A DNA stretch of 64,000 nt from Ruminococcus flavefaciens AE3010 (GTDB taxonomy: Bacteria > Bacillota > Clostridia > Oscillospirales > Ruminococcaceae), in NCBI RefSeq assembly GCF_000526795.1, contig NZ_JAGT01000001.1:1821001-1885000 (forward strand), in the 5' to 3' direction. Shown in pieces: positions 1 to 64,000 of the stretch (within the stretch, counting starts at the first letter, position 1; every line of letters starts with the position of its first letter). The position numbers and the translations under genes were made by a program. A model generated the notes under the pieces. That model ran no database searches. It was not told the origin of the DNA and saw only the letters and a list, made by a program, of their open reading frames with translations.

Positions 1-314
1 CTCGGAGCTGTAGGTACTACTCTTGTAGTTCCGTGTACTACGCTGCCGCCCGAGGCTCTGGTAACTACTCGTCCTGTTGACTTTACAGAAGTAGTCGTTC
101 CCGAGATCTTATCGCCTGCCTTTTGGGTAGTGGTGGTTTTCTTATCGTCATCATCAGTGGTAGTCTCGGCCTCTGTAGAAGATGTCTCACTTGTAGTTGC
201 AGCAGCTGTACCCGAAACGATCTCGATCTGACTGCTCACTTCGGAAACATCCTTGACCTTACCGCAGCCTGACAGCAATGCGAGAAGAACAACGGGAAGA
301 ATATACTTTTTCAT
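1..314 (-). CDS. Thr/Ser-rich lipoprotein, partial (cut by left edge)
   Basis: Reading from the ATG at 314 gives a short hydrophobic signal ending in a lipobox (LLSGC, residues 13-17), so the product should be lipidated and held on the outer face of the membrane. What follows is a low-complexity Thr/Ser/Asp/Lys-rich spacer without a recognisable domain. The functional part presumably lies beyond the left edge. A GAGGTG ribosome binding site sits 5 bases upstream of the ATG. The design resembles the small lipoprotein at 22940-23308. Function is unknown. Confidence 0.75.
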   Translation of the reverse strand, partial: MKKYILPVVLLALLSGCGKVKDVSEVSSQIEIVSGTAAATTSETSSTEAETTTDDDDKKTTTTQKAGDKISGTTTSVKSTGRVVTRASGGSVVHGTTRVVPTAP

Positions 315-368
315 AATGTCACCTCATAAAACCTTTCTTTCTCTTTCAAAAAAGCCTTTCATGCCGAA

Positions 369-388
369 AGGGGCGACTGACGCCCCCT
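369..388 (-). terminator. possible secA terminator
   Basis: A GC-rich hairpin (AGGGGCG with CGCCCC, 5-base loop) lies 14 bases after the secA stop. Its T-run on the minus strand is short and interrupted, so termination may be weak. Confidence 0.4.
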
Positions 389-401
389 CTCGGTACTGGT
401 A

Positions 402-3164
402 TCACTTGCTTGCCATATCCTTGGCCTTGCAGCATTTTTTATACTTCTTACCGCTTCCACATGGACACGGATCATTATCGCCTATCTTCTTTGCGCGTAC
501 AGGCTCTTCGGAGAAGCTTCCGTCGCCTGCTCCTGCATTGGGAGCATCGGGCTGAGCTACCTGCTCACGCTCGGGAGCCTCGTTTCTCTGGAGCTTTACT
601 GTAAGGAGCATACGGATAGTATCCTCACGGATAGCCTCTACCATAGCGTCGAACATCTCAAAGCCCTCGTAACGGTACTCGATAACAGGGTTCTTCTGAC
701 CGTATGAACGGAGTCCGATACCCTTCTTGAGCTCTTCCATATCGTCGATGTGAGCCATCCACTTTGTATCAACGACCTTGAGGAGGATAACTCTTTCGAG
801 CTCACGCATGATCTCTGAGCCGTATTCCTCTTCCTTAGCCTGATAGATCTCTCCTGCCTTGGTGCTGAGAGCATTGATGATGTCTTCCTTGGATACCTCC
901 TGAAGCTCCTCGTCTGTGAATGTAAGGTCCTCAGGACCGATGAGCCAGCCGAGGAAGTGCTCCTTGAGTCCCACAACGTTCCAGTCGTCCTTTACCTCGT
1001 CGTCAACAAGGTAGGTGTCAACTGTAGAACTGATAAGGTCTTCCATCATCTTGAGTATGCTCTCGTGGAGATCTTCGCCGTCGAGCACCTGTGCTCTCTG
1101 CTTGTAGATGATCTCACGCTGTGTATTCATAACGTCGTCGTAGTTGAGGACGTTCTTTCTTATGCTGAAGTTCTGACCCTCGACCTTCTTCTGTGAGGAC
1201 TCGATGATCCTTGTGAGCATCTTGCTCTCGATAGGAGTATTCTCGTCAACGTTGAGAGTTCTCATAAGGTTTTCGAGGCGGTCACCTGCGAATATACGCA
1301 TGAGGTTATCCTCTACCGAGAGGAAGAAGCAGCTCTCGCCCTCGTCGCCCTGACGTCCTGAACGTCCGCGGAGCTGGTTATCGATACGGCGTGATTCGTG
1401 ACGCTCTGTACCGAGGATATAAAGTCCGCCTGCTTCCTTGACTGCAACAGCCTTTTCCTTTACCTCTGCGTTGTATTTATCGTAAAGCTCACGGTAGAGC
1501 TTTCTTGCGTCGATTACTTCCTGAACATCTGTATCAGCGAAGCCGATAGCCTCAGAGATTATCTCCTCGGGTATCTCGCGCTTTCTCAGCTCTGCTCTTG
1601 CAAGGAACTCTGCGTTACCGCCCAGCATGATATCGGTACCACGTCCTGCCATGTTGGTAGCAATGGTAACAGCGCCGTACTTACCTGCCTGAGCAACGAT
1701 CTCAGCTTCCTTAGCGTGCTGCTTGGCGTTGAGCACCTCGTGCTTGATGCCCTTTCTCTTCAGCATAGCTGAGAGGAGCTCTGACTTCTCGATAGAAACA
1801 GTACCAACGAGGATAGGCTGTCCCTTGTCGTGACACTCCTTGATCTTCTCGATGATAGCGGCATACTTGCCCTTTTCTGTTGTATATACCTGATCGTTGT
1901 GATCGATACGGATAACAGGCTTGTTTGTTGGGATAGCGATAACGTCAAGCTTGTATATCTCCTTGAACTCGTCCTCTTCGGTCATGGCAGTACCTGTCAT
2001 ACCCGAGAGCTTTGTGTAAAGACGGAAGAAGTTCTGGAAGGTGATAGTAGCAAGGGTCTTTGACTCGCTCTTGATCTTAACGCCCTCCTTAGCCTCGATA
2101 GCCTGGTGGAGACCGTCATTGAAACGACGTCCCATCATAAGACGTCCTGTGAACTCATCAACGATGATGATCTCGCCGTCCTTGACAACGTAGTCGATGT
2201 CGTTCTTCATAACGCCGTTAGCCTTGATAGCCTGATTGATGTGGTGGAGAAGGGTCATATTCTCGGAATCCATAAGGTTCTCGACTCTGAACGCCTGCTC
2301 TGCCTTCTTGACACCGCGCTGGGTGATAGTAGCTGTCTTAGCCTTTTCGTCGATGATATAGTCAGCAGTATCGTTGATCGACTCCTGATCCACCTTGTCG
2401 TCCATTTCAACGACAGTAGTAGCGGTAAGGGTCTTTGCAAAGCGGTCAACGATAGCATAGAGGTCTGTGGACTTGTCGCCGCGTCCCGAAATGATAAGCG
2501 GAGTACGAGCCTCGTCGATGAGGATAGAGTCTACCTCGTCCACGATAGCAAAGTTGGGAGCACGCTGAACGCGCTCTTCCTTATGAGTTACCATGTTGTC
2601 ACGGAGGTAATCGAAGCCCAGCTCGTTATTGGTAGCATAGGTTACATCACAGTTGTATGCGGCACGGCGCTGATCATTGTTGAGACCGTGGAGGATACAG
2701 CCTACTGTAAGTCCCAGCCAGCGGAGAACCTTGCCCATTTCCTCAGCCTGTGTCTTGGCGAGGTAGTCGTTAACGGTAACGACGTGGACGCCCAGACCTG
2801 AAAGCGCATTGAGGTATGAAGCTACGCAGGCAACGAGAGTTTTACCTTCACCTGTTTTCATCTCGGCGATACGTCCCTGATGAAGAACGATAGCACCGAT
2901 GATCTGTACGGGATAAGGCTTTTTCTCCAGAACACGCCATGCTGCTTCTCTTACGGTAGCAAGAGCCTCGGGGAGGATATCGTCAAGAGTCTCGCCGTCC
3001 TCAAGTCTCTCCTTGAATTCAGCGGTCTTGCCCTTGAGCTCTGCGTCGGAGAGCGCCTGATACTCCTCGTCCAGTTCGAGGACTTTATTTTTAATAGGTT
3101 CGATACGCTTGAGCTCGCGGTTTGAGTAAGCGTTCGGACCGAAAATGTTCTTGAATAAACCCAT
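402..3164 (-). CDS. secA: preprotein translocase ATPase SecA
   Basis: SecA is the ATP-driven motor that pushes unfolded preproteins through SecYEG. The 920-residue product has the usual length. The Walker A segment (GEGKT, residues 104-108), the DEAD-box-like [15 protein letters not shown] segment around 208-222, the second RecA-like motor half ([16 protein letters not shown]) and the C-terminal zinc motif [13 protein letters not shown] are all visible. The start MGLFKNIFG is the typical one. It is the general secretion motor for the many secreted enzymes encoded here, but it appears to be a single-gene unit with its own promoter. Confidence 0.97.
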
Positions 3165-3228
3165 TTTGCTTTCCGCCTTTACTTTATTATAGTGTAAGTC
3201 TGATAAATCATATAAGTAGACATAATAT

Positions 3229-3257
3229 ATTTTACATCAAACGACATTGTTTGTCAA
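3229..3257 (-). promoter_or_regulatory. secA promoter
   Basis: On the minus strand TTGACA (3257-3252) and TAAAAT (3234-3229) are separated by exactly 17 bases, about 65 bases upstream of the secA start. Confidence 0.6.
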
Positions 3258-3269
3258 TACCCATAATTG

Positions 3270-3294
3270 AAATAGCGGACAAAGTCCGCTATTT
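3270..3294. terminator. hairpin downstream of the small membrane-protein pair
   Basis: An 11-bp perfect stem (AAATAGCGGAC with GTCCGCTATTT, loop AAA) lies 75 bases after the stop of the 3370-3612 gene. T-runs are modest on both strands. It most likely separates that pair from secA. Confidence 0.55.
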
Positions 3295-3369
3295 TACCAA
3301 AAGTTAACATTCATCACATCGAGGAGGGGCTGTTTTTATGCAATAACTTACTGATAGCTCCTGTTTTGG

Positions 3370-3612
3370 TCAGCCAATTCTTCCCACACCCTCCGCAGTC
3401 TCACAGCAGGAAGTGAACATATCTCCCACAGCATTTGCTAAGGAATTCAGGATAAGCAATGTCCCCACTATCAGCACTGCAAGAATGATAAGCACTATTT
3501 TGACCGCCTTTTTGATCGTCTCCTTGTCCTCTTCTGCTGTTTTGGAGGGATCAATAAATGCCAAAGCCACCCATATCCCGATTATCACAAGGGTTATTAC
3601 GATAAACAGCAT
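3370..3612 (-). CDS. small two-segment membrane protein, paralogue of its neighbour
   Basis: This is an 80-residue protein with two predicted membrane helices (about residues 1-18 and 37-58) split by a charged loop. It ends in a short Cys-containing tail (TSCCETAEGVGRIG). A GGAG site 8 bases before the ATG at 3612 supports that start over the GTG at 3630. The neighbour at 3632-3856 has the same plan, including a tail with two cysteines and a closing G-x-G, so the two look like tandem paralogues in one operon. I recognise no family. The cysteines could bind metal, form disulfides or be modified, but that is inference. Confidence 0.6.
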   Translation of the reverse strand: MLFIVITLVIIGIWVALAFIDPSKTAEEDKETIKKAVKIVLIILAVLIVGTLLILNSLANAVGDMFTSCCETAEGVGRIG

Positions 3613-3631
3613 ATTATCTGCTCCTTTCACC

Positions 3632-3856
3632 TTATCCCATTCCGCCGACCTCTGTTACACAGTTATTACATGATTCAAGAAAAGTCAGAAATGCAAACAC
3701 CTCACTCATGGCAAAAACAACGACTAATAGGATCACTGCTGCTATTATCATAAAGATCAGATTTTTTGTTTTGCTTTTTCTGTCCGTTTCTGCAATTATT
3801 ATCCACAATATTACCGTAAACACCATAAATCCCAGTAAAACTATCAATGGTCCCAT
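3632..3856 (-). CDS. small two-segment membrane protein, paralogue of its neighbour
   Basis: A 74-residue protein with two hydrophobic segments (about residues 3-22 and 34-58) and the tail ESCNNCVTEVGGMG. The start at ATG 3856 is chosen because GAGGTG sits at proper distance. The earlier in-frame start at 3865 has no binding site. It lies 19 bases upstream of the paralogue's start and is surely co-transcribed with it. Function unknown. Confidence 0.6.
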   Translation of the reverse strand: MGPLIVLLGFMVFTVILWIIIAETDRKSKTKNLIFMIIAAVILLVVVFAMSEVFAFLTFLESCNNCVTEVGGMG

Positions 3857-3961
3857 ATTAAGCACCTCTTTTTAAACACGATATAATTGCTCAGATCTGA
3901 TGTTGATATGATAATACCATTTCCCGCAGGCTTTCACAAGATGTCATTTGTCATTTCTTCG

Positions 3962-3975
3962 GTGACAATTGTCAC
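3962..3975. promoter_or_regulatory. perfect 14-bp palindrome, candidate operator
   Basis: GTGACAATTGTCAC is a perfect inverted repeat located 6 bases upstream of the -35 box of the phosphopantetheinyl transferase gene, in the spacer between that gene and the divergent small membrane-protein pair. Its form suits a dimeric regulator. Two TGTCATT repeats lie just before it. Confidence 0.45.
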
Positions 3976-3981
3976 TGTATA

Positions 3982-4010
3982 TTGTAATCCTGCGCGCAAA
4001 ATGCTATAAT
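3982..4010 (+). promoter_or_regulatory. promoter of the phosphopantetheinyl transferase gene
   Basis: TTGTAA (3982-3987), 17 bases, then an extended -10 TGCTATAAT ending at 4010. The transcript would start near 4017, only about 10 bases before the likely ATG, so the message is almost leaderless. No Shine-Dalgarno site is visible. Confidence 0.6.
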
Positions 4011-4026
4011 AACAGTGGTGATAATT

Positions 4027-4566
4027 ATGCTTATGATATCGATCATAGATATGGATAAACGTGCATTTCACGACCATGCACACAAAATTCTCAGGGAATG
4101 TCTCCGCAGAAAAGGCATTGAATACGGCGAAAATACGCCTGTTGTCAAAGGAAAGCTGGGCAAGCCCTCCCTCTCGGAGCACCCAAATATACACTATAAC
4201 CTCTCCCATGCAGAGGGTATAGCCGCCTGTATGGTCTCGGACTGCGAATGCGGCATAGACTGCGAAAACGTGCGGGATTTCCGACCAAATGTTATGAAGC
4301 GGGCTTTTTCCGAAAAGGAACGGGAAATGGTGGAAAGTGCTCCAGAAAGTGAGAGGAACCTGCTGTTTTTCCGCCTGTGGACTCTGAAAGAGGCATACGT
4401 CAAGGCTCTGGGCATAGGTATATCCTATCCCATGGATACTGCCGAATTCAGCTTTGAGGGCGAAAACATCATTACCCACATAAAGGACTGCCGCTTCCGT
4501 CAGCATATCCTGAAAGACGGCAGATACGTGGTCTCCATATGCGAAATCGAAAATACCGCCACCTGA
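4027..4566 (+). CDS. Sfp-type 4'-phosphopantetheinyl transferase
   Basis: The enzyme moves the 4'-phosphopantetheine arm of CoA onto a serine of a carrier protein. The family signature is complete: GKLGKP, NLSHAEG, the Mg-binding GIDCE, FSEKE and WTLKEAYVKALG near residue 120. About 180 residues fits the Sfp/HetI branch. Start choice is uncertain: GTG 4015, ATG 4027 and ATG 4033 are in frame, and the promoter at 3982-4010 puts the transcript start within or next to the GTG, so 4027 is preferred. No polyketide or peptide synthetase is present in the window, so the acceptor carrier protein is unknown. Confidence 0.9.
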   Translation: MLMISIIDMDKRAFHDHAHKILRECLRRKGIEYGENTPVVKGKLGKPSLSEHPNIHYNLSHAEGIAACMVSDCECGIDCENVRDFRPNVMKRAFSEKEREMVESAPESERNLLFFRLWTLKEAYVKALGIGISYPMDTAEFSFEGENIITHIKDCRFRQHILKDGRYVVSICEIENTAT

Positions 4567-4687
4567 TTTTTCAGTCTGTTTGTGGAACATCGGGGAGATA
4601 TGACTTCTTTCGCAGTGCTCAGGCTGTGCAAAATCCCTAAAATCCACGGTGAATTTCGTTCAAATCGGGAAAAATTCTTCCCTGCCC

Positions 4688-4716
4688 TTGCATTGCCGCT
4701 GATTTTAGGGTATAAT
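4688..4716 (+). promoter_or_regulatory. ireB promoter
   Basis: TTGCAT (4688-4693), a 17-base spacer, then TATAAT (4711-4716), about 40 bases upstream of the ireB start. Confidence 0.55.
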
Positions 4717-4757
4717 ATTAAATATAATAGTATTCCATACAGCGGGAGGCTGATATT

Positions 4758-5003
4758 ATGTTTGATAAAACCATGACTTTTTCCGTAAATGAGGACAAGG
4801 AAGCTGAACTCAAAAAGAACCTGACTATCATCTACGATGCGCTCACTGAAAAGGGCTATAACCCCGTAAATCAGATAGTAGGCTATATCCTCTCGGAAGA
4901 TCCTACATACATTACGACCTACAACAACGCAAGAAGTCTTATCCGTCACATCGACCGTGATGAGCTTTTGCAGGTTCTGGTAAGGTCTTATCTCAATGCA
5001 TAA
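4758..5003 (+). CDS. ireB: IreB family regulatory phosphoprotein (UPF0297)
   Basis: The 81-residue product matches the IreB family along its whole length: an N-terminal TMTFSV segment carrying the threonines phosphorylated by IreK-type kinases, then [21 protein letters not shown] and a basic C-terminal helix. In enterococci IreB is a substrate of the PASTA kinase IreK and opposes its effect on cephalosporin tolerance. The kinase is not encoded here. GGGAGG precedes the ATG. The gene stands alone between its own promoter and a strong terminator. Confidence 0.92.
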
Positions 5004-5006
5004 AAT

Positions 5007-5034
5007 AAAGGACGGTCACTGACCGTCCTTTTTT
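5007..5034 (+). terminator. ireB terminator
   Basis: An 11-bp perfect stem (AAAGGACGGTC with GACCGTCCTTT, loop ACT) followed by TTT, four bases after the stop. Confidence 0.9.
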
Positions 5035-5046
5035 AATGCATAATTC

Positions 5047-5069
5047 AGGGGCGGATAATATCCGCCCCT
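5047..5069 (-). terminator. possible terminator of the GH25 gene
   Basis: A GC-rich inverted repeat (AGGGGCGGA with TCCGCCCCT) about 30 bases beyond the GH25 stop. The minus-strand T-run is poor. Confidence 0.4.
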
Positions 5070-5097
5070 CTTAGTTCTGCCAAAAACTCCTGTAGTT

Positions 5098-6081
5098 TTA
5101 ATCAGCCTTTGTCGTTGATTCCTTGACCTTGCCGTCGTATGGTCTGAAGCAGATGTTAAGGTCTACATCGCCCTCGATACCCGGAACTCTTCCCGTATTG
5201 GAGTACTGCCATATCTTGAAATCATAGTAGAATGACGGCTTATCAGCATACTCCGCAAGCCAGAAGTCGTAGTCCTTTATTCTGGGAAGATCAAGCTTGC
5301 GCATAGCTGTTCCCGTGTTCTGGTATATCATGGGAGTGTATCCCGAGTCCTTTACTCTTTCGCAGAATGCCACACAGCAGTCCGCAAGAGCTTCGACGCT
5401 TACATTATCGGTACGTGCGGCGTCGTGGACTATCTCCCAGTCGTAGACTACGGGATATGTGATCTTATAATCAGCAAGGGCGTCGATGACCGCGTCAGCT
5501 TCTTCCACAGCCTCGTCCGCAGTGGTCGCCTGTGAGTAAAAGTAAGCTCCCACCTTTATGCCTGCGTCGAGAGCTCCCTCGATATTGTGCTGAAATGCCG
5601 AATCATATGTAACTATTCCGTCGCCGTATGTACGGTATCCCACACGTATGAACGCAAAATCAATGCCTGCCTGCTTTACCTGCTCCCAGTCGATCTCGCC
5701 CTGAAACTCGGAAACGTCAACTCCCGTAGTGGAGGTCACCTCGCCGTTCTCCTTGTAGTAAGCGTAGCCGTTGCGCATGGTGATCTCGTCAAGATCTATG
5801 GTGCTGGCGGGAACGTCCTCGTAAACAGGGACGAATACCTCGCCGTATGTACTGTCGTTCATGAGTATCTTCTTGCCGTCAAGCTGGTAGAAGGTCTCCT
5901 CTTTTTCTATGACCGCTCTCCTGCGAACCTCCGCTTTCTGCGAGCCTGCATTGGCAGGGACAGCCTCGTTTCTGCCGCGGATAAATGCCGCCCACACCAG
6001 CAGCACTATAAGTATCAGTATTATTACAGCTTCAAGCAGAGCAATGCTCTTGAAGCGAATACGTCTTTTGTTGTCTGCCAT
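5098..6081 (-). CDS. GH25 muramidase (lysozyme), membrane-anchored
   Basis: A 327-residue protein with a basic N-terminus and one membrane helix (about residues 12-34), and no cleavage motif, so it is probably anchored outside the cell. Residues about 120-310 form a GH25 beta/alpha barrel: the GVDVSEFQGEIDW opening with the catalytic Asp, FAFIRVGYRTYG, KVGAYFYSQA, PVVYDWEIVHD with the acidic pair, and the closing IWQYSNTG. GH25 enzymes cut the MurNAc-GlcNAc beta-1,4 bond of peptidoglycan. AAAGGAG precedes the ATG. The gene is monocistronic. Cell-wall remodelling is more likely than defence, given the anchor. Confidence 0.9.
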   Translation of the reverse strand: MADNKRRIRFKSIALLEAVIILILIVLLVWAAFIRGRNEAVPANAGSQKAEVRRRAVIEKEETFYQLDGKKILMNDSTYGEVFVPVYEDVPASTIDLDEITMRNGYAYYKENGEVTSTTGVDVSEFQGEIDWEQVKQAGIDFAFIRVGYRTYGDGIVTYDSAFQHNIEGALDAGIKVGAYFYSQATTADEAVEEADAVIDALADYKITYPVVYDWEIVHDAARTDNVSVEALADCCVAFCERVKDSGYTPMIYQNTGTAMRKLDLPRIKDYDFWLAEYADKPSFYYDFKIWQYSNTGRVPGIEGDVDLNICFRPYDGKVKESTTKAD

Positions 6082-6210
6082 TATTAACTCCTTTACAGCT
6101 TTTATTTGTCTTTAAGTATATAATATCACATTTTTCGCATTTTGTAAACCTCAAAATTCTTACAATTTCGTCACTGTAAGGCTTTTCACTGAAAATTCAT
6201 CTTATTTCCA

Positions 6211-6239
6211 TTGACAAGCCCTGCCTTATAGTATAAAAT
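6211..6239 (+). promoter_or_regulatory. promoter of the TSCPD gene
   Basis: TTGACA (6211-6216), 17 bases, TAAAAT (6234-6239), followed by AGGAG and the gene start. Confidence 0.6.
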
Positions 6240-6278
6240 TATTAATGCAAGGCAAATATTATTACAGGAGAGATGATC

Positions 6279-6533
6279 ATGGAATACAAATACAAGACAA
6301 AAATGGTCTGTTCACAGGAAATAAGCTTCAATATCGACGGCGACGTTATCACCAATATCAGGTTCATGGGCGGCTGCAACGGCAACCTGAAGGCGCTGTC
6401 CAAGGTCCTTGACGGCTGGACCGTTGAGCAGATAGAGGCAAAGCTCAAGGGCAACACCTGCGGTCAGAGACCTACATCATGCGCTGATCAGCTCTGCGTG
6501 GCTGTCCGCGAGGCTTATGAGTCACAGAAATAA
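6279..6533 (+). CDS. TSCPD domain protein (TIGR03905 type)
   Basis: An 84-residue protein with the TSCPD signature: GGCNGNLKAL, then GNTCGQRPTSCADQL near the C-terminus, carrying conserved cysteines. In longer proteins this domain is the zinc-binding tail of class II ribonucleotide reductases. The stand-alone form is widespread in Firmicutes and has no settled role. AGGAG sits 8 bases before ATG 6279 but only 2 bases before the in-frame ATG 6273, so 6279 is preferred. Confidence 0.85.
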   Translation: MEYKYKTKMVCSQEISFNIDGDVITNIRFMGGCNGNLKALSKVLDGWTVEQIEAKLKGNTCGQRPTSCADQLCVAVREAYESQK

Positions 6534-6613
6534 GATGTTAGTTTGTAGTTAACTGCCTGCGACAAAATGTTAAGCTTAACCGACATAAACTCAAATCGAA
6601 AGCTGGTGAATAT

Positions 6614-7126
6614 ATGCGTGAAAGTGATTTTTTAAGCCTTTATATAAAAGTTGATAAATTCATAAAGGACGCTTATTCATCAAACGAGGGCGTATCGGAG
6701 TACATCCGACAAATGGAGATCAACTGCGGAAAAGGATATACTTATGTTCAATCATGGCAAACTGACTACAACGAACTGAAACGTGTGCGCAGACTCAGAA
6801 ACCAACTTGTTCACGATGATATTTTTGAAGTTGAAGAAGCAGATTACAATTGGCTTGAGTATTTCTATAACCGCTTGTTTGCAGCTGATGATCCAATGGC
6901 AAAGATACGTAAAGTTCCCAAACCAGCACAACGCAAACCAGTTCAACAGAACACACAGCTTCCAAAGCCAAACTTCAACCAGCAGGTCTATCAACAAACA
7001 GAAACAAGATACGATTACAAATGGCATACCGATTCAAACTTCGAGCAAGTTCGATTCAAAGAAGAAAAGCAGCCTCAGAAACGCCCAAGCTTATGTGAAC
7101 GCATTATTCGTTTCTTTTTTGGATAA
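6614..7126 (+). CDS. HEPN-like protein with Gln/Pro-rich linker and hydrophobic C-terminal helix
   Basis: A 170-residue, relatively AT-rich gene. Residues 1-95 look all-helical and contain RRLRNQLVHDD (about 58-68). The RN-x3-H core is the active-site pattern of HEPN ribonuclease-type domains. Residues 100-145 are a Pro/Gln/Asn-rich linker, and the last 15 residues (CERIIRFFFG) form a short aromatic amphipathic end. It could be a HEPN RNase or simply a HEPN-fold binding protein, and no antitoxin gene is adjacent. The binding site (GGTG) is weak. Base use differs from its neighbours, which may mean transfer. Confidence 0.55.
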   Translation: MRESDFLSLYIKVDKFIKDAYSSNEGVSEYIRQMEINCGKGYTYVQSWQTDYNELKRVRRLRNQLVHDDIFEVEEADYNWLEYFYNRLFAADDPMAKIRKVPKPAQRKPVQQNTQLPKPNFNQQVYQQTETRYDYKWHTDSNFEQVRFKEEKQPQKRPSLCERIIRFFFG

Positions 7127-7189
7127 ACAACACTCCTACATATTTAAATCTATCCGCATCAGCAGGCACTTAAATTATGAATATACATT

Positions 7190-7215
7190 AAAAGGGCAGA
7201 CGAATCTGCCCTTTT
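7190..7215. terminator. bidirectional terminator
   Basis: A perfect 11-bp stem (AAAAGGGCAGA with TCTGCCCTTTT, loop CGAA) between the converging genes 6614-7126 and 7217-7951. T-runs are present on both strands. Confidence 0.9.
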
Positions 7216-7216
7216 C

Positions 7217-7951
7217 TTATTTCTTCCGATTCACAAAATCACTTATGCCCGAGTAAAGCGTAAAGGCTACTTTTTCGCGGTAGTCCTCAGTACCGAGAAG
7301 TGCCGCCTCCTCGGGATTGGACAGGAAGCCGCACTCCGCCATTACTGTGGGATTATCGCTGTAATAGCACAGGAAGAGCTCCTTGCCGCAAAGCTTTATC
7401 TCACGGGAATTATCGGGCTGTAGGAGCTCCCTGAAACGGCTTTGCAGAGCCCGCGCCAGCGCCTCGCTGTTCTTGTTATTGTTGGAATAGAACATCTGGG
7501 CGCCGCTGTATTTAGCGTCCGTGAACTGGTTCTGATGTATGGACAGGCACACAGCGTTGTCCGTTCCGTTGAATATTCCCAGTCTGTTGTCAATATCGGA
7601 GCTCTTCTGCTCCGCAATGCCTGTTATACCCTCGTCGTGGATAGACCTGTCGGTGTCGCGGGTCACCTTGACCTCGTAGCCGTTTATCTCCAGCAGGTCT
7701 CTCAGCCGAAGCAGTATATCGAGGTTTATGCCCTTCTCGGGTACGCCCTCCGCCGACGTGCAGCCGCCGTCTATGCCGCCGTGCCCTGCGTCAAGTACAA
7801 TTACGGGCTTCTCATTGTCAAGATTTGTGAGTGTCACGGGAAGCGCTCCATTTTCTGCTCTCTCGGCGATACGTGAAGCTCCGTACAGAGTGAACAGCGC
7901 ACAGCCGCACAAAAGTGCTCCGATGACTATTTTTCTGTGTGTTTTTCTCAT
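7217..7951 (-). CDS. N-acetylmuramoyl-L-alanine amidase, CwlD-like (Amidase_3)
   Basis: A 244-residue protein with an N-terminal membrane segment (about 9-28) and a zinc amidase domain: VIVLDAGHGGIDGG (His ligand), GINLDILLRL, VKVTRDTDRS, a LSIHQNQF His ligand, and VMAECGFLSNPEE with the catalytic Glu. These enzymes cut the bond between N-acetylmuramic acid and L-alanine. CwlD proteins act in cortex formation in spore-formers, but other wall roles are possible. A 5' fragment of a second copy, including upstream DNA, lies at 14191-14376 in the same orientation. Confidence 0.9.
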   Translation of the reverse strand: MRKTHRKIVIGALLCGCALFTLYGASRIAERAENGALPVTLTNLDNEKPVIVLDAGHGGIDGGCTSAEGVPEKGINLDILLRLRDLLEINGYEVKVTRDTDRSIHDEGITGIAEQKSSDIDNRLGIFNGTDNAVCLSIHQNQFTDAKYSGAQMFYSNNNKNSEALARALQSRFRELLQPDNSREIKLCGKELFLCYYSDNPTVMAECGFLSNPEEAALLGTEDYREKVAFTLYSGISDFVNRKK

Positions 7952-8016
7952 ATCTTTTCTCCTTTTTTCGATATTTGGTCAGTGAATTATATGAGGAATT
8001 CTGAGAATATATGCAA

Positions 8017-8042
8017 AAACTCCGACCATACGGTCGGAGTTT
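8017..8042 (-). terminator. terminator after the dockerin remnant
   Basis: A perfect 11-bp stem (AAACTCCGACC with GGTCGGAGTTT, loop ATAC), followed on the minus strand by TTTTTGC. Confidence 0.85.
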
Positions 8043-8048
8043 ATAATA

Positions 8049-8256
8049 TTAAGTCAATGATGGAATAAGTCCTAAAAGATACTGCTGTATACGAAGCGCA
8101 TCGCTTACTGTCAGTCCATTTCCGCCTGTATCTGCATATTCACCCCCTTCTGAAGTTATATGACTTTGATTAGTTCCGTTTACTCCGTACTTATTGGGAT
8201 TTGCAAGTGCCTGCATTATAAGCACAACATCTGACATATCAAACTGTCCGTCATCA
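8049..8256 (-). pseudogene. orphan dockerin remnant
   Basis: In one frame this reads as most of a dockerin: DDGQFDMSDVVLIMQALANPNKY, then a second calcium-loop half ending DALRIQQYLLGLIPSLT, as in the GH30 and xylanase dockerins. Directly upstream the same frame hits a stop, and the first residues of loop one are missing. The only start with a good binding site (AAGGAGGTGAGG, ATG at 8277) opens another frame that stops after seven codons (8254). It therefore looks like the decapitated 3' end of a dockerin gene. A one-base change could have caused the frame break. Confidence 0.7.
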
Positions 8257-8295
8257 CTTTATAGCCACCTTTGGCATTGACCTCACCTCCTTGTT

Positions 8296-8418
8296 TCAAT
8301 AGTTTTTTCTCTTCACCTGACGGTTTACGAGTTTCTCTATCTTCTCTGTGACAGCTTTCCGCAAATGTTCAACATCTGCCGATCTGAAGCTGTTTTTCAT
8401 ATGTATGGTTTCCTTCAT
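8296..8418 (-). CDS. small 40-residue basic protein
   Basis: ATG 8418 is preceded by GGAGGG at ideal distance. The product is 40 residues, charged and helical, starting MKETIHMKNSFRSADVEHLR and ending in a basic cluster (RQVKRKNY). It has no recognised domain. The longer open frame reaching 8502 has no binding site. It lies just upstream of the seven-codon frame and dockerin remnant and may share their transcript. Confidence 0.5.
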   Translation of the reverse strand: MKETIHMKNSFRSADVEHLRKAVTEKIEKLVNRQVKRKNY

Positions 8419-8648
8419 GGTACTCCCTCCTTCCTTGAATTTTATGCAGTCAAGGAGTATCATATAACCTTTGACCTGCGCCATTATGGAGACAAGCTTC
8501 AATGAAATAAAAATTATTAGGACGGCTTTACGCCGTCCTTTCTATGAAAAAATACATTTGTGATTATTTAAATGTTTTTTTGCCTTATCATACTATTGAA
8601 AGTCCCCCATAAATGTGATAAAATATTTTTTTGGAAAAAATGTCCTAC

Positions 8649-8677
8649 TTGATATCACAAGTACGAGTGTATATAAT
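8649..8677 (+). promoter_or_regulatory. promoter of the ECF sigma operon
   Basis: TTGATA (8649-8654), 17 bases, TATAAT (8672-8677), a vegetative-type promoter. The perfect palindrome AGCGATCGCT lies at 8681-8690, at or just after the likely transcript start, and could be an operator. Confidence 0.55.
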
Positions 8678-8712
8678 GAAAGCGATCGCTGAACTGAATA
8701 GGAGGAATACAT

Positions 8713-9279
8713 ATGACAGATCAGGAGTTCAAGAAATACATGGAACGATCTCCGGAAGAGTGCATGAGAGTAGTTTTTGATGAATACTGCAATTATGTAT
8801 ACGTAATAGCTGCAACTAAACTAAAAAACTGCGGTACTACGGAAGATATAGAGGAATGTGTGAGTGATGTTTTTACTGAGGTATTCAAAAGGATAAATTA
8901 TATTGGTGAGCGCGATGGCGACCTGAAAGGATTTATCGGAGTTATCGCCAAACGCAAAGCAATAGATATGTACAGAAAACTTAGTGTAAAAGCTGATAGG
9001 ACCATATCAACCGATGATGAAGGATTCATAGAAATATCGTCCGGAGAAAACATAATAGAATCTACTGAGATGTCAGAACGTAATTCCATCTTACTTAATA
9101 AAATAAAAGAATTAGGCGAACCTGACACGACGATCATAATAAAGCAGTACTACTACAATATGACAGTAGCTGAAATAGGGAAAGCAATTTCAATGACATC
9201 AGCCGCAGTACAGAAACGAAGCGTTCGGGCAAGACAAAAGCTGAAAACGATGCTTTGTGAAGTCGGCATAAATTATTAA
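8713..9279 (+). CDS. ECF-type RNA polymerase sigma factor
   Basis: A 188-residue protein with sigma region 2 (DIEECVSDVFTEVFKRINYI, then LKGFIGVIAKRKAIDMYRK) and region 4 (a helix-turn-helix around MTVAEIGKAISMTSAAVQKRSVRARQKL). AGGAGG precedes the ATG. The next gene starts 12 bases downstream and encodes a single-pass membrane protein, the usual arrangement of an ECF sigma factor with its anti-sigma factor. In cellulolytic clostridia such pairs (SigI/RsgI) sense polysaccharides. The location among dockerin genes suggests a comparable role, but no carbohydrate-binding module is visible in the partner. Confidence 0.9.
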   Translation: MTDQEFKKYMERSPEECMRVVFDEYCNYVYVIAATKLKNCGTTEDIEECVSDVFTEVFKRINYIGERDGDLKGFIGVIAKRKAIDMYRKLSVKADRTISTDDEGFIEISSGENIIESTEMSERNSILLNKIKELGEPDTTIIIKQYYYNMTVAEIGKAISMTSAAVQKRSVRARQKLKTMLCEVGINY

Positions 9280-9291
9280 GGAGGGATATGT

Positions 9292-10365
9292 ATGAATAAG
9301 AAAGACGAAATGTTCAATGAATTCGACATTGATCTTGAAACTGCAAACAGAATTGCGAAAGAGTACCCGTCCCTGTCAGATTCAGCCAGAGAGAGGATGT
9401 TTAATATGACTAAGGAAAAAATGAATATATCAAATTATACTGATGAGGGAAACAATAACAGCGTATATGGTGTGGAAAGATACAATCGTCCAAGATGGAT
9501 AAAATTTGCAAGTATGGCAGCGACATTTGCTATAATCGCAGGTGGCATCGGTGGCGGAGGATATCTGCTCCGCAATATGAAGAAGCCGGTTCCGGCTGTA
9601 AGCTCATCATCAGAGACAGAAGTTAATACTACATCTTCTGTAACAACAAATGTTACCACAACTACAGCAGTTGCTGAGACAACTACAGCGACAACTGAGT
9701 CAAAGAGACTGACTCCTGAAGAGGCAGCGCATAAGCTTACAGATAGTTATTGGGATTATGAGTGCTTCTTTGATAGTGTTGCACATACAAAGGCTGATTA
9801 TGATGCTGAAAGCTTAAAGTTCAATTACACTATGCAGTATGCTGGATATACACCTGATATTGAGCTAATATATTACAAAACTATTGATGAAAGACTTACA
9901 GAGAAAACTATGGACGGTCTGAAGAAGATATACAATACTTATTTCAGCAAAAACTACGATCCATTCTATTCTGTAAATGCTGAATATACCAATAACAATG
10001 AATTATTCGGACCTTCATTTACAGCAGATACTCTTCCTGCTGACGGCAAATTGGATCGTGCATATACCTACATCATGTATGAGGGTGAATTATACCAGTA
10101 TTGTCCGGGTAAAGGCTATTTTGACGGTTATTATTGGACAGATGAGCAGATAGATATATCTGATGTTACAGAAGGCTCCTTTACATTGAATAGAAAATTT
10201 AAAAATGATGGAAATGAGGTATATGAGCCATCAAAGGGCGAAGTAACATTCAGAATAGCATTCGATGAAGATGCTCAGGATTGGAGAATTGAGCAGAAGG
10301 ATGTTGAATATGAATACCAAGATAATTCCACAACAACTGAGACTGATTCTACATCTATCGAATAA
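9292..10365 (+). CDS. putative membrane anti-sigma factor
   Basis: A 357-residue protein. Residues 1-68 are cytosolic, charged and helical, and probably hold the sigma factor. A single membrane helix follows (about 70-92, with a GGIGGGGY end), then a Thr/Ser-rich spacer (about 98-140) and an extracellular domain of about 215 residues rich in Tyr, Asp and Glu. The organisation is that of RsgI-type or ECF anti-sigma proteins, but the outer domain is not one I recognise. AGGAGG precedes the ATG. It is co-transcribed with the sigma gene. Part of its coding sequence (AAHKLTD region) recurs just after its stop. Confidence 0.7.
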   Translation: MNKKDEMFNEFDIDLETANRIAKEYPSLSDSARERMFNMTKEKMNISNYTDEGNNNSVYGVERYNRPRWIKFASMAATFAIIAGGIGGGGYLLRNMKKPVPAVSSSSETEVNTTSSVTTNVTTTTAVAETTTATTESKRLTPEEAAHKLTDSYWDYECFFDSVAHTKADYDAESLKFNYTMQYAGYTPDIELIYYKTIDERLTEKTMDGLKKIYNTYFSKNYDPFYSVNAEYTNNNELFGPSFTADTLPADGKLDRAYTYIMYEGELYQYCPGKGYFDGYYWTDEQIDISDVTEGSFTLNRKFKNDGNEVYEPSKGEVTFRIAFDEDAQDWRIEQKDVEYEYQDNSTTTETDSTSIE

Positions 10366-10367
10366 GC

Positions 10368-10412
10368 TGCACATAAGCTTACTGATGATTATTAATCAGA
10401 GCAATGGTGCTC
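10368..10412 (+). repeat. short duplicated scrap of the anti-sigma gene
   Basis: The bases after the stop can be read as AAHKLTDDY, matching AAHKLTDSY inside the gene (near 9727-9753). It is most easily explained as a leftover from a second copy of the extracellular domain. Confidence 0.5.
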
Positions 10413-10497
10413 GTCCGAATGAAGCGCCATTCAGCTTATAATACATAATAAGGAAGCCATTACGGTAAGGTCATTAAGCTGAGAATACAAAGAAAAA

Positions 10498-10545
10498 GAA
10501 ACAGTAGTATGTTTAATGTAAGAAGACATACTACTGTTTCTTTTA
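10498..10545 (+). terminator. terminator of the sigma/anti-sigma operon
   Basis: A perfect 15-bp stem (GAAACAGTAGTATGT with its complement, 13-base loop) followed by TTTTATAAT. Confidence 0.85.
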
Positions 10546-10633
10546 TAATATACACTTCTATAGCATATAAAGTCAAGGAATCATTCGTTTTCAAACTTCT
10601 ATTGAATAACACTATGCGCTATAGGCGAATTAG

Positions 10634-10825
10634 CTCCTTAATGACGATAATGATGAGTTCATTGACCTTGTAAAAGAATATAACGATGGACTGATATTAT
10701 TCTTGAATACTTCAGATATGAAAACTCTTGCAAGCGCATATAGGAAGTTCAAAAAACAGCTATTTTACAAGAAGAAAGACGAGAAAATAGGGGACGGTAA
10801 GTTTATCGTCCCCTTTGTTATTTAA
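10634..10825 (+). pseudogene. 3' fragment of an unknown gene
   Basis: An open frame without a start codon or binding site encodes about 63 residues with normal-looking composition (NDEFIDLVKEYNDGL, then a Lys/Tyr-rich end YRKFKKQLFYKKKDEK). A stop lies immediately upstream in frame. It looks like the tail of a gene that lost its 5' end. I do not recognise it. Confidence 0.4.
10789..10820. terminator. hairpin at the 3' end of the degenerate-GH11 gene
   Basis: AGGGGACG pairs with CGTCCCCT across a 10-base loop, with a T-rich + side. It lies 12 bases after the stop of the minus-strand gene and overlaps the orphan fragment. Confidence 0.5.
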
Positions 10826-13111
10826 TCAATATTTGTCAAGAACCTGTCTTCTCAGTTCTATCATATCGAAATTATCAAATACTCCGTCATAATTGAGGTC
10901 GAAATTCTTTCCATTAAGGTCGCATTTCTCGCCAAGGAGATATTTCTGGAAAAGACATATATCATCTGATGTAAACTTTTCCCTGTTAACTCTCTCAACT
11001 ATAATATCATTACGGACAAGCTCTATCTCTCCGCTACCAATGCCGCATATATTGGCATTAAGAGCTACATTTGTGATAGGACCTACTTCAAGTCCAGCAT
11101 TTTTCCATGCTATAACAGCGTCAAGAAGATAGATAGTTCCTGATGCAATTGTATCATTAGGAGTCTTGGTTTTAGCTATACAATAATATTTCACATTCTT
11201 TTTGCCACCGGCAGTGACAACATGATTGTTATAGTACACATAGATATCGTATTCCCTGTCGGTAAACTCCTCCGTACCGAGATACTTGGCTTCTTTTGGA
11301 ACAGCATCATAATTCAGCACAGGATACATATAAAAATCTATGTATTCCTCGCCGTGCTCATCACACATTCGGCCCTCAGCACCTATGCTGTAATTACCAT
11401 CTGTGCTTATATTAGCCTTGAAATTCATATTGATAAAGTCGCCCTTATCATTGTCTATCTGCTCGTCTGCCATTTCAAAGTTCATGCTCTTTCCAAACTT
11501 GAAAACGCTGTCATCATAATTCTGGAAACAGTCACCGACGATAGTGCCGTTCTTTTTGAGGGTACACTTTCCGTTCTCTGTACAGAAAACCATGCTGCCG
11601 CCCTCAATAATAGGCTCGGCAGGAGCGTTTATCGATGTATTGTCAATCACTCTGTTATATATGTCATCTTTCTTTACAAGATCAAATTCAGCATTTTCAA
11701 GGTCAAATTCACCTCTTCCGGTACCAAATGATTCAGCAAACATTAGTATTTCGCTTATCTTGTTTGTCTTTTCCAAATAGTTCTTTAGCCAAACATCGTA
11801 ATGTTTCTTGAGATCAATATCGCCAACTGCTCCGTAGCCCTCCTGTTCAAAGCTGACCTGTGATATGCACCATATCTGCGGTGCAGGCAAGCTCATACAG
11901 GACTCATAGTTAAATGTCCTTGAATAAATATCATACTTGATACCGTCTACCTCAACACAGTCAAGATGTTCAACATCAGCCCTGTCATGACCGTCGTCCA
12001 CAAAGTCCTTTGTATTACTGAACTGAACAATATTTATCGACGTTATACTGTCACGATCAAAGAGCTCAACTCCCACTGCATATTTGTCCTTAGCCTTTAT
12101 TGTCGTCTCATAGTGAACGTTCATCTTTTCATATTCATCAAAAGACACTGCCTTTTCGTCAAGAATACCTCTGAAAAACGCACTGTCCGAATTGGTATTA
12201 CAATTTTCATACATACAGTGAGCTGTTCCGTCATCAGAGACCGTCATTCCGTTGCGTAAGCCTTTATCCAGCGACGAATAGGAGTAATACTGTCCATTAA
12301 GCCAGACAGGGTTGCGTGAGTCATAATGGTTCTCAACTTTTATACTCTCCTTGTGAGGAACATTGGCCAAAGTAACATCATTCACGAATATCTTTCCCTT
12401 TTCGCCTGTTCCGCGGATATAAAGCTTAGGCTGCTTACCTATTTCTATTTTAAAGCCATTATCCTTTAACTCGGCGTCTATCGCCTTAAAGTCTATCTTT
12501 TCGCTTATGCTGTCACCCTCAAGGCTCTCGCAGCGGACAATATATATGATCTCAACAGGAACGTTCTCCTCTTCAGTGATGCTTACATAGTAATCAGCGC
12601 CGTTTATGCTTATTTTTTTTGCATTATCGGTATCTGCACTGAAAGCGTCCTCTGTATATGAGTCAAGAACTCTTATTTCTGCTGCTTTTTTATTCTCAGC
12701 ATCGTAGCATTCCGCCACAGCTCCAATAGCATAGCTTTCTGTGCCTTTAAGGGCTGCCTCATATTTTACGAAGCAATCCTTGACCTCGTCTATAGACTGT
12801 ACCTTTCCCTCACCAACAAGGAACTCCGCAAGTCTTGTACTGTCCCAGTTACAAACGTAATAACCGCCCACAGAATTACGAACGATTGTTGCCTCGCCAT
12901 CATCGTCATCCGCCTTCCATGCCATGAGGTCATTGCATGAATAAGGAGCCTTGAATTCCTCGTCATAATAAGTCAGACTTGCCTCGACACTTTTTGTCAC
13001 CTCTGAAGCCCCCGTCTCTCCCACAGCATTTACAGGAAAAACAGTCATAGCTGCCGCTGTTACAGCGAAGGCAGTCAAAGCTGACAAAAGATGCTTTTTT
13101 ATTTTGTACAT
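10826..13111 (-). CDS. secreted dockerin protein with three degenerate GH11-like domains
   Basis: About 761 residues from ATG 13111 (GGAGG at 8 bases). After a signal peptide (about 1-30) come three similar segments of roughly 210-230 residues. Each can be laid over the GH11 xylanase of the gene at 33768-37985: a Gly/Tyr-x-Cys-x-Trp strand (YYVCNWDSTRLAEFL against FTCSWSNIENFLARM), a strand ending SYAIGA, an ISINGADYYV-type hairpin, an IDFKAIDAELKDNG-type helix, and a closing acid/base strand. At the two catalytic Glu positions the repeats appear to read E/R, S/E and D/N, so none keeps both. A short atypical dockerin (SDDICLFQKYLLG, then LNYDGVFDNFDMIELR) ends the protein. It is probably a non-catalytic, xylan-binding or structural cellulosome part. 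Confidence 0.7.
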   Translation of the reverse strand: MYKIKKHLLSALTAFAVTAAAMTVFPVNAVGETGASEVTKSVEASLTYYDEEFKAPYSCNDLMAWKADDDDGEATIVRNSVGGYYVCNWDSTRLAEFLVGEGKVQSIDEVKDCFVKYEAALKGTESYAIGAVAECYDAENKKAAEIRVLDSYTEDAFSADTDNAKKISINGADYYVSITEEENVPVEIIYIVRCESLEGDSISEKIDFKAIDAELKDNGFKIEIGKQPKLYIRGTGEKGKIFVNDVTLANVPHKESIKVENHYDSRNPVWLNGQYYSYSSLDKGLRNGMTVSDDGTAHCMYENCNTNSDSAFFRGILDEKAVSFDEYEKMNVHYETTIKAKDKYAVGVELFDRDSITSINIVQFSNTKDFVDDGHDRADVEHLDCVEVDGIKYDIYSRTFNYESCMSLPAPQIWCISQVSFEQEGYGAVGDIDLKKHYDVWLKNYLEKTNKISEILMFAESFGTGRGEFDLENAEFDLVKKDDIYNRVIDNTSINAPAEPIIEGGSMVFCTENGKCTLKKNGTIVGDCFQNYDDSVFKFGKSMNFEMADEQIDNDKGDFINMNFKANISTDGNYSIGAEGRMCDEHGEEYIDFYMYPVLNYDAVPKEAKYLGTEEFTDREYDIYVYYNNHVVTAGGKKNVKYYCIAKTKTPNDTIASGTIYLLDAVIAWKNAGLEVGPITNVALNANICGIGSGEIELVRNDIIVERVNREKFTSDDICLFQKYLLGEKCDLNGKNFDLNYDGVFDNFDMIELRRQVLDKY

Positions 13112-13170
13112 TGTCACACCCTCCCTAAACTTAAAAACAAATATATATTTATTATAGCTATTCCAGATGG

Positions 13171-13320
13171 TTTATACAAGTCCTTTATTGCGGCATTCTG
13201 CAAAACACTATCAACGAGCTCCGCGATGACGATGACATCGCCGAAAAAACAGAGCTCAAGGAGCAGTCCCGTATTATTCTCGGCAAGATAAAAGAGCTTG
13301 GCGATCCCGATTCCACTTAG
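13171..13320 (+). pseudogene. ECF sigma factor remnant
   Basis: The reading INELRDDDDIAEKTELKEQ, then RIILGKIKELGDPDST, matches the end of region 2 and the linker of ECF sigma factors. The intact sigma at 8713 has SILLNKIKELGEPDTT at the same place. A preceding SFIAAFCK segment (like GFIGVIAKRK in the intact gene) lies one frame away, so there is at least one frameshift near 13200, and a TAG ends the frame at 13318. Region 4 and the 5' half are gone. Confidence 0.7.
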
Positions 13321-14159
13321 AGCCTACTGGTCCTGAGCTTGATGTTCAGAAGCTTAATATTGTAGACAAGATGATGAACAGCGTTGACCTTTATGACAAG
13401 ATAAGCGCAAAAAATGCTCATTTCGAAAAAATTCCAGAGGATTCTTCTGATGAAGATATGGATTATTCCGTAAGCTACCGTATTTTATGTGCAGATAACA
13501 GAGCAGCAAGATCATATGACTTTGGATATTACGGCGACGGATACAACGGAAGTGACGATATCTCAGGCTTGGCTGAATACGCAAAAAAGACTATAAATCC
13601 AGACCATGAAAGAGAAAATGAAGACTATTGTGACGGCGAAAAACTTTATTACTGGCATAATCCAATGGACCTTGACAGAGACGAATCCAACGGAAAAGAA
13701 TACAGCTGGTACCACTGGAATAATCGTTTTTATCGTGACAGCGACGCCGATAAATACAAAGGCTTTGAAGCGATCAGATTAAATTCCGGACATGAGTCCT
13801 TCTATGATTCTCACATGATTAAGAATACTCTTTGCCCTGACGGAATAGGACTTGTGACTAATTATCTCTACGACTTCAGTACATGGAATATCACGGGAGA
13901 CATAAACTTTGAGGGCAGAGACTGCTATATTATTGAAGGAAAGCGTCCCGAAAAGGATTATGATGAATATGAAAGAGATAGATATTTACTCTACATCGAC
14001 AAGGAAACAGGAATACCAATGTTAGATATTTCGTACCTTAAAAACGGAGATATAGACTCAATTGGTATGTACTTCGATGTAAAGTTAAATGACAAGGCAG
14101 AACCTGTTCCCGAAAAGGATATGAGCTGGTTCGACACCAGCTGGGAAAACTATAAATAA
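13321..14159 (+). pseudogene. extracellular part of a second anti-sigma-like protein, decapitated
   Basis: A long open frame of about 279 codons begins without a proper start, fused directly to the sigma remnant in another frame. The first readable part (EPTGPELDVQKLNIVDKMMN) continues into a Tyr/Asp/Asn-rich domain of about 260 residues ending DTSWENYK. Its acidic, aromatic composition resembles extracellular sensor domains of membrane anti-sigma factors. The membrane and sigma-binding parts are missing. An internal ATG at 13371 lacks a good binding site. The likeliest history is an internal deletion joining the sigma gene to the 3' part of its partner. Confidence 0.6.
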
Positions 14160-14190
14160 CAGAAAAGTTCCCCTCGGGGATGAACTATAT

Positions 14191-14376
14191 TTAAGTTGAT
14201 TCGCCATGTCCGGCATCGATGATTATGACAGGCTTCTCATTGTCAAGGTCTGTGAGTGTCACAGGAAGCGCTCCATTTTCTGCTCTCTCGGCGATACGTG
14301 AAGCTCCGTATAGTGTGAACAGCGCACAGCCGCATAAAAGTGCTCCGCTGACTATTTTTCTGTGTGTTTTTCTCAT
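14191..14376 (-). pseudogene. truncated 5' copy of the cwlD-like amidase gene
   Basis: It encodes the first 57 residues of the amidase at 7217-7951 almost unchanged (MRKTHRKIV-GALLCGCALF and on to IIDAGHG), then runs into a stop. The similarity extends upstream of the start through the ribosome binding region. The zinc site is incomplete, so it cannot be active. With the intact copy it brackets about 6.2 kb of unusual content. Confidence 0.9.
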
Positions 14377-14559
14377 TTCAGTTTCTCCTTTTTTCGATAA
14401 TTGGTCACTGGATTATATTAGAAAAACTCATGTTATATGCATAAGCTTTCCCACTCTGCCATGGCTGTTAAGTAGTTCCCGAGTGCGTTACCATTATTGA
14501 CAGCTTTATAAATCAATGATATAATTGTATAAGATTTTTATATATCGGAGGATGATCAA

Positions 14560-17244
14560 ATGAACCACAAAAAACTCTTTGCTGCTGTTCTGGCAATGTC
14601 AATGTCATTCAGTACCGTTCCTTTTATGAACAATTTCGTTAATGACAATGCCATAACAGTCAGTGCTGCATCTACTGAACAGGTAAATGTACTTCCCTCT
14701 CTCAAAGCAACAGATAAAAGCAACGCTGTGTGCCATTCAAATTCGGATAAGGCTGCTTTTCAAATGGACGGAAGGATCTATTATCAGGGCGTAGTTCTTA
14801 CGGGAAAGTCAAGTATAACCTTCAATGTTGAAAATATCAATAAGCTTTCGTGGAAGCTGGGACACGTTGACAATACAGACAGATACAATATGACCATGAA
14901 AGTGTATCTTGATGATGAGCTTGCAGACAGCGTACCAATTTCATGGTATATGCTCGCCATGGATTATGATATTGACGTTTCCAAGGCTTCAAAGATCAAG
15001 ATCGTAATGGAGGGTTCAAGCTACGGCAGCTACGCTATGGGAGATGTCACATCTGATAAGGAATCCCCGTCTGTCACTGCAAAGGCTCGCGAGTACAGCA
15101 AGGTCGGCGATATACTTACAGGCTGCTTTGACAGCAATCATGTCAAGATATATCAGGGAAACGATAAAACAGCCGGCTTCAATATGAACGGCAGAACATA
15201 CCATCAGGGTATAGTTTTTACAGGTTCATACAGCAATGAGTACACTACTGTTTCAATGAATGTTGAGGGCATCTCAAAGCTCAGCTGGACCATAGGTCAC
15301 ATCGACAATGCCTACAGATACGCAGGAAAGCTCAATGTATATGTAGATGACGAGCTTACCGAAAGCAGTAATCTTACATGGAACATGGAGCTTGAAAAAT
15401 TTGAGCTTGATCTGCCGAAGGGAGCTAAGGTGATCCGTATAGAGCTTGAGCAGAACGATAACCAGTATGCGATAGCAGACATAAAAGCCGATTCTCTTGA
15501 TGCAGGCATTGAATGCAGTATACCGACGTTCTCAAAGGCAAGTGCTTTTATTGACAGCGGCTTCAATAATACAAATGTTACAAAGTACACAGGCTCCAGC
15601 AAGGCAAACAGCTATAATGTAAACGGTCGTACATATTATCAGGGACTCACATTCAAATACCAATACAGCACAGATATCCCGACTCTGACATATAATGTTG
15701 AGAATATCGACAAGCTGTCCTTCAACATAGGAAGAGTCGATAACAGCGGCGCTCAGAACGGAGTCCTTTACATTTACCGTGACAACGAAGAATACGATGC
15801 GATACCCCTTAAAGCCTATATGCCCATAAGCGAATGTGAGGTAGACTTAAAGGGCACAAAGAACCTGCGCTTTGTATTGAAGGCAGACAGCCAGTGTACC
15901 TATGCACTTATGAATATCCATGCAGATGCTCTTGCACCCGAGATAGATTATACCACACCTAAATATGATAAGGTGAGCAAGTTTATTGACAGCGTGTTCA
16001 ATACTAATTATATCAGTTGGTATAACGGAAGCACCAAGGCAGACTATTATAACATGAACGGCAGAACATACTATGAGGGTATCGTGCTCACAGGTGATTA
16101 CGGCGCCTATGATTCCAATGTATGCCTGAATGTTGAAGATGTCAATAAAATATCATGGACTATGGGACATGTTGATGATTCAGGATACTATGACGGTATG
16201 ATGTACGTTTATCTTGATGAGGAGCTTATTGACAAGGTGGATCTGGAATGGTGGATGAAATTACAGGATTACAGCATCGATGTTTCAAAGGGTAATGTTC
16301 TGCGTGTATACCTTGACCGTGAGGGCGGAACAAAGTTTGCACTTGCAGATATCGCAGCCGATGACAGAAAGACTTCAAATCCTCATGTCGTTCCAAAGTA
16401 CGATACGGTCAAGGATTTCCTTAAATCAGGATATAACTCCAACAGAGTCACTATCTATAACGGCGAGAGTCCGAAGATAAACAAGTTCTTTATGAGCGGC
16501 GATGAATATACTCAGGGAATAAGATACTACGGCGAGTATGGTTCATATGACTCGGCTGTAAGCTTCAACACAGAAAATGTCAAGAGCATTAACTTCAAGA
16601 TCGGTCATGTAGATGAAACCGGTAAAAGCGATGCCAAGCTTATAGTATATAAAAACGGACTTGAGACCGAGAGCATACCGCTTACATCTGATATGCTCGT
16701 AAAAGACTATACTATTGATACAAGTGACGCAGAGTATGTTCGTTTCTACCTTGACCGTGAAGGCGGTTCTGAATATGCTATGGCTGATATAAAGCTTGTC
16801 AGCAGTGAGACACCGGCAGTGACTACCACAACAACTGCTGTAACTACATCAACTACAACTACTGCTAAGCCTGTTACAAGCACAACAGCGGCTCCTGCCA
16901 AGACTTCCACTACAACATCGGCTAAGCCTGTTACAAGTACAACAACGATCGTAACAACAACTGTTACAACAGGTACAACAAAACCTGTTGAGTACAAATT
17001 AGGCGATGTAAACAACGACGGCAAGATCAATGCTGTAGACGCTTCTACAGTCCTTACATACTACGCAAACATCTCCACAAATAAGGACGGCGGCTTAACC
17101 GAAGCTCAGAAGAAGGCAGCCGATATTGATAACAACGGTGATATCAACGCTGTAGATGCCTCATATATCCTTTCATACTATGCATATACTTCTACCACCA
17201 AGGAAGAGATCATACCTATCGAAGAATATATGAAAAAGAAATAA
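14560..17244 (+). CDS. secreted dockerin protein with five NPCBM-like repeats
   Basis: An 894-residue protein with a signal peptide (about 1-36). Five repeats of roughly 150 residues follow, each with the pattern FxMxGRxYYQGxxxTG, a strand with NVENINKLSW, a (L/I/M)GHVD(N/D/E)-type motif, VYLDDEL and a closing (Y)A(M/L/I)(A/G)DI. This fits the NPCBM/NEW2 family of putative carbohydrate-binding domains. Residues about 755-815 are a Thr/Ser/Pro-rich linker, and the end is a dockerin of the INAVDAS type (GDVNNDGKINAVDASTVL). No catalytic domain is visible, so it is probably a multivalent binding component docked to a cellulosome. GGAGG precedes the ATG. Confidence 0.8.
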   Translation: MNHKKLFAAVLAMSMSFSTVPFMNNFVNDNAITVSAASTEQVNVLPSLKATDKSNAVCHSNSDKAAFQMDGRIYYQGVVLTGKSSITFNVENINKLSWKLGHVDNTDRYNMTMKVYLDDELADSVPISWYMLAMDYDIDVSKASKIKIVMEGSSYGSYAMGDVTSDKESPSVTAKAREYSKVGDILTGCFDSNHVKIYQGNDKTAGFNMNGRTYHQGIVFTGSYSNEYTTVSMNVEGISKLSWTIGHIDNAYRYAGKLNVYVDDELTESSNLTWNMELEKFELDLPKGAKVIRIELEQNDNQYAIADIKADSLDAGIECSIPTFSKASAFIDSGFNNTNVTKYTGSSKANSYNVNGRTYYQGLTFKYQYSTDIPTLTYNVENIDKLSFNIGRVDNSGAQNGVLYIYRDNEEYDAIPLKAYMPISECEVDLKGTKNLRFVLKADSQCTYALMNIHADALAPEIDYTTPKYDKVSKFIDSVFNTNYISWYNGSTKADYYNMNGRTYYEGIVLTGDYGAYDSNVCLNVEDVNKISWTMGHVDDSGYYDGMMYVYLDEELIDKVDLEWWMKLQDYSIDVSKGNVLRVYLDREGGTKFALADIAADDRKTSNPHVVPKYDTVKDFLKSGYNSNRVTIYNGESPKINKFFMSGDEYTQGIRYYGEYGSYDSAVSFNTENVKSINFKIGHVDETGKSDAKLIVYKNGLETESIPLTSDMLVKDYTIDTSDAEYVRFYLDREGGSEYAMADIKLVSSETPAVTTTTTAVTTSTTTTAKPVTSTTAAPAKTSTTTSAKPVTSTTTIVTTTVTTGTTKPVEYKLGDVNNDGKINAVDASTVLTYYANISTNKDGGLTEAQKKAADIDNNGDINAVDASYILSYYAYTSTTKEEIIPIEEYMKKK

Positions 17245-17289
17245 TGGCTGTCGCAGGAGATCCTTACAGAAATAAATGAATAAAACTGA

Positions 17290-17320
17290 AGAGGACGGCT
17301 CATGCCGTCCTCTGATTTTT
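17290..17320 (+). terminator. terminator of the NPCBM-dockerin gene
   Basis: A perfect 10-bp stem (AGAGGACGGC with GCCGTCCTCT, loop TCAT) followed by GATTTTTATT. It may also serve the converging minus-strand operon. Confidence 0.85.
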
Positions 17321-17864
17321 ATTGTTTCCTCACTGTATATACACGATCGAGGTTCGTCTGAATGCGGAGATAATGCGAACCAGAGCCGAGTAGATAAGTC
17401 CAAGACAGTACAGTAATTACCAGCAGCTTTGTGGATTCCAGCGAGAACAGACACAGTACTGCAACAATGATATTCACGATGCCCTGACTTAATTTCAGCT
17501 TCCATGGCGCACCGTTGCGCTTTGCTTCCAGTGCGCGGAGAATGTTTATCCCACCGCCGAAAGCGTGTGTGCCCAGCAGATAGAGTATCAGATACAGGTG
17601 TGGTATCTTGGTCAGCGTCATAGTGAAGATACCGAAATCAAGAACTATCAGCCCCACATACAGCTGTTTCTTTCCGCCTACCATATGGCGCGCCATTGTG
17701 AAATAGTATACGAGCAGGCGTATTCCTGTGATAAGCAGAGCCAGCGAGAGTATTACCGCCGCGATCAGAAAAGCGTCCTCAGGTTTGAGCAGGAGCATAA
17801 TAAGACTCAGCAGCAGCATGAGGATACCGACAAAAACATTGCGTATACGTCCGAGCTTACCCAT
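17319..17864 (-). CDS. multi-pass membrane protein, DUF308/HdeD-like
   Basis: A 181-residue protein with about six hydrophobic segments in paired hairpins, starting MGKLGRIRNVFVGILMLLLS. Length and the repeated hairpin layout fit the DUF308/HdeD family, whose role is unclear (acid-stress linked in E. coli). The ATG at 17864 overlaps the 3' end of the upstream frame by 8 bases (ATGGGTAA), which argues for translational coupling. Longer in-frame extension upstream runs over the neighbouring gene and is not used. Confidence 0.7.
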   Translation of the reverse strand: MGKLGRIRNVFVGILMLLLSLIMLLLKPEDAFLIAAVILSLALLITGIRLLVYYFTMARHMVGGKKQLYVGLIVLDFGIFTMTLTKIPHLYLILYLLGTHAFGGGINILRALEAKRNGAPWKLKLSQGIVNIIVAVLCLFSLESTKLLVITVLSWTYLLGSGSHYLRIQTNLDRVYTVRKQ

Positions 17865-19010
17865 TATCGCGCCCCCTTTCCGACTGCTTAACGAGCCTCT
17901 TGAAATCGCGAATGCCGCGAAAGCCCTTAGCTGCAAAGTCAACTGAGAAGCCTGCAAGCATATTGCCTGAGCGGAATATCTGATTTGTGACCATACTTTT
18001 CTGCGCAAGTGCCGCAAGAATGAATTTACCGAGGAAGGTATCGTCTTTGGCTTTTTTGTCAGTCTTTAAGTATTCCTGTTCGTATCGGTTTTTATCGAAA
18101 TCGGGCACGTCCTGTCCCGAGAGCGACCTTGCAAATCCTGCCCAGTCAGCGCAGGAATCAAGCTGCCGTTTTTCAAGAATGTCTTTGATAGTTTTCTCAT
18201 AGGGAGCAGCTGTATCCCATGCGTATTTATCCAACTCAAAGGCAGAGCGTTCACCGCGCAGATACTGCATAGCAAATATGAGCTGACAGAATGCGTGATA
18301 GTAGTCTGAGGGATTGTCCTTTATTACCTCCTCGTAATCTCCCCATGCAGGGAGATATTTGTAGCGCATGAAGCTGTAATCGGGCAGATGTCCTGCACGT
18401 CCGTGACCGAGGTTCATAATGGTATTTTCATTGCTCTGAAAGAGTGAGGAGGTGTAAATACTCTGCTCGATGTCGTCAGGTGCGGAGGCACTGTGCCTGA
18501 ACTGTATCCTGTGCTCTCCGTCGGGAAGTATCTCAAAAAAATATCGGTCAGTATTGTTTATGACGAGAGAGGGCGTACCTGCGAAATACTGATGAGCCCA
18601 TGTGTCAGCAATGACGTGCATTGCAACGCCGACTGCCTGTAAGCTCTTACCCTTGGCAAGCTCTACGGTCATTGCAGCAAGGTCGCCGTTAGGTCCGCAG
18701 ATAAGACGGTATTTGCTGCGATAGCGCTTTGAGCATTTCTTGCGCTCGGCATAAAGATCTCGTAGCAGGAAATGAAAGGACGCCCATATGCGTGTGATGT
18801 CATGCAATCCTATCGGATCGGTGCTTGCGTCCATAAGTTCAAGCTGAAGCTGTGTGGTAGCCGCCGATAAAGGAGCTTTCAGCCTTGACAGATAGGTCCG
18901 TGAACACAAGTCCACAAACTGAGAGCTGTAGCAGACAGACATTCCTCATGGGAATACCCTGCAAGAAAAGCTGCGCAGTAGGTCGCATAGTAATGAAAAT
19001 CAGCCTGCAT
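17857..19010 (-). pseudogene. DUF6765-like protein with an N-terminal frameshift
   Basis: From 18942 an open frame of 361 codons gives most of a DUF6765-like protein (SSQFVDLCSRTYLSRLK, then AATTQLQLELMDASTD and HVIADTWAHQYFAG, with His/Asp residues suited to metal binding). The family's N-terminus is found in another frame starting at ATG 19010: MQADFHYYATYCAAFLAGYS, then HEE. The two join near 18935-18945 around a CTGTCTG repeat. Without the upstream piece the conserved DFHYY segment is lost. This is either a real inactivating frameshift, a recoding event or a sequencing error. The ATG at 19010 overlaps the preceding stop (TAATG). Confidence 0.7.
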
Positions 19011-19505
19011 TATCTCGTCTCCGTTTCTGTGAGCTGCCCCGTCAGTTTTCTGACGCGGACGGCGTTGAACATAAGCTCCCCCAGTGTGACGAGCATGGTG
19101 ATATCAATGAAAATAGTAGCGATGCCCTCGGTAATGGTGCGAAAAGCCCATGTGAAGTTTATTATCTCCGCTGTGATACCAATGCAGTATACGATTATGT
19201 AAAGACCGTTTGCGATAAGGTAGCCGGTCCGCTTTTTCCCGCCAAGCCCCTCTTTACGGGCTGAAAGCCCGATGTACAAATGAATGCTGAGTATCACAAG
19301 CGAAAAAAAATACTATGATGATCCCTAATATGATCATTATCTGTCCTGTGCTCAGCTCGACAGTGTTTTTTATCTGACTTATCAGCATATCGCGTTCCAA
19401 TATGATAGTCATGATGATACGAATTACTGTCCATATGCCGAACAATGCAACTCCTGTTCCGATGCTGACAAGATTATCAAGGCATCGTCTGATCTCCTTC
19501 CGCAT
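19010..19505 (-). pseudogene. four-segment membrane protein split by a frameshift at an 8-base homopolymer
   Basis: Two overlapping frames (19254-19505 and 19010-19297) make one sensible protein when joined at the T8 tract (A8 on the + strand, 19303-19310). The first frame gives an N-terminus with two hydrophobic segments (MRKEIRRCLDNLVSIGTGVA onward), the second gives SLVILSIHLYIGLSARK, two more membrane segments and a basic tail. Joined length would be about 164 residues. GGGAGG lies before the ATG at 19505. Phase variation, decay or a homopolymer sequencing error are all possible. The family is not recognised. Confidence 0.65.
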
Positions 19506-19541
19506 AAAAACCTCCCTGAAAATTCAGCTTTCCCTATCAAC

Positions 19542-19585
19542 AGTATACCACAGTATTACGTTCTAATCAAGAGTATACTGTATAC
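19542..19585 (-). promoter_or_regulatory. promoter and candidate operator of the membrane-protein operon
   Basis: On the minus strand TTGATT (19570-19565), 17 bases, TATACT (19547-19542). Just upstream is the near-palindrome GTATACTGTATAC (19573-19585), and the -10 box itself lies in GTATACTGTTGATA, so a regulator recognising GTATAC half-sites could bind both. GntR/YtrA-type repressors use similar sites, but that is inference. Confidence 0.55.
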
Positions 19586-19595
19586 GGTCTATAAT

Positions 19596-19640
19596 TAAAA
19601 ACGGCTAATGTCAGCATTAAAGCCTTCATTAGCCGTTTTA
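19596..19640 (-). terminator. terminator of the CotH/dockerin gene
   Basis: A 14-bp stem (TAAAACGGCTAATG and complement, loop about 16 bases) with TTTTTAATT on the minus strand, 40 bases after the stop. Confidence 0.8.
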
Positions 19641-19680
19641 TACTTTTTATCGGTATTACTGCCTTACAGCAATATGCTTA

Positions 19681-22608
19681 TCATTTTTTGAGTGCTTCGC
19701 GGATTATCTCAAATCTCTTGATAAGGAAGTCAACAACTGAGGTCTGACCGCCGCCGAACATTCCGCCGCCGAAGTCCATGTTGCCCCAGTCCATATCGCC
19801 GAAGTCCATGTCGCCCCAGTCCATGTTGCTCCAATCAACATTAGCCCAGTCGAAGCTTGCGTCACCGAAGCCCTGCCAGCCGCCTGCACCGTTAGCGTCG
19901 CCGCCAAAGCCCGGCCATGCACCGCCTTCTCCGTTGGCGTCACCGCCAAAGCCCGGCCATGCACCGCCTTCTCCGTTGGCATCTCCGCCAAAGCCCGGCC
20001 ATGCACCGCCTTCTCCGTTAGCATCTCCGCCGTTGCCGTTCCAGTTGCCCCAGCTCATGCCTGTATCCTCTTCGCTGTACTGGAGTCCCTCAGCGCTCTT
20101 TGAAGTGTTTACATCAAATTCATCAATAGTGAATGAAGCACGGGGATCAGCTGCTACGTGTGAGCGTATCTTCTTTGCATAATCAGCAACATATGATTCG
20201 GGATCACTGTAGTAATCCATGATATCGTTTACGATATCCACATACATATCATAGTATTCGGGCACCTGAAGAAGCTTTGCCAGCGGACGGTCTTCAACAG
20301 TTGACTGATAGAGACTTGTGGTGATATCAGATGTTACGGAGCTTGCGCCGCCTGTGAAGTTGCCGAGACAGAGGTTGTAGTCCCAGCCTACGAAATATGC
20401 CTTGCCGCCCGAGTACATGAGGTAGTAGTTATGGGCAAGTGAGCCGTTGTAGCTGTCGTAGTTGCAGAAAATAGAGTTTACTGCAAAGCCCTTGAGGAAG
20501 CTTGGTACGTCGATAACGTCCTCGATGAACTTGTAGTCTGTAGGAGTCAGCTTGTTGATAGCTGTCTGTATATCGACGATATGCTGGTAATTATCGTCTT
20601 TGCCGAACTTGACGTCAAATCTGTCGGGAGTCATGTTCTCTGTGAATGAGCAGTAGCTGTCGCCGCCGAAGCCCCAGCCGCCGCCGTTGCCTGCTCTTTC
20701 GGTAGCCTTGTAGAGTACCGAATCATCATCTACGGCATAGCGCTCTGCAACTGTAGTACCCGGCTGCTCAGCCAGCAGATAGAAGCTGTAAAGCTGTCCG
20801 TTAAGGTACATATCTGTATGTGCAGCATGAGGAGCAACGCCGTCTATCTCATACATTGCGTTGTAGCAGATAATATCTCTGAGGCAGGAAGCGTCCATGA
20901 GCATATTGTTCATGCAGAGCTCAGTAAGACCGTGGTAGTTTGTCTCCTTATCGTACTTGTCCATTTTGATGCGGAAGCTGTACTTGCCGTTCTGAGCCAT
21001 CATAAGGGAGCTGTTGCCCTTGGTTCTGATGCCCACGTTCTTGTATTCCTCGCCGTCGATAATAACGTCGCAGGGATTCCACTCCTCCTTGCTTGCGTTT
21101 TTGAGGAGCTCCTCCCACTTGGCTTCGTCCATTTTGACGTCGATCTTGTGGATCATTTTCTGACTGAAGAGCTCGCTGTAGAGCTGCTCCTCGTTCTCCA
21201 TGTCATTGTTTACTTCCTTGTATGAAGCAGGCTTGCCAGCCTTGAAGGTGCTGCCTGTGCTGTGCTTCATCTTGATACCGCCTGTGAAGAGCTTATACTC
21301 GTCGCTGCCGATACTTGATGATGAAACTATTGCATATCTGAACTTCTTGCCCGTATTCTTATCAAAGAGCTCCTTATTTGAGGAATCTGTAAGAGCGATA
21401 GGATTGTTCTTTGACCATTCCTTTACGAAGTCGAACATAAGGGTGTTCTGCTCTGTCGAGGTCAGGTTCTCGCACTGGCAGTCGGTAGCTGTTGCTATGA
21501 GCTCGCCGCCTGTGATACTGATAGTGCCTGCACTTGTAAGTCCCTTGTCGCCGAATGCGGAGATATCACCGCCGCTGATGTTGATAGCTGTCTCAGCCTG
21601 TACAGCGTCGTTGCCGCACTTGATAACGACTTCGCCGCCCGAGAGGTCAACATTGCCCTTTGTTGATTTGATACCGTCGCCCTCGGACTTGATATAGAGC
21701 TTGCCGTCCTTGACTGTAACAGAGGACTTGCCCTTTACTGCATCGTTGGGCTCTGTTTCATTGAGAGTATCAATGCTTGTGGTGCCGCCTGTGAACTTTA
21801 TATCGTTGTTGCACTCGATAGCAGGCTGAATGTTAGCGGTTATGGTAAGTGTACCTGTGCCCTTGTCTCCGCCCTTTATTGTAAGGTCGTCCTTGGCTTC
21901 GATAACGGCGTTTTTCTCGTTATCGCCCGTATAAGCGGCAGTGCCGTCCGAGATAGTATTCTCGGTTCCGTCAGCGATAGTGATGGAGGTCTTGTCCGCA
22001 TTCTTTACAAATACGGCAGGAGCGCTCTTGCCTGTGATATTCACGCCGCTGAATATGAGCTTTACAGTGCCCTTGTCAGCTTCAGCATCGGGAACTTCAA
22101 CGTAGATCTGACCGTCTGAAAGAGTACCGTCAATGGTGTAGCTTCCCGAATGAGAGATAGTGACCTTGGAGCCGTCTGCCACAGCGTACTGTCCGTCAAC
22201 AGTTATGGCATTGTCCTTGAGGTGTATCTTTGTGCTTTCCTCGTCCTTTGAGGAGCTGTCGCCGTTATTTCCTTCTGCGACGCTCTCGGGCAGGCTCTTT
22301 ATAATGCCGAGAAGGTAACGCTGGATAGAGAGGGCGTCATTGGCGGTGATACCGTTGCCGCGCTCCGAAACGTCAGCAAGGTCTGCACCGTCAAGGGTAA
22401 GGTGTTTTGCGTCTGTACCTGTAGTGCCGAACTTTGAGGGGTTAGCCAGAGACTGCATAACGAGAACGCAGTCCGACATATCAACCGAGCCGTCTAAGTT
22501 GGCGTCGCCGTACAGCTTGTCGGCTGCTGAGCCTGTGAGAGTCAGGACTGCCGCAGAACCGACGACGCAGGCAGATAATATGCCTGCAAGAATGTTTTTC
22601 TTTTTCAT
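19681..22608 (-). CDS. secreted CotH-domain protein with N-terminal dockerin and carbohydrate-binding domain
   Basis: About 975 residues from ATG 22608 (AGGAGG 9 bases upstream). A signal peptide is followed at once by a dockerin (GDANLDGSVDMSDCVLVMQ, then ANDALSIQRYLLG), an unusual N-terminal position. Next come a beta-helical domain of the DUF4353 carbohydrate-binding type (about 120-390, repeated TIKGG, TSAGTISITGGE motifs) and a CotH kinase-like domain (about 460-820, NVGIRTKGNSS, GWDYNLCLGNF). The C-terminal 110 residues carry three exact 14-residue Gly/Asp/Trp-rich repeats and a run of W/F-x-x-MDWG units. In Bacillus CotH is a spore-coat protein kinase. In R. flavefaciens CotH proteins with dockerins are known, with unclear substrates. 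Confidence 0.85.
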   Translation of the reverse strand: MKKKNILAGILSACVVGSAAVLTLTGSAADKLYGDANLDGSVDMSDCVLVMQSLANPSKFGTTGTDAKHLTLDGADLADVSERGNGITANDALSIQRYLLGIIKSLPESVAEGNNGDSSSKDEESTKIHLKDNAITVDGQYAVADGSKVTISHSGSYTIDGTLSDGQIYVEVPDAEADKGTVKLIFSGVNITGKSAPAVFVKNADKTSITIADGTENTISDGTAAYTGDNEKNAVIEAKDDLTIKGGDKGTGTLTITANIQPAIECNNDIKFTGGTTSIDTLNETEPNDAVKGKSSVTVKDGKLYIKSEGDGIKSTKGNVDLSGGEVVIKCGNDAVQAETAINISGGDISAFGDKGLTSAGTISITGGELIATATDCQCENLTSTEQNTLMFDFVKEWSKNNPIALTDSSNKELFDKNTGKKFRYAIVSSSSIGSDEYKLFTGGIKMKHSTGSTFKAGKPASYKEVNNDMENEEQLYSELFSQKMIHKIDVKMDEAKWEELLKNASKEEWNPCDVIIDGEEYKNVGIRTKGNSSLMMAQNGKYSFRIKMDKYDKETNYHGLTELCMNNMLMDASCLRDIICYNAMYEIDGVAPHAAHTDMYLNGQLYSFYLLAEQPGTTVAERYAVDDDSVLYKATERAGNGGGWGFGGDSYCSFTENMTPDRFDVKFGKDDNYQHIVDIQTAINKLTPTDYKFIEDVIDVPSFLKGFAVNSIFCNYDSYNGSLAHNYYLMYSGGKAYFVGWDYNLCLGNFTGGASSVTSDITTSLYQSTVEDRPLAKLLQVPEYYDMYVDIVNDIMDYYSDPESYVADYAKKIRSHVAADPRASFTIDEFDVNTSKSAEGLQYSEEDTGMSWGNWNGNGGDANGEGGAWPGFGGDANGEGGAWPGFGGDANGEGGAWPGFGGDANGAGGWQGFGDASFDWANVDWSNMDWGDMDFGDMDWGNMDFGGGMFGGGQTSVVDFLIKRFEIIREALKK
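19859..20026 (-). repeat. 42-bp tandem repeat inside the CotH gene
   Basis: Three near-identical 42-bp units begin at 19901, 19943 and 19985, and a degenerate fourth copy lies at 19859-19900. Each encodes GGDANGEGGAWPGF. High identity suggests recent copy-number change. Confidence 0.9.
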
Positions 22609-22809
22609 TTTTTTCATCCTCCTAAAAAATATAAAAACAATAAATGTATTTAAATAATAACGTGCCAATCTTAAAATAGTCTTAAACTCGACCGGTAAAA
22701 GGCTTTAAATAGCGGAATTGTATGTAGAAAAAATGCAATTTTTAAACTTGTGCGGCGATTATTTGATTATATCAATTACATCTGCCAAAACGCATAACGG
22801 ATAACAAAA

Positions 22810-22848
22810 AACAGCCTTGCTCTCCCAAACTCGGGGAACAAGGCTGTT
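22810..22848 (-). terminator. terminator of the 22940-24685 operon
   Basis: AACAGCCTTG pairs with CAAGGCTGTT around an inner CTCCC/GGGGA loop, followed on the minus strand by TTTTTTG. Confidence 0.85.
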
Positions 22849-22939
22849 ATTTTATTATGTGCTCAGGTCAGGCAGTATCTGCCCCTATTCCATGTGCTGT
22901 CATAGCGAATGACAATAAAGCTCCATGGGATACTGCTTT

Positions 22940-23308
22940 TTAATCAACAGGGATTATGGGAAGATCTATTGAACCGTCTGCATTAACCTTTACGCCGCTG
23001 TCCGGGGCTGTTACAGCTTCTTCGGTCGGTTCTGCGTTCTCAGTTACAGTTTCCTGCTGTTGTTTTTCTGTTGTTATCGGCACAGTCTCAGGCTCTGAGC
23101 TCTCGGACGGCTTTTCATTGGTCTCCGTCACAATTTCAGAAGTGATACCTTCTGTTGTATTGGTTGTATCGTTTTTTTCTTCTGTGATCGCAGCTGTTGT
23201 AACTTTCACATCAGAAGGCTGCTTGCTCATGCCGCTGCTGCTGTCTCCGCCGTTACACCCTGTAAGGAGCAGAGATGCAGCAAGAAAAATAAATATCGTT
23301 TTTTTCAT
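22940..23308 (-). CDS. small Thr/Glu-rich lipoprotein
   Basis: 122 residues with a signal and lipobox (LLLTGC, Cys at about 18). The rest is a low-complexity Thr/Glu/Ser/Lys stretch ending VNADGSIDLPIIPVD. It would sit on the outer membrane face. No fold is recognisable, so it could be a spacer-like surface protein. It starts 51 bases after the preceding gene and probably shares its transcript. It resembles the cut lipoprotein at the left edge in design. Confidence 0.7.
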   Translation of the reverse strand: MKKTIFIFLAASLLLTGCNGGDSSSGMSKQPSDVKVTTAAITEEKNDTTNTTEGITSEIVTETNEKPSESSEPETVPITTEKQQQETVTENAEPTEEAVTAPDSGVKVNADGSIDLPIIPVD

Positions 23309-23359
23309 AATTATCCCTGTATCGTTCCTTTCTTCAGCGTTCAGATAATATGCCTTTGC

Positions 23360-24685
23360 TTAATCGGCATAATCTGCTGCAGCGATAAAATACTCATAGA
23401 GCGCATTAGCCATTGCAACGTCCTTGTCAAGAGGCTTTTCGCTGCTCATAATTCGGTAAGCCCATGCCATAGGTGTGAATAGGTAATCAGTACCCTGATA
23501 GTTTACATTGAATGTTGTGCCAAGCTGTGTAGGCATAATATTTGGGATCTCAAAGCAGACCTTTCCGTTTGCGCCCTCAAATGCATATATAACCTCAAAG
23601 GGCGAGATATTAAGCTTATTGTTTTCGTCAAAGGTCCAGATATCGTATGCAGCCACATCATGGTGTGTCTCCTCGTACTTGGCTGTATACAGACGAACTG
23701 AGAGCTTTGAGTTCAGAACAAGCGAGATAAGGGCTGTATCCGGATCAAACATGGGCTGATACTTATTGAAAGAGTATTCGCCGAATACAGTTTTTGAATT
23801 GACTATCTCATCTGAATGATCCTTTACCTTGGGCAGGGTGCTGCTGCCGAAATAGGCTTCCGAGACCTTTCCGTACTGTCTTGTTGCTTTTACAAGAGCA
23901 TCAAGCTTTTTATCAGTCTTGGTGTCAAGAGAATCAAGGTACTCATTTACTGAAAATGCCAGTGTATCTATAGGTGTTTTATTGTCACCGTAATAAAGCT
24001 GAGCAGTGATCTTGCTGTTCATATTGTCTGCGGTAACATTGGCAGTAACGCAGTAAACTTCCTTGCCGCCGACAGTTCTGAGCTCAAGCTCATGGAGCTC
24101 ATCGCCTGCCTCATCGCATTTGCCTGATAACTTGACTTTAAGATCAGCTGCGTTGCTTTCATAAGCTTCATCCACAATAAAGTTCATACCGATACCGTCA
24201 TTAAGAGTTATATTCTTGCTGCTGAACTTAGGGACACCGAGCCCCACAGTGAAAGGAGCGCTTTCCGTCCCCTTGCCGCCTGTTATATAGAAGCCCTCGG
24301 GAACAGCGGCAGAGTCCCTGCGTGTTATGTAAAAGCCATTGTGTACTTCTGTAAACATGGTATCGCCTGTTTTCCATATGTACTGATTATCAGTATCGGA
24401 GCTTTCGTATGCTGTAATTTTTAAATTGCTCTCGAGCTTTACTACAGGATTACCTGATGCGGGATCATCATCGATAACAAACCACGTTGCACCTGTTACA
24501 GCGATAGTATCTCCCACCTTATAAAAAGTACCTAATGCAGGTGCCTTTTCCTCTGATGCTGCATGAGCAGCGATACCGCTGCTGAACACTGATAATGCTC
24601 CTGTATCCACAGCCACTGCACCTGCTGCAAGAGCAGCTGTCACTAAGATAGCTGTCATTTTTTTCCGACTGCCTGATCTTTTCAT
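23360..24685 (-). CDS. secreted protein of unknown function
   Basis: A 441-residue protein with a long signal peptide (cleavage near AHAASEEK, about 41-44). Residues about 46-140 begin with LGTFYKVGDTIAVTGATWFV and carry paired aromatic strands. Residues about 150-430 include KNITLNDGIGMNFIVDEAYE, a beta-rich segment and a C-terminal helix pair (DVAMANALYEYFIAAADYAD). There is no dockerin, anchor or recognised catalytic motif. The SKNITLNDGIG block is one I associate with uncharacterised secreted proteins of gut Firmicutes. It heads an operon with the lipoprotein at 22940-23308, so a surface-associated complex is possible. Confidence 0.6.
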   Translation of the reverse strand: MKRSGSRKKMTAILVTAALAAGAVAVDTGALSVFSSGIAAHAASEEKAPALGTFYKVGDTIAVTGATWFVIDDDPASGNPVVKLESNLKITAYESSDTDNQYIWKTGDTMFTEVHNGFYITRRDSAAVPEGFYITGGKGTESAPFTVGLGVPKFSSKNITLNDGIGMNFIVDEAYESNAADLKVKLSGKCDEAGDELHELELRTVGGKEVYCVTANVTADNMNSKITAQLYYGDNKTPIDTLAFSVNEYLDSLDTKTDKKLDALVKATRQYGKVSEAYFGSSTLPKVKDHSDEIVNSKTVFGEYSFNKYQPMFDPDTALISLVLNSKLSVRLYTAKYEETHHDVAAYDIWTFDENNKLNISPFEVIYAFEGANGKVCFEIPNIMPTQLGTTFNVNYQGTDYLFTPMAWAYRIMSSEKPLDKDVAMANALYEYFIAAADYAD

Positions 24686-25153
24686 TATTATGTCCTCCTC
24701 AGTTTTAATAAATGTCTTATTAAAGAAGCCTTTGTTGTACTGATCGAATAAAAAGACAGAGCAGAATTGAGAGTGAGAACATATTACGTTTGTACAGAAG
24801 TTTTTAAGCCTCTTTCAGATAATTATACTTTTTGTTAATCATCAGTATTTATATACTTAAAGGCATTTAGCATTATAACACAGATGTAATTGATTGTCAA
24901 TACAAAAATTGTCTTTTTCAAGTGTTTCATGCCAAAAAATAACAGCCTATCCGCAAATGCAGATACGCTATCCTGTATCTCATACACCTGTGCACGATAA
25001 GAGTCGGCTTTCTCATCGGCAATGACCATTGCGCTGACAGCTCCGCCATTGCAAACTATCAAATCTTACAGTAAGCGGCAGTTATATTCTTTGACATATA
25101 TATATTTTGTTTCAAAATATCTCATTTTGTCCACCTTTTATTGATTTTTTGCG
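24686..25153. other. AT-rich intergenic region
   Basis: About 470 bases between divergent secreted-protein genes. A 75-codon minus-strand frame (24835-25062) has coding-like GC-rich codons over its first 35 residues but no binding site, and may be a gene scrap. Otherwise I see only AT-rich DNA. Confidence 0.4.
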
Positions 25154-25182
25154 TTGACAATCCATTAAATAGGCTTTACAAT
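25154..25182 (+). promoter_or_regulatory. promoter of the GH30 xylanase gene
   Basis: TTGACA (25154-25159), 17 bases, TACAAT (25177-25182), about 65 bases upstream of the start, with GGAGG before the ATG. Confidence 0.6.
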
Positions 25183-25249
25183 ATAATTAGTTCCTTTATT
25201 ATGGGGATATTATGTACGAAACAAATCCGTATTTGAGGAGGATATTAAA

Positions 25250-28200
25250 ATGAACATTACTCGCAAATTCAAGACTGCTGTTTCGGCAGTTATGGCGGGA
25301 GCAATGCTGGCAAGTACAGCTTCGTCACTTCCGCTTCCGTCAGCGGCACCTCTCAGTGCAGAGGCAGCAGGTGCGTGCACCATCAACACAAACAAGGAGT
25401 ACCAGACGATACGCGGCTTCGGCGGTATGAACCACCCAGAGTGGCAGAGCTATAATGCTCAGAACGGCGCTCCCGGAGACATGACCGAGGCTCAGGTGCA
25501 GAAGGCATTCGGAAACGGCGCCGACGAGCTGGGACTTACAATTCTGCGTATCTTCGTCAGCGATGACAAGAATGCATGGAAGAACGCTATTCCAACAGCT
25601 CAGAGAGCTCAGAAGCTCGGCGCTACAGTATTTGCTACACCTTGGAATCCGCCAGCTTCAATGAGAACAAACGGCACAGGCGGTCCTACAGGCGGTCAGT
25701 ATGTGCTTAAACAGGGCGCAGAAGCTCAGTACGCTCAGCACCTCAATGACTTCATCAAGTACTGCAACAATCAAGGCGTTCAGCTCAATTCTATCTCTGT
25801 TCAGAACGAGCCTGACTGGTCGGGCGAGTGGACAGCATGGACAGCTGACCGTGCGGCAAACTTCATTGCAAACTACGGTAAGTCCGTAACAGCAGGCACA
25901 ACAACAAAGCTCATGTCACCTGAAAGCTTCAGCTACAATAAGAGCTTCTACAACGCTATCCTCAACAACTCCAAGGCAATGGCAAACTGCGACATGTTCG
26001 GTACACACTTCTACGGAACACAGCGCAGCCAGATGGATTTCCCTGCCCTTGAACAGTGCGGCAAGGAAATTTGGATGACCGAGGTTTACGTTCCAAATAG
26101 TGATAACAACTCCGCTGACCGCTGGCCCGAGGGCGTTAAGGTAGCTGAAAATATCCACAATGCTTTAGTTGTTGGTAACATGAATGCTTACGTATGGTGG
26201 TATATCCGCCGTCAGTACAGCCCGATGTGGGATACCGGTAAGATTTCCAAGCGTGGTTACGCTATGGCACAGTTCTCCAAGTGGGTTCGCCCGGGCGACG
26301 TTCGTATCGACGCAACAGAGCAGCCAAATACAAACATTCTTGTATCAGCATATAAGCACAGCGACACACAGGCTACAGTAGTCGCAATCAATAAGGGCAG
26401 CGGTGCAGTAAGTCAGCAGTTCACCCTCAGCGGCAGAAACGTTACAGGCGTTGAGACCTACAGAACATCGGGCAGCGAGAATATCGCAAGCATAAACGGA
26501 GTTTCAGCAAGCGGTTCATCGTTCACAGCACAGCTCCCCGCAAACAGCGTTTCCACATTCGTTGTGGCTCTTGAAAGCGATGGCAAGGGCTTCGTGGGCG
26601 GCAAGGATCCCACACCTCCCGAGCCTATCGAGCCTGATGCAAACGGTTATTACTACCACGACACATTCGAGGACGACAGCAACGGCTGGGAAGGCAGAGG
26701 CGGTGCTACAGTTTCCACAGGCGGTTCAGCATACGCAGGCAGCAAGGCTCTCACAGTATCTGGCAGAACCAGTGCATGGCACGGCGCAATGAAGACCCTC
26801 GACTACCTTACATTCAAGGCAGGCGAGTCCTACAGCTTCAGCGTTGCAGCAAAGGGCTCAGGCAACATGATGCTCTCCATCGAGTATACTGCCGACGGCG
26901 AGACCAAGTACGGTCACATTGCAGACGGAGTTTCCAACGGCGAGTACGTACAGCTTGCAAATCCAAACTACACTATCCCAACGGGAGCTTCCAACATCAA
27001 GCTCTATGTTGAGACTGAGGAAGGCACAGATGACTTTGCTATCGACGAAGCAATCGTTGCTAAGGCTGGCACAGTTATCGACGGTCCAAAGGCTGTTACA
27101 ACAACAACTACTACAACCACCACAACGACCACGACCACTACTACAGCTGCACCGATCGTTACAACAACTGCCGATCCAAAGGCTGCACTTGACGCAAAGG
27201 TCTCCAAGTGGGGCGACGCTAACAACGACGGCGGCGTGGACATGGCTGACGTAGTTCTTATCATGCAGTCACTGGCTAACCCAAACAAGTACAAGCTCAC
27301 AGAGCCAGGCGTTTATAACGCAGACGTAAGCGAGGCAGGCGGCGGTATCACATCAAATGACGCCCTCGTTATCCAGAAGTTCCTCTTAGGCACTATAACA
27401 AAGCTCCCTGAGAGCTATGCAGGCAATATAAACGTAACTCCTGCAACTCAGCCTACAACACAGGCTCCAACTACCAAGGCAACTACAACAGAGGCAGCTA
27501 CAACTACAGTTGCTCCCGTTGCAAAGACATACTTCAAGAGCTCATTCGATTCAAGCACAGACAGCTGGACAGGCAGAGGAAATGCTTCCGTTGCTGCAAG
27601 CGATGACAGCTACTACTCAGGCAAGTCACTCTACGTTTCAGGCAGATCAGCTGCATGGAACGGCGCAGCTTATACTCTCGGCTCTGACTTCAAGGCAGGC
27701 GAGACATACAGCTTCAGCGCTGCTATACTCCAGCAGTCAGGCAAGGACGTTAAGTTCCAGCTCTCACTCCAGCAGGGCTCAGGCGACTCCGTTACTTACA
27801 CTGCTATCGCATCAGAAACATGTAAGAACGGCGAATGGACAAAGCTGGAAAACACAGAATTCACTATTCCCGATAACTCAGGCGATATGATACTCTATGT
27901 TGAAACTATGGACGGATCAGGTGATACTATGGACTTCTATCTTGACGAAGTACTTGCAGCATCAGCAGGCACAAAGTCTTCAGTAGTAACAGGTCAGGGG
28001 CACGTTGGCGAAGTTAAGACTCCCGAGCCCGGTAAAGTTGACACTTCCAAGAAGCTCTGCGCTATCTCATTCGACGACGGTGCATCAGCTACAAGCACAT
28101 CAGACCCTGCTTACAGAATAATCAATGCTCTTTCAAAGAACGGCATGACAGCTACATTCTTCAATGTAGGCAACTGGATCAAGACAAACGAGCAGATCAA

Positions 28201-28672
28201 GTATGAGTATGAGAAAGGCATGGAGGTCGCTAACCACACCAACACTCATCCTCACCTCGGCTCACTTGGCTCATCTCAGATCAGAAGCGAGTGGGAGCAG
28301 TGCAACAGCAAGCTCAAGAGCATCATCGGCACTGAGCCCTCACACCTTATGAGACTTCCTTACCTTGAGAGCAGCGCTACAGTTCAGTCCACACTCAACG
28401 ATGTACCGCTTATCAGCTGTGCGATCGACACAGGCGACTGGAACAATGCTTCCAAGGATCAGATCGTAAGCAAGATCAAGACAGCAGCACAGAACGGTAC
28501 CCTTGAAGGCGCTATCGTGCTCTGCCACGAGAACTACGCTACAACAGCAGCTGCTATGGAAGAGGTACTCCCATGGCTGGCACAGAATGGCTACCAGAAC
28601 GTAAACATCTCTGACATGGCTAAGGCTCACGGCAAGACACTTGCAGGCGGTCAGGTACACACACGCGCTTGA
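25250..28672 (+). CDS. cellulosomal xylanase/esterase: GH30_8 - CBM22 - dockerin - CBM22 - CE4
   Basis: A 1140-residue protein. A signal peptide (about 1-40) is followed by GH30 of the glucuronoxylanase type (41-430): acid/base Glu187 in VQNEPDW, nucleophile Glu278 in WMTEVY, and the WWYIRRQYSP and ISKRGYAMAQFSKWVRPG blocks of subfamily 8, whose Arg contacts the glucuronic acid side chain. Then CBM22-like module one (about 460-600), a poly-Thr linker, a dockerin (about 655-730, GDANNDGGVDMADVVLIMQ), CBM22-like module two (about 775-920), and a CE4 acetylxylan esterase (about 945-1140: SFDDG, HTNTHPHLG, RLPYLES). It would cut and deacetylate glucuronoxylan while docked. Its CE4 is nearly the same as that of the 33768-37985 protein. 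Confidence 0.93.
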   Translation: MNITRKFKTAVSAVMAGAMLASTASSLPLPSAAPLSAEAAGACTINTNKEYQTIRGFGGMNHPEWQSYNAQNGAPGDMTEAQVQKAFGNGADELGLTILRIFVSDDKNAWKNAIPTAQRAQKLGATVFATPWNPPASMRTNGTGGPTGGQYVLKQGAEAQYAQHLNDFIKYCNNQGVQLNSISVQNEPDWSGEWTAWTADRAANFIANYGKSVTAGTTTKLMSPESFSYNKSFYNAILNNSKAMANCDMFGTHFYGTQRSQMDFPALEQCGKEIWMTEVYVPNSDNNSADRWPEGVKVAENIHNALVVGNMNAYVWWYIRRQYSPMWDTGKISKRGYAMAQFSKWVRPGDVRIDATEQPNTNILVSAYKHSDTQATVVAINKGSGAVSQQFTLSGRNVTGVETYRTSGSENIASINGVSASGSSFTAQLPANSVSTFVVALESDGKGFVGGKDPTPPEPIEPDANGYYYHDTFEDDSNGWEGRGGATVSTGGSAYAGSKALTVSGRTSAWHGAMKTLDYLTFKAGESYSFSVAAKGSGNMMLSIEYTADGETKYGHIADGVSNGEYVQLANPNYTIPTGASNIKLYVETEEGTDDFAIDEAIVAKAGTVIDGPKAVTTTTTTTTTTTTTTTTAAPIVTTTADPKAALDAKVSKWGDANNDGGVDMADVVLIMQSLANPNKYKLTEPGVYNADVSEAGGGITSNDALVIQKFLLGTITKLPESYAGNINVTPATQPTTQAPTTKATTTEAATTTVAPVAKTYFKSSFDSSTDSWTGRGNASVAASDDSYYSGKSLYVSGRSAAWNGAAYTLGSDFKAGETYSFSAAILQQSGKDVKFQLSLQQGSGDSVTYTAIASETCKNGEWTKLENTEFTIPDNSGDMILYVETMDGSGDTMDFYLDEVLAASAGTKSSVVTGQGHVGEVKTPEPGKVDTSKKLCAISFDDGASATSTSDPAYRIINALSKNGMTATFFNVGNWIKTNEQIKYEYEKGMEVANHTNTHPHLGSLGSSQIRSEWEQCNSKLKSIIGTEPSHLMRLPYLESSATVQSTLNDVPLISCAIDTGDWNNASKDQIVSKIKTAAQNGTLEGAIVLCHENYATTAAAMEEVLPWLAQNGYQNVNISDMAKAHGKTLAGGQVHTRA

Positions 28673-28691
28673 TAAAGGCAAATCAAGATCA

Positions 28692-28722
28692 AAAGCTCCG
28701 ACCATATGGTCGGAGCTTTTTT
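28692..28722. terminator. bidirectional terminator
   Basis: A perfect 12-bp stem (AAAGCTCCGACC and complement, loop ATAT) with TTTTTT on the + strand, between converging genes. Confidence 0.9.
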
Positions 28723-28742
28723 GCTGTATGCTGCAAGAGCCA

Positions 28743-29996
28743 TTATTTTTTCAGGAATTCCTCAATGCTTACGATCTCGTCCTTAGCAGTCGAAACATAT
28801 GCATAGTAAGAAAGGATACAGGACGCATCTACAGCATTTATCGCATTGTCGCTGTTAACATTTGCTGACATCTTCTGATCCTCGGTGAAGCCGCCGTCCT
28901 TATTGGTGGAAACGTTAGCGTAATATGTGAGAACAGTCGAAGCATCAACTGCGTTTATTTTACCGTCGTTATCCACATCGCCCAGAGTATATGCAGGCGC
29001 ATCGTTTGAATCAACGAACTCATAGCTCTTTACAAGCCATTTGTCGCCGTCAGCAGCAAGAACAACTCTGCCGTAGCCGTCCTTGTCGCTCTTTTCAACT
29101 GTAGTTGCTGTGAAGCCGTTTGCACTTACATTTGAAACAGTTACGCTGCCATCAAGATTGAAATCAAGAGCTCCTCTTGCACCGATGACTGCATATAAAA
29201 CATCGTCCTTTTCAACATAGCGATCCTCGACCTGCTTGATGAGATCATCGCGGAGCGCACCTGTGCAGTGTTCGGTGATATACTCCTTCATGGAATAGAT
29301 CTTCCATACCTGCAGGTCATCTTTTACCTTGCCGTATGTTTTGCCGTCAACAGTTATCTTGTCCTTTGAATCAGCGGGAGCGCCGTATGCCAGCAGATCC
29401 AGAATGGTCTGCAGGTGGAAAATCCTTACATATGCGGCATTTGCAAGGTCTTCTGTCTTTTTATTTGCTGTAAAGAAACCGAAGTCATAGCCGCTTATCT
29501 TCCATTTGCCGTCCTCAAGAGCAAATACTGCCTTGCCGTAGCCATTCATCTCATCGTTTTTCTGCGTTATAGCATTGAAGGAAGATGCACTGCTGTCAGT
29601 GATGACTACGCCGTTATCCATAAGGAATGTATAGTAGAAGTTTGGCATAGTTTTTGCGTAAAGGCCATCCTCCTTTACAGTAAGACTGCTGTCGCAGTAT
29701 TGGAGAAGCGTATCTTTCAGGCTGCCTGTGCAGGTCTCGGAGATAAATGCCTTGACGCTTTCAACTGTCTTGAAGCGTGTATCACTTACCTTGGTAAACT
29801 CTTTGGAATCACTTAGCGCACCTGCTGTCAATTTGATTATGACATTCATATTCTTCATCTTTGAAACAGCTGTGCTGTTCAGATCAGCTGCTGTTTCAGA
29901 AGCTGATGCTGCAGATGTATCGGCTGCAAATACCGCAGCGGTCGGTACACATGCGAGAAGAGAAAACGCCGTGAGAACAGAAATCATTTTTTTCAT
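28743..29996 (-). CDS. secreted dockerin protein with two IseA-like domains
   Basis: A 417-residue protein with a signal peptide (about 1-24), two homologous domains of about 140 residues and a C-terminal dockerin of the INAVDAS type. Domain one has TRFKTVESVKAFISETCTG, then LYAKTMPNFYY and GKWKISGYDF. Domain two has IYSMKEYITEHCTGALRDDL, then LYAVIGARG and DKWLVKSYEF. This layout resembles IseA/YoeB, an inhibitor of DL-endopeptidases in B. subtilis. If so, a cellulosome-docked inhibitor of wall hydrolases would be unusual, possibly protecting peptidoglycan-associated cellulosomes. The assignment is moderate, and a general binding role is an alternative. Confidence 0.6.
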   Translation of the reverse strand: MKKMISVLTAFSLLACVPTAAVFAADTSAASASETAADLNSTAVSKMKNMNVIIKLTAGALSDSKEFTKVSDTRFKTVESVKAFISETCTGSLKDTLLQYCDSSLTVKEDGLYAKTMPNFYYTFLMDNGVVITDSSASSFNAITQKNDEMNGYGKAVFALEDGKWKISGYDFGFFTANKKTEDLANAAYVRIFHLQTILDLLAYGAPADSKDKITVDGKTYGKVKDDLQVWKIYSMKEYITEHCTGALRDDLIKQVEDRYVEKDDVLYAVIGARGALDFNLDGSVTVSNVSANGFTATTVEKSDKDGYGRVVLAADGDKWLVKSYEFVDSNDAPAYTLGDVDNDGKINAVDASTVLTYYANVSTNKDGGFTEDQKMSANVNSDNAINAVDASCILSYYAYVSTAKDEIVSIEEFLKK

Positions 29997-30109
29997 AACA
30001 CATACCTCGATCTATAGATTTGTTTTTGGTCAAACGCCTTTCGTATTATAACACATTCCTGCGGCTTTGTCTATAGAATTACAAATTTGTAATCAATATA
30101 TATGCAAAA

Positions 30110-30125
30110 ACCGCCTTTCGGCGGT
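30110..30125 (-). terminator. terminator of the EAL-protein gene
   Basis: ACCGCC pairs with GGCGGT (loop TTTC), followed on the minus strand by TTTTTGC, about 45 bases after the stop. Confidence 0.8.
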
Positions 30126-30167
30126 CATTGCTGTTATGGACTTGTCTCACGGCATCTGAATGACTTG

Positions 30168-33100
30168 TCATGTATAATCATAGGTGATAGGTCTTTCAAT
30201 CTCTTTGCCGTTGATAGTTATTCTTCTTCTGCCGTTTATGATATGTATCTTTTCATCGGGAGCAAGCGTGTCCCTGCCTATGGCAGAATAAACTACCGCC
30301 TGTGTGTCACAGCCAAGCAGCTCTATCTCGGTATCGGGAACGTATCCGCCGAAAAGGAGTGCCTGCTTTCCCGTGCTTTCAAGCTTCAGTGCGGAATCGC
30401 TGAGCTTTATGACGGAGCTTCCGTTAAGAGCTCCCAGCAGAGTGGATTCATCTGCCGTTACGTTTAACTCCGCACCCATCATATATGTATCTATACAGAC
30501 TTCCCTGCCCTTTACAGAGCCGATCACGGAAAGGCTTCCGCCAAAGCCGTAATAATAGACCGAGCTGTGCACTACCCTTACAGATGCATCGTTTTCCAGC
30601 GAGCCTATCAGCACACCTGTGGTAACGATGAAATCTCCTTTTATTAGACACATATTAATAGTGATCTCAGCCTTGCCTGTAAGAGTGCCTATTCCCACAC
30701 AAGCCTCATCATTGGACTTGATATGGTATTCGCCGCGGTTTATACATATCTTGCCGCCCAGTCCCGAGCCTATGGCAACTCCTCTCTGACCGTGACAATC
30801 TATATTCACTGCGCCGTCCTGATCGAATATGAGCTCGCCGTGGCGGCTGTAATGATCGCTGCCTATGCCATAGAACTCGGCAGCATTGAGCACGATCTCA
30901 AGGTCTCCCTTGCCCTCCAGAGTCAGCCTTGAGGACTCAGGCACCTGTATTCCCGAGCCGAACAGGGTATTGGTACCGAGCAGTACCAGTACAACGTCAG
31001 TATTGTCTTCCAGCTCGATACATGGACGTCTCTTGATATTCGAGAAGTATACGTCCTCAAGGTTTATCCTTCCGCTGTAGCCTGACTCCACACGAAGATG
31101 GATATTGGTTTTCATGTGCGGGATACCGATAATGGATATATCCTTATATACCATTCCCTCAGCGCCCACGACTATATCGCTGTAGCCGTCCCTGAGCAGC
31201 TGTGCAAGAGGTATACGCTGGGTCTTGCCTGCGTAGTATACCTTTTTCATCTCGCCGTCAATGCGCTCCTGGTAGTACTGCCTCAGCTCGCTTCGGCGCT
31301 TCTCGTCGATCTGACGGACTACCTTTGGAGAGGGTACTCCCATATAATAGCCCTGTATCAGATCTGCTCCAAGATTAACGGCGATGCGCATTTCCTCGGT
31401 GGTCTCAACGCCCTCTGCAAGAGCAAGTATATTGTTATCGTGACAGAAATCTATTATCTCGCGGACAAAATGCTGCTTTCTGGACTGATTATTGATGTCG
31501 CTTATGAGAGAATGGTCTATTTTTACGTAGTTAGGCATATACCTGAGCAGATTGCTGACATTTGAGTAGCCTGTGCCGTAGTCGTCAACAGCGATATCGA
31601 TGTTGAGCTTATTATAGAACTGTTTCAGCTTCATAAGATCATCGTCGTTAAGCTCCGCTTCTTCCGTGAGCTCTATAACAACCTTGTCCGAGATCTTTGC
31701 CAGATGCTCGCTTATATCCGAAAGGTCGCCGTCGCCGACCATTACTCCGGGGATACTGTTTATGAACACCTTTGCATCGCCGAAATCGGCCTTGTTCTCA
31801 CTGACGATGCGCAGAACGTTCAGAAAAGTTGAGCGCTCCACATCAAAGAGCCTTTCCTGCATGGTGGCATACTTTATTATGGAAAGGGGTGAGACTTTGG
31901 TATCGTTCCTTGCACGCATAAGAGCCTCATAGGCGAAGACCTCACCGTTTTTCACGTTGATGATAGGCTGGAAATGATAATCGAAAAGGTTCTCGTCCAG
32001 TATCTTCGTTACAAGGCTGTAGTCCTCCTTTTCCTTTTCGTCAAGGCTGTCATAGGCATACGAATATATGGCGAACTTGCTGTTGCGGATACGTTCAAGG
32101 CGCTTCTGTGCTTCTTTGAGCCAGATATTCCGTTTCAGCACCTCAAAGCCTCTGTTTACCGAATCTATCCAGCGCCTGTAGACCTCGTCATAGGAGCATA
32201 GCTGATCCTTATACCTGACCGCCGCGTAGCCGAAGCAGTCCTCACCGAAAAACAGAGGAGTGAATATATATGCCGCAGGAGCATAATCCTCACCTTCAAG
32301 ATCGGGCAGCATATCGGATGTTATGAACCTGCTTTCAAGTCCTGTCATATTGTTTTTGTGGTCGCTGTAATACCTTACCGCGTGGAGCATCTCCTCGCTG
32401 TAGCCCTCGTTCTTTACCTGTATACCTGTCCCCATATTCTCCCATCTGCTGTCAAGGCACAGATGCAGCTCGCTAATGTCTCCCAGCTGATAGATATAGG
32501 AATAGACCGTATTGAGGTACTCGGGCAGGGATACCTGAGAGATTAGATTTGCCTCTATTGTATTGAAAACGGAGTTGTAGCCCTCCTCTGAGGTAACGGT
32601 CTCCCACTTTTTACGCTTTATCTGGTACTGGGGCATGGTCTCGTTATGACAGCCGCAGCTCTCGCCAAGCACCATCTCGGGCTTGAGAGAAAAGTCGTCG
32701 GGTATGAGCCCGTTCATTTTCTTCATAAGAAAGTCAAAGGCGTACTCGCCGAAATCCTTTGCAGGGATAAGTGCAGATGTTACAGTGCAGGGACTGGTCT
32801 GTCCCTCATAGGTGGAATCATATCCCACGACTGCGATATCCTCGGGGATATTTATGCCCCGTGCGGTAAGAGCCTTGCAAAGTCCTATAGCCATCTGGTC
32901 GTTTGCGCAGGCGATAGCATCGGGCAGAGCTCCGCCCTGTGAAAGGAGCTGGTCTGCATACACCTCGCCGCTCTGGTACCAGTAATCGCCGTAGCTGATA
33001 CGCTTTTCCGAGACTGGCAGCCCTGCCTTTTCCATAGCGTCACGGTAAGCCTGTAAGCGCTCCTTGGAATGCTTATGTCCCTTTTTTCCCGAAATAAAAG

Positions 33101-33512
33101 CTATATCGCGGCAGCCGTGCACCTCTATGAGGTGTGTGATTATATCGAATACTGCCGAATAGCCGTCCATATAAATACTCGGGAACAGGTCACTTTCCTT
33201 TTCTATGACCACTGTTGGCTTGCGGAATTCTGCTTCAAGCCGTTTTTCAAGGCTATCTGCTGCGTTTTCCGTCTGGATACTGTCTTTCAGTATAACAGCA
33301 CCTGAAAACTTTTCGGGATTCATCAGCGAAAAGATGTTGGATTCTCCCAGCTCATTTTCGGGAGTATCCTGATATTTGCGGTACATTGAGAACACGCACA
33401 CATCAAAATCGGCAGCAAGAGCTTTTTTATTGAAGCCGCTTATAAATCGGCTCTGATATGCTTCATCAGCCTGTCCCACAAACAAGGCAAGCCTTTTTCT
33501 TGATATTCCCAT
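30168..33512 (-). CDS. LacI-type sensor / GAF-like / EAL phosphodiesterase / beta-helix protein
   Basis: A 1114-residue protein without a signal peptide. Residues 5-290 form a LacI/GalR periplasmic-binding-protein-like sensor (AIACANDQMAIGLCKALTARG, then IPEDIAVVGYDST) without the DNA-binding helix-turn-helix. Residues about 300-490 look GAF-like. Residues about 525-770 are an EAL domain with every key residue: YEALMR, FINS, VIELTEE, VDDYGTGYS, VKIDHSLI, AEGVET and QGYYMG, so cyclic-di-GMP hydrolysis is expected. Residues about 785-1095 are a repeated beta-helix with many G-(S/I)G turns. Ligand binding (perhaps a sugar) could set the phosphodiesterase activity. Its place between two xylanase genes suggests a link to plant-fibre sensing. 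A GGA-type binding site precedes the ATG. Confidence 0.8.
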   Translation of the reverse strand: MGISRKRLALFVGQADEAYQSRFISGFNKKALAADFDVCVFSMYRKYQDTPENELGESNIFSLMNPEKFSGAVILKDSIQTENAADSLEKRLEAEFRKPTVVIEKESDLFPSIYMDGYSAVFDIITHLIEVHGCRDIAFISGKKGHKHSKERLQAYRDAMEKAGLPVSEKRISYGDYWYQSGEVYADQLLSQGGALPDAIACANDQMAIGLCKALTARGINIPEDIAVVGYDSTYEGQTSPCTVTSALIPAKDFGEYAFDFLMKKMNGLIPDDFSLKPEMVLGESCGCHNETMPQYQIKRKKWETVTSEEGYNSVFNTIEANLISQVSLPEYLNTVYSYIYQLGDISELHLCLDSRWENMGTGIQVKNEGYSEEMLHAVRYYSDHKNNMTGLESRFITSDMLPDLEGEDYAPAAYIFTPLFFGEDCFGYAAVRYKDQLCSYDEVYRRWIDSVNRGFEVLKRNIWLKEAQKRLERIRNSKFAIYSYAYDSLDEKEKEDYSLVTKILDENLFDYHFQPIINVKNGEVFAYEALMRARNDTKVSPLSIIKYATMQERLFDVERSTFLNVLRIVSENKADFGDAKVFINSIPGVMVGDGDLSDISEHLAKISDKVVIELTEEAELNDDDLMKLKQFYNKLNIDIAVDDYGTGYSNVSNLLRYMPNYVKIDHSLISDINNQSRKQHFVREIIDFCHDNNILALAEGVETTEEMRIAVNLGADLIQGYYMGVPSPKVVRQIDEKRRSELRQYYQERIDGEMKKVYYAGKTQRIPLAQLLRDGYSDIVVGAEGMVYKDISIIGIPHMKTNIHLRVESGYSGRINLEDVYFSNIKRRPCIELEDNTDVVLVLLGTNTLFGSGIQVPESSRLTLEGKGDLEIVLNAAEFYGIGSDHYSRHGELIFDQDGAVNIDCHGQRGVAIGSGLGGKICINRGEYHIKSNDEACVGIGTLTGKAEITINMCLIKGDFIVTTGVLIGSLENDASVRVVHSSVYYYGFGGSLSVIGSVKGREVCIDTYMMGAELNVTADESTLLGALNGSSVIKLSDSALKLESTGKQALLFGGYVPDTEIELLGCDTQAVVYSAIGRDTLAPDEKIHIINGRRRITINGKEIERPITYDYT

Positions 33513-33712
33513 AAGACATTCCTTTCCTCAGCAGCAATTACTGCAAGCCTCTATTACAAAAAATTCTCCCATATTGCTGATATTATTAAGCACACAAGCT
33601 ATAAAATAAAACTTTTTCTTTTACAAATCTTTCTATATACTGATATTATAACTTAAATCATTGCATAAATCAATAGATAAAATATTAAATACGCCATATG
33701 TGCAACAAAAAA

Positions 33713-33736
33713 ACTCCCGTACTAATGTACGGGAGT
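33713..33736 (-). terminator. terminator of the multidomain xylanase gene
   Basis: A perfect 10-bp stem (ACTCCCGTAC and complement, loop TAAT) followed by seven T on the minus strand. Confidence 0.92.
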
Positions 33737-33767
33737 CTGAAAGATATAAACAAATGGCAGGTGTTTA

Positions 33768-36700
33768 TTAAGCGCGTGTATGAACCTGACCGCCTGCAAG
33801 TGTCTTGCCGTGAGCCTTTGCCATATCAGAAATGTTTACGTTCTGGTAACCATTCTGTGCAAGCCATGGGAGTACTTCTTCCATAGCTGCTGCTGTTGCA
33901 GCGTAGTTCTCGTGGCAGAGTACGATCGCACCCTCAAGTGAGCCGTTCTGTGCAGCCTGCTTGATAGTGTTTACGATCTGATCCTTTGAAGCGCCGTTCC
34001 AGTCCTGAGTGTCGATAGCACAGCTGATAAGCGGTACATCGTTGAGTGCTGACTGTACTGTAGCATTGCTCTCAAGGTAAGGAAGTCTCATAAGCTTTGA
34101 AGGATCTGCGCCTATGATGCTCTTGAGCTTGCTGTTGCACTGCTCCCACTCGCTTCTGATCTGAGATGCGCCCATCTGACCGAGGTGTGGGTGTGACTGT
34201 GTATGGTTAGCTACTTCCATGCCGTTCTGGTACTCATACTTGATCTGGTCGTTTGTCTTGATCCAGTTACCAACATTGAAGAATGTAGCTGTCATGTTGT
34301 TCTTGATGAGTGCGTCGATTATTCTGTAGCCGGGATCCGACTTGCTTGTAGCTGAAGCGCCGTCATCGAATGAGATAGCGCAGAGCTTCTTGCCGCTCTG
34401 TACAGCTGTATTGTTCTGCTGCTGTGGCTGCTGATTATTCTGCTGCTGATTCCAGTTCCACTGATTCTGCTGCTGATTGTTATTCTGCTGCTGATTCCAC
34501 TGGTTGTTCTGCTGCTGGTTATTGTTCTGCTGAGTATTGTTATTGCTTCCGCCGCTTGTACCGATAGTGAGCTTAGTTACGTTAGCCTTACCGCTGCTCT
34601 CCCAGCCCTCAACGTTGAGTGCTACCTCTGTGAGGTTACCGATGTTCCAGCCTGCATTCTCCCAAGCCTTGAAGTGGTCTGATACTGTGATAGTACCTGA
34701 TGTTCTCTTGGACTTACGAACGCTGAAATACTGCTTGAATGTCTGTGTATTGCCGAGGATAGTAGGACCTGTGTGGTCGAGCTGGAATATCTCGTACTCA
34801 GCTCCGTCGATAGTAACAGTCTTGCTGCCGCCCTGAGCTGATGGGCACCAGTTTACCCAGTCCTCGATGATGTAGTACTCTACAAGGGGATCCTTCATCC
34901 AGCCGTATACGCAAAGACGTGAGTTACCCTGTGAGCTTGCCGAATAGTCTGCTGCATAGTCCATAACGATAGGACCGTACTGTGTAGCCTTCTTTGAAGC
35001 GTCGTAGTTTCTTCCGCGGCGAGCGAGGAAGTTACCTGCATTGACTGTAGCGCTCCACTCTGTGCTGAATGAACCGCCGCTGCCGAGAGTCATTGAACCG
35101 CTTCCGCCTGTGTTGTCGAGCCATATCTCATAGCTGTAGCCGTCAACATTGTCGCCCTTGTGCTGAGTCTGACCGCTGCCGACGCTGAACTTCTGGCCGC
35201 TTGCTGTGAAGTTGGAGCTGTTGTTCTGCTGCTGAGGCTGCTGATTCTGGTTCCACTGATTGTTCCAGTCATTGTTCTGTGGCTGCTGATTCTGCTGCTG
35301 ATTGTTCCACTGGTTGTTCCAGTCGTTATTCTGGTTCCAGTTCCAGCCATTGTTCCAATCGTTGTTCTGTGGCTGCTGATTCTGCTGCTGATTGTTCCAC
35401 TGGTTGTTCTGGTTCCAGTTCTGCTGCTGATTGTTGTTCTGGTTGTTCCAGTCGTTGTTCCAGTTCCACTGGTTGTTCCAGTTATTGTCACCATAAGGAA
35501 GATTCGGGATCGAACCGAGGAACCACATCTGAAGTGACTGTGCGTCGCTGTTTGTGATGCCGCTTCCCGGATTGAATACGTCACCGTTGTAAGCTCCCTG
35601 CTGATTAAGGTTGTACTTGTCAGGGTTTGCAAGTGACTGCATGATAGATACAGTGTCAGCCATATCTACAGTGCTGTCGTTGTTTGCGTCGCCCCACTTT
35701 GAAACGTTGGTGAACCAGTCCTGATTGCTCCAGTCATTGTTCTGATTCCAGTTCTGCTGCTGGTTGTTGTTCTGGTTGTTCCACTGGTTATTCCAGTCAT
35801 TGTTCTGGTTCCAGTTCTGCTGCTGGTTGTTGTTCTGGTTGTTCCACTGGTTATTCCAGTCATTGTTCTGTGGCTGCTGATTCTGCTGCTGGTTATTGTT
35901 CTGCTGCTGAGTATTATTATTATTGTTTGAAGCTGCAGGAACGCTGCCGCTCTTTGCAAGAGCAACTACCTTATCATAAGCAGGCTTTGGCTGATAGCCC
36001 TGTGAGAACAGGAGCGGATTCTGTGAAGATCTCCAGCTTACGTTATCTGATGTTCCCCAGATAGTAAGAGCAGGTATCCTGTCAGAGTTAGCCATTGCGA
36101 TCTTGAAGATGTCCTCATAGAGGTTAGCCTGTGCGTTAAGGTCTGAGCAGGTGATATCAAGCTCTGTGATCTGAACGTCAAGACCTGTGCTGAGGAACTT
36201 GTTAAGAGCTGTCTCAAAGGTCTTTGCATCAGGATAATTTGTAGCAAGATGAGCCTGCATGCCGATACCGTCGATATTGCCCTGCTGCTTGATCTTCATT
36301 GCCATATTGTAGATGTCGTTTGTCTTAGCGCTGATGTACTCGTTGTAGTCATTCAGGTAGAGCTTGCAGCCTGCGGGAGCATACTTTCTTGCATACTTGA
36401 ATGCGTTGAGAACGAATGAATCATCACCGTAGATCTGTACCCATGTTGAACCGCCTGAGCCTGAGTTGCCTGCAGGTCTCATTCCGCCGCCGTCGTTTAC
36501 GAAGAGCTCGTTGCAAACGTCGTATGCGTAAACATCAAGGTTAGGATACTCAGACTTGAGAGCTGCGAATGTATTCTTGATCATGCTCTCGAGACGCTGA
36601 TCCATGATATCCTTTGATACGTAAGCGCCGTTGTTCGAGAAGTTCTCACGGAAGAACCAGTCAGGAGTCTGGCTGTACCAAACGAATGTATGACCGCGGA

Positions 36701-37985
36701 GAGAAATGCCGTTGCTCTCACAGAACTTCAGAGTCTGCGCTGCTCTGCTGAGTGTGATCTGAGTATTGACATTATTTCCTCTCTGCTGACAAGCCGACTG
36801 ATCCAGTATTGAATCAGGCTTCAGCTCATTCTCGGGAGTAATTGAATTGTAGTTCTTCTTGATGAAGTCAGCGCCTGAGCTGAGCTCATGAGGGCTTACG
36901 GAAGTACCGATCTTGAACCAAGGAGCGAAGATGTCCTTGAGTCCTGAGCCCTGTGATGTGCTTGCAGCGGGAGTATTATTGTTGTTGTTCTGCTGCGGCT
37001 GCTGATTCTGCTGCTGGTTGTTCCAGTCGTTGTTCTGATTCCAGTTCCAGCCATTGTTCCAGTCGTTATTCTGATTCTGCTGCTGATTGTTCCAGTCGTT
37101 ATTCTGGTTCCAGTTCCAGCCGTTGTTCCAGTCGTTGTTCTGAGGCTGCTGGTTCTGCTGCTGATTGTTCCAGTTCCAGCCATTGTTCCAGTCATTGTTC
37201 TGAGCCTGCTGCTGATTGTTATTGTTTGCAGGAGCTGTATTTGAAGCACCTGCGCCTGAGCCGTCTGTAGAAACAGTTACGCTCTTGACATTTGCTGAAC
37301 CGTTTGATCTGTAGCCCTCGATGTTGAGAGATACCTCATAAAGCTTACCTGACATATCAAGTCCTGCCTGTGACCATGCGTCAAAGTGCTTGGATACGTC
37401 GATAGTGCCCTTCATGTAATTGGTCTGATTGTTTGCAGAGCCGCTTGTCTGACGAACGCTCCAGTACTGTGGGAATGTAGATGTTCCCTCAAGTGACGGC
37501 TGATTGTAACGCATTGACTTGCGGATATCGTAGGTATTGCCGTTAAGAGTTACTGAGCCCTTATTTTCGCCGTCATTTCCCGGTGGACGCCAGTCGCCCC
37601 AGCCTTCTACGATGTAGTACTCAACGAGAGGACTCTTTGTCCAGCCGTATACACACATGTATGAGTTTCCTCTTGGTGTGTACTCTACATCATAAGTGAG
37701 GACGATATTTCCGATGTCCTTGTAGTTCTTACCCTGACTGTCGTAGTTCTTTCCCATACGAGCGAGGAAGTTCTCAATGTTGCTCCAAGAACAAGTGAAT
37801 GAGCCTGCACCTGGCTGCATGGATACCTGTCCCTGTCCATTCTGATTCCACATCTCGTAGTCGTAGCCGCCCACATTTCCTCTCGTCTGCTGATCCGCAG
37901 CAGAAGCCACAGTGGGTATGCTCGAGGCGATCATCAGAGCTGAAACTGCTCCGCTGATAAGCCTCTGGATTCCTTTAAGCTTCAC
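33768..37985 (-). CDS. cellulosomal xylanase: GH11 - GH10 - dockerin - GH11 - CE4
   Basis: A 1405-residue protein with five modules joined by Asn/Gln/Trp-rich linkers. Signal peptide 1-29. GH11 30-240 (nucleophile Glu122 in PLVEYYIVE, acid/base Glu223 in NIEGYRSNG). Linker 241-345. GH10 346-680 (acid/base Glu493 in VCNELF, nucleophile Glu608 in ITELDI). Linker. Dockerin 763-830 (GDANNDSTVDMADTVSIMQ). Linker. Second GH11 925-1143 (Glu1036, Glu1126). Linker. CE4 esterase 1198-1405 (SFDDG with Asp1207-1208, HTQSHPHLG with His1261 and His1265). It attacks the xylan backbone in two modes and removes acetyl groups. The GH11-NQW-GH10 order recalls R. flavefaciens XYLA. Four catalytic modules in one chain is exceptional. 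Confidence 0.95.
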   Translation of the reverse strand: MKLKGIQRLISGAVSALMIASSIPTVASAADQQTRGNVGGYDYEMWNQNGQGQVSMQPGAGSFTCSWSNIENFLARMGKNYDSQGKNYKDIGNIVLTYDVEYTPRGNSYMCVYGWTKSPLVEYYIVEGWGDWRPPGNDGENKGSVTLNGNTYDIRKSMRYNQPSLEGTSTFPQYWSVRQTSGSANNQTNYMKGTIDVSKHFDAWSQAGLDMSGKLYEVSLNIEGYRSNGSANVKSVTVSTDGSGAGASNTAPANNNNQQQAQNNDWNNGWNWNNQQQNQQPQNNDWNNGWNWNQNNDWNNQQQNQNNDWNNGWNWNQNNDWNNQQQNQQPQQNNNNNTPAASTSQGSGLKDIFAPWFKIGTSVSPHELSSGADFIKKNYNSITPENELKPDSILDQSACQQRGNNVNTQITLSRAAQTLKFCESNGISLRGHTFVWYSQTPDWFFRENFSNNGAYVSKDIMDQRLESMIKNTFAALKSEYPNLDVYAYDVCNELFVNDGGGMRPAGNSGSGGSTWVQIYGDDSFVLNAFKYARKYAPAGCKLYLNDYNEYISAKTNDIYNMAMKIKQQGNIDGIGMQAHLATNYPDAKTFETALNKFLSTGLDVQITELDITCSDLNAQANLYEDIFKIAMANSDRIPALTIWGTSDNVSWRSSQNPLLFSQGYQPKPAYDKVVALAKSGSVPAASNNNNNTQQQNNNQQQNQQPQNNDWNNQWNNQNNNQQQNWNQNNDWNNQWNNQNNNQQQNWNQNNDWSNQDWFTNVSKWGDANNDSTVDMADTVSIMQSLANPDKYNLNQQGAYNGDVFNPGSGITNSDAQSLQMWFLGSIPNLPYGDNNWNNQWNWNNDWNNQNNNQQQNWNQNNQWNNQQQNQQPQNNDWNNGWNWNQNNDWNNQWNNQQQNQQPQNNDWNNQWNQNQQPQQQNNSSNFTASGQKFSVGSGQTQHKGDNVDGYSYEIWLDNTGGSGSMTLGSGGSFSTEWSATVNAGNFLARRGRNYDASKKATQYGPIVMDYAADYSASSQGNSRLCVYGWMKDPLVEYYIIEDWVNWCPSAQGGSKTVTIDGAEYEIFQLDHTGPTILGNTQTFKQYFSVRKSKRTSGTITVSDHFKAWENAGWNIGNLTEVALNVEGWESSGKANVTKLTIGTSGGSNNNTQQNNNQQQNNQWNQQQNNNQQQNQWNWNQQQNNQQPQQQNNTAVQSGKKLCAISFDDGASATSKSDPGYRIIDALIKNNMTATFFNVGNWIKTNDQIKYEYQNGMEVANHTQSHPHLGQMGASQIRSEWEQCNSKLKSIIGADPSKLMRLPYLESNATVQSALNDVPLISCAIDTQDWNGASKDQIVNTIKQAAQNGSLEGAIVLCHENYAATAAAMEEVLPWLAQNGYQNVNISDMAKAHGKTLAGGQVHTRA
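35230..35480 (-). repeat. Asn/Gln/Trp codon repeats (one of several linkers)
   Basis: The linkers are built from irregular NNDWNNGWNW and NQQQNQ units. Similar blocks lie near 34410-34540, 35700-35930 and 36975-37225. The repeated DNA could recombine and change linker length. Confidence 0.85.
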
Positions 37986-38640
37986 TTTTGATCACTCCTT
38001 TGAGTTTTTGTTTTGAGGATCTGACTTTGCAGTCACGTCTGACTTTACGCTTCAGCCGATTCTCATGGATCAAGTTTTCCCCTATGCGCATATTTATCTG
38101 TTTATACTACAATTATAATGTATTAACCAATTAAAATTCAAGCCGAAATTTGTGATTATCACATTTTTTGACCAGATATTGCGAATCGTGTATGATCACA
38201 CATGGCTAAAATTAGCCAGATGTGACACATATCAATGCTTGCCAGATACAGCCTCAGCAATTTTTGGTTAGTATTATCGTTTAACTAAACTGTTTTGATG
38301 TCGTGAACCGTCATTATTTTTTGTGTTTTTCAGCTTTATTTAAGTTACCGAATCAACGCTTTACCGTAGAATACTATTCTGACATATTAAATACGCCTTA
38401 ACATTTAAGGATAATTTATAATCATTTCTACTCTGCGTTTAATCTGAACTTTGGAGCAGTTCTCAGCATGAAATTATGTGTTATCAGCTCCGGATCGTAA
38501 GAATATTGATACATTTCCTGCAAAAAGAGCAACATATTATCAATATCTGTTCATTTATTGCGCTGCTTTAGTCATTAATTGCTTCCCGAAAACTACAGGT
38601 TTTGTAAACCGCCGAGGGTACAATATAAACATGCACTAAT
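37986..38640. other. long AT-rich upstream region of the xylanase gene
   Basis: About 650 bases with no gene. It contains the inverted repeat TGGCTAA-AA-TTAGCCA (38203-38218) and, further away, GTTTA-AC-TAAAC near 38280. The length suggests a complex promoter or long leader for the xylanase gene on the minus strand. No coding signal seen. Confidence 0.5.
38203..38218. promoter_or_regulatory. 16-bp inverted repeat, candidate operator upstream of the xylanase gene
   Basis: TGGCTAAAATTAGCCA has 7-base perfect arms and lies about 220 bases upstream of the xylanase start. Its symmetry suits a dimeric regulator. Confidence 0.4.
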
Positions 38641-38643
38641 AAA

Positions 38644-38686
38644 AATGCACAACTCCGCTATATTATCTATAGCAGAATTGTGCATT
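38644..38686 (-). terminator. terminator of the second CotH gene
   Basis: A long, nearly perfect stem of about 19 bp (AATGCACAACTCCGCTATA with its complement) followed by TTTTTATT on the minus strand. Confidence 0.85.
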
Positions 38687-38720
38687 ACGCTTATTTTATT
38701 AGATCTCAAAACTGGTATCG

Positions 38721-41700
38721 TCAGAAAGACTTTATCTCACCCAGTATGAATTTTTTCAGCAGCTTCAGATCGTCAGCATTTATAACGTCGTCGCCGTTTA
38801 TATCTGCCGCGCCGAAGTTATCTGCTTCTCCTGTAAGAGCCGCCTTTTTCATCTTGCAAAGGTCAAAGCTGTCGATCTTTCCGTCGCCGTTAAGGTCTCC
38901 GATAGCGTATTTATCCACCTGCTTGTCAGTCCTCCACCAGTTCACATTGTAGAGGTAGCCCTCTCCGCCTGTGAATACAAAATACAGATCGCGCTTGCCG
39001 TTTGTCTCAGAAATGGCACATCTCTGTGTTCCCCATGTCTGCCAGCCGTTGGTGCTCTTGATATCCATTCTGCCTATCACCTGACCGTCGGGCTTGTCAA
39101 CGCGCACTTCAAGCACTGCTCTTGCGCCGTTTGAACCGATGCGGAAGTCGATATTCTTCACGCCCGTCAGGTCAATGTCCTTGAAGCCGATGTACTCGCC
39201 GTTCTCGATATACGCAACGTCAAGTCCGCCCTCCGAGCAGTTCTCCGTGTCTATTCCCTGCTTGTAGTCATAGGTCTCAGCCTGTACCACCTTGCTGAGG
39301 GACTTCAGCCCCGACAAGGACAGCGAACCGTTTGCAGTTGTCGTAACAGCCTTTGTTGTCGCAGTTGTCTTGGCAGTGGTCTTAGCTGTAGTTGCTGTAG
39401 TTTTCACTGTTGTAGTTGTGACTTTTGCGGTCGTCTGAGCTGCAGTGGTCACTTTCTCATTTGCATCGCCCACATAGACAGCCTCTACAGAAGCGTCATT
39501 CTCGATCCTTACCTTGATATATGGGTCTGTCAGCTCTCCGCTGCTGAGCTTTGCACCGTTCAGGTTCCAGTGTGAGAATGTGCAGCCCTCCACAGGAGTT
39601 GCCGTCAGGTGGAGATCGTAATCGGCGTGGTAATTGCCGCTCCAGCTGCTTATCTGTCCCAGCTCAAGGGAATTGAGCTTTATGCTTCCCTTTGCGGAAT
39701 TATTCACTACCGTGAACTTGTGGGGCTCTGCCGAAAGCTTCATTGCGTTTCGTGTAGTACGCTCTGCATAGGGATAGCGCTTGTCGTAGAATTCGGTGAG
39801 CGTTGCTATCTCGCCCTCAAAGCGTTTTACAGCATTATCTCCCGATAAGCTGCCCCAATGGAAGCGCTGATATGTATCGGCGATCTGCTGTCTGTAATTG
39901 TTCTTGTAGCTTTCGATAAGTGCCTTTGTCTTTTCGGGAGCAAAGTTATAATTGGCAAGGTCCATCATCGTCCTTGCAAATTTCATTCTGAATGAATCAT
40001 TGTTAAGGAGCCCGTTGAACATTCTTGCAAGCTGGCTGTTGTTATTGCGTATGCGCTCAAAGCCGTCAGCGTGATAGGACTTGTCATCGGTGCCGTAGAG
40101 TCCCTGTCCCGACTCGGTATCAAAAAGTATCATTCGCCATTTGCCGTCAGCATAGGGATTGCTCTCATCTATGACATTTGAACGCCATGCGCTGAAATTA
40201 TTCTGGGGCCAGTCTGCATTGGACCAGTATATCTGTGCTGCAAAGTAGTCCATAAAGCCCTGGAGATCCACTTTTTCGCAGAACTGCTCAAAGGAGATGC
40301 TGCCGTTTGCAACTCCGTCGCAAAGCTCCCGCCAGTCTCTCAGGTCGCTGTCCGAACCTGCTTCAAGGTCGCCGTTCTCTATCATTGCGATATTATTCTT
40401 ATCAACACCGTAATGGCTGCTGAAGAAGCTCTCGTTGATCTTTTCCTGCATCTGGTAGAGCCCCCAGAACTCGCCGTCGATGAATACGATACATTCTGTG
40501 CAGGTCTGCTTTGCAAAGGTCTTGTCAGCCACAAGTGTCTGGTTTATGGTGTCGCGGAAGAATGCTCCCGTATTGTCGTTGCCGCCGTTGCGGACTACGA
40601 TGCCGTCATATTTCTTGATAGCCTTGCCGTTCTTAGCCTTTGCAGCCTTACCCGAGAAGAAGTCGTAATCAAACTCGGAAACTCCGTAATCCTTGCGGGT
40701 ATAGATGTTGAAGCTCTTCTGTGCGAGAGCTCTTGAGAATGCGCCCTTGATGCGGATACCAACGTTCTGGTCGATGACCTTTTCACCGTTGTCGAACATG
40801 GTGAATATAGCGGGACGCTCCCACTCTCTGCCCTTCATGGAATAGTTGGCTTTCTTCTCCCAAGCCCACTTTTCTCTGTCAGCTTCCTTGTTCTCGTCGT
40901 AGACCTTGCCGAGACAGTATATGCCCTTTTCCCTGTCAAAGAGATTAGCAGGATCGGTAACGATGGAGACCACCTTCATGTTCTTATAATAGCCTGAAGC
41001 TGTCTTGCCTATCATGTATGTCCTTGTGACATACTCGCTGGCGTTGTTTTCGCTGTCCACCGCAACTGCACGGATTATAACTGCTTTGTCCACATTTCCG
41101 TGAGGAGCCTCTGCTCCGTCGGGAACTATATCGGTACGTGCGCTGAGACGGTTCTCGGTCTCAGTCATATCCTTGATAGTAAGAGGCTCGGTATACTTTT
41201 TCGAGCCCCATACAGGGTCGCTGCCGTCTGTTGTATAGTATATATCGCAGCCCTCATCGGCTGTGAGAGTAAGCTTGAATTCGCTGTCGTAAAATCCGCT
41301 GTCATGGGAAAAAGACGGCTTATGTACAGATGCGCTGCCCTCGGGAGCTATGTTAGCCTTTTCGGGTGTGCCTTTGAGTATATAGAAATCTCCGCTGCCG
41401 TCGGGATACTGTCCGTAGGAGCTGTCGGCAGGGATAGTTTCAAATGTAATGGTCTGTGCGTTAGCGCCCGACTTGTCTGTCAGTGTGAGTATCTCACCCG
41501 ATGCAGACAGCCCGAAAGGAGCTATCTTAGTGTCATTTTTAGCGGCGTCGCTGTCGCAGAAAACGATAAGTCTGCCCCCTGACGCAATATGTGTGCCGTC
41601 GGGGAATGCGTACTTATAGGGCTTTTCAGCCTTGTCCGAAAGTCCCCAGCCCGAGATGTCGGCTTCTGTCTTTCCATTGTTGTAAAGTTCGATCCAGTCA

Positions 41701-41867
41701 TAGCAGCTGCCGTCAGCAGCCTTGTAGGTAGTGTTTTTCGAGCAGACTTCATTAATGGTCACCTGCGTGCCGTTATCTGCGTTTGCAGGCAGATATACAG
41801 CAGTCTGCAGCAGCATTCCGAGACACAGTACTCCGGCAATGGTCCGTTTTTTTGACGTGTTTTTCAT
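38721..41867 (-). CDS. secreted CotH-domain protein: LTD - CotH - CBM6 - dockerin
   Basis: A 1048-residue protein. Signal peptide (about 1-30). A lamin-tail-type domain (about 32-150: VTINEVCSKN, YDWIELYNNG, DISGWGLSD). A short chitobiase-like beta domain (about 190-285: YYTTDGSDPVWGS). A CotH kinase-like domain (about 290-690: VGIRIKGAFSRALAQKSFNI, GLYQMQEKINESFF, RMILFDTESG). A bacterial-repeat domain (about 705-790), a Thr/Lys linker, CBM6 (about 850-985: VVQAETYD, GGLDVAYIENGEY), and a dockerin (GDLNGDGKIDSFDLCKMKKA). Lamin-tail plus CotH is a known pairing in secreted bacterial proteins. CBM6 adds xylan or glucan binding. The dockerin differs from that of the first CotH protein. Confidence 0.88.
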   Translation of the reverse strand: MKNTSKKRTIAGVLCLGMLLQTAVYLPANADNGTQVTINEVCSKNTTYKAADGSCYDWIELYNNGKTEADISGWGLSDKAEKPYKYAFPDGTHIASGGRLIVFCDSDAAKNDTKIAPFGLSASGEILTLTDKSGANAQTITFETIPADSSYGQYPDGSGDFYILKGTPEKANIAPEGSASVHKPSFSHDSGFYDSEFKLTLTADEGCDIYYTTDGSDPVWGSKKYTEPLTIKDMTETENRLSARTDIVPDGAEAPHGNVDKAVIIRAVAVDSENNASEYVTRTYMIGKTASGYYKNMKVVSIVTDPANLFDREKGIYCLGKVYDENKEADREKWAWEKKANYSMKGREWERPAIFTMFDNGEKVIDQNVGIRIKGAFSRALAQKSFNIYTRKDYGVSEFDYDFFSGKAAKAKNGKAIKKYDGIVVRNGGNDNTGAFFRDTINQTLVADKTFAKQTCTECIVFIDGEFWGLYQMQEKINESFFSSHYGVDKNNIAMIENGDLEAGSDSDLRDWRELCDGVANGSISFEQFCEKVDLQGFMDYFAAQIYWSNADWPQNNFSAWRSNVIDESNPYADGKWRMILFDTESGQGLYGTDDKSYHADGFERIRNNNSQLARMFNGLLNNDSFRMKFARTMMDLANYNFAPEKTKALIESYKNNYRQQIADTYQRFHWGSLSGDNAVKRFEGEIATLTEFYDKRYPYAERTTRNAMKLSAEPHKFTVVNNSAKGSIKLNSLELGQISSWSGNYHADYDLHLTATPVEGCTFSHWNLNGAKLSSGELTDPYIKVRIENDASVEAVYVGDANEKVTTAAQTTAKVTTTTVKTTATTAKTTAKTTATTKAVTTTANGSLSLSGLKSLSKVVQAETYDYKQGIDTENCSEGGLDVAYIENGEYIGFKDIDLTGVKNIDFRIGSNGARAVLEVRVDKPDGQVIGRMDIKSTNGWQTWGTQRCAISETNGKRDLYFVFTGGEGYLYNVNWWRTDKQVDKYAIGDLNGDGKIDSFDLCKMKKAALTGEADNFGAADINGDDVINADDLKLLKKFILGEIKSF

Positions 41868-42274
41868 TTTTTCCTCCGGCTTATATAAATACTCTCTTTA
41901 AAATAATACGTTATGATCGTGCTCTGACTATATATGTTTCTGTGTCAGTTTATGCTCCGATTGACCACAACTTAAATATTATAGCATAAGCAAAAGGCTA
42001 TTTCAAGCATTGTACACATAAATTTTATAAATTTTTGAATAAATTATAATGTCAGACTATCTTTCAGCCATTTTTTACCATTTTTCTGTAGAAAATGCTG
42101 TAAGATATCCTCACCGTATAATATCAGTTCTGACTGCCGCAATGCTCTGAGGGCTGTGTTTTGCGGACTGCAGAGAACAGCAAAAGCTGACCTGAGCTCC
42201 GCAATATTCGTGTTGACATAACAGCACAGCTGTGATATTATTATTCAGAAATACAAACAGAAAAGAGAGAAAAC
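41868..42274. other. intergenic region between divergent genes
   Basis: About 400 bases, mostly AT-rich, holding the unresolved promoters of the CotH and YczE-like genes. No gene or strong repeat seen. Confidence 0.5.
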
Positions 42275-42922
42275 ATGAAAAGAAGGATCATTATGTCCAT
42301 ACTCGGCGTCATGGCGGGAGCTGTCAGCGTCGCCATATTCAAAACGGCTGCTTTCGGTGTGGACCCGTTCCAGTCATTTATGAGCGGCATCAGCAAGCTC
42401 ATACCCATAAGCTTCGGCACTCTGTACGTCATAGTCAATGCAGTACTGCTCACGTTCAGCCTTATCTTCGACAGGCATTACATCGGCATCGCTACCTTTA
42501 TCAACCTTTTCCTGCTTGGCTATGTAACTGAGTACTCCTACAAGCTCCTGCAATGGCTCGTTCCCGAGCCGTCAATGCCCCTCCGCATTATCTTCCTCAT
42601 AGTGGGCATAGTCATTATATGTATCGGCGCTTCGCTGTACATAACCGCAGACCTCGGCGTCTCCACATACGACGCTGTAGCGCTGATAATGGCAAACAAA
42701 TGGAAGATAGGCAAATTCAAGTTCATTCGCATCTGCACAGATGTGTGCTGTGTTGTGCTGGGAGCAGTCATGTTCCTTGCAGGCGGCGGACAGCTCAGAG
42801 CCATACCCACTATTGCAGGTATCGGCACCATTATCACGGCTTTCTTTATGGGCCCCCTCATAGATTTTTTCAGCGTCCATATTGCAAGAAAGCTTCTCAA
42901 AGACAGCGTATCCACAGAATGA
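42275..42922 (+). CDS. YczE/YitT-type integral membrane protein
   Basis: A 215-residue protein with five or six membrane helices. FGVDPFQSFMSGIS in the first half and LGVSTYDAVALIM in the second half mark the internal repeat of the YczE/YyaS family. The biochemical role is unknown; in Bacillus yczE lies beside sfp and affects bacillomycin production. Here an Sfp-type gene exists, but 38 kb away. A weak AGAGAG site precedes the ATG. Confidence 0.8.
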   Translation: MKRRIIMSILGVMAGAVSVAIFKTAAFGVDPFQSFMSGISKLIPISFGTLYVIVNAVLLTFSLIFDRHYIGIATFINLFLLGYVTEYSYKLLQWLVPEPSMPLRIIFLIVGIVIICIGASLYITADLGVSTYDAVALIMANKWKIGKFKFIRICTDVCCVVLGAVMFLAGGGQLRAIPTIAGIGTIITAFFMGPLIDFFSVHIARKLLKDSVSTE

Positions 42923-43061
42923 AAAACAGTCACAGGATGACTGAGATACTTATACAGAAGTTCTACATGAGATATCGAGGAACCATTTTGAAGGAGCTTT
43001 TTCTCGTATCTCTTTCATGACCGTTATTTCATTTTTCTATAATAAAGCAAAAAAGCAAATT

Positions 43062-43092
43062 AGCCCCTTTGTAAATGTTACAAAGGGGCTTT
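43062..43092 (+). terminator. terminator downstream of the YczE-like gene
   Basis: AGCCCCTTTG pairs with CAAAGGGGCT (11-base loop), with a short T-run, about 140 bases after the stop. The rest of 42923-43314 shows no convincing gene. Confidence 0.65.
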
Positions 43093-43314
43093 GTTATAGA
43101 AAAAATCAGCTAAAAGTCTTTGGAAAGGGTAGAGCATATTCTTATCGCAGTAAAGACAAAGGCAAATCAAATCGAATAGGAAGTAAGCCGATATTTACCT
43201 AAAAAGCAATTATCGGATTTTTACTGTTTTTCACTCAAAACTCAGGCTTCATATAATAAACTGTAATGAAAAATAAAATGATGCGGCTCGAAACATGAAG
43301 CAATAAAGAATTAC

Positions 43315-43390
43315 TTGACTTTTCCGTACAGGTATAATATAATTATCATAAAGCAAAGGTGCTGCGGTATTTACCGTATGCACCTTTTTT
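43315..43390 (+). promoter_or_regulatory. promoter followed at once by an intrinsic terminator (leader A)
   Basis: TTGACT (43315-43320), 17 bases, TATAAT (43338-43343). The transcript should start near 43350 with AAAGCAAAGGTGCTGCGG. AAAGGTGC (43355-43362) and CGGTA pair with TACCG and GCACCTTT (43380-43387) to give a terminator with six T, ending 18 bases before the ATG. There is hardly room for a classical antiterminator. The same plan occurs before nadE and the small Cys-rich gene. Confidence 0.8.
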
Positions 43391-43407
43391 GTATTGGAGG
43401 AAAAAAT

Positions 43408-44115
43408 ATGAGCAATAAACCTGTTATCGGAGTTATACCGCTTATGGACTACAATAAAAACAGCTATTGGATGCTGCCGGGGTATTTCGGCGGGATAATT
43501 GAGGCAGGAGGTATGCCTGTTATGCTGCCGCTTACGAGTGACAGTGCAGATATCGAACAGTTAACATCTATGTGTGACGGCTTTCTGTTCACAGGAGGTC
43601 AGGATGTTGATCCCAAGCTGTACTACGCAAGAAAAACAGGTGTCTGCGGCGAGTGCAGCCCCGAACGGGATACTATGGAAGAGCTGCTTCTCAAACGCGC
43701 AATGGAAGCTGATAAACCCATACTCGGCATATGCCGCGGCATACAGTTCATAAACGCCGCACTTGACGGAACGCTCTGGCAGGATATACCCTCCCAGTTT
43801 TCCGATACAATACTGCATTGTCAGAAGCCGCCGTATGATGTTCCGATACATGAAGTGAATATAAGAGCGGATTCGCCGCTGTATGATCTTCTGAAAACGG
43901 ATACAATTCCCGTAAACAGCTATCATCATCAGGGAGTACGGACTCTCTCACATGAGCTTTTACCTATGGCAGAAGCTCCCGACGGACTTATTGAAGCTGT
44001 TTATGCTCCGAAGCAGAAGTTCCTTTGGGCAGTACAATGGCACCCCGAATTCTCCTATCTCAAAGATGAAAACAGCCGCCTTATATTCAGAGAATTTGTC
44101 AGAAACTGCCGATAA
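43408..44115 (+). CDS. class I glutamine amidotransferase, PuuD-like
   Basis: A 235-residue protein of the gamma-glutamyl-gamma-aminobutyrate hydrolase family (peptidase C26). It starts MSNKPVIGVIP with GGAGG 6 bases upstream. The nucleophile Cys lies in ILGICRGIQFINA, the His/Glu of the triad in AVQWHPEFS, and the family motif SYHHQGV is present. It would hydrolyse a gamma-glutamyl amide in the cytosol, with substrate unknown. No putrescine pathway partner lies nearby. Its 3' end meets the converging GH13 gene with four bases between. Its 5' leader is of the same type as that of nadE, also a glutamine-hydrolysing enzyme, which suggests shared nitrogen-linked control. Confidence 0.88.
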   Translation: MSNKPVIGVIPLMDYNKNSYWMLPGYFGGIIEAGGMPVMLPLTSDSADIEQLTSMCDGFLFTGGQDVDPKLYYARKTGVCGECSPERDTMEELLLKRAMEADKPILGICRGIQFINAALDGTLWQDIPSQFSDTILHCQKPPYDVPIHEVNIRADSPLYDLLKTDTIPVNSYHHQGVRTLSHELLPMAEAPDGLIEAVYAPKQKFLWAVQWHPEFSYLKDENSRLIFREFVRNCR

Positions 44116-44119
44116 AAGT

Positions 44120-45430
44120 TTACCGTTCCATTTTCCATATCTGTGCAGAATAAGGCGGCAATTCACTTCCACCGCCGAAATCATGCTTTGTGCCTGTTAT
44201 AAGCTCATCAGCCATGCCGCAGCCTGCGTCAAAGTGGGCTGTAAAGGGCTGACAATCGGCGTTTATTGCAATAAGTATCCTCTCGTCATCACATCTTCGC
44301 TGAATGATGCACTGCTTGTTGGTGAGCACAGGAACGCTAATATCGCCGTAGCAAAGAGCCTTGCTCTCACGGTGTATCTTTGCGAGCTTTGAGATATAAG
44401 CCGAAAGCTCGTTGTCTATTGGCTTGTCAAAGGAAACGCGCAGCGCAGGATCACCGTCTTTTTTGTCTGCTTCCGCGCCCCATTCGCTTCCATAGTAGAT
44501 ACACGGGATACCGGGCATTCCGAACATTATCGCATAAACAAGCGGAATGTGATTTTTGTTTGTGAGTATCGTGGCGATTCTTGATACATCGTGATTATCA
44601 ACAAAGCTCAAAAGGTGCATACCTCTGTACTGACACCACGGCTCTGGTCCGAACTGATTTTTGAGGGAATGGCATATCTCAAACATATTCATACTGTTGA
44701 AGCTTGAATACAGACCCTTGTAGCACTGGTAATTGGTTGCGGAGTGTAACATATCGTTGTTTACAAACTGCGAATAGTCGCCGTGGAGAAGCTCACCGAT
44801 AAGCACGAAATCATCTTTCAGTCCGTTTGTAAAGCCGCGAAGTCTTTTCAGGAATTCCTTGTCAAGGCAGTACGCCACATCAAGTCTCAGACCGTCTATG
44901 TCAAATTCCTCTACCCAGCCTTTGATGCAGGAGAAGATATGCTCAACGACTTCATTGTTCCAAAGGTTGAGCTTTACAAGCTCGTAGTGACCTTCCCAGC
45001 CCTCATACCAGAGACCGTCATTATAGTTTGAGTTTCCGCCGAAATCGATATGGAACCAGTCCTTATAGCGGGAGTTTTCACGGTTTTGCAGAACGTCCTG
45101 AAACGCCCGGAAGCCTCTGCCGACGTGGTTGAATACGCCGTCCAGAACTACCTTTATCCCTCTGCTGTGAAGCTCCTTGCAGACCTTTGCGAAGTCCTCG
45201 TTGCTGCCGAGACGGCAGTCTATTTTTGTATAGTCCCTTGTGTCATAGCCGTGAGAGTCCGACTCAAATATCGGAGAAAAATATACCGCATTGCAGTTGA
45301 GTTCCCTGATATGGTCTGCCCAGTCGATGACTTTCAGTATCCTCGACTGCGGGATACCGTCATTCTCAAAGGGTGCTCCGCAGAAGCCGAGGGGATATAT
45401 CTGATAGAATACACTTTCATATGCCCACAT
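44120..45430 (-). CDS. intracellular GH13 alpha-amylase family enzyme
   Basis: A 436-residue protein without a signal peptide. The four conserved GH13 regions are visible: DGVFNHVG, GLRLDVAYC (nucleophile Asp), IGELLHG (acid/base Glu) and FVDNHDVSR. The opening MWAYESVFYQIYPLGFCGAP resembles cyclomaltodextrinase/neopullulanase-like enzymes, though their N-terminal dimerisation domain is missing. It probably cuts imported maltodextrins or storage glycan. No transporter gene is adjacent. Confidence 0.88.
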   Translation of the reverse strand: MWAYESVFYQIYPLGFCGAPFENDGIPQSRILKVIDWADHIRELNCNAVYFSPIFESDSHGYDTRDYTKIDCRLGSNEDFAKVCKELHSRGIKVVLDGVFNHVGRGFRAFQDVLQNRENSRYKDWFHIDFGGNSNYNDGLWYEGWEGHYELVKLNLWNNEVVEHIFSCIKGWVEEFDIDGLRLDVAYCLDKEFLKRLRGFTNGLKDDFVLIGELLHGDYSQFVNNDMLHSATNYQCYKGLYSSFNSMNMFEICHSLKNQFGPEPWCQYRGMHLLSFVDNHDVSRIATILTNKNHIPLVYAIMFGMPGIPCIYYGSEWGAEADKKDGDPALRVSFDKPIDNELSAYISKLAKIHRESKALCYGDISVPVLTNKQCIIQRRCDDERILIAINADCQPFTAHFDAGCGMADELITGTKHDFGGGSELPPYSAQIWKMER

Positions 45431-45504
45431 TTTAATGCCTCCATTTTCAATTTTAAATACTATACTTCTATTTTACCACATTTTTGATCTCATTACAATG
45501 GCTG

Positions 45505-45711
45505 TTAGTCTATAAGGTCATTCTGGAAACGTGATAAGTGCTCGAAAGGCAGGATCTGCCGACCTCTGAACAGTCCGCAGCCGTCGTTTATAAGCTGATT
45601 GTTTATAGCCTTGAACATATTTACGTCTATGAAGTACACCGCCATACACAGTCCGACTGCTATTGACGATTTTACTATTCTTGCCCCAATGGGCGGAAAT
45701 GTCAGTTTCAA
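45505..45711 (-). pseudogene. remnant of an FUSC/aromatic-acid-exporter-like gene
   Basis: From TTG 45711 (GGAG 8 bases upstream) the frame gives MKLTFPPIGARIVKSSIAVG, closely like the first helix of ArAE/FUSC-type exporters (normally over 300 residues). It then breaks into an unrelated tail (INDGCGLFRGRQILPFEHLS) and stops at 68 residues. An internal deletion joining the two ends is the simplest explanation. Confidence 0.5.
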
Positions 45712-45732
45712 AGTACTCACTCCGGTAAAAAA

Positions 45733-45757
45733 GCGCTTATCCATTGCAGATAAGCGC
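45733..45757 (-). terminator. terminator of the small Cys-rich gene
   Basis: GCGCTTATC pairs with GATAAGCGC (7-base loop), followed on the minus strand by TTTTTT, 18 bases after the TGA at 45775. Confidence 0.85.
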
Positions 45758-45774
45758 CTTTGCTCAAATAGTTA

Positions 45775-45923
45775 TCAGCAGAGTTCGTTCTTGATGTCGT
45801 TGAAGAGCTCGCACTTGCAGCGGCTATGACATGGACAGAGTGTTTCCCTCTGATCATAGGGAAAAACGCAACTGTATCAAGTATGAACAGTAAAGGACAG
45901 GTAACGCGGAAAAAGCTGCCCAT
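45775..45923 (-). pseudogene. small Cys-rich peptide gene, apparently one base short
   Basis: This unit has a promoter, leader, strong binding site (GGAGG, 7 bases from ATG 45923) and terminator, yet its frame breaks. The start gives MGSFFRVTCPLLFILDTVAF, a hydrophobic end. A second frame, joined at the T5 run near 45850, gives YDQRETLCPCHSRCKCELF, then NDIKNELC and a stop at 45775. Joined, it would be about 49 residues with a hydrophobic N-terminus and six or more cysteines. The span of 149 bases is one short of a whole number of codons. Either it is newly inactivated or a base is missing from the sequence. Confidence 0.45.
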
Positions 45924-45945
45924 CATATCACCTCCAAAACGCAAA

Positions 45946-46013
45946 AACGGTGCTGAATACTCAGCACCGTTGCTCTTTACCTGCATTATAGCACAGTTGG
46001 ATTCTTCTGTCAA
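45946..46013 (-). promoter_or_regulatory. promoter followed at once by an intrinsic terminator (leader C)
   Basis: On the minus strand TTGACA (46013-46008), 17 bases, TATAAT (45990-45985), then AAAGAGCAACGGTGCTGA, whose AACGGTGCTGA pairs with TCAGCACCGTT, followed by TTTTTG and, 7 bases on, GGAGG. The -35 boxes of this and the nadE promoter form one palindrome (46008-46027). Confidence 0.8.
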
Positions 46014-46021
46014 GATTTTTC

Positions 46022-46099
46022 TTGACAATTTCCCGTAACTGATATATAATTATCTCAGACAAGCAAGGACGCTGCGTTTTTTTCGCGGCGTCCTTTTTT
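46022..46099 (+). promoter_or_regulatory. nadE promoter followed at once by an intrinsic terminator (leader B)
   Basis: TTGACA (46022-46027), 17 bases, TATAAT (46045-46050). The transcript begins near 46057 with CAAGCAAGGACGCTGCG. AAGGACGC (46065-46072) and GCG pair with CGC and GCGTCCTT (46088-46095), giving a terminator with six T (46094-46099), then CTTTCGGGAGG and the nadE start. Confidence 0.8.
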
Positions 46100-46118
46100 C
46101 TTTCGGGAGGTATATTTT

Positions 46119-48026
46119 ATGAAGGACGGATTTATAAAAATTGCCTGTGCAACGCCTGCGGTAAAGGTCGCAGACTGTCAGTACAATGCCGACAGGATAA
46201 TCGAGCTGATCACCGAAGCTCACAGCAAGGGAGTAAAAATAATATGCTTCCCTGAGCTTTCCGTTACAGGCTATACCTGCGGCGACCTGTTTTTACAGGA
46301 CGCGCTGCTGAGCTCGGCAAAAAAAGAACTGGTCAGGATAATAAAAGCGACCGAAAAACTGGATATAGTTTCCCTTATCGGTGTGCCCCTTGCAGTCTGC
46401 GGAAAGCTGTACAACTGCGCCGTTATCGTGAACAGGGGCAAAGCTGTCGGTGCTGTTGCAAAGAAGAATATCCCCAATTACAGCGAGTTTTATGAAGTCA
46501 GACATTTTACCGCAGCCCATGACAGCCTCTGTGCGGATATTCAGCTTGATGACGAGTATTCCGTTCATCTTGAAGATGCTGTTTTCACTTGCAGGGAGCT
46601 GACCGAGCTTACCTTCGGAGTTGAGATATGCGAGGATATGTGGGTAAGCTCTCCGCCATCGGAGCGCCTTGCTGCCTCGGGAGCTGTTATTATATTCAAT
46701 CTGTCCGCAAGCGATGAGGTAATAGGCAAGGCGGACTACCGCAGAACACTTGTCAAAGCACATTCGGGCTCTCTTGCCTGTGCCTATGTTTATGCCGATT
46801 CGGGCATAGGCGAATCCACACAGGATATGGTATTCGCAGGTCATGATATCATCGCCGAAAACGGCTCTGTACTGGCTGAGTCAAAAGCTTTTTCAAGCGG
46901 ACTTACTATTGCTGATATTGACATAAAAAAGCTGAACTATGAGCGCAGAAGAATGAACTCTTTTTCGGCTTCGCCGATTATTGATACTGCGTGTTTTTCT
47001 CTTGATATAACTGAAAACGCTCTCGACAGGACATTTCCGAGAACTCCTTTCGTGCCCTCCGATAAAAAGGCTCTTGACAGCAGATGCGAGGAAATACTCA
47101 CCATGCAGGCTGTGGGACTTATGACTCGTCTGCGGCATATCGGCTGCAAAACAGCTGTGCTCGGGCTTTCGGGAGGACTTGATTCAACTCTTGCGCTCAT
47201 TGTTACTGTTCACGCATTTGATATGCTGGGACTTGACAGGAGCGGTATCCACGCTATAACCATGCCCTGCTTCGGGACTACCGACAGGACCTACAATAAC
47301 GCCTGCTTGCTGGCAAAGGCTTACGGCGTGACGCTCACCGAGATTAATATTTGCAGCAGCGTAATTCAGCACTTTGCCGATATAGGACAGTCTCCCGAGG
47401 TGCATGATGTTACATACGAGAACTCACAGGCAAGGGAACGCACTCAGGTGCTCATGGACAAAGCTAATCAGCTGGGCGGTATCGTCATCGGCACAGGCGA
47501 CCTGTCGGAGCTTGCTCTCGGCTGGGCTACCTACAACGGCGACCATATGTCCATGTACGCTGTAAATTCCTCCATACCCAAAACACTTGTGCGCTGGCTT
47601 GTCAACTATGAAGCCGAGATCACGGAGGGCGAGCTGAAAAAAGTCCTGTTCGATATACTGGATACGCCTGTCAGCCCAGAGCTGCTGCCCCCTGAGAAAA
47701 ACGGCACTATATCACAGAAGACAGAGGATATCGTCGGGCCATACGAGCTTCACGACTTCTTCATGTACTATATGCTGAGATACGGTTTCTCACCGTCAAA
47801 GATATTCCGTATCGCCAGTCTTGCATTTTCAGAAACATATTCTAAGGAAGTCATAATGAAATGGCTGAAAACATTCTACAGGCGTTTCTTTGCACAGCAG
47901 TTCAAACGCTCCTGCCTGCCCGACGGTCCCAAGGTCGGAACTGTTACTCTGTCTCCCCGCGGCGACTGGCGTATGCCAAGCGATGCTTCTGCTAATATAT
48001 GGCTGAAAGAATTGGATATACATTAA
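46119..48026 (+). CDS. nadE: glutamine-dependent NAD+ synthetase
   Basis: A 635-residue two-domain enzyme for the last step of NAD synthesis: deamido-NAD plus ATP plus glutamine. The N-terminal nitrilase-like glutaminase (about 1-290) has its Glu in CFPELSVTGYTCGD, Lys in AKKNIPNYSEFYE and Cys in GVEICEDMW. The C-terminal synthetase (about 320-635) has the P-loop LGLSGGLDSTLA and the GTGDLSELALGW segment. Length and motifs fit the long bacterial form. GGGAGG precedes ATG 46119. Expression probably depends on passing the terminator in its leader. Confidence 0.95.
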   Translation: MKDGFIKIACATPAVKVADCQYNADRIIELITEAHSKGVKIICFPELSVTGYTCGDLFLQDALLSSAKKELVRIIKATEKLDIVSLIGVPLAVCGKLYNCAVIVNRGKAVGAVAKKNIPNYSEFYEVRHFTAAHDSLCADIQLDDEYSVHLEDAVFTCRELTELTFGVEICEDMWVSSPPSERLAASGAVIIFNLSASDEVIGKADYRRTLVKAHSGSLACAYVYADSGIGESTQDMVFAGHDIIAENGSVLAESKAFSSGLTIADIDIKKLNYERRRMNSFSASPIIDTACFSLDITENALDRTFPRTPFVPSDKKALDSRCEEILTMQAVGLMTRLRHIGCKTAVLGLSGGLDSTLALIVTVHAFDMLGLDRSGIHAITMPCFGTTDRTYNNACLLAKAYGVTLTEINICSSVIQHFADIGQSPEVHDVTYENSQARERTQVLMDKANQLGGIVIGTGDLSELALGWATYNGDHMSMYAVNSSIPKTLVRWLVNYEAEITEGELKKVLFDILDTPVSPELLPPEKNGTISQKTEDIVGPYELHDFFMYYMLRYGFSPSKIFRIASLAFSETYSKEVIMKWLKTFYRRFFAQQFKRSCLPDGPKVGTVTLSPRGDWRMPSDASANIWLKELDIH

Positions 48027-48242
48027 TGGTTTTCAGCTAAAATCATATTTCTTATATAACATCGTCCTGTGCTGCACATTCGGTCTGTCCCCATGACGAT
48101 AGAGCGGAGCATACCAAGCACATAGGATATCATGTTGTCCGATCCGCAAAAGCAATTGCAAATTATAGAAAAAAGCTATATCCTCAGGGCTTGAAAAAAC
48201 CAACAAATGATGCTATACTTATTAAACATGTAGGAATACAAC
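48027..48242 (+). other. intergenic region with a promoter and possible gene scrap
   Basis: TTGAAA (48191-48196), 17 bases, TATACT (48214-48219) is a good + strand promoter. Upstream, one frame reads EHTKHIGYHVVRSAKAIANY and on to RKKLYPQGL without a start. This looks like a scrap of a real gene (a GH1-like helix is one guess). A weak hairpin TGTAGG/CCTACA (48229-48247) may terminate the rhodanese gene. Confidence 0.45.
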
Positions 48243-48545
48243 CTACACGGTTTTACCTGCAAGATATACGGTATATGCAGCATATCCGCCCTCGATGTTG
48301 TATACATCATAGCCTCTGTCTTCAAGTATTTCGGCTACTTCTGCGCTCAGGTCGCCCGTTCTGCACAGAACATATACAGGCTTGTCCTTGGGCAGCTTTG
48401 AGAGCCCAGTTGATATCTCATCAAAGGGCACATTCACAGAACCGCTGAAACTATTGAGCTCATATTCTTCTTTACTGCGTATATCGAGCAGAGTTACCTT
48501 ATTTGTATCAAGTGCGGCTATCTCTGCCGCTTCTATACTTTTCAT
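48243..48545 (-). CDS. single-domain rhodanese
   Basis: A 100-residue cytosolic rhodanese domain: LLDIRSKEEYELN, SVNVPFDEI, then the active-site loop VLCRTGDLSAEVAEIL whose Cys carries the persulfide, and YNIEGGYAAY. It moves sulfane sulfur between thiols. AAAGG precedes the ATG. It is head-to-head with the MoeB/ThiF-like gene, their starts only 28 bases apart. The pairing with an E1-like enzyme suggests sulfur loading of a carrier protein (ThiS/MoaD type), but no carrier gene is in the window. Confidence 0.9.
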   Translation of the reverse strand: MKSIEAAEIAALDTNKVTLLDIRSKEEYELNSFSGSVNVPFDEISTGLSKLPKDKPVYVLCRTGDLSAEVAEILEDRGYDVYNIEGGYAAYTVYLAGKTV

Positions 48546-48573
48546 ATCATTATTTCCTTTCGGGAGGTTAAAA

Positions 48574-49380
48574 ATGGCGCTTACCGATGAACAGCTCTCA
48601 CGCTATTCAAGACATATCACTCTCAAAGAGATCGGAGTCAGGGGGCAGAAAAAACTCCTTGCCGCAAAAGTTCTCATTATAGGTGCAGGCGGACTCGGAG
48701 CCCCTGCTGCAATGTATCTTGCAGCCGCAGGTGTGGGAACTATAGGCATTGCCGACAGCGATAAAGTCGAGCTGTCAAACCTGCAAAGGCAGATAATCCA
48801 CACCACAAATGATGTGGGCAAATCAAAAGTTCAGTCTGCTGCCGAAACTATAAACGCATTGAACCCCGACGTTCATGTTATCACATACGAGACGTATATC
48901 AACAGCAAAAACATCGCCGATATTATCAAGGATTACGACTTTGTCATTGACGGCGCGGACAATTTTCCGACTAAATTCCTTATAAACGACGCCTGCGTTC
49001 TCGGCCGCAAGCCTTTCTGTCATGCAGGCATACTTCGCTTCGAGGGACAGCTCATGACCTACGTCCCCGATAAGGGTCCGTGCTATCGCTGTATATTTGA
49101 GGCTCCGCCGCCGAAGGACGCTGTGCCCAGCTGCCGCGAAGCAGGAGTCATCGGTGCAATGGCAGGAATAATCGGCTCCATGCAGGCTCTTGAAGCTGTA
49201 AAGTATATCACAGGGCAGGGGGAACTGCTCACAGGAAGTATGCTTATATTCGATGGCTTGAAAATGGAATGGCGAAAGGTCAGGCTGCCGAAAAGAGTGG
49301 CGGCTTGTCCTGTCTGCGGTGATATTCCCACGATAACGGAGCTATTTGACGAGGAACAGCAGGTATGCAGCCTTATATAA
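48574..49380 (+). CDS. MoeB/ThiF/HesA-type E1-like adenylyltransferase
   Basis: A 268-residue enzyme that adenylates the C-terminal Gly of a ubiquitin-like sulfur carrier. Visible are YSRHITLKEIG, the nucleotide loop GAGGLGAPAAMYLAAAGVG, DKVELSNLQRQ, the catalytic Asp in VIDGADNFPTK, and two zinc CxxC pairs (CYRC, CPVC). It ends CSLI without a rhodanese domain, which is encoded separately next door. GGGAGG precedes ATG 48574. The nearest good promoter (48191-48219) would make a 5' leader wholly antisense to the rhodanese gene. Confidence 0.92.
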   Translation: MALTDEQLSRYSRHITLKEIGVRGQKKLLAAKVLIIGAGGLGAPAAMYLAAAGVGTIGIADSDKVELSNLQRQIIHTTNDVGKSKVQSAAETINALNPDVHVITYETYINSKNIADIIKDYDFVIDGADNFPTKFLINDACVLGRKPFCHAGILRFEGQLMTYVPDKGPCYRCIFEAPPPKDAVPSCREAGVIGAMAGIIGSMQALEAVKYITGQGELLTGSMLIFDGLKMEWRKVRLPKRVAACPVCGDIPTITELFDEEQQVCSLI

Positions 49381-49435
49381 ATCGATTATATAACGGCTGC
49401 AAGCTTTTGTCAATAACAAATTCATATAAATCCTA

Positions 49436-49464
49436 TTGACAAAATATGTATAACATGATATACT
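49436..49464 (+). promoter_or_regulatory. promoter of the glutamate-cysteine ligase operon
   Basis: TTGACA (49436-49441), 17 bases, TATACT (49459-49464). The transcript would start near 49471, about 34 bases before the leader peptide ATG. Confidence 0.75.
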
Positions 49465-49504
49465 ATACGTAGTAATTCAGTATGTATTATTGGAGGTATT
49501 TGTT

Positions 49505-49585
49505 ATGCTATATCGTTTTGACATGATCAACAGAATCAATATGTGTAAATGTATGACAGTTCTCTCCATGCTTGCTGGATCATAG
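49505..49585 (+). CDS. 26-residue Met/Cys leader peptide
   Basis: An ATG at 49505 with GGAGG 8 bases upstream opens a 26-codon frame ending at TAG 49583. It begins MLYRFDMINRIN and continues with MCKCM (codons 13-17, TGT codons at 49544 and 49550). Five of 26 residues are Met and two are Cys. It is followed by an antiterminator/terminator pair before the ACT gene. This is the layout of amino-acid-sensing attenuators: a ribosome delayed at the Cys (or Met) codons should leave the antiterminator strand free. No function of the peptide itself is needed. Confidence 0.75.
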   Translation: MLYRFDMINRINMCKCMTVLSMLAGS

Positions 49586-49643
49586 TCTTTTTCCATGCCT
49601 ATGAATATTTTAGCAGGAGAGACAGAAATGTCTCTATTTTTAT
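49561..49643 (+). promoter_or_regulatory. attenuator: antiterminator and competing terminator
   Basis: Bases 49561-49572 (TCTCTCCATGCT, in the last third of the leader frame) pair with 49612-49622 (AGCAGGAGAGA) in 11 base pairs with one bulged A. The 3' strand overlaps the left arm of a terminator (AGAGACA 49618-49624, loop GAAA, TGTCTCT 49629-49635, then TATTTTTATT). The two cannot form together. The ACT gene binding site follows at 49648-49652. Confidence 0.8.
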
Positions 49644-49658
49644 TATCGGAGGTATGAA

Positions 49659-49904
49659 ATGAAAAAGATCGAAGTTATTTCCATCGACAGAATAGGTCTT
49701 GTTGGCGAGATCTCTAAGATATTAAGCCGTGTTAACGGCAATATTATCGCTCATTCGGCAAATGTTGCTCCCGACAGCAGCGGCATTAATATATCTCATT
49801 TTCGTGCAGATGTTGAACTTGACATAAAAACCGACAGCGAAACTCTTGCAAGAAGGCTCAGAAAAATAAAGAATGTCAGGCAAGTACGAATAACAGATGT
49901 ATGA
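49659..49904 (+). CDS. stand-alone ACT domain protein
   Basis: An 81-residue single ACT domain: MKKIEVISIDRIGLVGEISK, then the typical second strand and helix, ending RQVRITDV. ACT domains bind amino acids and regulate enzymes by contact. As the first gene of the operon it may sense cysteine, glutamate or another amino acid for the ligase encoded next (10 bases downstream). GGAGG lies 6 bases before the ATG. Confidence 0.85.
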   Translation: MKKIEVISIDRIGLVGEISKILSRVNGNIIAHSANVAPDSSGINISHFRADVELDIKTDSETLARRLRKIKNVRQVRITDV

Positions 49905-49914
49905 GGTGAAAAAT

Positions 49915-51057
49915 ATGAGTGAATATTATTACAGCGGAAAATTCGGAATAGAGCGTGAAACACTGAGAATTGACAGCCACGGCAGAATTGCTCGGACTCC
50001 TCACCCATTCGGCAATGACGAGCATATCACCCGCGACTTCTGCGAAAATCAGGTGGAGCTCGTAACTCCTGTGGCAGGCAGTATCGAAGAGGCTCTCGGC
50101 TATCTTAAAGTGCTTGATGACATTACAAGAAAAAAGCTTGCGGAATACGGCGAGAGCATATGGCTCTACAGCAATCCTCCCCACTTTGACAGCGAGGACG
50201 ATATCCCCATTGCCGACTTCACAGGCGACCATTCTTCAAAGCGTGCATACCGTGAAGTCCTCAAACAGAAATACGGCAAAAAGCTCATGCTCTTTTCGGG
50301 GATACACTTTAATTTTTCCTTTGCCGAGGAGCTCATCAACGAGCTGAATACTGAGGGAGAGGACTTCCGCACCTTCAAAGACGAGCTTTATCTCCGACTT
50401 TACAAGCAGCTCATGGTATACAGCTATCTGCTTGTGCTTCTTACAGCGGCAAGTCCCTACTATGACGCTTCACTTGACAAAGACGGAAAAAGCGGTATAA
50501 TTATGAGTGAATATTCCTCGCTGAGGAACAGCGTCCGCGGCTACTGGAACAAGTTCCTGCCTATACTTGACCACAGGAGCTTAAAAACATTCACAGGCAG
50601 TATCAAGAAGCATATCGTAACAGGCTCCCTGTATTCCGCAAGCGAGCTGTATCTGCCCATACGTCTTAAACCAAAGGGCGTGAACAGCCTTGAAAACCTT
50701 GCGGCAAACGGCGTCGACCACATCGAGCTGAGAATGTTCGACCTTAACCCCTCCGCACCTCTCGGCATAGACAGCAGAGACCTTGAATTTGCACATCTGC
50801 TCATACTGTATCTGCTCTCACAGCCCGATCTTGACTTCACTCCCGAATTGCAGGAGAAGGCAGTCAGTGACCATAAAAATGCAGCACTGCTCAATCCCGA
50901 CGCTGAGCTTTTAGAACGTGCCGAAAAGGTGCTTGAGGAAATGGATAGACATTTCAGTGACAATAAAAAGGCTCTTGAAATAATCGGCTTTGAAAAAGGA
51001 AAAATAAGCGGACGCAAGGTCTGTAATTGCTCTGACAGCACTAAACTCTATAAGTAA
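49915..51057 (+). CDS. glutamate-cysteine ligase (GshA/GshF N-domain type)
   Basis: A 380-residue enzyme joining glutamate and cysteine through the gamma-carboxyl with ATP. Family motifs: GIERETLRIDSHGRIARTPHP, DFCENQVELVTPV, SIWLYSNPP, RAYREVLKQKYGKKLMLFSG and IHFNFSF, then the middle RNSVRGYW and the late HIELRMFDLNP. It corresponds to the ligase part of fused GshF; the ATP-grasp glutathione synthetase part is absent and none is encoded nearby, so gamma-glutamylcysteine or a different thiol may be the product. ATG 49915 with GAGGTG is preferred to the earlier ATG 49897. The C-terminus carries KVCNCSDS. Confidence 0.9.
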   Translation: MSEYYYSGKFGIERETLRIDSHGRIARTPHPFGNDEHITRDFCENQVELVTPVAGSIEEALGYLKVLDDITRKKLAEYGESIWLYSNPPHFDSEDDIPIADFTGDHSSKRAYREVLKQKYGKKLMLFSGIHFNFSFAEELINELNTEGEDFRTFKDELYLRLYKQLMVYSYLLVLLTAASPYYDASLDKDGKSGIIMSEYSSLRNSVRGYWNKFLPILDHRSLKTFTGSIKKHIVTGSLYSASELYLPIRLKPKGVNSLENLAANGVDHIELRMFDLNPSAPLGIDSRDLEFAHLLILYLLSQPDLDFTPELQEKAVSDHKNAALLNPDAELLERAEKVLEEMDRHFSDNKKALEIIGFEKGKISGRKVCNCSDSTKLYK

Positions 51058-51070
51058 GGCGGTGACATAA

Positions 51071-51829
51071 ATGTGCGAGCTTCTCGGCTTCACTTCGGCA
51101 AGAAATACGGATATATCAGACTATCTGCGGACATTCTTTTCCCACAGTGACAAGAATCCTCACGGCTGGGGAATGATGTACGAAACTGACAGGCGTGAAA
51201 TACTCAAGGAAGCCGTCAGCGCGGAAAAAAGCTCATATCTGTCTGACATCATCGACTATATGCCGCCGCAGAAAGCGACTCTCGCACATATAAGATTTGC
51301 CACCGTGGGAACTATCAATGAACGCAACTGCCACCCATTCACGGGTACGGATATTTCCGGCAGGGAATGGACTCTCATACATAACGGAACCATCTTCAAC
51401 AGCAGGCATAATCACCGCTATGCTGCTGTACAAACGGGAGATACGGACTCCGAGCGCTTTTTTCTGTCGCTCCTTGACAATATGAATGAACACATCGCAA
51501 GAAGTGTTCCCAACAAGCGAGAGCGCTTCGAGATAGTGAATAAATTCATCGTTGAAAATGCTCCCAGAAACAAGCTGAACCTGATGATATACGACGGAGA
51601 GCTTCTCTACGTCCACAAGAATCTGAAAAACACACTCTGCTTCAAAAGGCTTGAAGACGGCATTATTTTCTCTACCAAGCCCCTTGATGACGGAGTATGG
51701 ATACCTTTTCCCATGGCGCAGGTAATAGCCTACAAGCACGGTCAGGAGGTCCACCGCGGCGACCGCCACAAGGGCACTTTCGTGCCGACGCTGGAATACA
51801 TTACAGCTATGGACGCAATGTATATTTAA
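51071..51829 (+). CDS. class II glutamine amidotransferase, YafJ/EgtC-like
   Basis: A 252-residue N-terminal-nucleophile hydrolase. Cys2 follows the initiator Met (MCELLGFTS), with HGWGMMY, LAHIRFATVG, NCHPF and EWTLIHNGTI matching the class II amidotransferase fold. EgtC, a relative, removes gamma-glutamate from an ergothioneine intermediate. Next to a glutamate-cysteine ligase such a role (trimming a gamma-glutamyl group from a cysteine adduct) is attractive but unproven. A GGTG site precedes the ATG, 13 bases after the ligase stop. Confidence 0.85.
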   Translation: MCELLGFTSARNTDISDYLRTFFSHSDKNPHGWGMMYETDRREILKEAVSAEKSSYLSDIIDYMPPQKATLAHIRFATVGTINERNCHPFTGTDISGREWTLIHNGTIFNSRHNHRYAAVQTGDTDSERFFLSLLDNMNEHIARSVPNKRERFEIVNKFIVENAPRNKLNLMIYDGELLYVHKNLKNTLCFKRLEDGIIFSTKPLDDGVWIPFPMAQVIAYKHGQEVHRGDRHKGTFVPTLEYITAMDAMYI

Positions 51830-51838
51830 GGAGATAAT

Positions 51839-52288
51839 ATGGGATATAATTTTTACGGCTGGGAAAAAGCCACAGTTTCGCCAATAAACAGTGATTTCAA
51901 GGGCATAGCTTCTCCGCAGAAGCTCTATGACGCTCTTACGGAAATATGGTGCGAATATACCTGTGCTCCGAGACTTCGTGAGAAATGGAGCAAGGATAAT
52001 ATCACTCTGGGACAGTGCTCCATAACCGCCTTTTTAGCCCAGGACATCTTCGGCGGAAAGGTCTATGGTGTTCTTCGTCCAAATGGAAATTACCACTGCT
52101 ACAACGTTATCGGTGATGTGGTATTTGACCTTACAAGTGAGCAGTTCGGCGATGAAAAGCTGGACTATACCGATAACCCCGAGCAGCTTCGTGAGGTGCA
52201 TTTCGCAAAGACCGAAAAGCGTGAGCGGTATGAGTACCTCAAAGCTGAGCTTATAAAATTATTGGAGAAAAAACATGAGCGCAAATGA
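51839..52288 (+). CDS. small protein with a possible Cys-His-Asp triad, YunG-like
   Basis: A 149-residue protein. The conserved-looking core TLGQCSITAFLAQDIFGGKV, then NYHCYNVIGDVVFDLTSEQF, lines up a Cys, a His and an Asp as in papain/transglutaminase-like enzymes. It resembles uncharacterised YunG-type proteins. It lies 9 bases after the amidotransferase in the thiol operon. It may act on a gamma-glutamyl or peptide substrate, but this is a guess from position. AAGGAGA precedes the ATG. Confidence 0.6.
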   Translation: MGYNFYGWEKATVSPINSDFKGIASPQKLYDALTEIWCEYTCAPRLREKWSKDNITLGQCSITAFLAQDIFGGKVYGVLRPNGNYHCYNVIGDVVFDLTSEQFGDEKLDYTDNPEQLREVHFAKTEKRERYEYLKAELIKLLEKKHERK

Positions 52289-52484
52289 ACTTAAACAGGC
52301 TGTTATCACCGAAAACGAAATTACTTTTTCACATAAGGGAAATGATTATTTGGTCTACGGCTGGGATCAGTGTGACGGCTATGTACTCTGCCTTGAATGT
52401 GAGGGCGAGCTTGTGTGGCAGTCCGCACCGCAGCCGAAAAAAGTCTGCATTGAGGAGTTTATCAGCTATTATTCAGAGTTATAA
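52275..52484 (+). CDS. 69-residue hypothetical protein, last gene of the thiol operon
   Basis: It starts inside the 3' end of the previous gene (14-base overlap, GGAG before the ATG), so translation is probably coupled. The product is acidic, beta-rich and has four Trp/Tyr-flanked strands with three cysteines (DQCDGYVLCLECEGELVW). No family recognised. Confidence 0.65.
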   Translation: MSANELKQAVITENEITFSHKGNDYLVYGWDQCDGYVLCLECEGELVWQSAPQPKKVCIEEFISYYSEL

Positions 52485-52501
52485 AAGAGCCTATAACGAA
52501 G

Positions 52502-52540
52502 AAAGACAGATACTTCCGCAAGATGTATCTGTCTTTTCTT
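52502..52540 (+). terminator. terminator of the thiol operon
   Basis: AAAGACAGATAC pairs with GTATCTGTCTTT (10-base loop), followed by TCTT. Confidence 0.85.
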
Positions 52541-52590
52541 ATGCTGTTATTTGTATTTGAAGCCCTGTTTTATCCTCTTAAATAAACAGA

Positions 52591-52623
52591 ACAGCACCGC
52601 AAGCGATATGCCTGCGGTGCTGT
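52591..52623 (-). terminator. terminator of the binding-lipoprotein gene
   Basis: ACAGCACCGCA pairs with TGCGGTGCTGT (11-base loop), with a T-rich minus-strand flank, 13 bases after the stop. Confidence 0.75.
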
Positions 52624-52636
52624 CCAACAAAGAGTG

Positions 52637-53812
52637 TTATTCAAATTCGTTGAAATGATCTTCCAGTGATTTGTAAATGTCATCTGAACCCTCGGCTAAA
52701 ATGCTGTCGAGAGCCTTTTTGTATATGTCGGTATTGTAATGTGGTTCGATGTCGTAGTCATTCGTGTAGCCGAGATCAACGATAGTATCTTTAAGTGTGA
52801 GTGTACCCTTCTTGTCAGGATCGGGACTGGACACGCTGTATCCGCCGTATACCTCAGTGTTGATGAAGTCCTCGTCGATATCGATGTACTTCTTGACGTC
52901 CTTGATAGTTTTGTCGTGGTCGGACTGTGTAAAGTGGTATGCCTTGATGAATGCGCGTTCAATTGCTATGAATGTATTGGGAGTGCTGCTGAGAGCGGCA
53001 GTCTTTGCGACCTGACGGCAGCATGGCTGGTTCTCCAGAGCCTTTTCGTGTGCGCAGTAGTATACTACCTTGTAGCCCTGTGACTTAGCCAGCGAAGCAT
53101 ATGGCGAGTAAACGGAAGCCGCGTCGATACCACTGTTGAGTAGAGCTGCATAAGCGTCCTTCTGGCTGTCGAAGTAAACGATGTTCACCTTGTCATCGCC
53201 CTCACCGATCTCGATATGTGCATTTTTCAGCAGTATCTGGAGCTCTGCGTCCTGAACGCTGTTCTTGACTGAAGCGACATTTCTGCCCTTGAGGACTTCC
53301 ACGCCTGCCTCGTCCTTGTCAGTATATTCAGACTTGATAACATAGCCGTGACCATTTGTCATTGCGCCGCCGAAGATAGATACCTCATGTCCCTGACTCT
53401 GGAAAGTAAGTGTAGGAACTGAGCCAATGAAAGCAACATCGAGCTTATCGGATTCGATACCGTTTATGAGCTCGGAAGCGCTTGAAAACTGTGTGAGAGT
53501 AACACTAAGTCCCTCTTCCTTGAAGTAGCCCTCTTCTGCTGCAACGAATGCGAGGAGATGTGCTGTTGAGTTCAGATAGCCGATGTTGATGTCGGTCTTT
53601 TCGGGAGCTCCTATTTCGACCTTAGCTGCTTCTGTTGAAGCTTCCGAAGTTCCTTCTTCTGCTGCACCGTCAGTTGTATTCTCAGCTGTTGTGGTGCTTG
53701 CTGTAGTGGGTTCGCTCTTTTCCGAGGAGCTGAACTGGTTGAGTCCCGAGCAGCCTGTAAACAGTGCCGCAGCGGCAATTACGGATATAAACTTTAATCT
53801 GTTATTTTTCAT
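52637..53812 (-). CDS. ABC-type substrate-binding lipoprotein, SsuA/NMT1-like
   Basis: About 391 residues from ATG 53812 (AAAGGTG upstream; the GTG at 53821 lies within that site). A lipobox (LFTGC) is followed by a Ser/Thr/Glu spacer (about 25-68) and a periplasmic-binding fold of the sulfonate/nitrate/taurine class: INIGYLNSTAHLLAFVAAEE, YFKEEGLSV, SSASELINGIESDKLDVAFI and GSVPTL. Two adjacent cysteines occur in NQPCCRQVAKT. No permease or ATPase gene is adjacent, so the substrate cannot be read from context. A sulfur compound would fit the nearby thiol genes. Confidence 0.85.
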   Translation of the reverse strand: MKNNRLKFISVIAAAALFTGCSGLNQFSSSEKSEPTTASTTTAENTTDGAAEEGTSEASTEAAKVEIGAPEKTDINIGYLNSTAHLLAFVAAEEGYFKEEGLSVTLTQFSSASELINGIESDKLDVAFIGSVPTLTFQSQGHEVSIFGGAMTNGHGYVIKSEYTDKDEAGVEVLKGRNVASVKNSVQDAELQILLKNAHIEIGEGDDKVNIVYFDSQKDAYAALLNSGIDAASVYSPYASLAKSQGYKVVYYCAHEKALENQPCCRQVAKTAALSSTPNTFIAIERAFIKAYHFTQSDHDKTIKDVKKYIDIDEDFINTEVYGGYSVSSPDPDKKGTLTLKDTIVDLGYTNDYDIEPHYNTDIYKKALDSILAEGSDDIYKSLEDHFNEFE

Positions 53813-54115
53813 TTTCGTCACCTTTTAACCTTTTCTTTCTTTTTATTATTTTTTCATCATCTCATTATTGTCAGGCACAACATCGCATTCGCATTGTGCT
53901 TAAAATGAATAGTGTATCTCTCATTATCATCACCTCTTGTCTTTTCTCTGCATTTATCATATCATACGGAAGTCGGGTTGTCCAATACATGAAATGCATT
54001 AGCGTTAATAGGAAAAACGTATATACGAAAAGCTTGAAAAAATAATAATGATATAATAATCGTATTTATTTGGTTCGGGCGCTTTTTATCAGAATAATCT
54101 ATAACAGATCATCAA

Positions 54116-54364
54116 TTATTTGAATTGGACAACTGCGCAAATATATGAGATAATTAGCCATATCAACACGATAATGAGAATACAATTGCCTGCGGAGTAA
54201 TTTGTAAACTTACTCATATATCGCAGGCATTTTTTGTAGCTGTCCGACTCGAAAACAGCCTTAACGCCGTCATCGATCTTTTGAAATAAGTTCTGCACTT
54301 CCTCACGCTTCTCAACCTTATATTCAGCTCTCTGCTGCGGCGTGAGCTTTTTCTTCCATGCCGT
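54116..54364 (-). pseudogene. truncated ArdC N-terminal domain, start codon mutated
   Basis: The frame AWKKKLTPQQRAEYKVEKRE, DDGVKAVFESDSYKKCLRYM and SKFTNYS is the N-terminal ssDNA-binding part of ArdC-like anti-restriction proteins carried by mobile elements. At the expected start, behind a GGAGG, the codon reads ACG (54364-54362) instead of ATG. After FTNYSAGNCIL it turns into an unrelated hydrophobic tail. It is a remnant of a conjugative or integrative element. Confidence 0.75.
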
Positions 54365-54630
54365 ATTATCGACCTCCAATCACTAAAAAAAGTATCTATA
54401 TATGCAAAAAAGCCGACCTTGTATAGCTCTCTGTGAGGAACCAACAAAATCGGCTTTGAAATCGGTTGAAAATTCTATATTCGGTTTTTGCTGTTTTCGG
54501 GGATTTTCCGTACTTTTATTCCTAGCTGCCTTTGTAGCAGCTCTCAAAACGCCTTTTGTCGCGTTCGAGTCGTATTTTTACGTTTTGGGATCTATGGTAA
54601 CACTAAAAAAATATTCTCCCTTTTTAACGC

Positions 54631-54658
54631 AAAAGCTCCCGAAAATTCGGGAGCTTTT
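54631..54658. terminator. strong bidirectional hairpin
   Basis: AAAAGCTCCCGA pairs with TCGGGAGCTTTT (loop AAAT). Confidence 0.75.
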
Positions 54659-54687
54659 GGCTGGGGATCTATATTGTAACATAGATA

Positions 54688-54722
54688 TGGAGCTTGTGAC
54701 GGGACTCAAACCTGCGAACTCA
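54688..54722 (-). pseudogene. tRNA 3'-end-like fragment
   Basis: On the minus strand GCAGG-TTTGAGT-CCCGT forms a T-arm with one mismatch, followed by seven bases (CACAAGC), one base and CCA, exactly the spacing of a tRNA 3' end. The rest of a tRNA is missing. Such scraps are typical of attachment sites of integrative elements. Confidence 0.4.
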
Positions 54723-54738
54723 GATCATAATAAAGAGA

Positions 54739-54766
54739 GAATCCCGATACAAATGTATCGGGATTC
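54739..54766. terminator. strong bidirectional hairpin
   Basis: GAATCCCGATAC pairs with GTATCGGGATTC (loop AAAT). T-runs are weak. Confidence 0.5.
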
Positions 54767-54887
54767 GTTATCCTATTCGATCGTTTTAAGCCTTTCTGCG
54801 TTAAGAACATCTTACATCAGAAAGGTTTTCCCGATGATCCCATATAAAGTTTCTGTATAGTTATCACGGTTAATCCTGTGACTGTTT

Positions 54888-57434
54888 TTATTTCGATATA
54901 ACGAGCCTGCGCATGAGACACAGGTCAAAGGAGTCTATCCTGTTGTCCTTGCAGAGGTCGCCCTTTTCCCAGTCGGCAAGCTCGCCCTTTCCGAGTATGA
55001 ATTGCTGCATGACAACAAGGTCTGCCACGGAGAGCTCCCCGTCGCCGTTCACATCGCCCTTTACCTCAGTCTTGGGAGCAGCTGTGCCGCTTATCTCCGA
55101 CTCCGTAAGTGCACATTTGTATATCTTTATGTTGTCGATGCTTCCCTTGAAGCAGGTATCGTCAGCATAGTAGGACTTGCCGATATAGCAGCTGGTCCCC
55201 GAGCCCATATCAGCTATCTGACCGTGAGTTTCGGTGGTATACATAGTCTCAATGCCGTCGATATAGACCTTGGTATCAGCTCCGTTTACAACAAGTGTGT
55301 AGTTGTGCCATTTTGTGCCGTCAATGTCCAGGACCAGCTCGGTCTCATCGCGCCATGAATCCGTAGTGGCAGCAAATCTGAAAATATCCTTTGCAACTCG
55401 GAAGAACACATACTTCTCATCGTTCTTTCCTGCGGCAAAGGTGAAGAAATTGCCCTCGGATTCCGACTTTATATCCATGCTTATGGTATAGTCCCGCAGC
55501 CCGTCAAGCATACCCGTGGGGAATTCTCCGTAGGTATCGTCGCTGCCGTCAAGATAAAGTACATTGCCCTTTTCGCTGTCCTGCTTTACGGAAGCTCCGC
55601 CGTTAAGGCTGAGATTGCCTGTGCCGCCCTCAAAGTCTATATCCACATAGGGCTTGGGCTTCTCGCAGCTGCTTACGGGAGTTCCGAATATTTTCATCTC
55701 GTACACTGTAGGAGTGTACCAGTTATTGTTGGGATTGTTCTGGAGAGTTGCATTCTGAACATTGAGCCTTACATACCGAGCCTTTCCCGACAGCATATCA
55801 CTGTTGAAGCCGTAGGTCTTGGTGACCGCTTCGCTGTTCTTGTCTGTATGGTCAAGGAGCTTCGTCCAGTTCACGCCGTCAAGGCTTCCCTCGACGGTAT
55901 AGGTGTAGTAGCCCTCAGAACCCTTGCATATATACCACGAGGTCTGGATATTTGCGAGCTCGCATACCCTTTCAAGGTCTACCTGCAAATAGAAGGGCCA
56001 TTTCTTGTAGTCGCCTATGGCTGCAAAGGAGCTCTGATATGAGCCGTCAACGGCTTTGGCAGATGAGTTTCCGCCCTTTGCTGCCAGCGATGAAGAAGCA
56101 GGTCTGTCCTGAGACAGAAGCTCTCCCTGCTGAACGGGGAACAGGTCTCCCGTAGAGGTGTTATATTTGAAATAGGGATAGTAGTCGTAGAACGCAAAGC
56201 CCTTGTCGAAATACAGCGGACACAGTGTAGTTCCGCTGGTGGACGAGGCTCTCAGCCAGCGGTATGCGTGCATGAGGTAGTTCTTGTCCTGCATATTCAC
56301 TATCCAGCCCGACTGTGACGAGAATGTGGAGCTGTTGCCGATACTGCGGAGGTCGCTCCATTTGCCTGCAATATCCTTGGTAACGCTGTACGCGCCGCTG
56401 CTGGGGTACCAGCCTGCCGCCTGCGACGTGAACAGGAAGTAGTAGCCGTCCTTTTTGACAAGGTTGGGAAACTCGCGGTACTGGTCCTCAAAAAGGGTCG
56501 TGACTACCTCGGTGACATCGCTGTAGTCATCGTTCATTCGGAAGATATACATGGTGGCATTAGCCCCCTGCCCCTCCTTGTTTGCGGCGGCGATGAGATA
56601 GCCTGCTCCGTCGTCATCGAAGAATATGGCCATATCACGAACCTGTATCCCAAGGGGATTGTACACATGATGCACCGTGAACTGTCCTCCGGGAGTACCC
56701 GTGATCACAAGTGCCTTTCCGTCGCTGTAGCCGCTGGGCTTCTCCCAGTGCGCCCACACTACGACCTTATTCTTCTCGGGGATATAGTCTATATGCACCG
56801 ACTCTATTTTGCAGCTTGCAAGTGCGGAATTCTGGTTGCTGTCGGCTACATTTTTCTCATTGCCGAAGTGTACACCGTCGCTTGAAGCAGTTTCCGCAAG
56901 GTAGATATCGTCCTTGCCTGTATGCTTTTTCAGAGAGTAGCTGTAGTAGGTATTCCCCACCTTGTAGCCGCTTGTTTCATAAACGAGATTGCTGCCCTTC
57001 TGATTATCATAGTTGCTCAGTCCCGAGGGCAGTTCACAGGGTGTCAGGGACTTCACCGACGAGAAGCTTTCCCTGCCCTGTGATATGACCTTTAGCTGAT
57101 AATAGTAGGTGGTTCCCGACTTCATGTCGTCGTCCTCATAGGAAGTACCGCTTCCCTCATAAACGGGCACAAAGCCGTCCTCAGGCGATGTTGAGCGGTA
57201 GAGAGTATAGCTGTCCGCAGAGAGCGTAGTCGCCCATTGAAGTGCGGCGTGATCTGCGCTTTTCCCGTCGGCAACACAGAAAAGATTTCCCACAAGTCCC
57301 ACATCATCGGACACAACACTTGAAGCCGATACTGCAAAGGCTGGTCTTACTCTGCCGAAGCTGCCTGCGGTGAGTATCATTGCACCGCTGCACATCACAG
57401 CGGCAGCACGTTTTAATAATCCTGTTTTAAACAT
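54888..57434 (-). CDS. cellulosomal GH43 enzyme: Fn3 - GH43 - CBM32 - LamG - dockerin
   Basis: An 848-residue protein with a signal peptide (about 1-35). An Fn3-like domain (about 45-135: AALQWATTLSADSYTLYRS) precedes a five-bladed GH43-type propeller (about 145-450: IDYIPEKNKVVVWAHWE, VRDMAIFFDDDGAGYLI, REFPNLVKKDGYYFLFTS). The SRDM-like DMAIFFDDDG block recalls exo-beta-1,3-galactanases (GH43_24). Then an F5/8-type CBM32 (about 455-595), a LamG/concanavalin-like domain (about 605-775) and a dockerin (GDVNGDGELSVADLVVMQQ). It probably trims arabinogalactan or related side chains. AAAGGAG precedes the ATG. Confidence 0.82.
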   Translation of the reverse strand: MFKTGLLKRAAAVMCSGAMILTAGSFGRVRPAFAVSASSVVSDDVGLVGNLFCVADGKSADHAALQWATTLSADSYTLYRSTSPEDGFVPVYEGSGTSYEDDDMKSGTTYYYQLKVISQGRESFSSVKSLTPCELPSGLSNYDNQKGSNLVYETSGYKVGNTYYSYSLKKHTGKDDIYLAETASSDGVHFGNEKNVADSNQNSALASCKIESVHIDYIPEKNKVVVWAHWEKPSGYSDGKALVITGTPGGQFTVHHVYNPLGIQVRDMAIFFDDDGAGYLIAAANKEGQGANATMYIFRMNDDYSDVTEVVTTLFEDQYREFPNLVKKDGYYFLFTSQAAGWYPSSGAYSVTKDIAGKWSDLRSIGNSSTFSSQSGWIVNMQDKNYLMHAYRWLRASSTSGTTLCPLYFDKGFAFYDYYPYFKYNTSTGDLFPVQQGELLSQDRPASSSLAAKGGNSSAKAVDGSYQSSFAAIGDYKKWPFYLQVDLERVCELANIQTSWYICKGSEGYYTYTVEGSLDGVNWTKLLDHTDKNSEAVTKTYGFNSDMLSGKARYVRLNVQNATLQNNPNNNWYTPTVYEMKIFGTPVSSCEKPKPYVDIDFEGGTGNLSLNGGASVKQDSEKGNVLYLDGSDDTYGEFPTGMLDGLRDYTISMDIKSESEGNFFTFAAGKNDEKYVFFRVAKDIFRFAATTDSWRDETELVLDIDGTKWHNYTLVVNGADTKVYIDGIETMYTTETHGQIADMGSGTSCYIGKSYYADDTCFKGSIDNIKIYKCALTESEISGTAAPKTEVKGDVNGDGELSVADLVVMQQFILGKGELADWEKGDLCKDNRIDSFDLCLMRRLVISK

Positions 57435-57592
57435 TGTTTCACTCCTTTTTCAGATAATGTCTGTCAAGCATATTATATCATGACAGGCTGTGTATTGCAA
57501 GAAGATAAGCATTTTTTCGGCAGATGTTTTTGTTCATACGGGCTATCACAGCAAAAAAGCATATGTCCGCTTGAGGGAGCATCTGCCTTTTT

Positions 57593-58468
57593 TCATAATC
57601 CGATACTTATTATGAGCTGTCCACCGCTGTATTCCGCGTTTATTTTCCCACCCATGCGCTCCACCAGAGTCCTCGCTATGGACAGTCCCAGACCTGTGGA
57701 ATGGTGAGCGGCTTCAACGGTATAGAAACGGTCAAAGAGCTGCTCCACATCTATTGCGGACAGCTCCTCAGCTCTGTTTGCAAATGTTATTATACCCGAA
57801 TCGGACAGAGTTATATGAAGATCGCCGTCGCTGTACTTCACAGCGTTGTTCAGCAGATTGGAGAACACCCTTGACAGTGACGCTTTGTTGACGCTGCGAA
57901 GGATACGCTGCTCGGTCAGTTCTATCCTCGGCTCAATGCCGCGGCTTTTTAGAGCAGGATAAAAGCTGCTGATACTCTCCGCAAGGAGCTGATTCACAAA
58001 GACCTCCTCACGCTCCATATCAGTATCGCCTGTGGCTATGACCGAGTAGCTGAACAGCTCCTCTGTGAGCTGCTTCATCATGTCGGCACGCTCCCTTATT
58101 ATGGCAAGATAGCGCTCCTGCTTTTCGGGAGCGCTGTTTTTCTGCATAATGTCAAGATAGCCGCATATTGCCGTCAGCGGAGTCCGAAGGTCGTGAGAGA
58201 TATTGGTTATGGCAGTTTTCAGCTCCGTATTGCCCAGCTCATAACGAAGCTGCTCGTCACGGACCTCCTTCAGCCGTTTATTGATATCGTCAGCAAGCGA
58301 CCTCATATCCTTGTCGCGGCTGGAGATGCCTATCATTCCGTTGGTGTCTCCGTTTATTATCCTGTGCAGCTCCGCTGATATCTCCTTTGCGGACTTTTTC
58401 ATAAGGCAGACCTTGACCGTAAGGAATATTATAGCACAAGCCATTACAAAAAAGACCGCATACATCAA
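57593..58468 (-). CDS. sensor histidine kinase
   Basis: A 291-residue kinase with one N-terminal membrane helix and no sizeable extracellular part. The H-box NISHDLRTPLTAICGYLD (phosphorylated His), N-box NLLNNAVKYSDG, and G-boxes FDRFYTVEAAHHSTGLGLSI are complete. A short sensor next to an ABC transporter is typical of intramembrane-sensing kinases that respond through the transporter. Last gene of the four-gene operon, 10 bases after the permease. Confidence 0.92.
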   Translation of the reverse strand: MMYAVFFVMACAIIFLTVKVCLMKKSAKEISAELHRIINGDTNGMIGISSRDKDMRSLADDINKRLKEVRDEQLRYELGNTELKTAITNISHDLRTPLTAICGYLDIMQKNSAPEKQERYLAIIRERADMMKQLTEELFSYSVIATGDTDMEREEVFVNQLLAESISSFYPALKSRGIEPRIELTEQRILRSVNKASLSRVFSNLLNNAVKYSDGDLHITLSDSGIITFANRAEELSAIDVEQLFDRFYTVEAAHHSTGLGLSIARTLVERMGGKINAEYSGGQLIISIGL

Positions 58469-58478
58469 ATCGATTACC

Positions 58479-59201
58479 TCATTTCATATCGTGTTTTCTG
58501 AAATATACTATGGAAAGCATGAGCATTACCGCTCCTGCGGACAACGCGCACAGCACAGTCAGCCACGGTCTGTCGGGAGCAGTCAGTACACTGAGCGCCG
58601 ACAGCTGTCCCTGCGGGAAAAAGCGGAATATCATATCCGCAGCCTTGCTGTCATCAAGAGCTTCGCTGCCAAGAGTGGAGATCATCATCATGGAGAACTG
58701 CAATATGAACATTACCGCCACACTGCGGACGTCCTCAATGACAACACATATGAACAGACTCAGGAACATATTCGTGAATACAAGCACCAGCACCAGCAGC
58801 AGGTTCTCTGCGACTATGCCTGCTTTCAGCGCTGACAGGTCGTATGACATCAGAAAAGCAGAAGCAAATGCCGCTCCCTCATATACTGCAAAGAACAGCA
58901 CTGTCACAAGAGTAAAGCATACCGACCACGAAAGCAGTATATTAAGCCTGCTGTGACCGATAATGAGCTTGTTGCGGATAGCTCCGCTTGTGAATTCGGT
59001 TGATATGTTCAGAGCAAGTACAGCTCCTATGAAAAACGGCAGTATTACAAGTGCTCCGCTTTCGGGGATAGACGTGAAGACATTCTCCTCCCTGTTGAGG
59101 AATACGAACAGCAATGCAAGCAGAGACAGGGCTGCCATTCCGTAATACAGTGACTTTGCCTTGAATATCCTCGATATATCTGCATTAAGAAGTTTATTCA
59201 T
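58479..59201 (-). CDS. ABC-2 type permease
   Basis: A 240-residue protein with six membrane helices and the ABC-2 layout (MNKLLNADISRIFKAKSLYY start, ISTEFTSGAIRNKLI after the second helix). It overlaps the ATPase gene by 8 bases. With the ATPase it should form an exporter of a peptide or lipid-like compound, of the kind used for lantibiotic or bacitracin self-protection. Confidence 0.85.
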   Translation of the reverse strand: MNKLLNADISRIFKAKSLYYGMAALSLLALLFVFLNREENVFTSIPESGALVILPFFIGAVLALNISTEFTSGAIRNKLIIGHSRLNILLSWSVCFTLVTVLFFAVYEGAAFASAFLMSYDLSALKAGIVAENLLLVLVLVFTNMFLSLFICVVIEDVRSVAVMFILQFSMMMISTLGSEALDDSKAADMIFRFFPQGQLSALSVLTAPDRPWLTVLCALSAGAVMLMLSIVYFRKHDMK

Positions 59202-60108
59202 CGCTGCCGCCTCCTACAAGTGAAATAAAGAAGCCCTCAAGATTTTCATCATGCTCCGTGCAGCTCAGTATCTCGCTGCCCTCCTTTTCAAGAGCAGCCG
59301 CAAGCCTTGTGATATTGGGCTTGGCGTAAATGTCTATCCTGTCATCGTTTATTACCTTGTATTCAAGCTCCATCTCATCAAGAGCCCTTACCGCCGCGGA
59401 AGTGTCGGTAACGGTTATCCTTACACACTTGCGGCAGGCAGCTTCAAGCTCCTCAGCGCTCATCTCGCGGACGATACTGCCCTTGTCGATAAAGCCGTAA
59501 TGGGTTGCCAGCCTTGAAAGCTCGTCAAGGATATGGGACGAGATAAGAACAGTTATGCCCCTCTCCTTGTTCAGCTTTAGTATGAGCTCGCGCATCTCGA
59601 TTATGCCCTGTGGGTCAAGACCGTTTATAGGCTCGTCCAGTATGAGGAAATCGGGGTTGCCGCACATGGCTACTGCGATACCCAGTCTCTGGCGCATACC
59701 GAGAGAGAAGTCCTTAGCCCTTTTGCTGCCTGTGTTTTCAAGTCCCACCAGCTTCAGGAGCTCAGGTATACCGTCAAAGCTGGGCATACCAAGCAGTCTG
59801 TACTGATACTTCAGGTTATCCTGCGCCGTCATCTCGGGAAACAGGGACGGAGTTTCCACAACTGCGCCGATACGCTTCCGCGAGTCGGCAATTTCCGCGT
59901 CACTGCTTTTCACGCCGTATATCTCGATCTCGCCCTCCGTTGGGAACTGCATACCGCAGACAAGGCGTATCAGCGTGGTCTTGCCCGCGCCGTTCCTGCC
60001 CACAAATCCGTAGATAGAGCCCTTTGGCACACTCATGGTTATCCCGTTCAGCGCTTTGAAGTCCTTGTACTGCTTGCAAAGCCCATTCGTTTTCAGAACA
60101 TAGTCCAT
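59194..60108 (-). CDS. ABC transporter ATP-binding protein
   Basis: A 304-residue ATPase from ATG 60108 (AAAGGAGG upstream; the longer frame to 60147 has no site). Walker A GRNGAGKTTLIR, signature FSLGMRQRLGIA, Walker B FLILDEPINGLDP and the switch His in LISSHILDEL are present, with a C-terminal extension of the drug/lantibiotic exporter type (CcmA-like). It works with the permease encoded next. Confidence 0.93.
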   Translation of the reverse strand: MDYVLKTNGLCKQYKDFKALNGITMSVPKGSIYGFVGRNGAGKTTLIRLVCGMQFPTEGEIEIYGVKSSDAEIADSRKRIGAVVETPSLFPEMTAQDNLKYQYRLLGMPSFDGIPELLKLVGLENTGSKRAKDFSLGMRQRLGIAVAMCGNPDFLILDEPINGLDPQGIIEMRELILKLNKERGITVLISSHILDELSRLATHYGFIDKGSIVREMSAEELEAACRKCVRITVTDTSAAVRALDEMELEYKVINDDRIDIYAKPNITRLAAALEKEGSEILSCTEHDENLEGFFISLVGGGSDE

Positions 60109-60189
60109 ATAATGACCTCCTTTTTGTTTCTGAAAACAGTATATCACATAATAGTTAAGAAATCGGTTAAGAAAAGAGTTAAGATACGG

Positions 60190-60858
60190 TTAAGATTTTT
60201 CCGTCAGCATAAAGCCTATGCCCCACACCGATGATATGTAGTCCCTGCCGATAACGGCTTTCAGCTTTCGTCTTAGGTTATGTATATGTATTTTCAGAGA
60301 GTCCTCGGTGCAGTCGGGGGTATCATCGCTGATGCGCTCCAGTATGGTAAGCTTTGCCACCACCTGCTCGGGATTCTGCATGAGAAGCTTCAATATGGCA
60401 TATTCCGTTCTTGTGAGCTTTATCTCAGCGCCATTCACCTCTGCGGTGTGAGTATCGGTGTCCAGAGCTATCTCACCAAAGCTCAGCAAAGACTTGCCGC
60501 CATTTGCGCTGCCCTTCCTGAGCTGGACCGCGATACGGGCAAGGAGCTCCTGCATATCAAAGGGCTTGGTGATATAGTCAGCCGCGCCGCCGAGGAGAAG
60601 CTCCACTTTATCGGTGATATCAGCCTTTGCGCTCACTATTATAACAGGGATATCCTTTATCTGCGGAAGGAGCTTTTCTCCAGTTATCCCCGGGAGCATA
60701 AGATCAAGGAGTATGAGATCGGGCTTTTCCTTTGACAGGAGCATGAGAGCTTCCGTCCCCGAATACGCCGCAGACACGGTATAGCCCTCTGCCGTAAGGG
60801 CTTCCGAAAGCATCCCGCTGATATGTTCATCGTCATCTATTATAAGAATATTGGACAT
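60190..60858 (-). CDS. OmpR-family response regulator
   Basis: A 222-residue two-domain regulator: receiver (about 1-115) with acidic pair DDDEH, phospho-acceptor Asp in LILLDLMLPG and Lys in YITKPFD; and a winged-helix DNA-binding domain (about 130-220, LTRTEYAILKLLMQNPEQVV, VWGIGFML). First gene of the operon with the ABC transporter and kinase, which it probably autoregulates. Confidence 0.93.
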   Translation of the reverse strand: MSNILIIDDDEHISGMLSEALTAEGYTVSAAYSGTEALMLLSKEKPDLILLDLMLPGITGEKLLPQIKDIPVIIVSAKADITDKVELLLGGAADYITKPFDMQELLARIAVQLRKGSANGGKSLLSFGEIALDTDTHTAEVNGAEIKLTRTEYAILKLLMQNPEQVVAKLTILERISDDTPDCTEDSLKIHIHNLRRKLKAVIGRDYISSVWGIGFMLTEKS

Positions 60859-61061
60859 TTTTCCACCTCGGTGCTTTTTTATCTATTATAGCATTTCTTT
60901 TATCCCAAAGCAAGGGCAGACCCTCTGCTTTCCTGCTCTCCACTATTATAATGAAAGAGCTCACTGAAAAAGGAACTGCTGATTGTATATTCTGACGTTT
61001 TGCACTGTAAAAACTTACAAATCGACCTATAAAATTTTGTTTATATTTTTTTTGATATTTC

Positions 61062-61090
61062 TTGATATAAAATATAACTTGTGTTATAAT
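61062..61090 (+). promoter_or_regulatory. promoter of the signal peptidase gene
   Basis: TTGATA (61062-61067), 17 bases, TATAAT (61085-61090), 43 bases before the start. Confidence 0.6.
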
Positions 61091-61133
61091 TATTACAGAT
61101 TGTAATTCATTTTTGACAAAGGCGGTATAAAAA

Positions 61134-61769
61134 ATGTCAAAAAAAGAATTCGGCGATCTGAATAAACGAGAGCTCGTTGACCTCGTTTATACAATGATGA
61201 ATGCCGACGAAGAAAAAAGTTCGGAGCTTCCGCCTGTTGAGCAAGTCGCAGCAGAACGTGTAAAGCTTGATAACAAGGCTAAATTCCGACGAATACTGAA
61301 AAGTACCGTTTCCGCACTTCTTGTGGTAGCTGCCACAGCAGTATTGATATCAATGCTCTTTCTTCCCGTCATACAAGTATCGGGAGACAGCATGCAGCCC
61401 ACACTTAACAGCGGAGATATTATACTACTTGTAAAAACAAAGCATTTTTCTACAGGTGAACTATGCTGCGTCTCATGGCAGAACAAGCTTCTGCTCAAAC
61501 GCGTCATAGGACTTCCGGGGGATAATATAAATATAGATGAAAAAGGAAATGTTTTTCTTAACGGAGAGCTTCTCGACGAGCCCTACGTAACAGACAAGTC
61601 CCTCGGTGAATGTGATATAGATCTTCCGTATACCGTTCCCGAGGACAAGCTCTTTGTTATGGGCGATCAGCGTGAGACCTCGGTGGACAGCCGCAGTTCA
61701 GCTGTAGGCTGTATAGACTACGATCAGATGGTGGGCAGATACCTTTTCAGGATATGGTCCGCTGACTAA
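61134..61769 (+). CDS. lepB: signal peptidase I
   Basis: A 211-residue type I signal peptidase with a cytosolic charged N-terminus (about 1-55), one membrane helix (about 62-82) and an outer catalytic domain: Ser in SGDSMQPTL, Lys in LLLKRVIGLPGD, and the MGDQRETSVDSRS box. It cleaves signal peptides after export. It lies 36 bases upstream of a large secreted protein gene, which suggests a dedicated peptidase, although it could serve general secretion. Confidence 0.92.
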   Translation: MSKKEFGDLNKRELVDLVYTMMNADEEKSSELPPVEQVAAERVKLDNKAKFRRILKSTVSALLVVAATAVLISMLFLPVIQVSGDSMQPTLNSGDIILLVKTKHFSTGELCCVSWQNKLLLKRVIGLPGDNINIDEKGNVFLNGELLDEPYVTDKSLGECDIDLPYTVPEDKLFVMGDQRETSVDSRSSAVGCIDYDQMVGRYLFRIWSAD

Positions 61770-61805
61770 ACTTATATTTAGTTTAATTAAGAAGGGGGGG
61801 TGCAT

Positions 61806-64000
61806 TTGAATAACTCCTTGAAGAAATATCTTCACGAGCTTCGCATGGAAAAGAAACAAAAACGACGGCTGGCTTCATTTATAACTGCCATGTCCGTGTT
61901 TGTTTCAACAGGCGTTTTCTGGCAGCTGCGCGGTATAGGCACTGCTATGACAGATGAAACGCCTTCCTTAAACGGGACCGATACGGCAGCTGCGCTGTCA
62001 GCTCCAAGCGGTTCTCTGTGCGAAACCAATGAGATATGGGAATCCACACTTCCCGAGCTGACCGACACGCTCGCGGAAAACGCTGCTTTGATAGCAGCTT
62101 CTCAATTAGGCTATACCGAAAACGAACAAAATTATACCTTGGGCGACGATGGCTGTACACATAAGAATTACAGCCGTTACGGCGCATGGTTCGGAAATCC
62201 GTACGGTGACTGGAACAACATGTTCACCTGTTTCTGTCTGCATTATGCAGGCGTAAATGAAGCAGATATACCGTTAAGCTCGGGCTGCTGGGCATGGTCG
62301 CTGAAGCTGAATGAAAAAGGAGTTCTCTCCCCTTTGAACAGAGGCTCTCCAAAACGCGGAGATGTGCTGCTGTTTGATACCGACCTTGACGGTAAGGCAG
62401 ACCGCTCGGGAATCATTTTCGATGTTGCCGAGACCTGCTTCATCACTATAGAGGGACAGGTAGACGGAGCTGTAGCGGAATGCAGGCACTCCCCCGATGA
62501 TGAGCATATCATAGGCTATGTGCCTGTTGAAACGCCTGAGAATGAAAATGTATCCCTTATTGAGTTCTCGGCGGAAAGCGAGTCGGGAATAAAGGTAGCA
62601 GCTTCTGCCGAATTGGGCGTATTCCCCGACGGCACTGAAATGCTTGCGACAGATATACCCCGTGACGAGGCTCTGGGAAAAGCTGCCGATGCTCTCGGCA
62701 CAGGAACAGATGAGATAGAGGCAGTTGCCGTTGATATCTCGTTCCTCTCTCCCGACGGCGTCGAGCTTGAACCAACGGACAGCTCTGCGGTCCATGTGGA
62801 GATAACTCTCCCCGAAGAGCAGAAACTCAGCGGCGATGAGTTCAATCTTATTCACATTTCCGACAGCGGCGGTACGGAAATAATCGAAAACGCCGAGGTA
62901 TCCGAGAACGGCGCGGAGTTTGACGCGGAGAGGTTTTCGATTTATGTTATTACATCGAATGGTGAAATTGAAAAGGATAGGCTTATTATAGATGGAAACA
63001 ATAATTACGTAAATAACTCCTCGGATAATCCCTATGTTGTGACGCTTGGTTCAATGTTTACAGTTGTAGGCTATACAACCGTTCCCCCTGGCGATAATTA
63101 TGATCAAGGTTTTTTATATGGTTGGAATCCAGAAATCATCTCTCGTTGGGGAGATGCTAATAATGCTGCTTCTGCTGACTCTAACGGCTACTATCGTCGT
63201 GAAATAAGATTTAAGGCGAACAAACCTGGCAATACAAAAGTAAGCTTGGATCTTGGAAATGGTAATTATGCAAATTTATACGTTTCTGTTCAAGTTCCTT
63301 CAGAAAGGGATATTTACGTTGTTCGCTGGAATGAAGAAATTGATAAAGATCAGCTTTATACCAAAGATGGTGCCACGTATGTTACTAATTCGCAAAGTAC
63401 CCCTTATCACATCAATGTTGGAGAAACTTTAACACTTGCAGGTTATTCAAGTGTTAATGCGTGGCTATATATGCCTGGTAATATCGTTTTAAGGCAAGAC
63501 GGGAGTACATCTCGTACGTTATCCTATGATACAGATGGCGTAAATCGTACGGTAATGACTGTAACTGGTCAGTCCCCGGGCGTACAAGATATTGTGCTGG
63601 ATGTTGATGGTAATAATAATTATAGAAGTTTCTGGATCGAGGTTCTTCCATCGGATGTTAATTATTCAAATAAGCTTAAAGATATTTATGTAAAAACTGC
63701 TCTTGATGATCGTGATATTGATAAAGTAAATGAATTTCTTGAGTTATTCGGTTTTCCGCATTCAGATGATGGATATGTTTATAATCAAATTTCGACCTAC
63801 GACGGAAAAACAAAATTATATCCTTATCTACTTTCTGTCGGACAATCTGCAATTTTTTATGTAAAAGATTCACCAACATCTACTATGGAATATAAAGCTG
63901 TGAAGCTTCCTATTGTCGGTACAACTGAAAATGATTCTTTTAAGGTAATACTTGGTAATGTTTCAAGCAGCGCAGCAGAGGTAACAGATGATGATTTTAT
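61806..64000 (+). CDS. large secreted protein with a CHAP-like domain, partial
   Basis: The frame opens with TTG 61806 (MNNSLKKYLHELRMEKKQKR) behind a G-rich site and is open to the right edge (731 codons). A membrane/signal segment (about 24-45) precedes a CHAP-like amidase fold (about 90-245: HKNYSRYGAWFGNPYGDW, FCLHYAG, PKRGDVLLFDTDLDGKADRS). The Cys I expect after GDW in such domains reads Asn here (GDWNNMF), with Cys a few residues on. Residues about 250-400 resemble the acidic spacer of large surface adhesins, followed by two similar beta domains starting YVVTLGSMFTVVGY and YHINVGETLTLAGY. The end is not in the window. Confidence 0.75.
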   Translation, partial: MNNSLKKYLHELRMEKKQKRRLASFITAMSVFVSTGVFWQLRGIGTAMTDETPSLNGTDTAAALSAPSGSLCETNEIWESTLPELTDTLAENAALIAASQLGYTENEQNYTLGDDGCTHKNYSRYGAWFGNPYGDWNNMFTCFCLHYAGVNEADIPLSSGCWAWSLKLNEKGVLSPLNRGSPKRGDVLLFDTDLDGKADRSGIIFDVAETCFITIEGQVDGAVAECRHSPDDEHIIGYVPVETPENENVSLIEFSAESESGIKVAASAELGVFPDGTEMLATDIPRDEALGKAADALGTGTDEIEAVAVDISFLSPDGVELEPTDSSAVHVEITLPEEQKLSGDEFNLIHISDSGGTEIIENAEVSENGAEFDAERFSIYVITSNGEIEKDRLIIDGNNNYVNNSSDNPYVVTLGSMFTVVGYTTVPPGDNYDQGFLYGWNPEIISRWGDANNAASADSNGYYRREIRFKANKPGNTKVSLDLGNGNYANLYVSVQVPSERDIYVVRWNEEIDKDQLYTKDGATYVTNSQSTPYHINVGETLTLAGYSSVNAWLYMPGNIVLRQDGSTSRTLSYDTDGVNRTVMTVTGQSPGVQDIVLDVDGNNNYRSFWIEVLPSDVNYSNKLKDIYVKTALDDRDIDKVNEFLELFGFPHSDDGYVYNQISTYDGKTKLYPYLLSVGQSAIFYVKDSPTSTMEYKAVKLPIVGTTENDSFKVILGNVSSSAAEVTDDDF

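Follow-up and report, generated by a model that had tools for sequence, protein, structure and literature searches.

The 64,000-nt stretch of Ruminococcus flavefaciens AE3010 DNA analysed here (hereafter the window) carries on its plus strand an operon whose first gene (49659..49904) encodes an 81-aa ACT-domain protein (PF13291, E 7.6e-7). The second gene (49915..51057) encodes a glutamate-cysteine-ligase family protein (PF04262, E 2e-59, over the cut-off), which also matches NCBIfam models with scores below their cut-offs. It is followed by genes for a class-II glutamine-amidotransferase-like protein, weakly EgtC-like by its family matches (51071..51829), and a YunG-family protein (51839..52288, PF24585). 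A preliminary description of this DNA had placed a leader ahead of a glutamate-cysteine ligase operon; the operon is indeed there, but with the ACT-domain gene at its head and the ligase gene second. In relatives, a second type of ligase-like gene (L079:1770-3149 and its relatives, a weak GCS2 match below cut-off) directly follows the ACT gene in 13 of 42 ACT loci, and nothing in the window's genome matches it at 1e-10.

The operon is preceded by a compact series of elements on the same strand. A sigma-70-type promoter, TTGACA-17-TATACT (49436..49464), matches the consensus at 11 of 12 positions, with TTGACA at 49436-49441, TATACT at 49459-49464 and a 17-bp spacer; a Shine-Dalgarno (SD) sequence, GGAGG (49492..49496), then serves a leader frame of 26 codons plus TAG (49505..49585, ATG at 49505, TAG at 49583-49585), whose peptide would be MLYRFDMINRINMCKCMTVLSMLAGS and which holds TGT cysteine codons at 49544-49546 and 49550-49552. 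All of these were found just where the preliminary description had put them, as was the terminator that shares bases with the antiterminator: a 7-bp stem, AGAGACA/TGTCTCT (49618-49635), with a T-rich tract from 49637 (whole element 49618..49646). The antiterminator itself had been described as an 11-bp element; its position and the location of its first strand inside the leader frame stand, whereas the helix is in fact bulged, strand A (49561..49572, TCTCTCC-(A)-TGCT, A49568 bulged out) forming 11 pairs with strand C (AGCAGGAGAGA, 49612..49622), which overlaps the 5' arm of the terminator. A weak hairpin, CATAG/CTATG, was seen by eye over the leader stop codon (49581..49603), and the SD of the ACT gene lies at 49648..49652. 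On the opposite strand, a perfect TTGACA-17-TATAAT (49385-49413, minus) points away from the operon; many relatives have a divergent ThiF-like gene upstream, and in the window this promoter would run antisense to a MoeB/ThiF gene.

In the present study, 125 genomes of the genus were searched for the ACT protein, with matches in 52 at 1e-5. Ten weaker matches were not counted as orthologs, and of the 43 loci read one (L085, 46% identity) was set aside as a paralog, leaving 42 orthologs. The leader frame is present in 34 of these 42, and between promoter and ACT gene none was seen in the other eight (L034, L035, L036, L039, L041, L042, L078, L079). Each of the 34 leaders has an SD-like site and 31 have a T-tract; 33 start with ATG, and every one of those 33 contains at least one cysteine codon, typical peptides being MQVYMCKMDNCIISCSAPVVS and MQDCMCKMNMCLISRSVPAE. 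The single deviant, L055, keeps the stems, has ATA in place of ATG and has lost its cysteine codons. A leader frame with its own SD, one mark of a ribosome-mediated attenuator, is conserved in these loci. Scanning named genomes yielded 41 loci, mostly filed under Ruminococcus flavefaciens or Ruminococcus sp. and many rumen-derived, with single records under Anaerotruncus, Clostridiales, Clostridia and Bacillota. The covariance model R1, built from 30 leaders, matched in 33 of the 125 genus genomes at E <= 0.1; under stricter filters, a sample of 295 genomes of the order gave the window's own genome as its sole match, with none outside the genus. The weak R1 match G022:C32 and weak R2 matches in G034, G093 and G123 are not claimed as leaders.

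By a tally over the stretches read, the leader is present at 30 of 31 ACT loci with ligase genes next and at four of 11 without. In G019, no ACT gene separates the leader from the ligase genes, which follow it directly, and the ACT gene of that genome lies elsewhere, without a leader; the tally and this arrangement together weaken the notion that the leader is a property of the ACT gene. There is also an ACT-ligase operon without the leader (L079), and ligase-family genes that start their own unit often do without one (L162, L163, GCL2 copies). In L163 of G032, a similar promoter is joined directly to the ligase gene, leader and ACT gene both being absent there.

Homologous leaders ahead of an SsuA-like (sulfonate-type) ABC importer were also indicated by the R1 model; the best NCBIfam match of this importer is SsuA_fam, below its cut-off. 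Thirty-two genomes matched the importer and 30 loci were fetched and read: the leader is present in five, a contig end truncates one, and no leader was seen in the remaining 24. A model made from the five importer leaders alone finds ten ACT-locus leaders plus the orphan L158 (E <= 0.012), and we therefore take the two groups to be of common origin. The importer leaders are paired in 95.3% of cells, their sequences being too alike for a test of covariation. The orphan, a copy of leader and terminator in G128 (L158:3896-4026, minus), is followed by a LysR-like gene (by eye) rather than an ACT or ligase gene. A case of apparent retargeting to cysK (named from sequence by eye) behind the leader L084 of G061 was rejected: a promoter-like sequence and an SD, both by eye, lie between, and the ACT gene is truncated.

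The alternative stems are conserved along with the leader frame, and the lack of conservation that would have told against the preliminary interpretation was thus looked for and not seen. Alignment A1 comprises 30 of the 34 leaders, the divergent L053, L073, L074 and L083 being left out, and in it the antiterminator is paired in 80.8% of cells against at most 54.7% when one strand is slid. Eight of its 12 pairs have changed on both sides, and double-changed cells number 20 where shuffles give 9.9, none of 500 shuffles reaching 20, although these shuffles leave the relatedness of the leaders in place. Two of the five measures of covariation are less striking, further pair types being equalled in 169 of 500 shuffles and the tally of doubly changed pairs in 34 of 500. 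Over all 34 leaders, the A:C duplex has a mean energy of -20.6 kcal/mol with its own partner and of -16.3 kcal/mol when partners are swapped. The terminator stem GAGACA/TGTCTC is paired in 93.5% of lettered cells; in ten of the 30 aligned leaders (L044, L047-L051, L055, L059, L075, L076) it is replaced by stems of the AGTCTGCC-GCGGA-GGCAGACT type, which still involve strand C. Antiterminator and intrinsic terminator are mutually exclusive, as in a ribosome-mediated transcription attenuator. The stop-codon hairpin reads AGGC/GCCT in most aligned relatives and is paired in 91.7% of cells, with no double changes in the aligned leaders.

Taken alone, the window's antiterminator and terminator show no clear excess over chance: its own A:C duplex has z = -1.63, with 25 of 300 dinucleotide shuffles as good, and between 48500 and 54500 six terminator-like sites were counted against 5.2 expected. 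Single-sequence significance of these hairpins was consequently dropped as an argument. That the single sequence falls within the range of shuffles is what one would see if a chance frame merely lay beside an ordinary terminator; the set of leaders speaks otherwise, with z < -2 in 22 of 34 and pairing that covaries, so that it is beyond chance. The conservation and covariation of the leader, together with its use before a second operon, contradict the idea of a chance frame, to which we give next to no credence.

In most aligned relatives, the SD of the ACT gene lies opposite a CCTGTAAATAAA segment 3' of the leader stop, which would pair with the T-tract and this SD in a 12-bp helix. If this were the main layer of control, the leader would attenuate translation of the first gene. 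The helix is paired in 82.3% of cells against at most 54% when slid, and L057 shows a two-sided change; against this, its covariation is slight (five double-changed cells versus 2.0, reached in 16 of 500 shuffles, and a covariation score reached in 149 of 500), it is AU-rich and may simply mirror the T-tract, and the window's own copy makes only six of the 12 pairs. Translational attenuation as the main layer therefore strikes us as highly improbable, while as an additional layer the predicted helix is suggestive only.

The preliminary description had proposed sensing of cysteine-tRNA (or Met-tRNA) at the cysteine codons. These codons are indeed conserved, with the amendment that methionine is nearly as frequent: the 33 ATG leaders (L055 being outside the cysteine counts) hold 81 cysteine and 72 methionine codons among 671. 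Dinucleotide shuffles of the leaders gave 52.8 +/- 5.7 cysteine codons with a maximum of 72 in 500 shuffles, and the other frames hold 57 of 638 (frame +1) and 42 of 638. Since shuffles and other frames also hold cysteine, the T/G-rich composition accounts for some, and not all, of the excess. Over 25 rows (L055, L057, L046, L081 and L082 left out), the pN/pS of the leader peptide is 0.76, the two other frames giving 1.10 and 0.87; this is a weak purifying selection of the kind expected if few residues matter.

With the TCC-like codon in the antiterminator core as anchor, we could place 38 of 41 leaders (the 34, the G019 ligase leader, the orphan L158 and the five importer leaders), with L055, L057 and L083 unplaced and automatic placement poor for L046, L053, L073 and L074. 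Cysteine stands at codon -5 from the core in 23 of the 38, the top count of cysteine or methionine at any position, although these 23 codons are not independent events, because the leaders are related. With the A site at codon -5 and an assumed footprint of +12 nt from the first base of the codon, the ribosome would end 2 nt before the core, so that this is roughly the final position at which a stall would still keep the core uncovered. Methionine flanks this peak, at codon -4 in 12 of 38 leaders and at -6 in 16 of 38. These flanking counts, the overall abundance of methionine and one importer leader (L198) that has MMYTM near the core and its cysteine codons far upstream would suit the same switch with methionine as main signal, or with cysteine and methionine as equals in the manner of the multivalent ilv-type leaders. 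The sharpest positional peak is nevertheless that of cysteine at -5, methionine reaching at most 16 of 38 anywhere, and we regard a methionine-led or equal signal as unlikely.

To what extent a stalled ribosome could throw the switch was explored by equilibrium folding, skipping L074, L081 and L083, which have no T-tract. In most leaders, stalls far upstream suppress the predicted terminator and a ribosome over the core restores it. With the ribosome stalled at the most effective cysteine codon of each leader, over half of the terminator pairs disappear in 20 of 29 (L055 is also out of this count, and L053 has no cysteine codon far enough upstream to be counted). The remaining nine (L032, the window's own; L033, L044, L049-L052, L058 and L084) show no clear equilibrium switch at cysteine stalls. 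In L032, 5.7 of 6.9 terminator pairs remain with the ribosome at Cys14 and a footprint of 12 nt, and 1.2 with a footprint of 9 or 10. If the folded RNA ends before the 3' arm of the terminator, A:C forms at the cysteine stall in 29 of 29, its absence with the ribosome at the stop being by construction of this test. For the nine non-switching leaders, then, the model would favour A:C only through the order of synthesis or a footprint 2-3 nt shorter. Across the set, control codons are spaced such that a stall would free the antiterminator, with the reservation that nine of 29, the window's among them, lack the equilibrium switch. In the model, a ribosome waiting at most of the codons 5' of the core frees strand A, whatever the residue, which would equally suit a sensor that responds to slow translation in general and to no particular amino acid; the enrichment of cysteine over shuffles and its peak at the decisive codon make such a sensor very unlikely in our view.

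Taken together, these observations argue for a ribosome-mediated transcription attenuator, led by cysteine with a contribution of methionine, in a small sulfur regulon, and we consider this reading probable. RNA polymerase would start shortly after 49464, and a ribosome would begin the 26-codon leader behind it. When Cys-tRNA (perhaps also Met-tRNA) is ample, the ribosome would cross strand A and run to the stop; with A covered, C would pair with D, the terminator would form and transcription would end before the ACT gene. When Cys-tRNA is short, the ribosome would wait at the cysteine codons just 5' of A, leaving A free to pair with the emerging C, so that the terminator is blocked and the ACT-ligase-amidotransferase operon is read. 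Induction by shortage would be sensible for an importer of organic sulfur, but for a ligase that consumes cysteine it would be odd physiology, which raises the question of what the ligase really acts on, or whether the ACT and amidotransferase proteins help to recover cysteine. If the reading holds, it links this uncharacterised ACT/ligase/amidotransferase operon to sulfur supply and offers a point of regulatory access to the way fibre-degrading rumen bacteria use sulfur.

A further element may be common to these promoters. Just 3' of the -10, the window has the dyad ATACGTA-N9-TATGTAT (49465..49487, plus), a candidate operator, and a dyad resembling CATA(G/C)TAAAnCAGTATG occupies the same place at ACT, ligase and sulfonate-importer promoters with or without the leader, similar promoters occurring in relatives of both kinds. 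Of 86 upstream regions, the 13 that lacked a 10/12 promoter were set aside; in the other 73, half sites of 7 nt separated by a 9-nt spacer match at 5.34 against 4.35 in shuffles, other odd spacers being also above shuffles. The strict pattern matches once in the window's genome, at the window's own site, and so by itself shows no regulon there. The dyad is thus a candidate for a common repressor site, whose regulator we presume might be of the CymR/Rrf2 type. Elsewhere in the window, a second short frame with cysteine, MRDTLFILSTMRMRCCA and a stop (53871-53924, minus), precedes a gene for a sulfonate-type binding protein (52637-53821, minus), with no terminator seen by eye. RMRC recurs near the end of this frame in 23 of 23 loci read (30 fetched), and the DNA is strongly conserved (CGAATGCGATGT). 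Among 398 genomes of the phylum, the pattern occurs with at most one mismatch in three, and a reversed control pattern in one; the window's own genome has it once, 72 bases before the second sulfonate-type binding protein, and two others have one 1-mismatch match each. It is tempting to combine all this into a Ruminococcus sulfur-amino-acid attenuon, in which a single mobile module of Cys/Met leader, antiterminator and terminator, governed by a common dyad operator, would stand before the ligase/ACT operon and the sulfonate-type importer, with terminator and SD sequestration as two layers, and a second, unrelated type of Cys uORF (RMRC) before a further sulfonate-type binding protein of this window; we hold this wider scheme tentatively, at rather less than even chances.

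The classical leader-peptide attenuators are those of the trp, his and ilv operons of Proteobacteria. The Ruminococcus leader resembles them in its short frame with control codons and in an antiterminator overlapping an intrinsic terminator, whereas its codons are those of cysteine and methionine, its antiterminator strand is part of the frame itself, ahead of the stop, and its host is a Firmicute; no clear strand-1:2 hairpin was noticed, without a systematic search. In Firmicutes, T-boxes are common, and they share amino-acid-dependent antitermination with the present leader; the window has no Rfam family match at gathering score, T-box (RF00230) included, while elsewhere in its genome there are 11 T-box matches, six of them over the cut-off. 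A Listeria isoleucine leader peptide is also said to act by ribosome-mediated attenuation. His leader peptides are reported before hisS/hisZ in bacilli (PMC2965389). These two are alike in being ribosome-mediated attenuation in Firmicutes and differ in amino acid and genes. Actinobacterial cysteine leaders are described as having their cysteine codons in runs close to the stop, without a conserved terminator hairpin (PMC1262725), and as possibly Rho-dependent or attenuating translation (PMC1262725, PMC9031893, PMC13236596), those of mycobacteria attenuating translation (PMC13236596, PMC9031893, citing Canestrari et al. 2020). Cysteine codons in a short upstream frame and targets in sulfur metabolism are shared with these, whereas the Ruminococcus leader has an intrinsic terminator, a covarying antiterminator and cysteine codons spread before it; the window's leader lacks the run near the stop and possesses the terminator, and does not belong to the polycysteine class. 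Searches of the open-licence literature listed no report of Cys/Met leader attenuation with an intrinsic terminator in Firmicutes. If our reading is correct, the amino acids sensed through leader attenuation with an intrinsic terminator in this group, in which one would expect T-boxes and S-boxes, would come to include cysteine, together with methionine.
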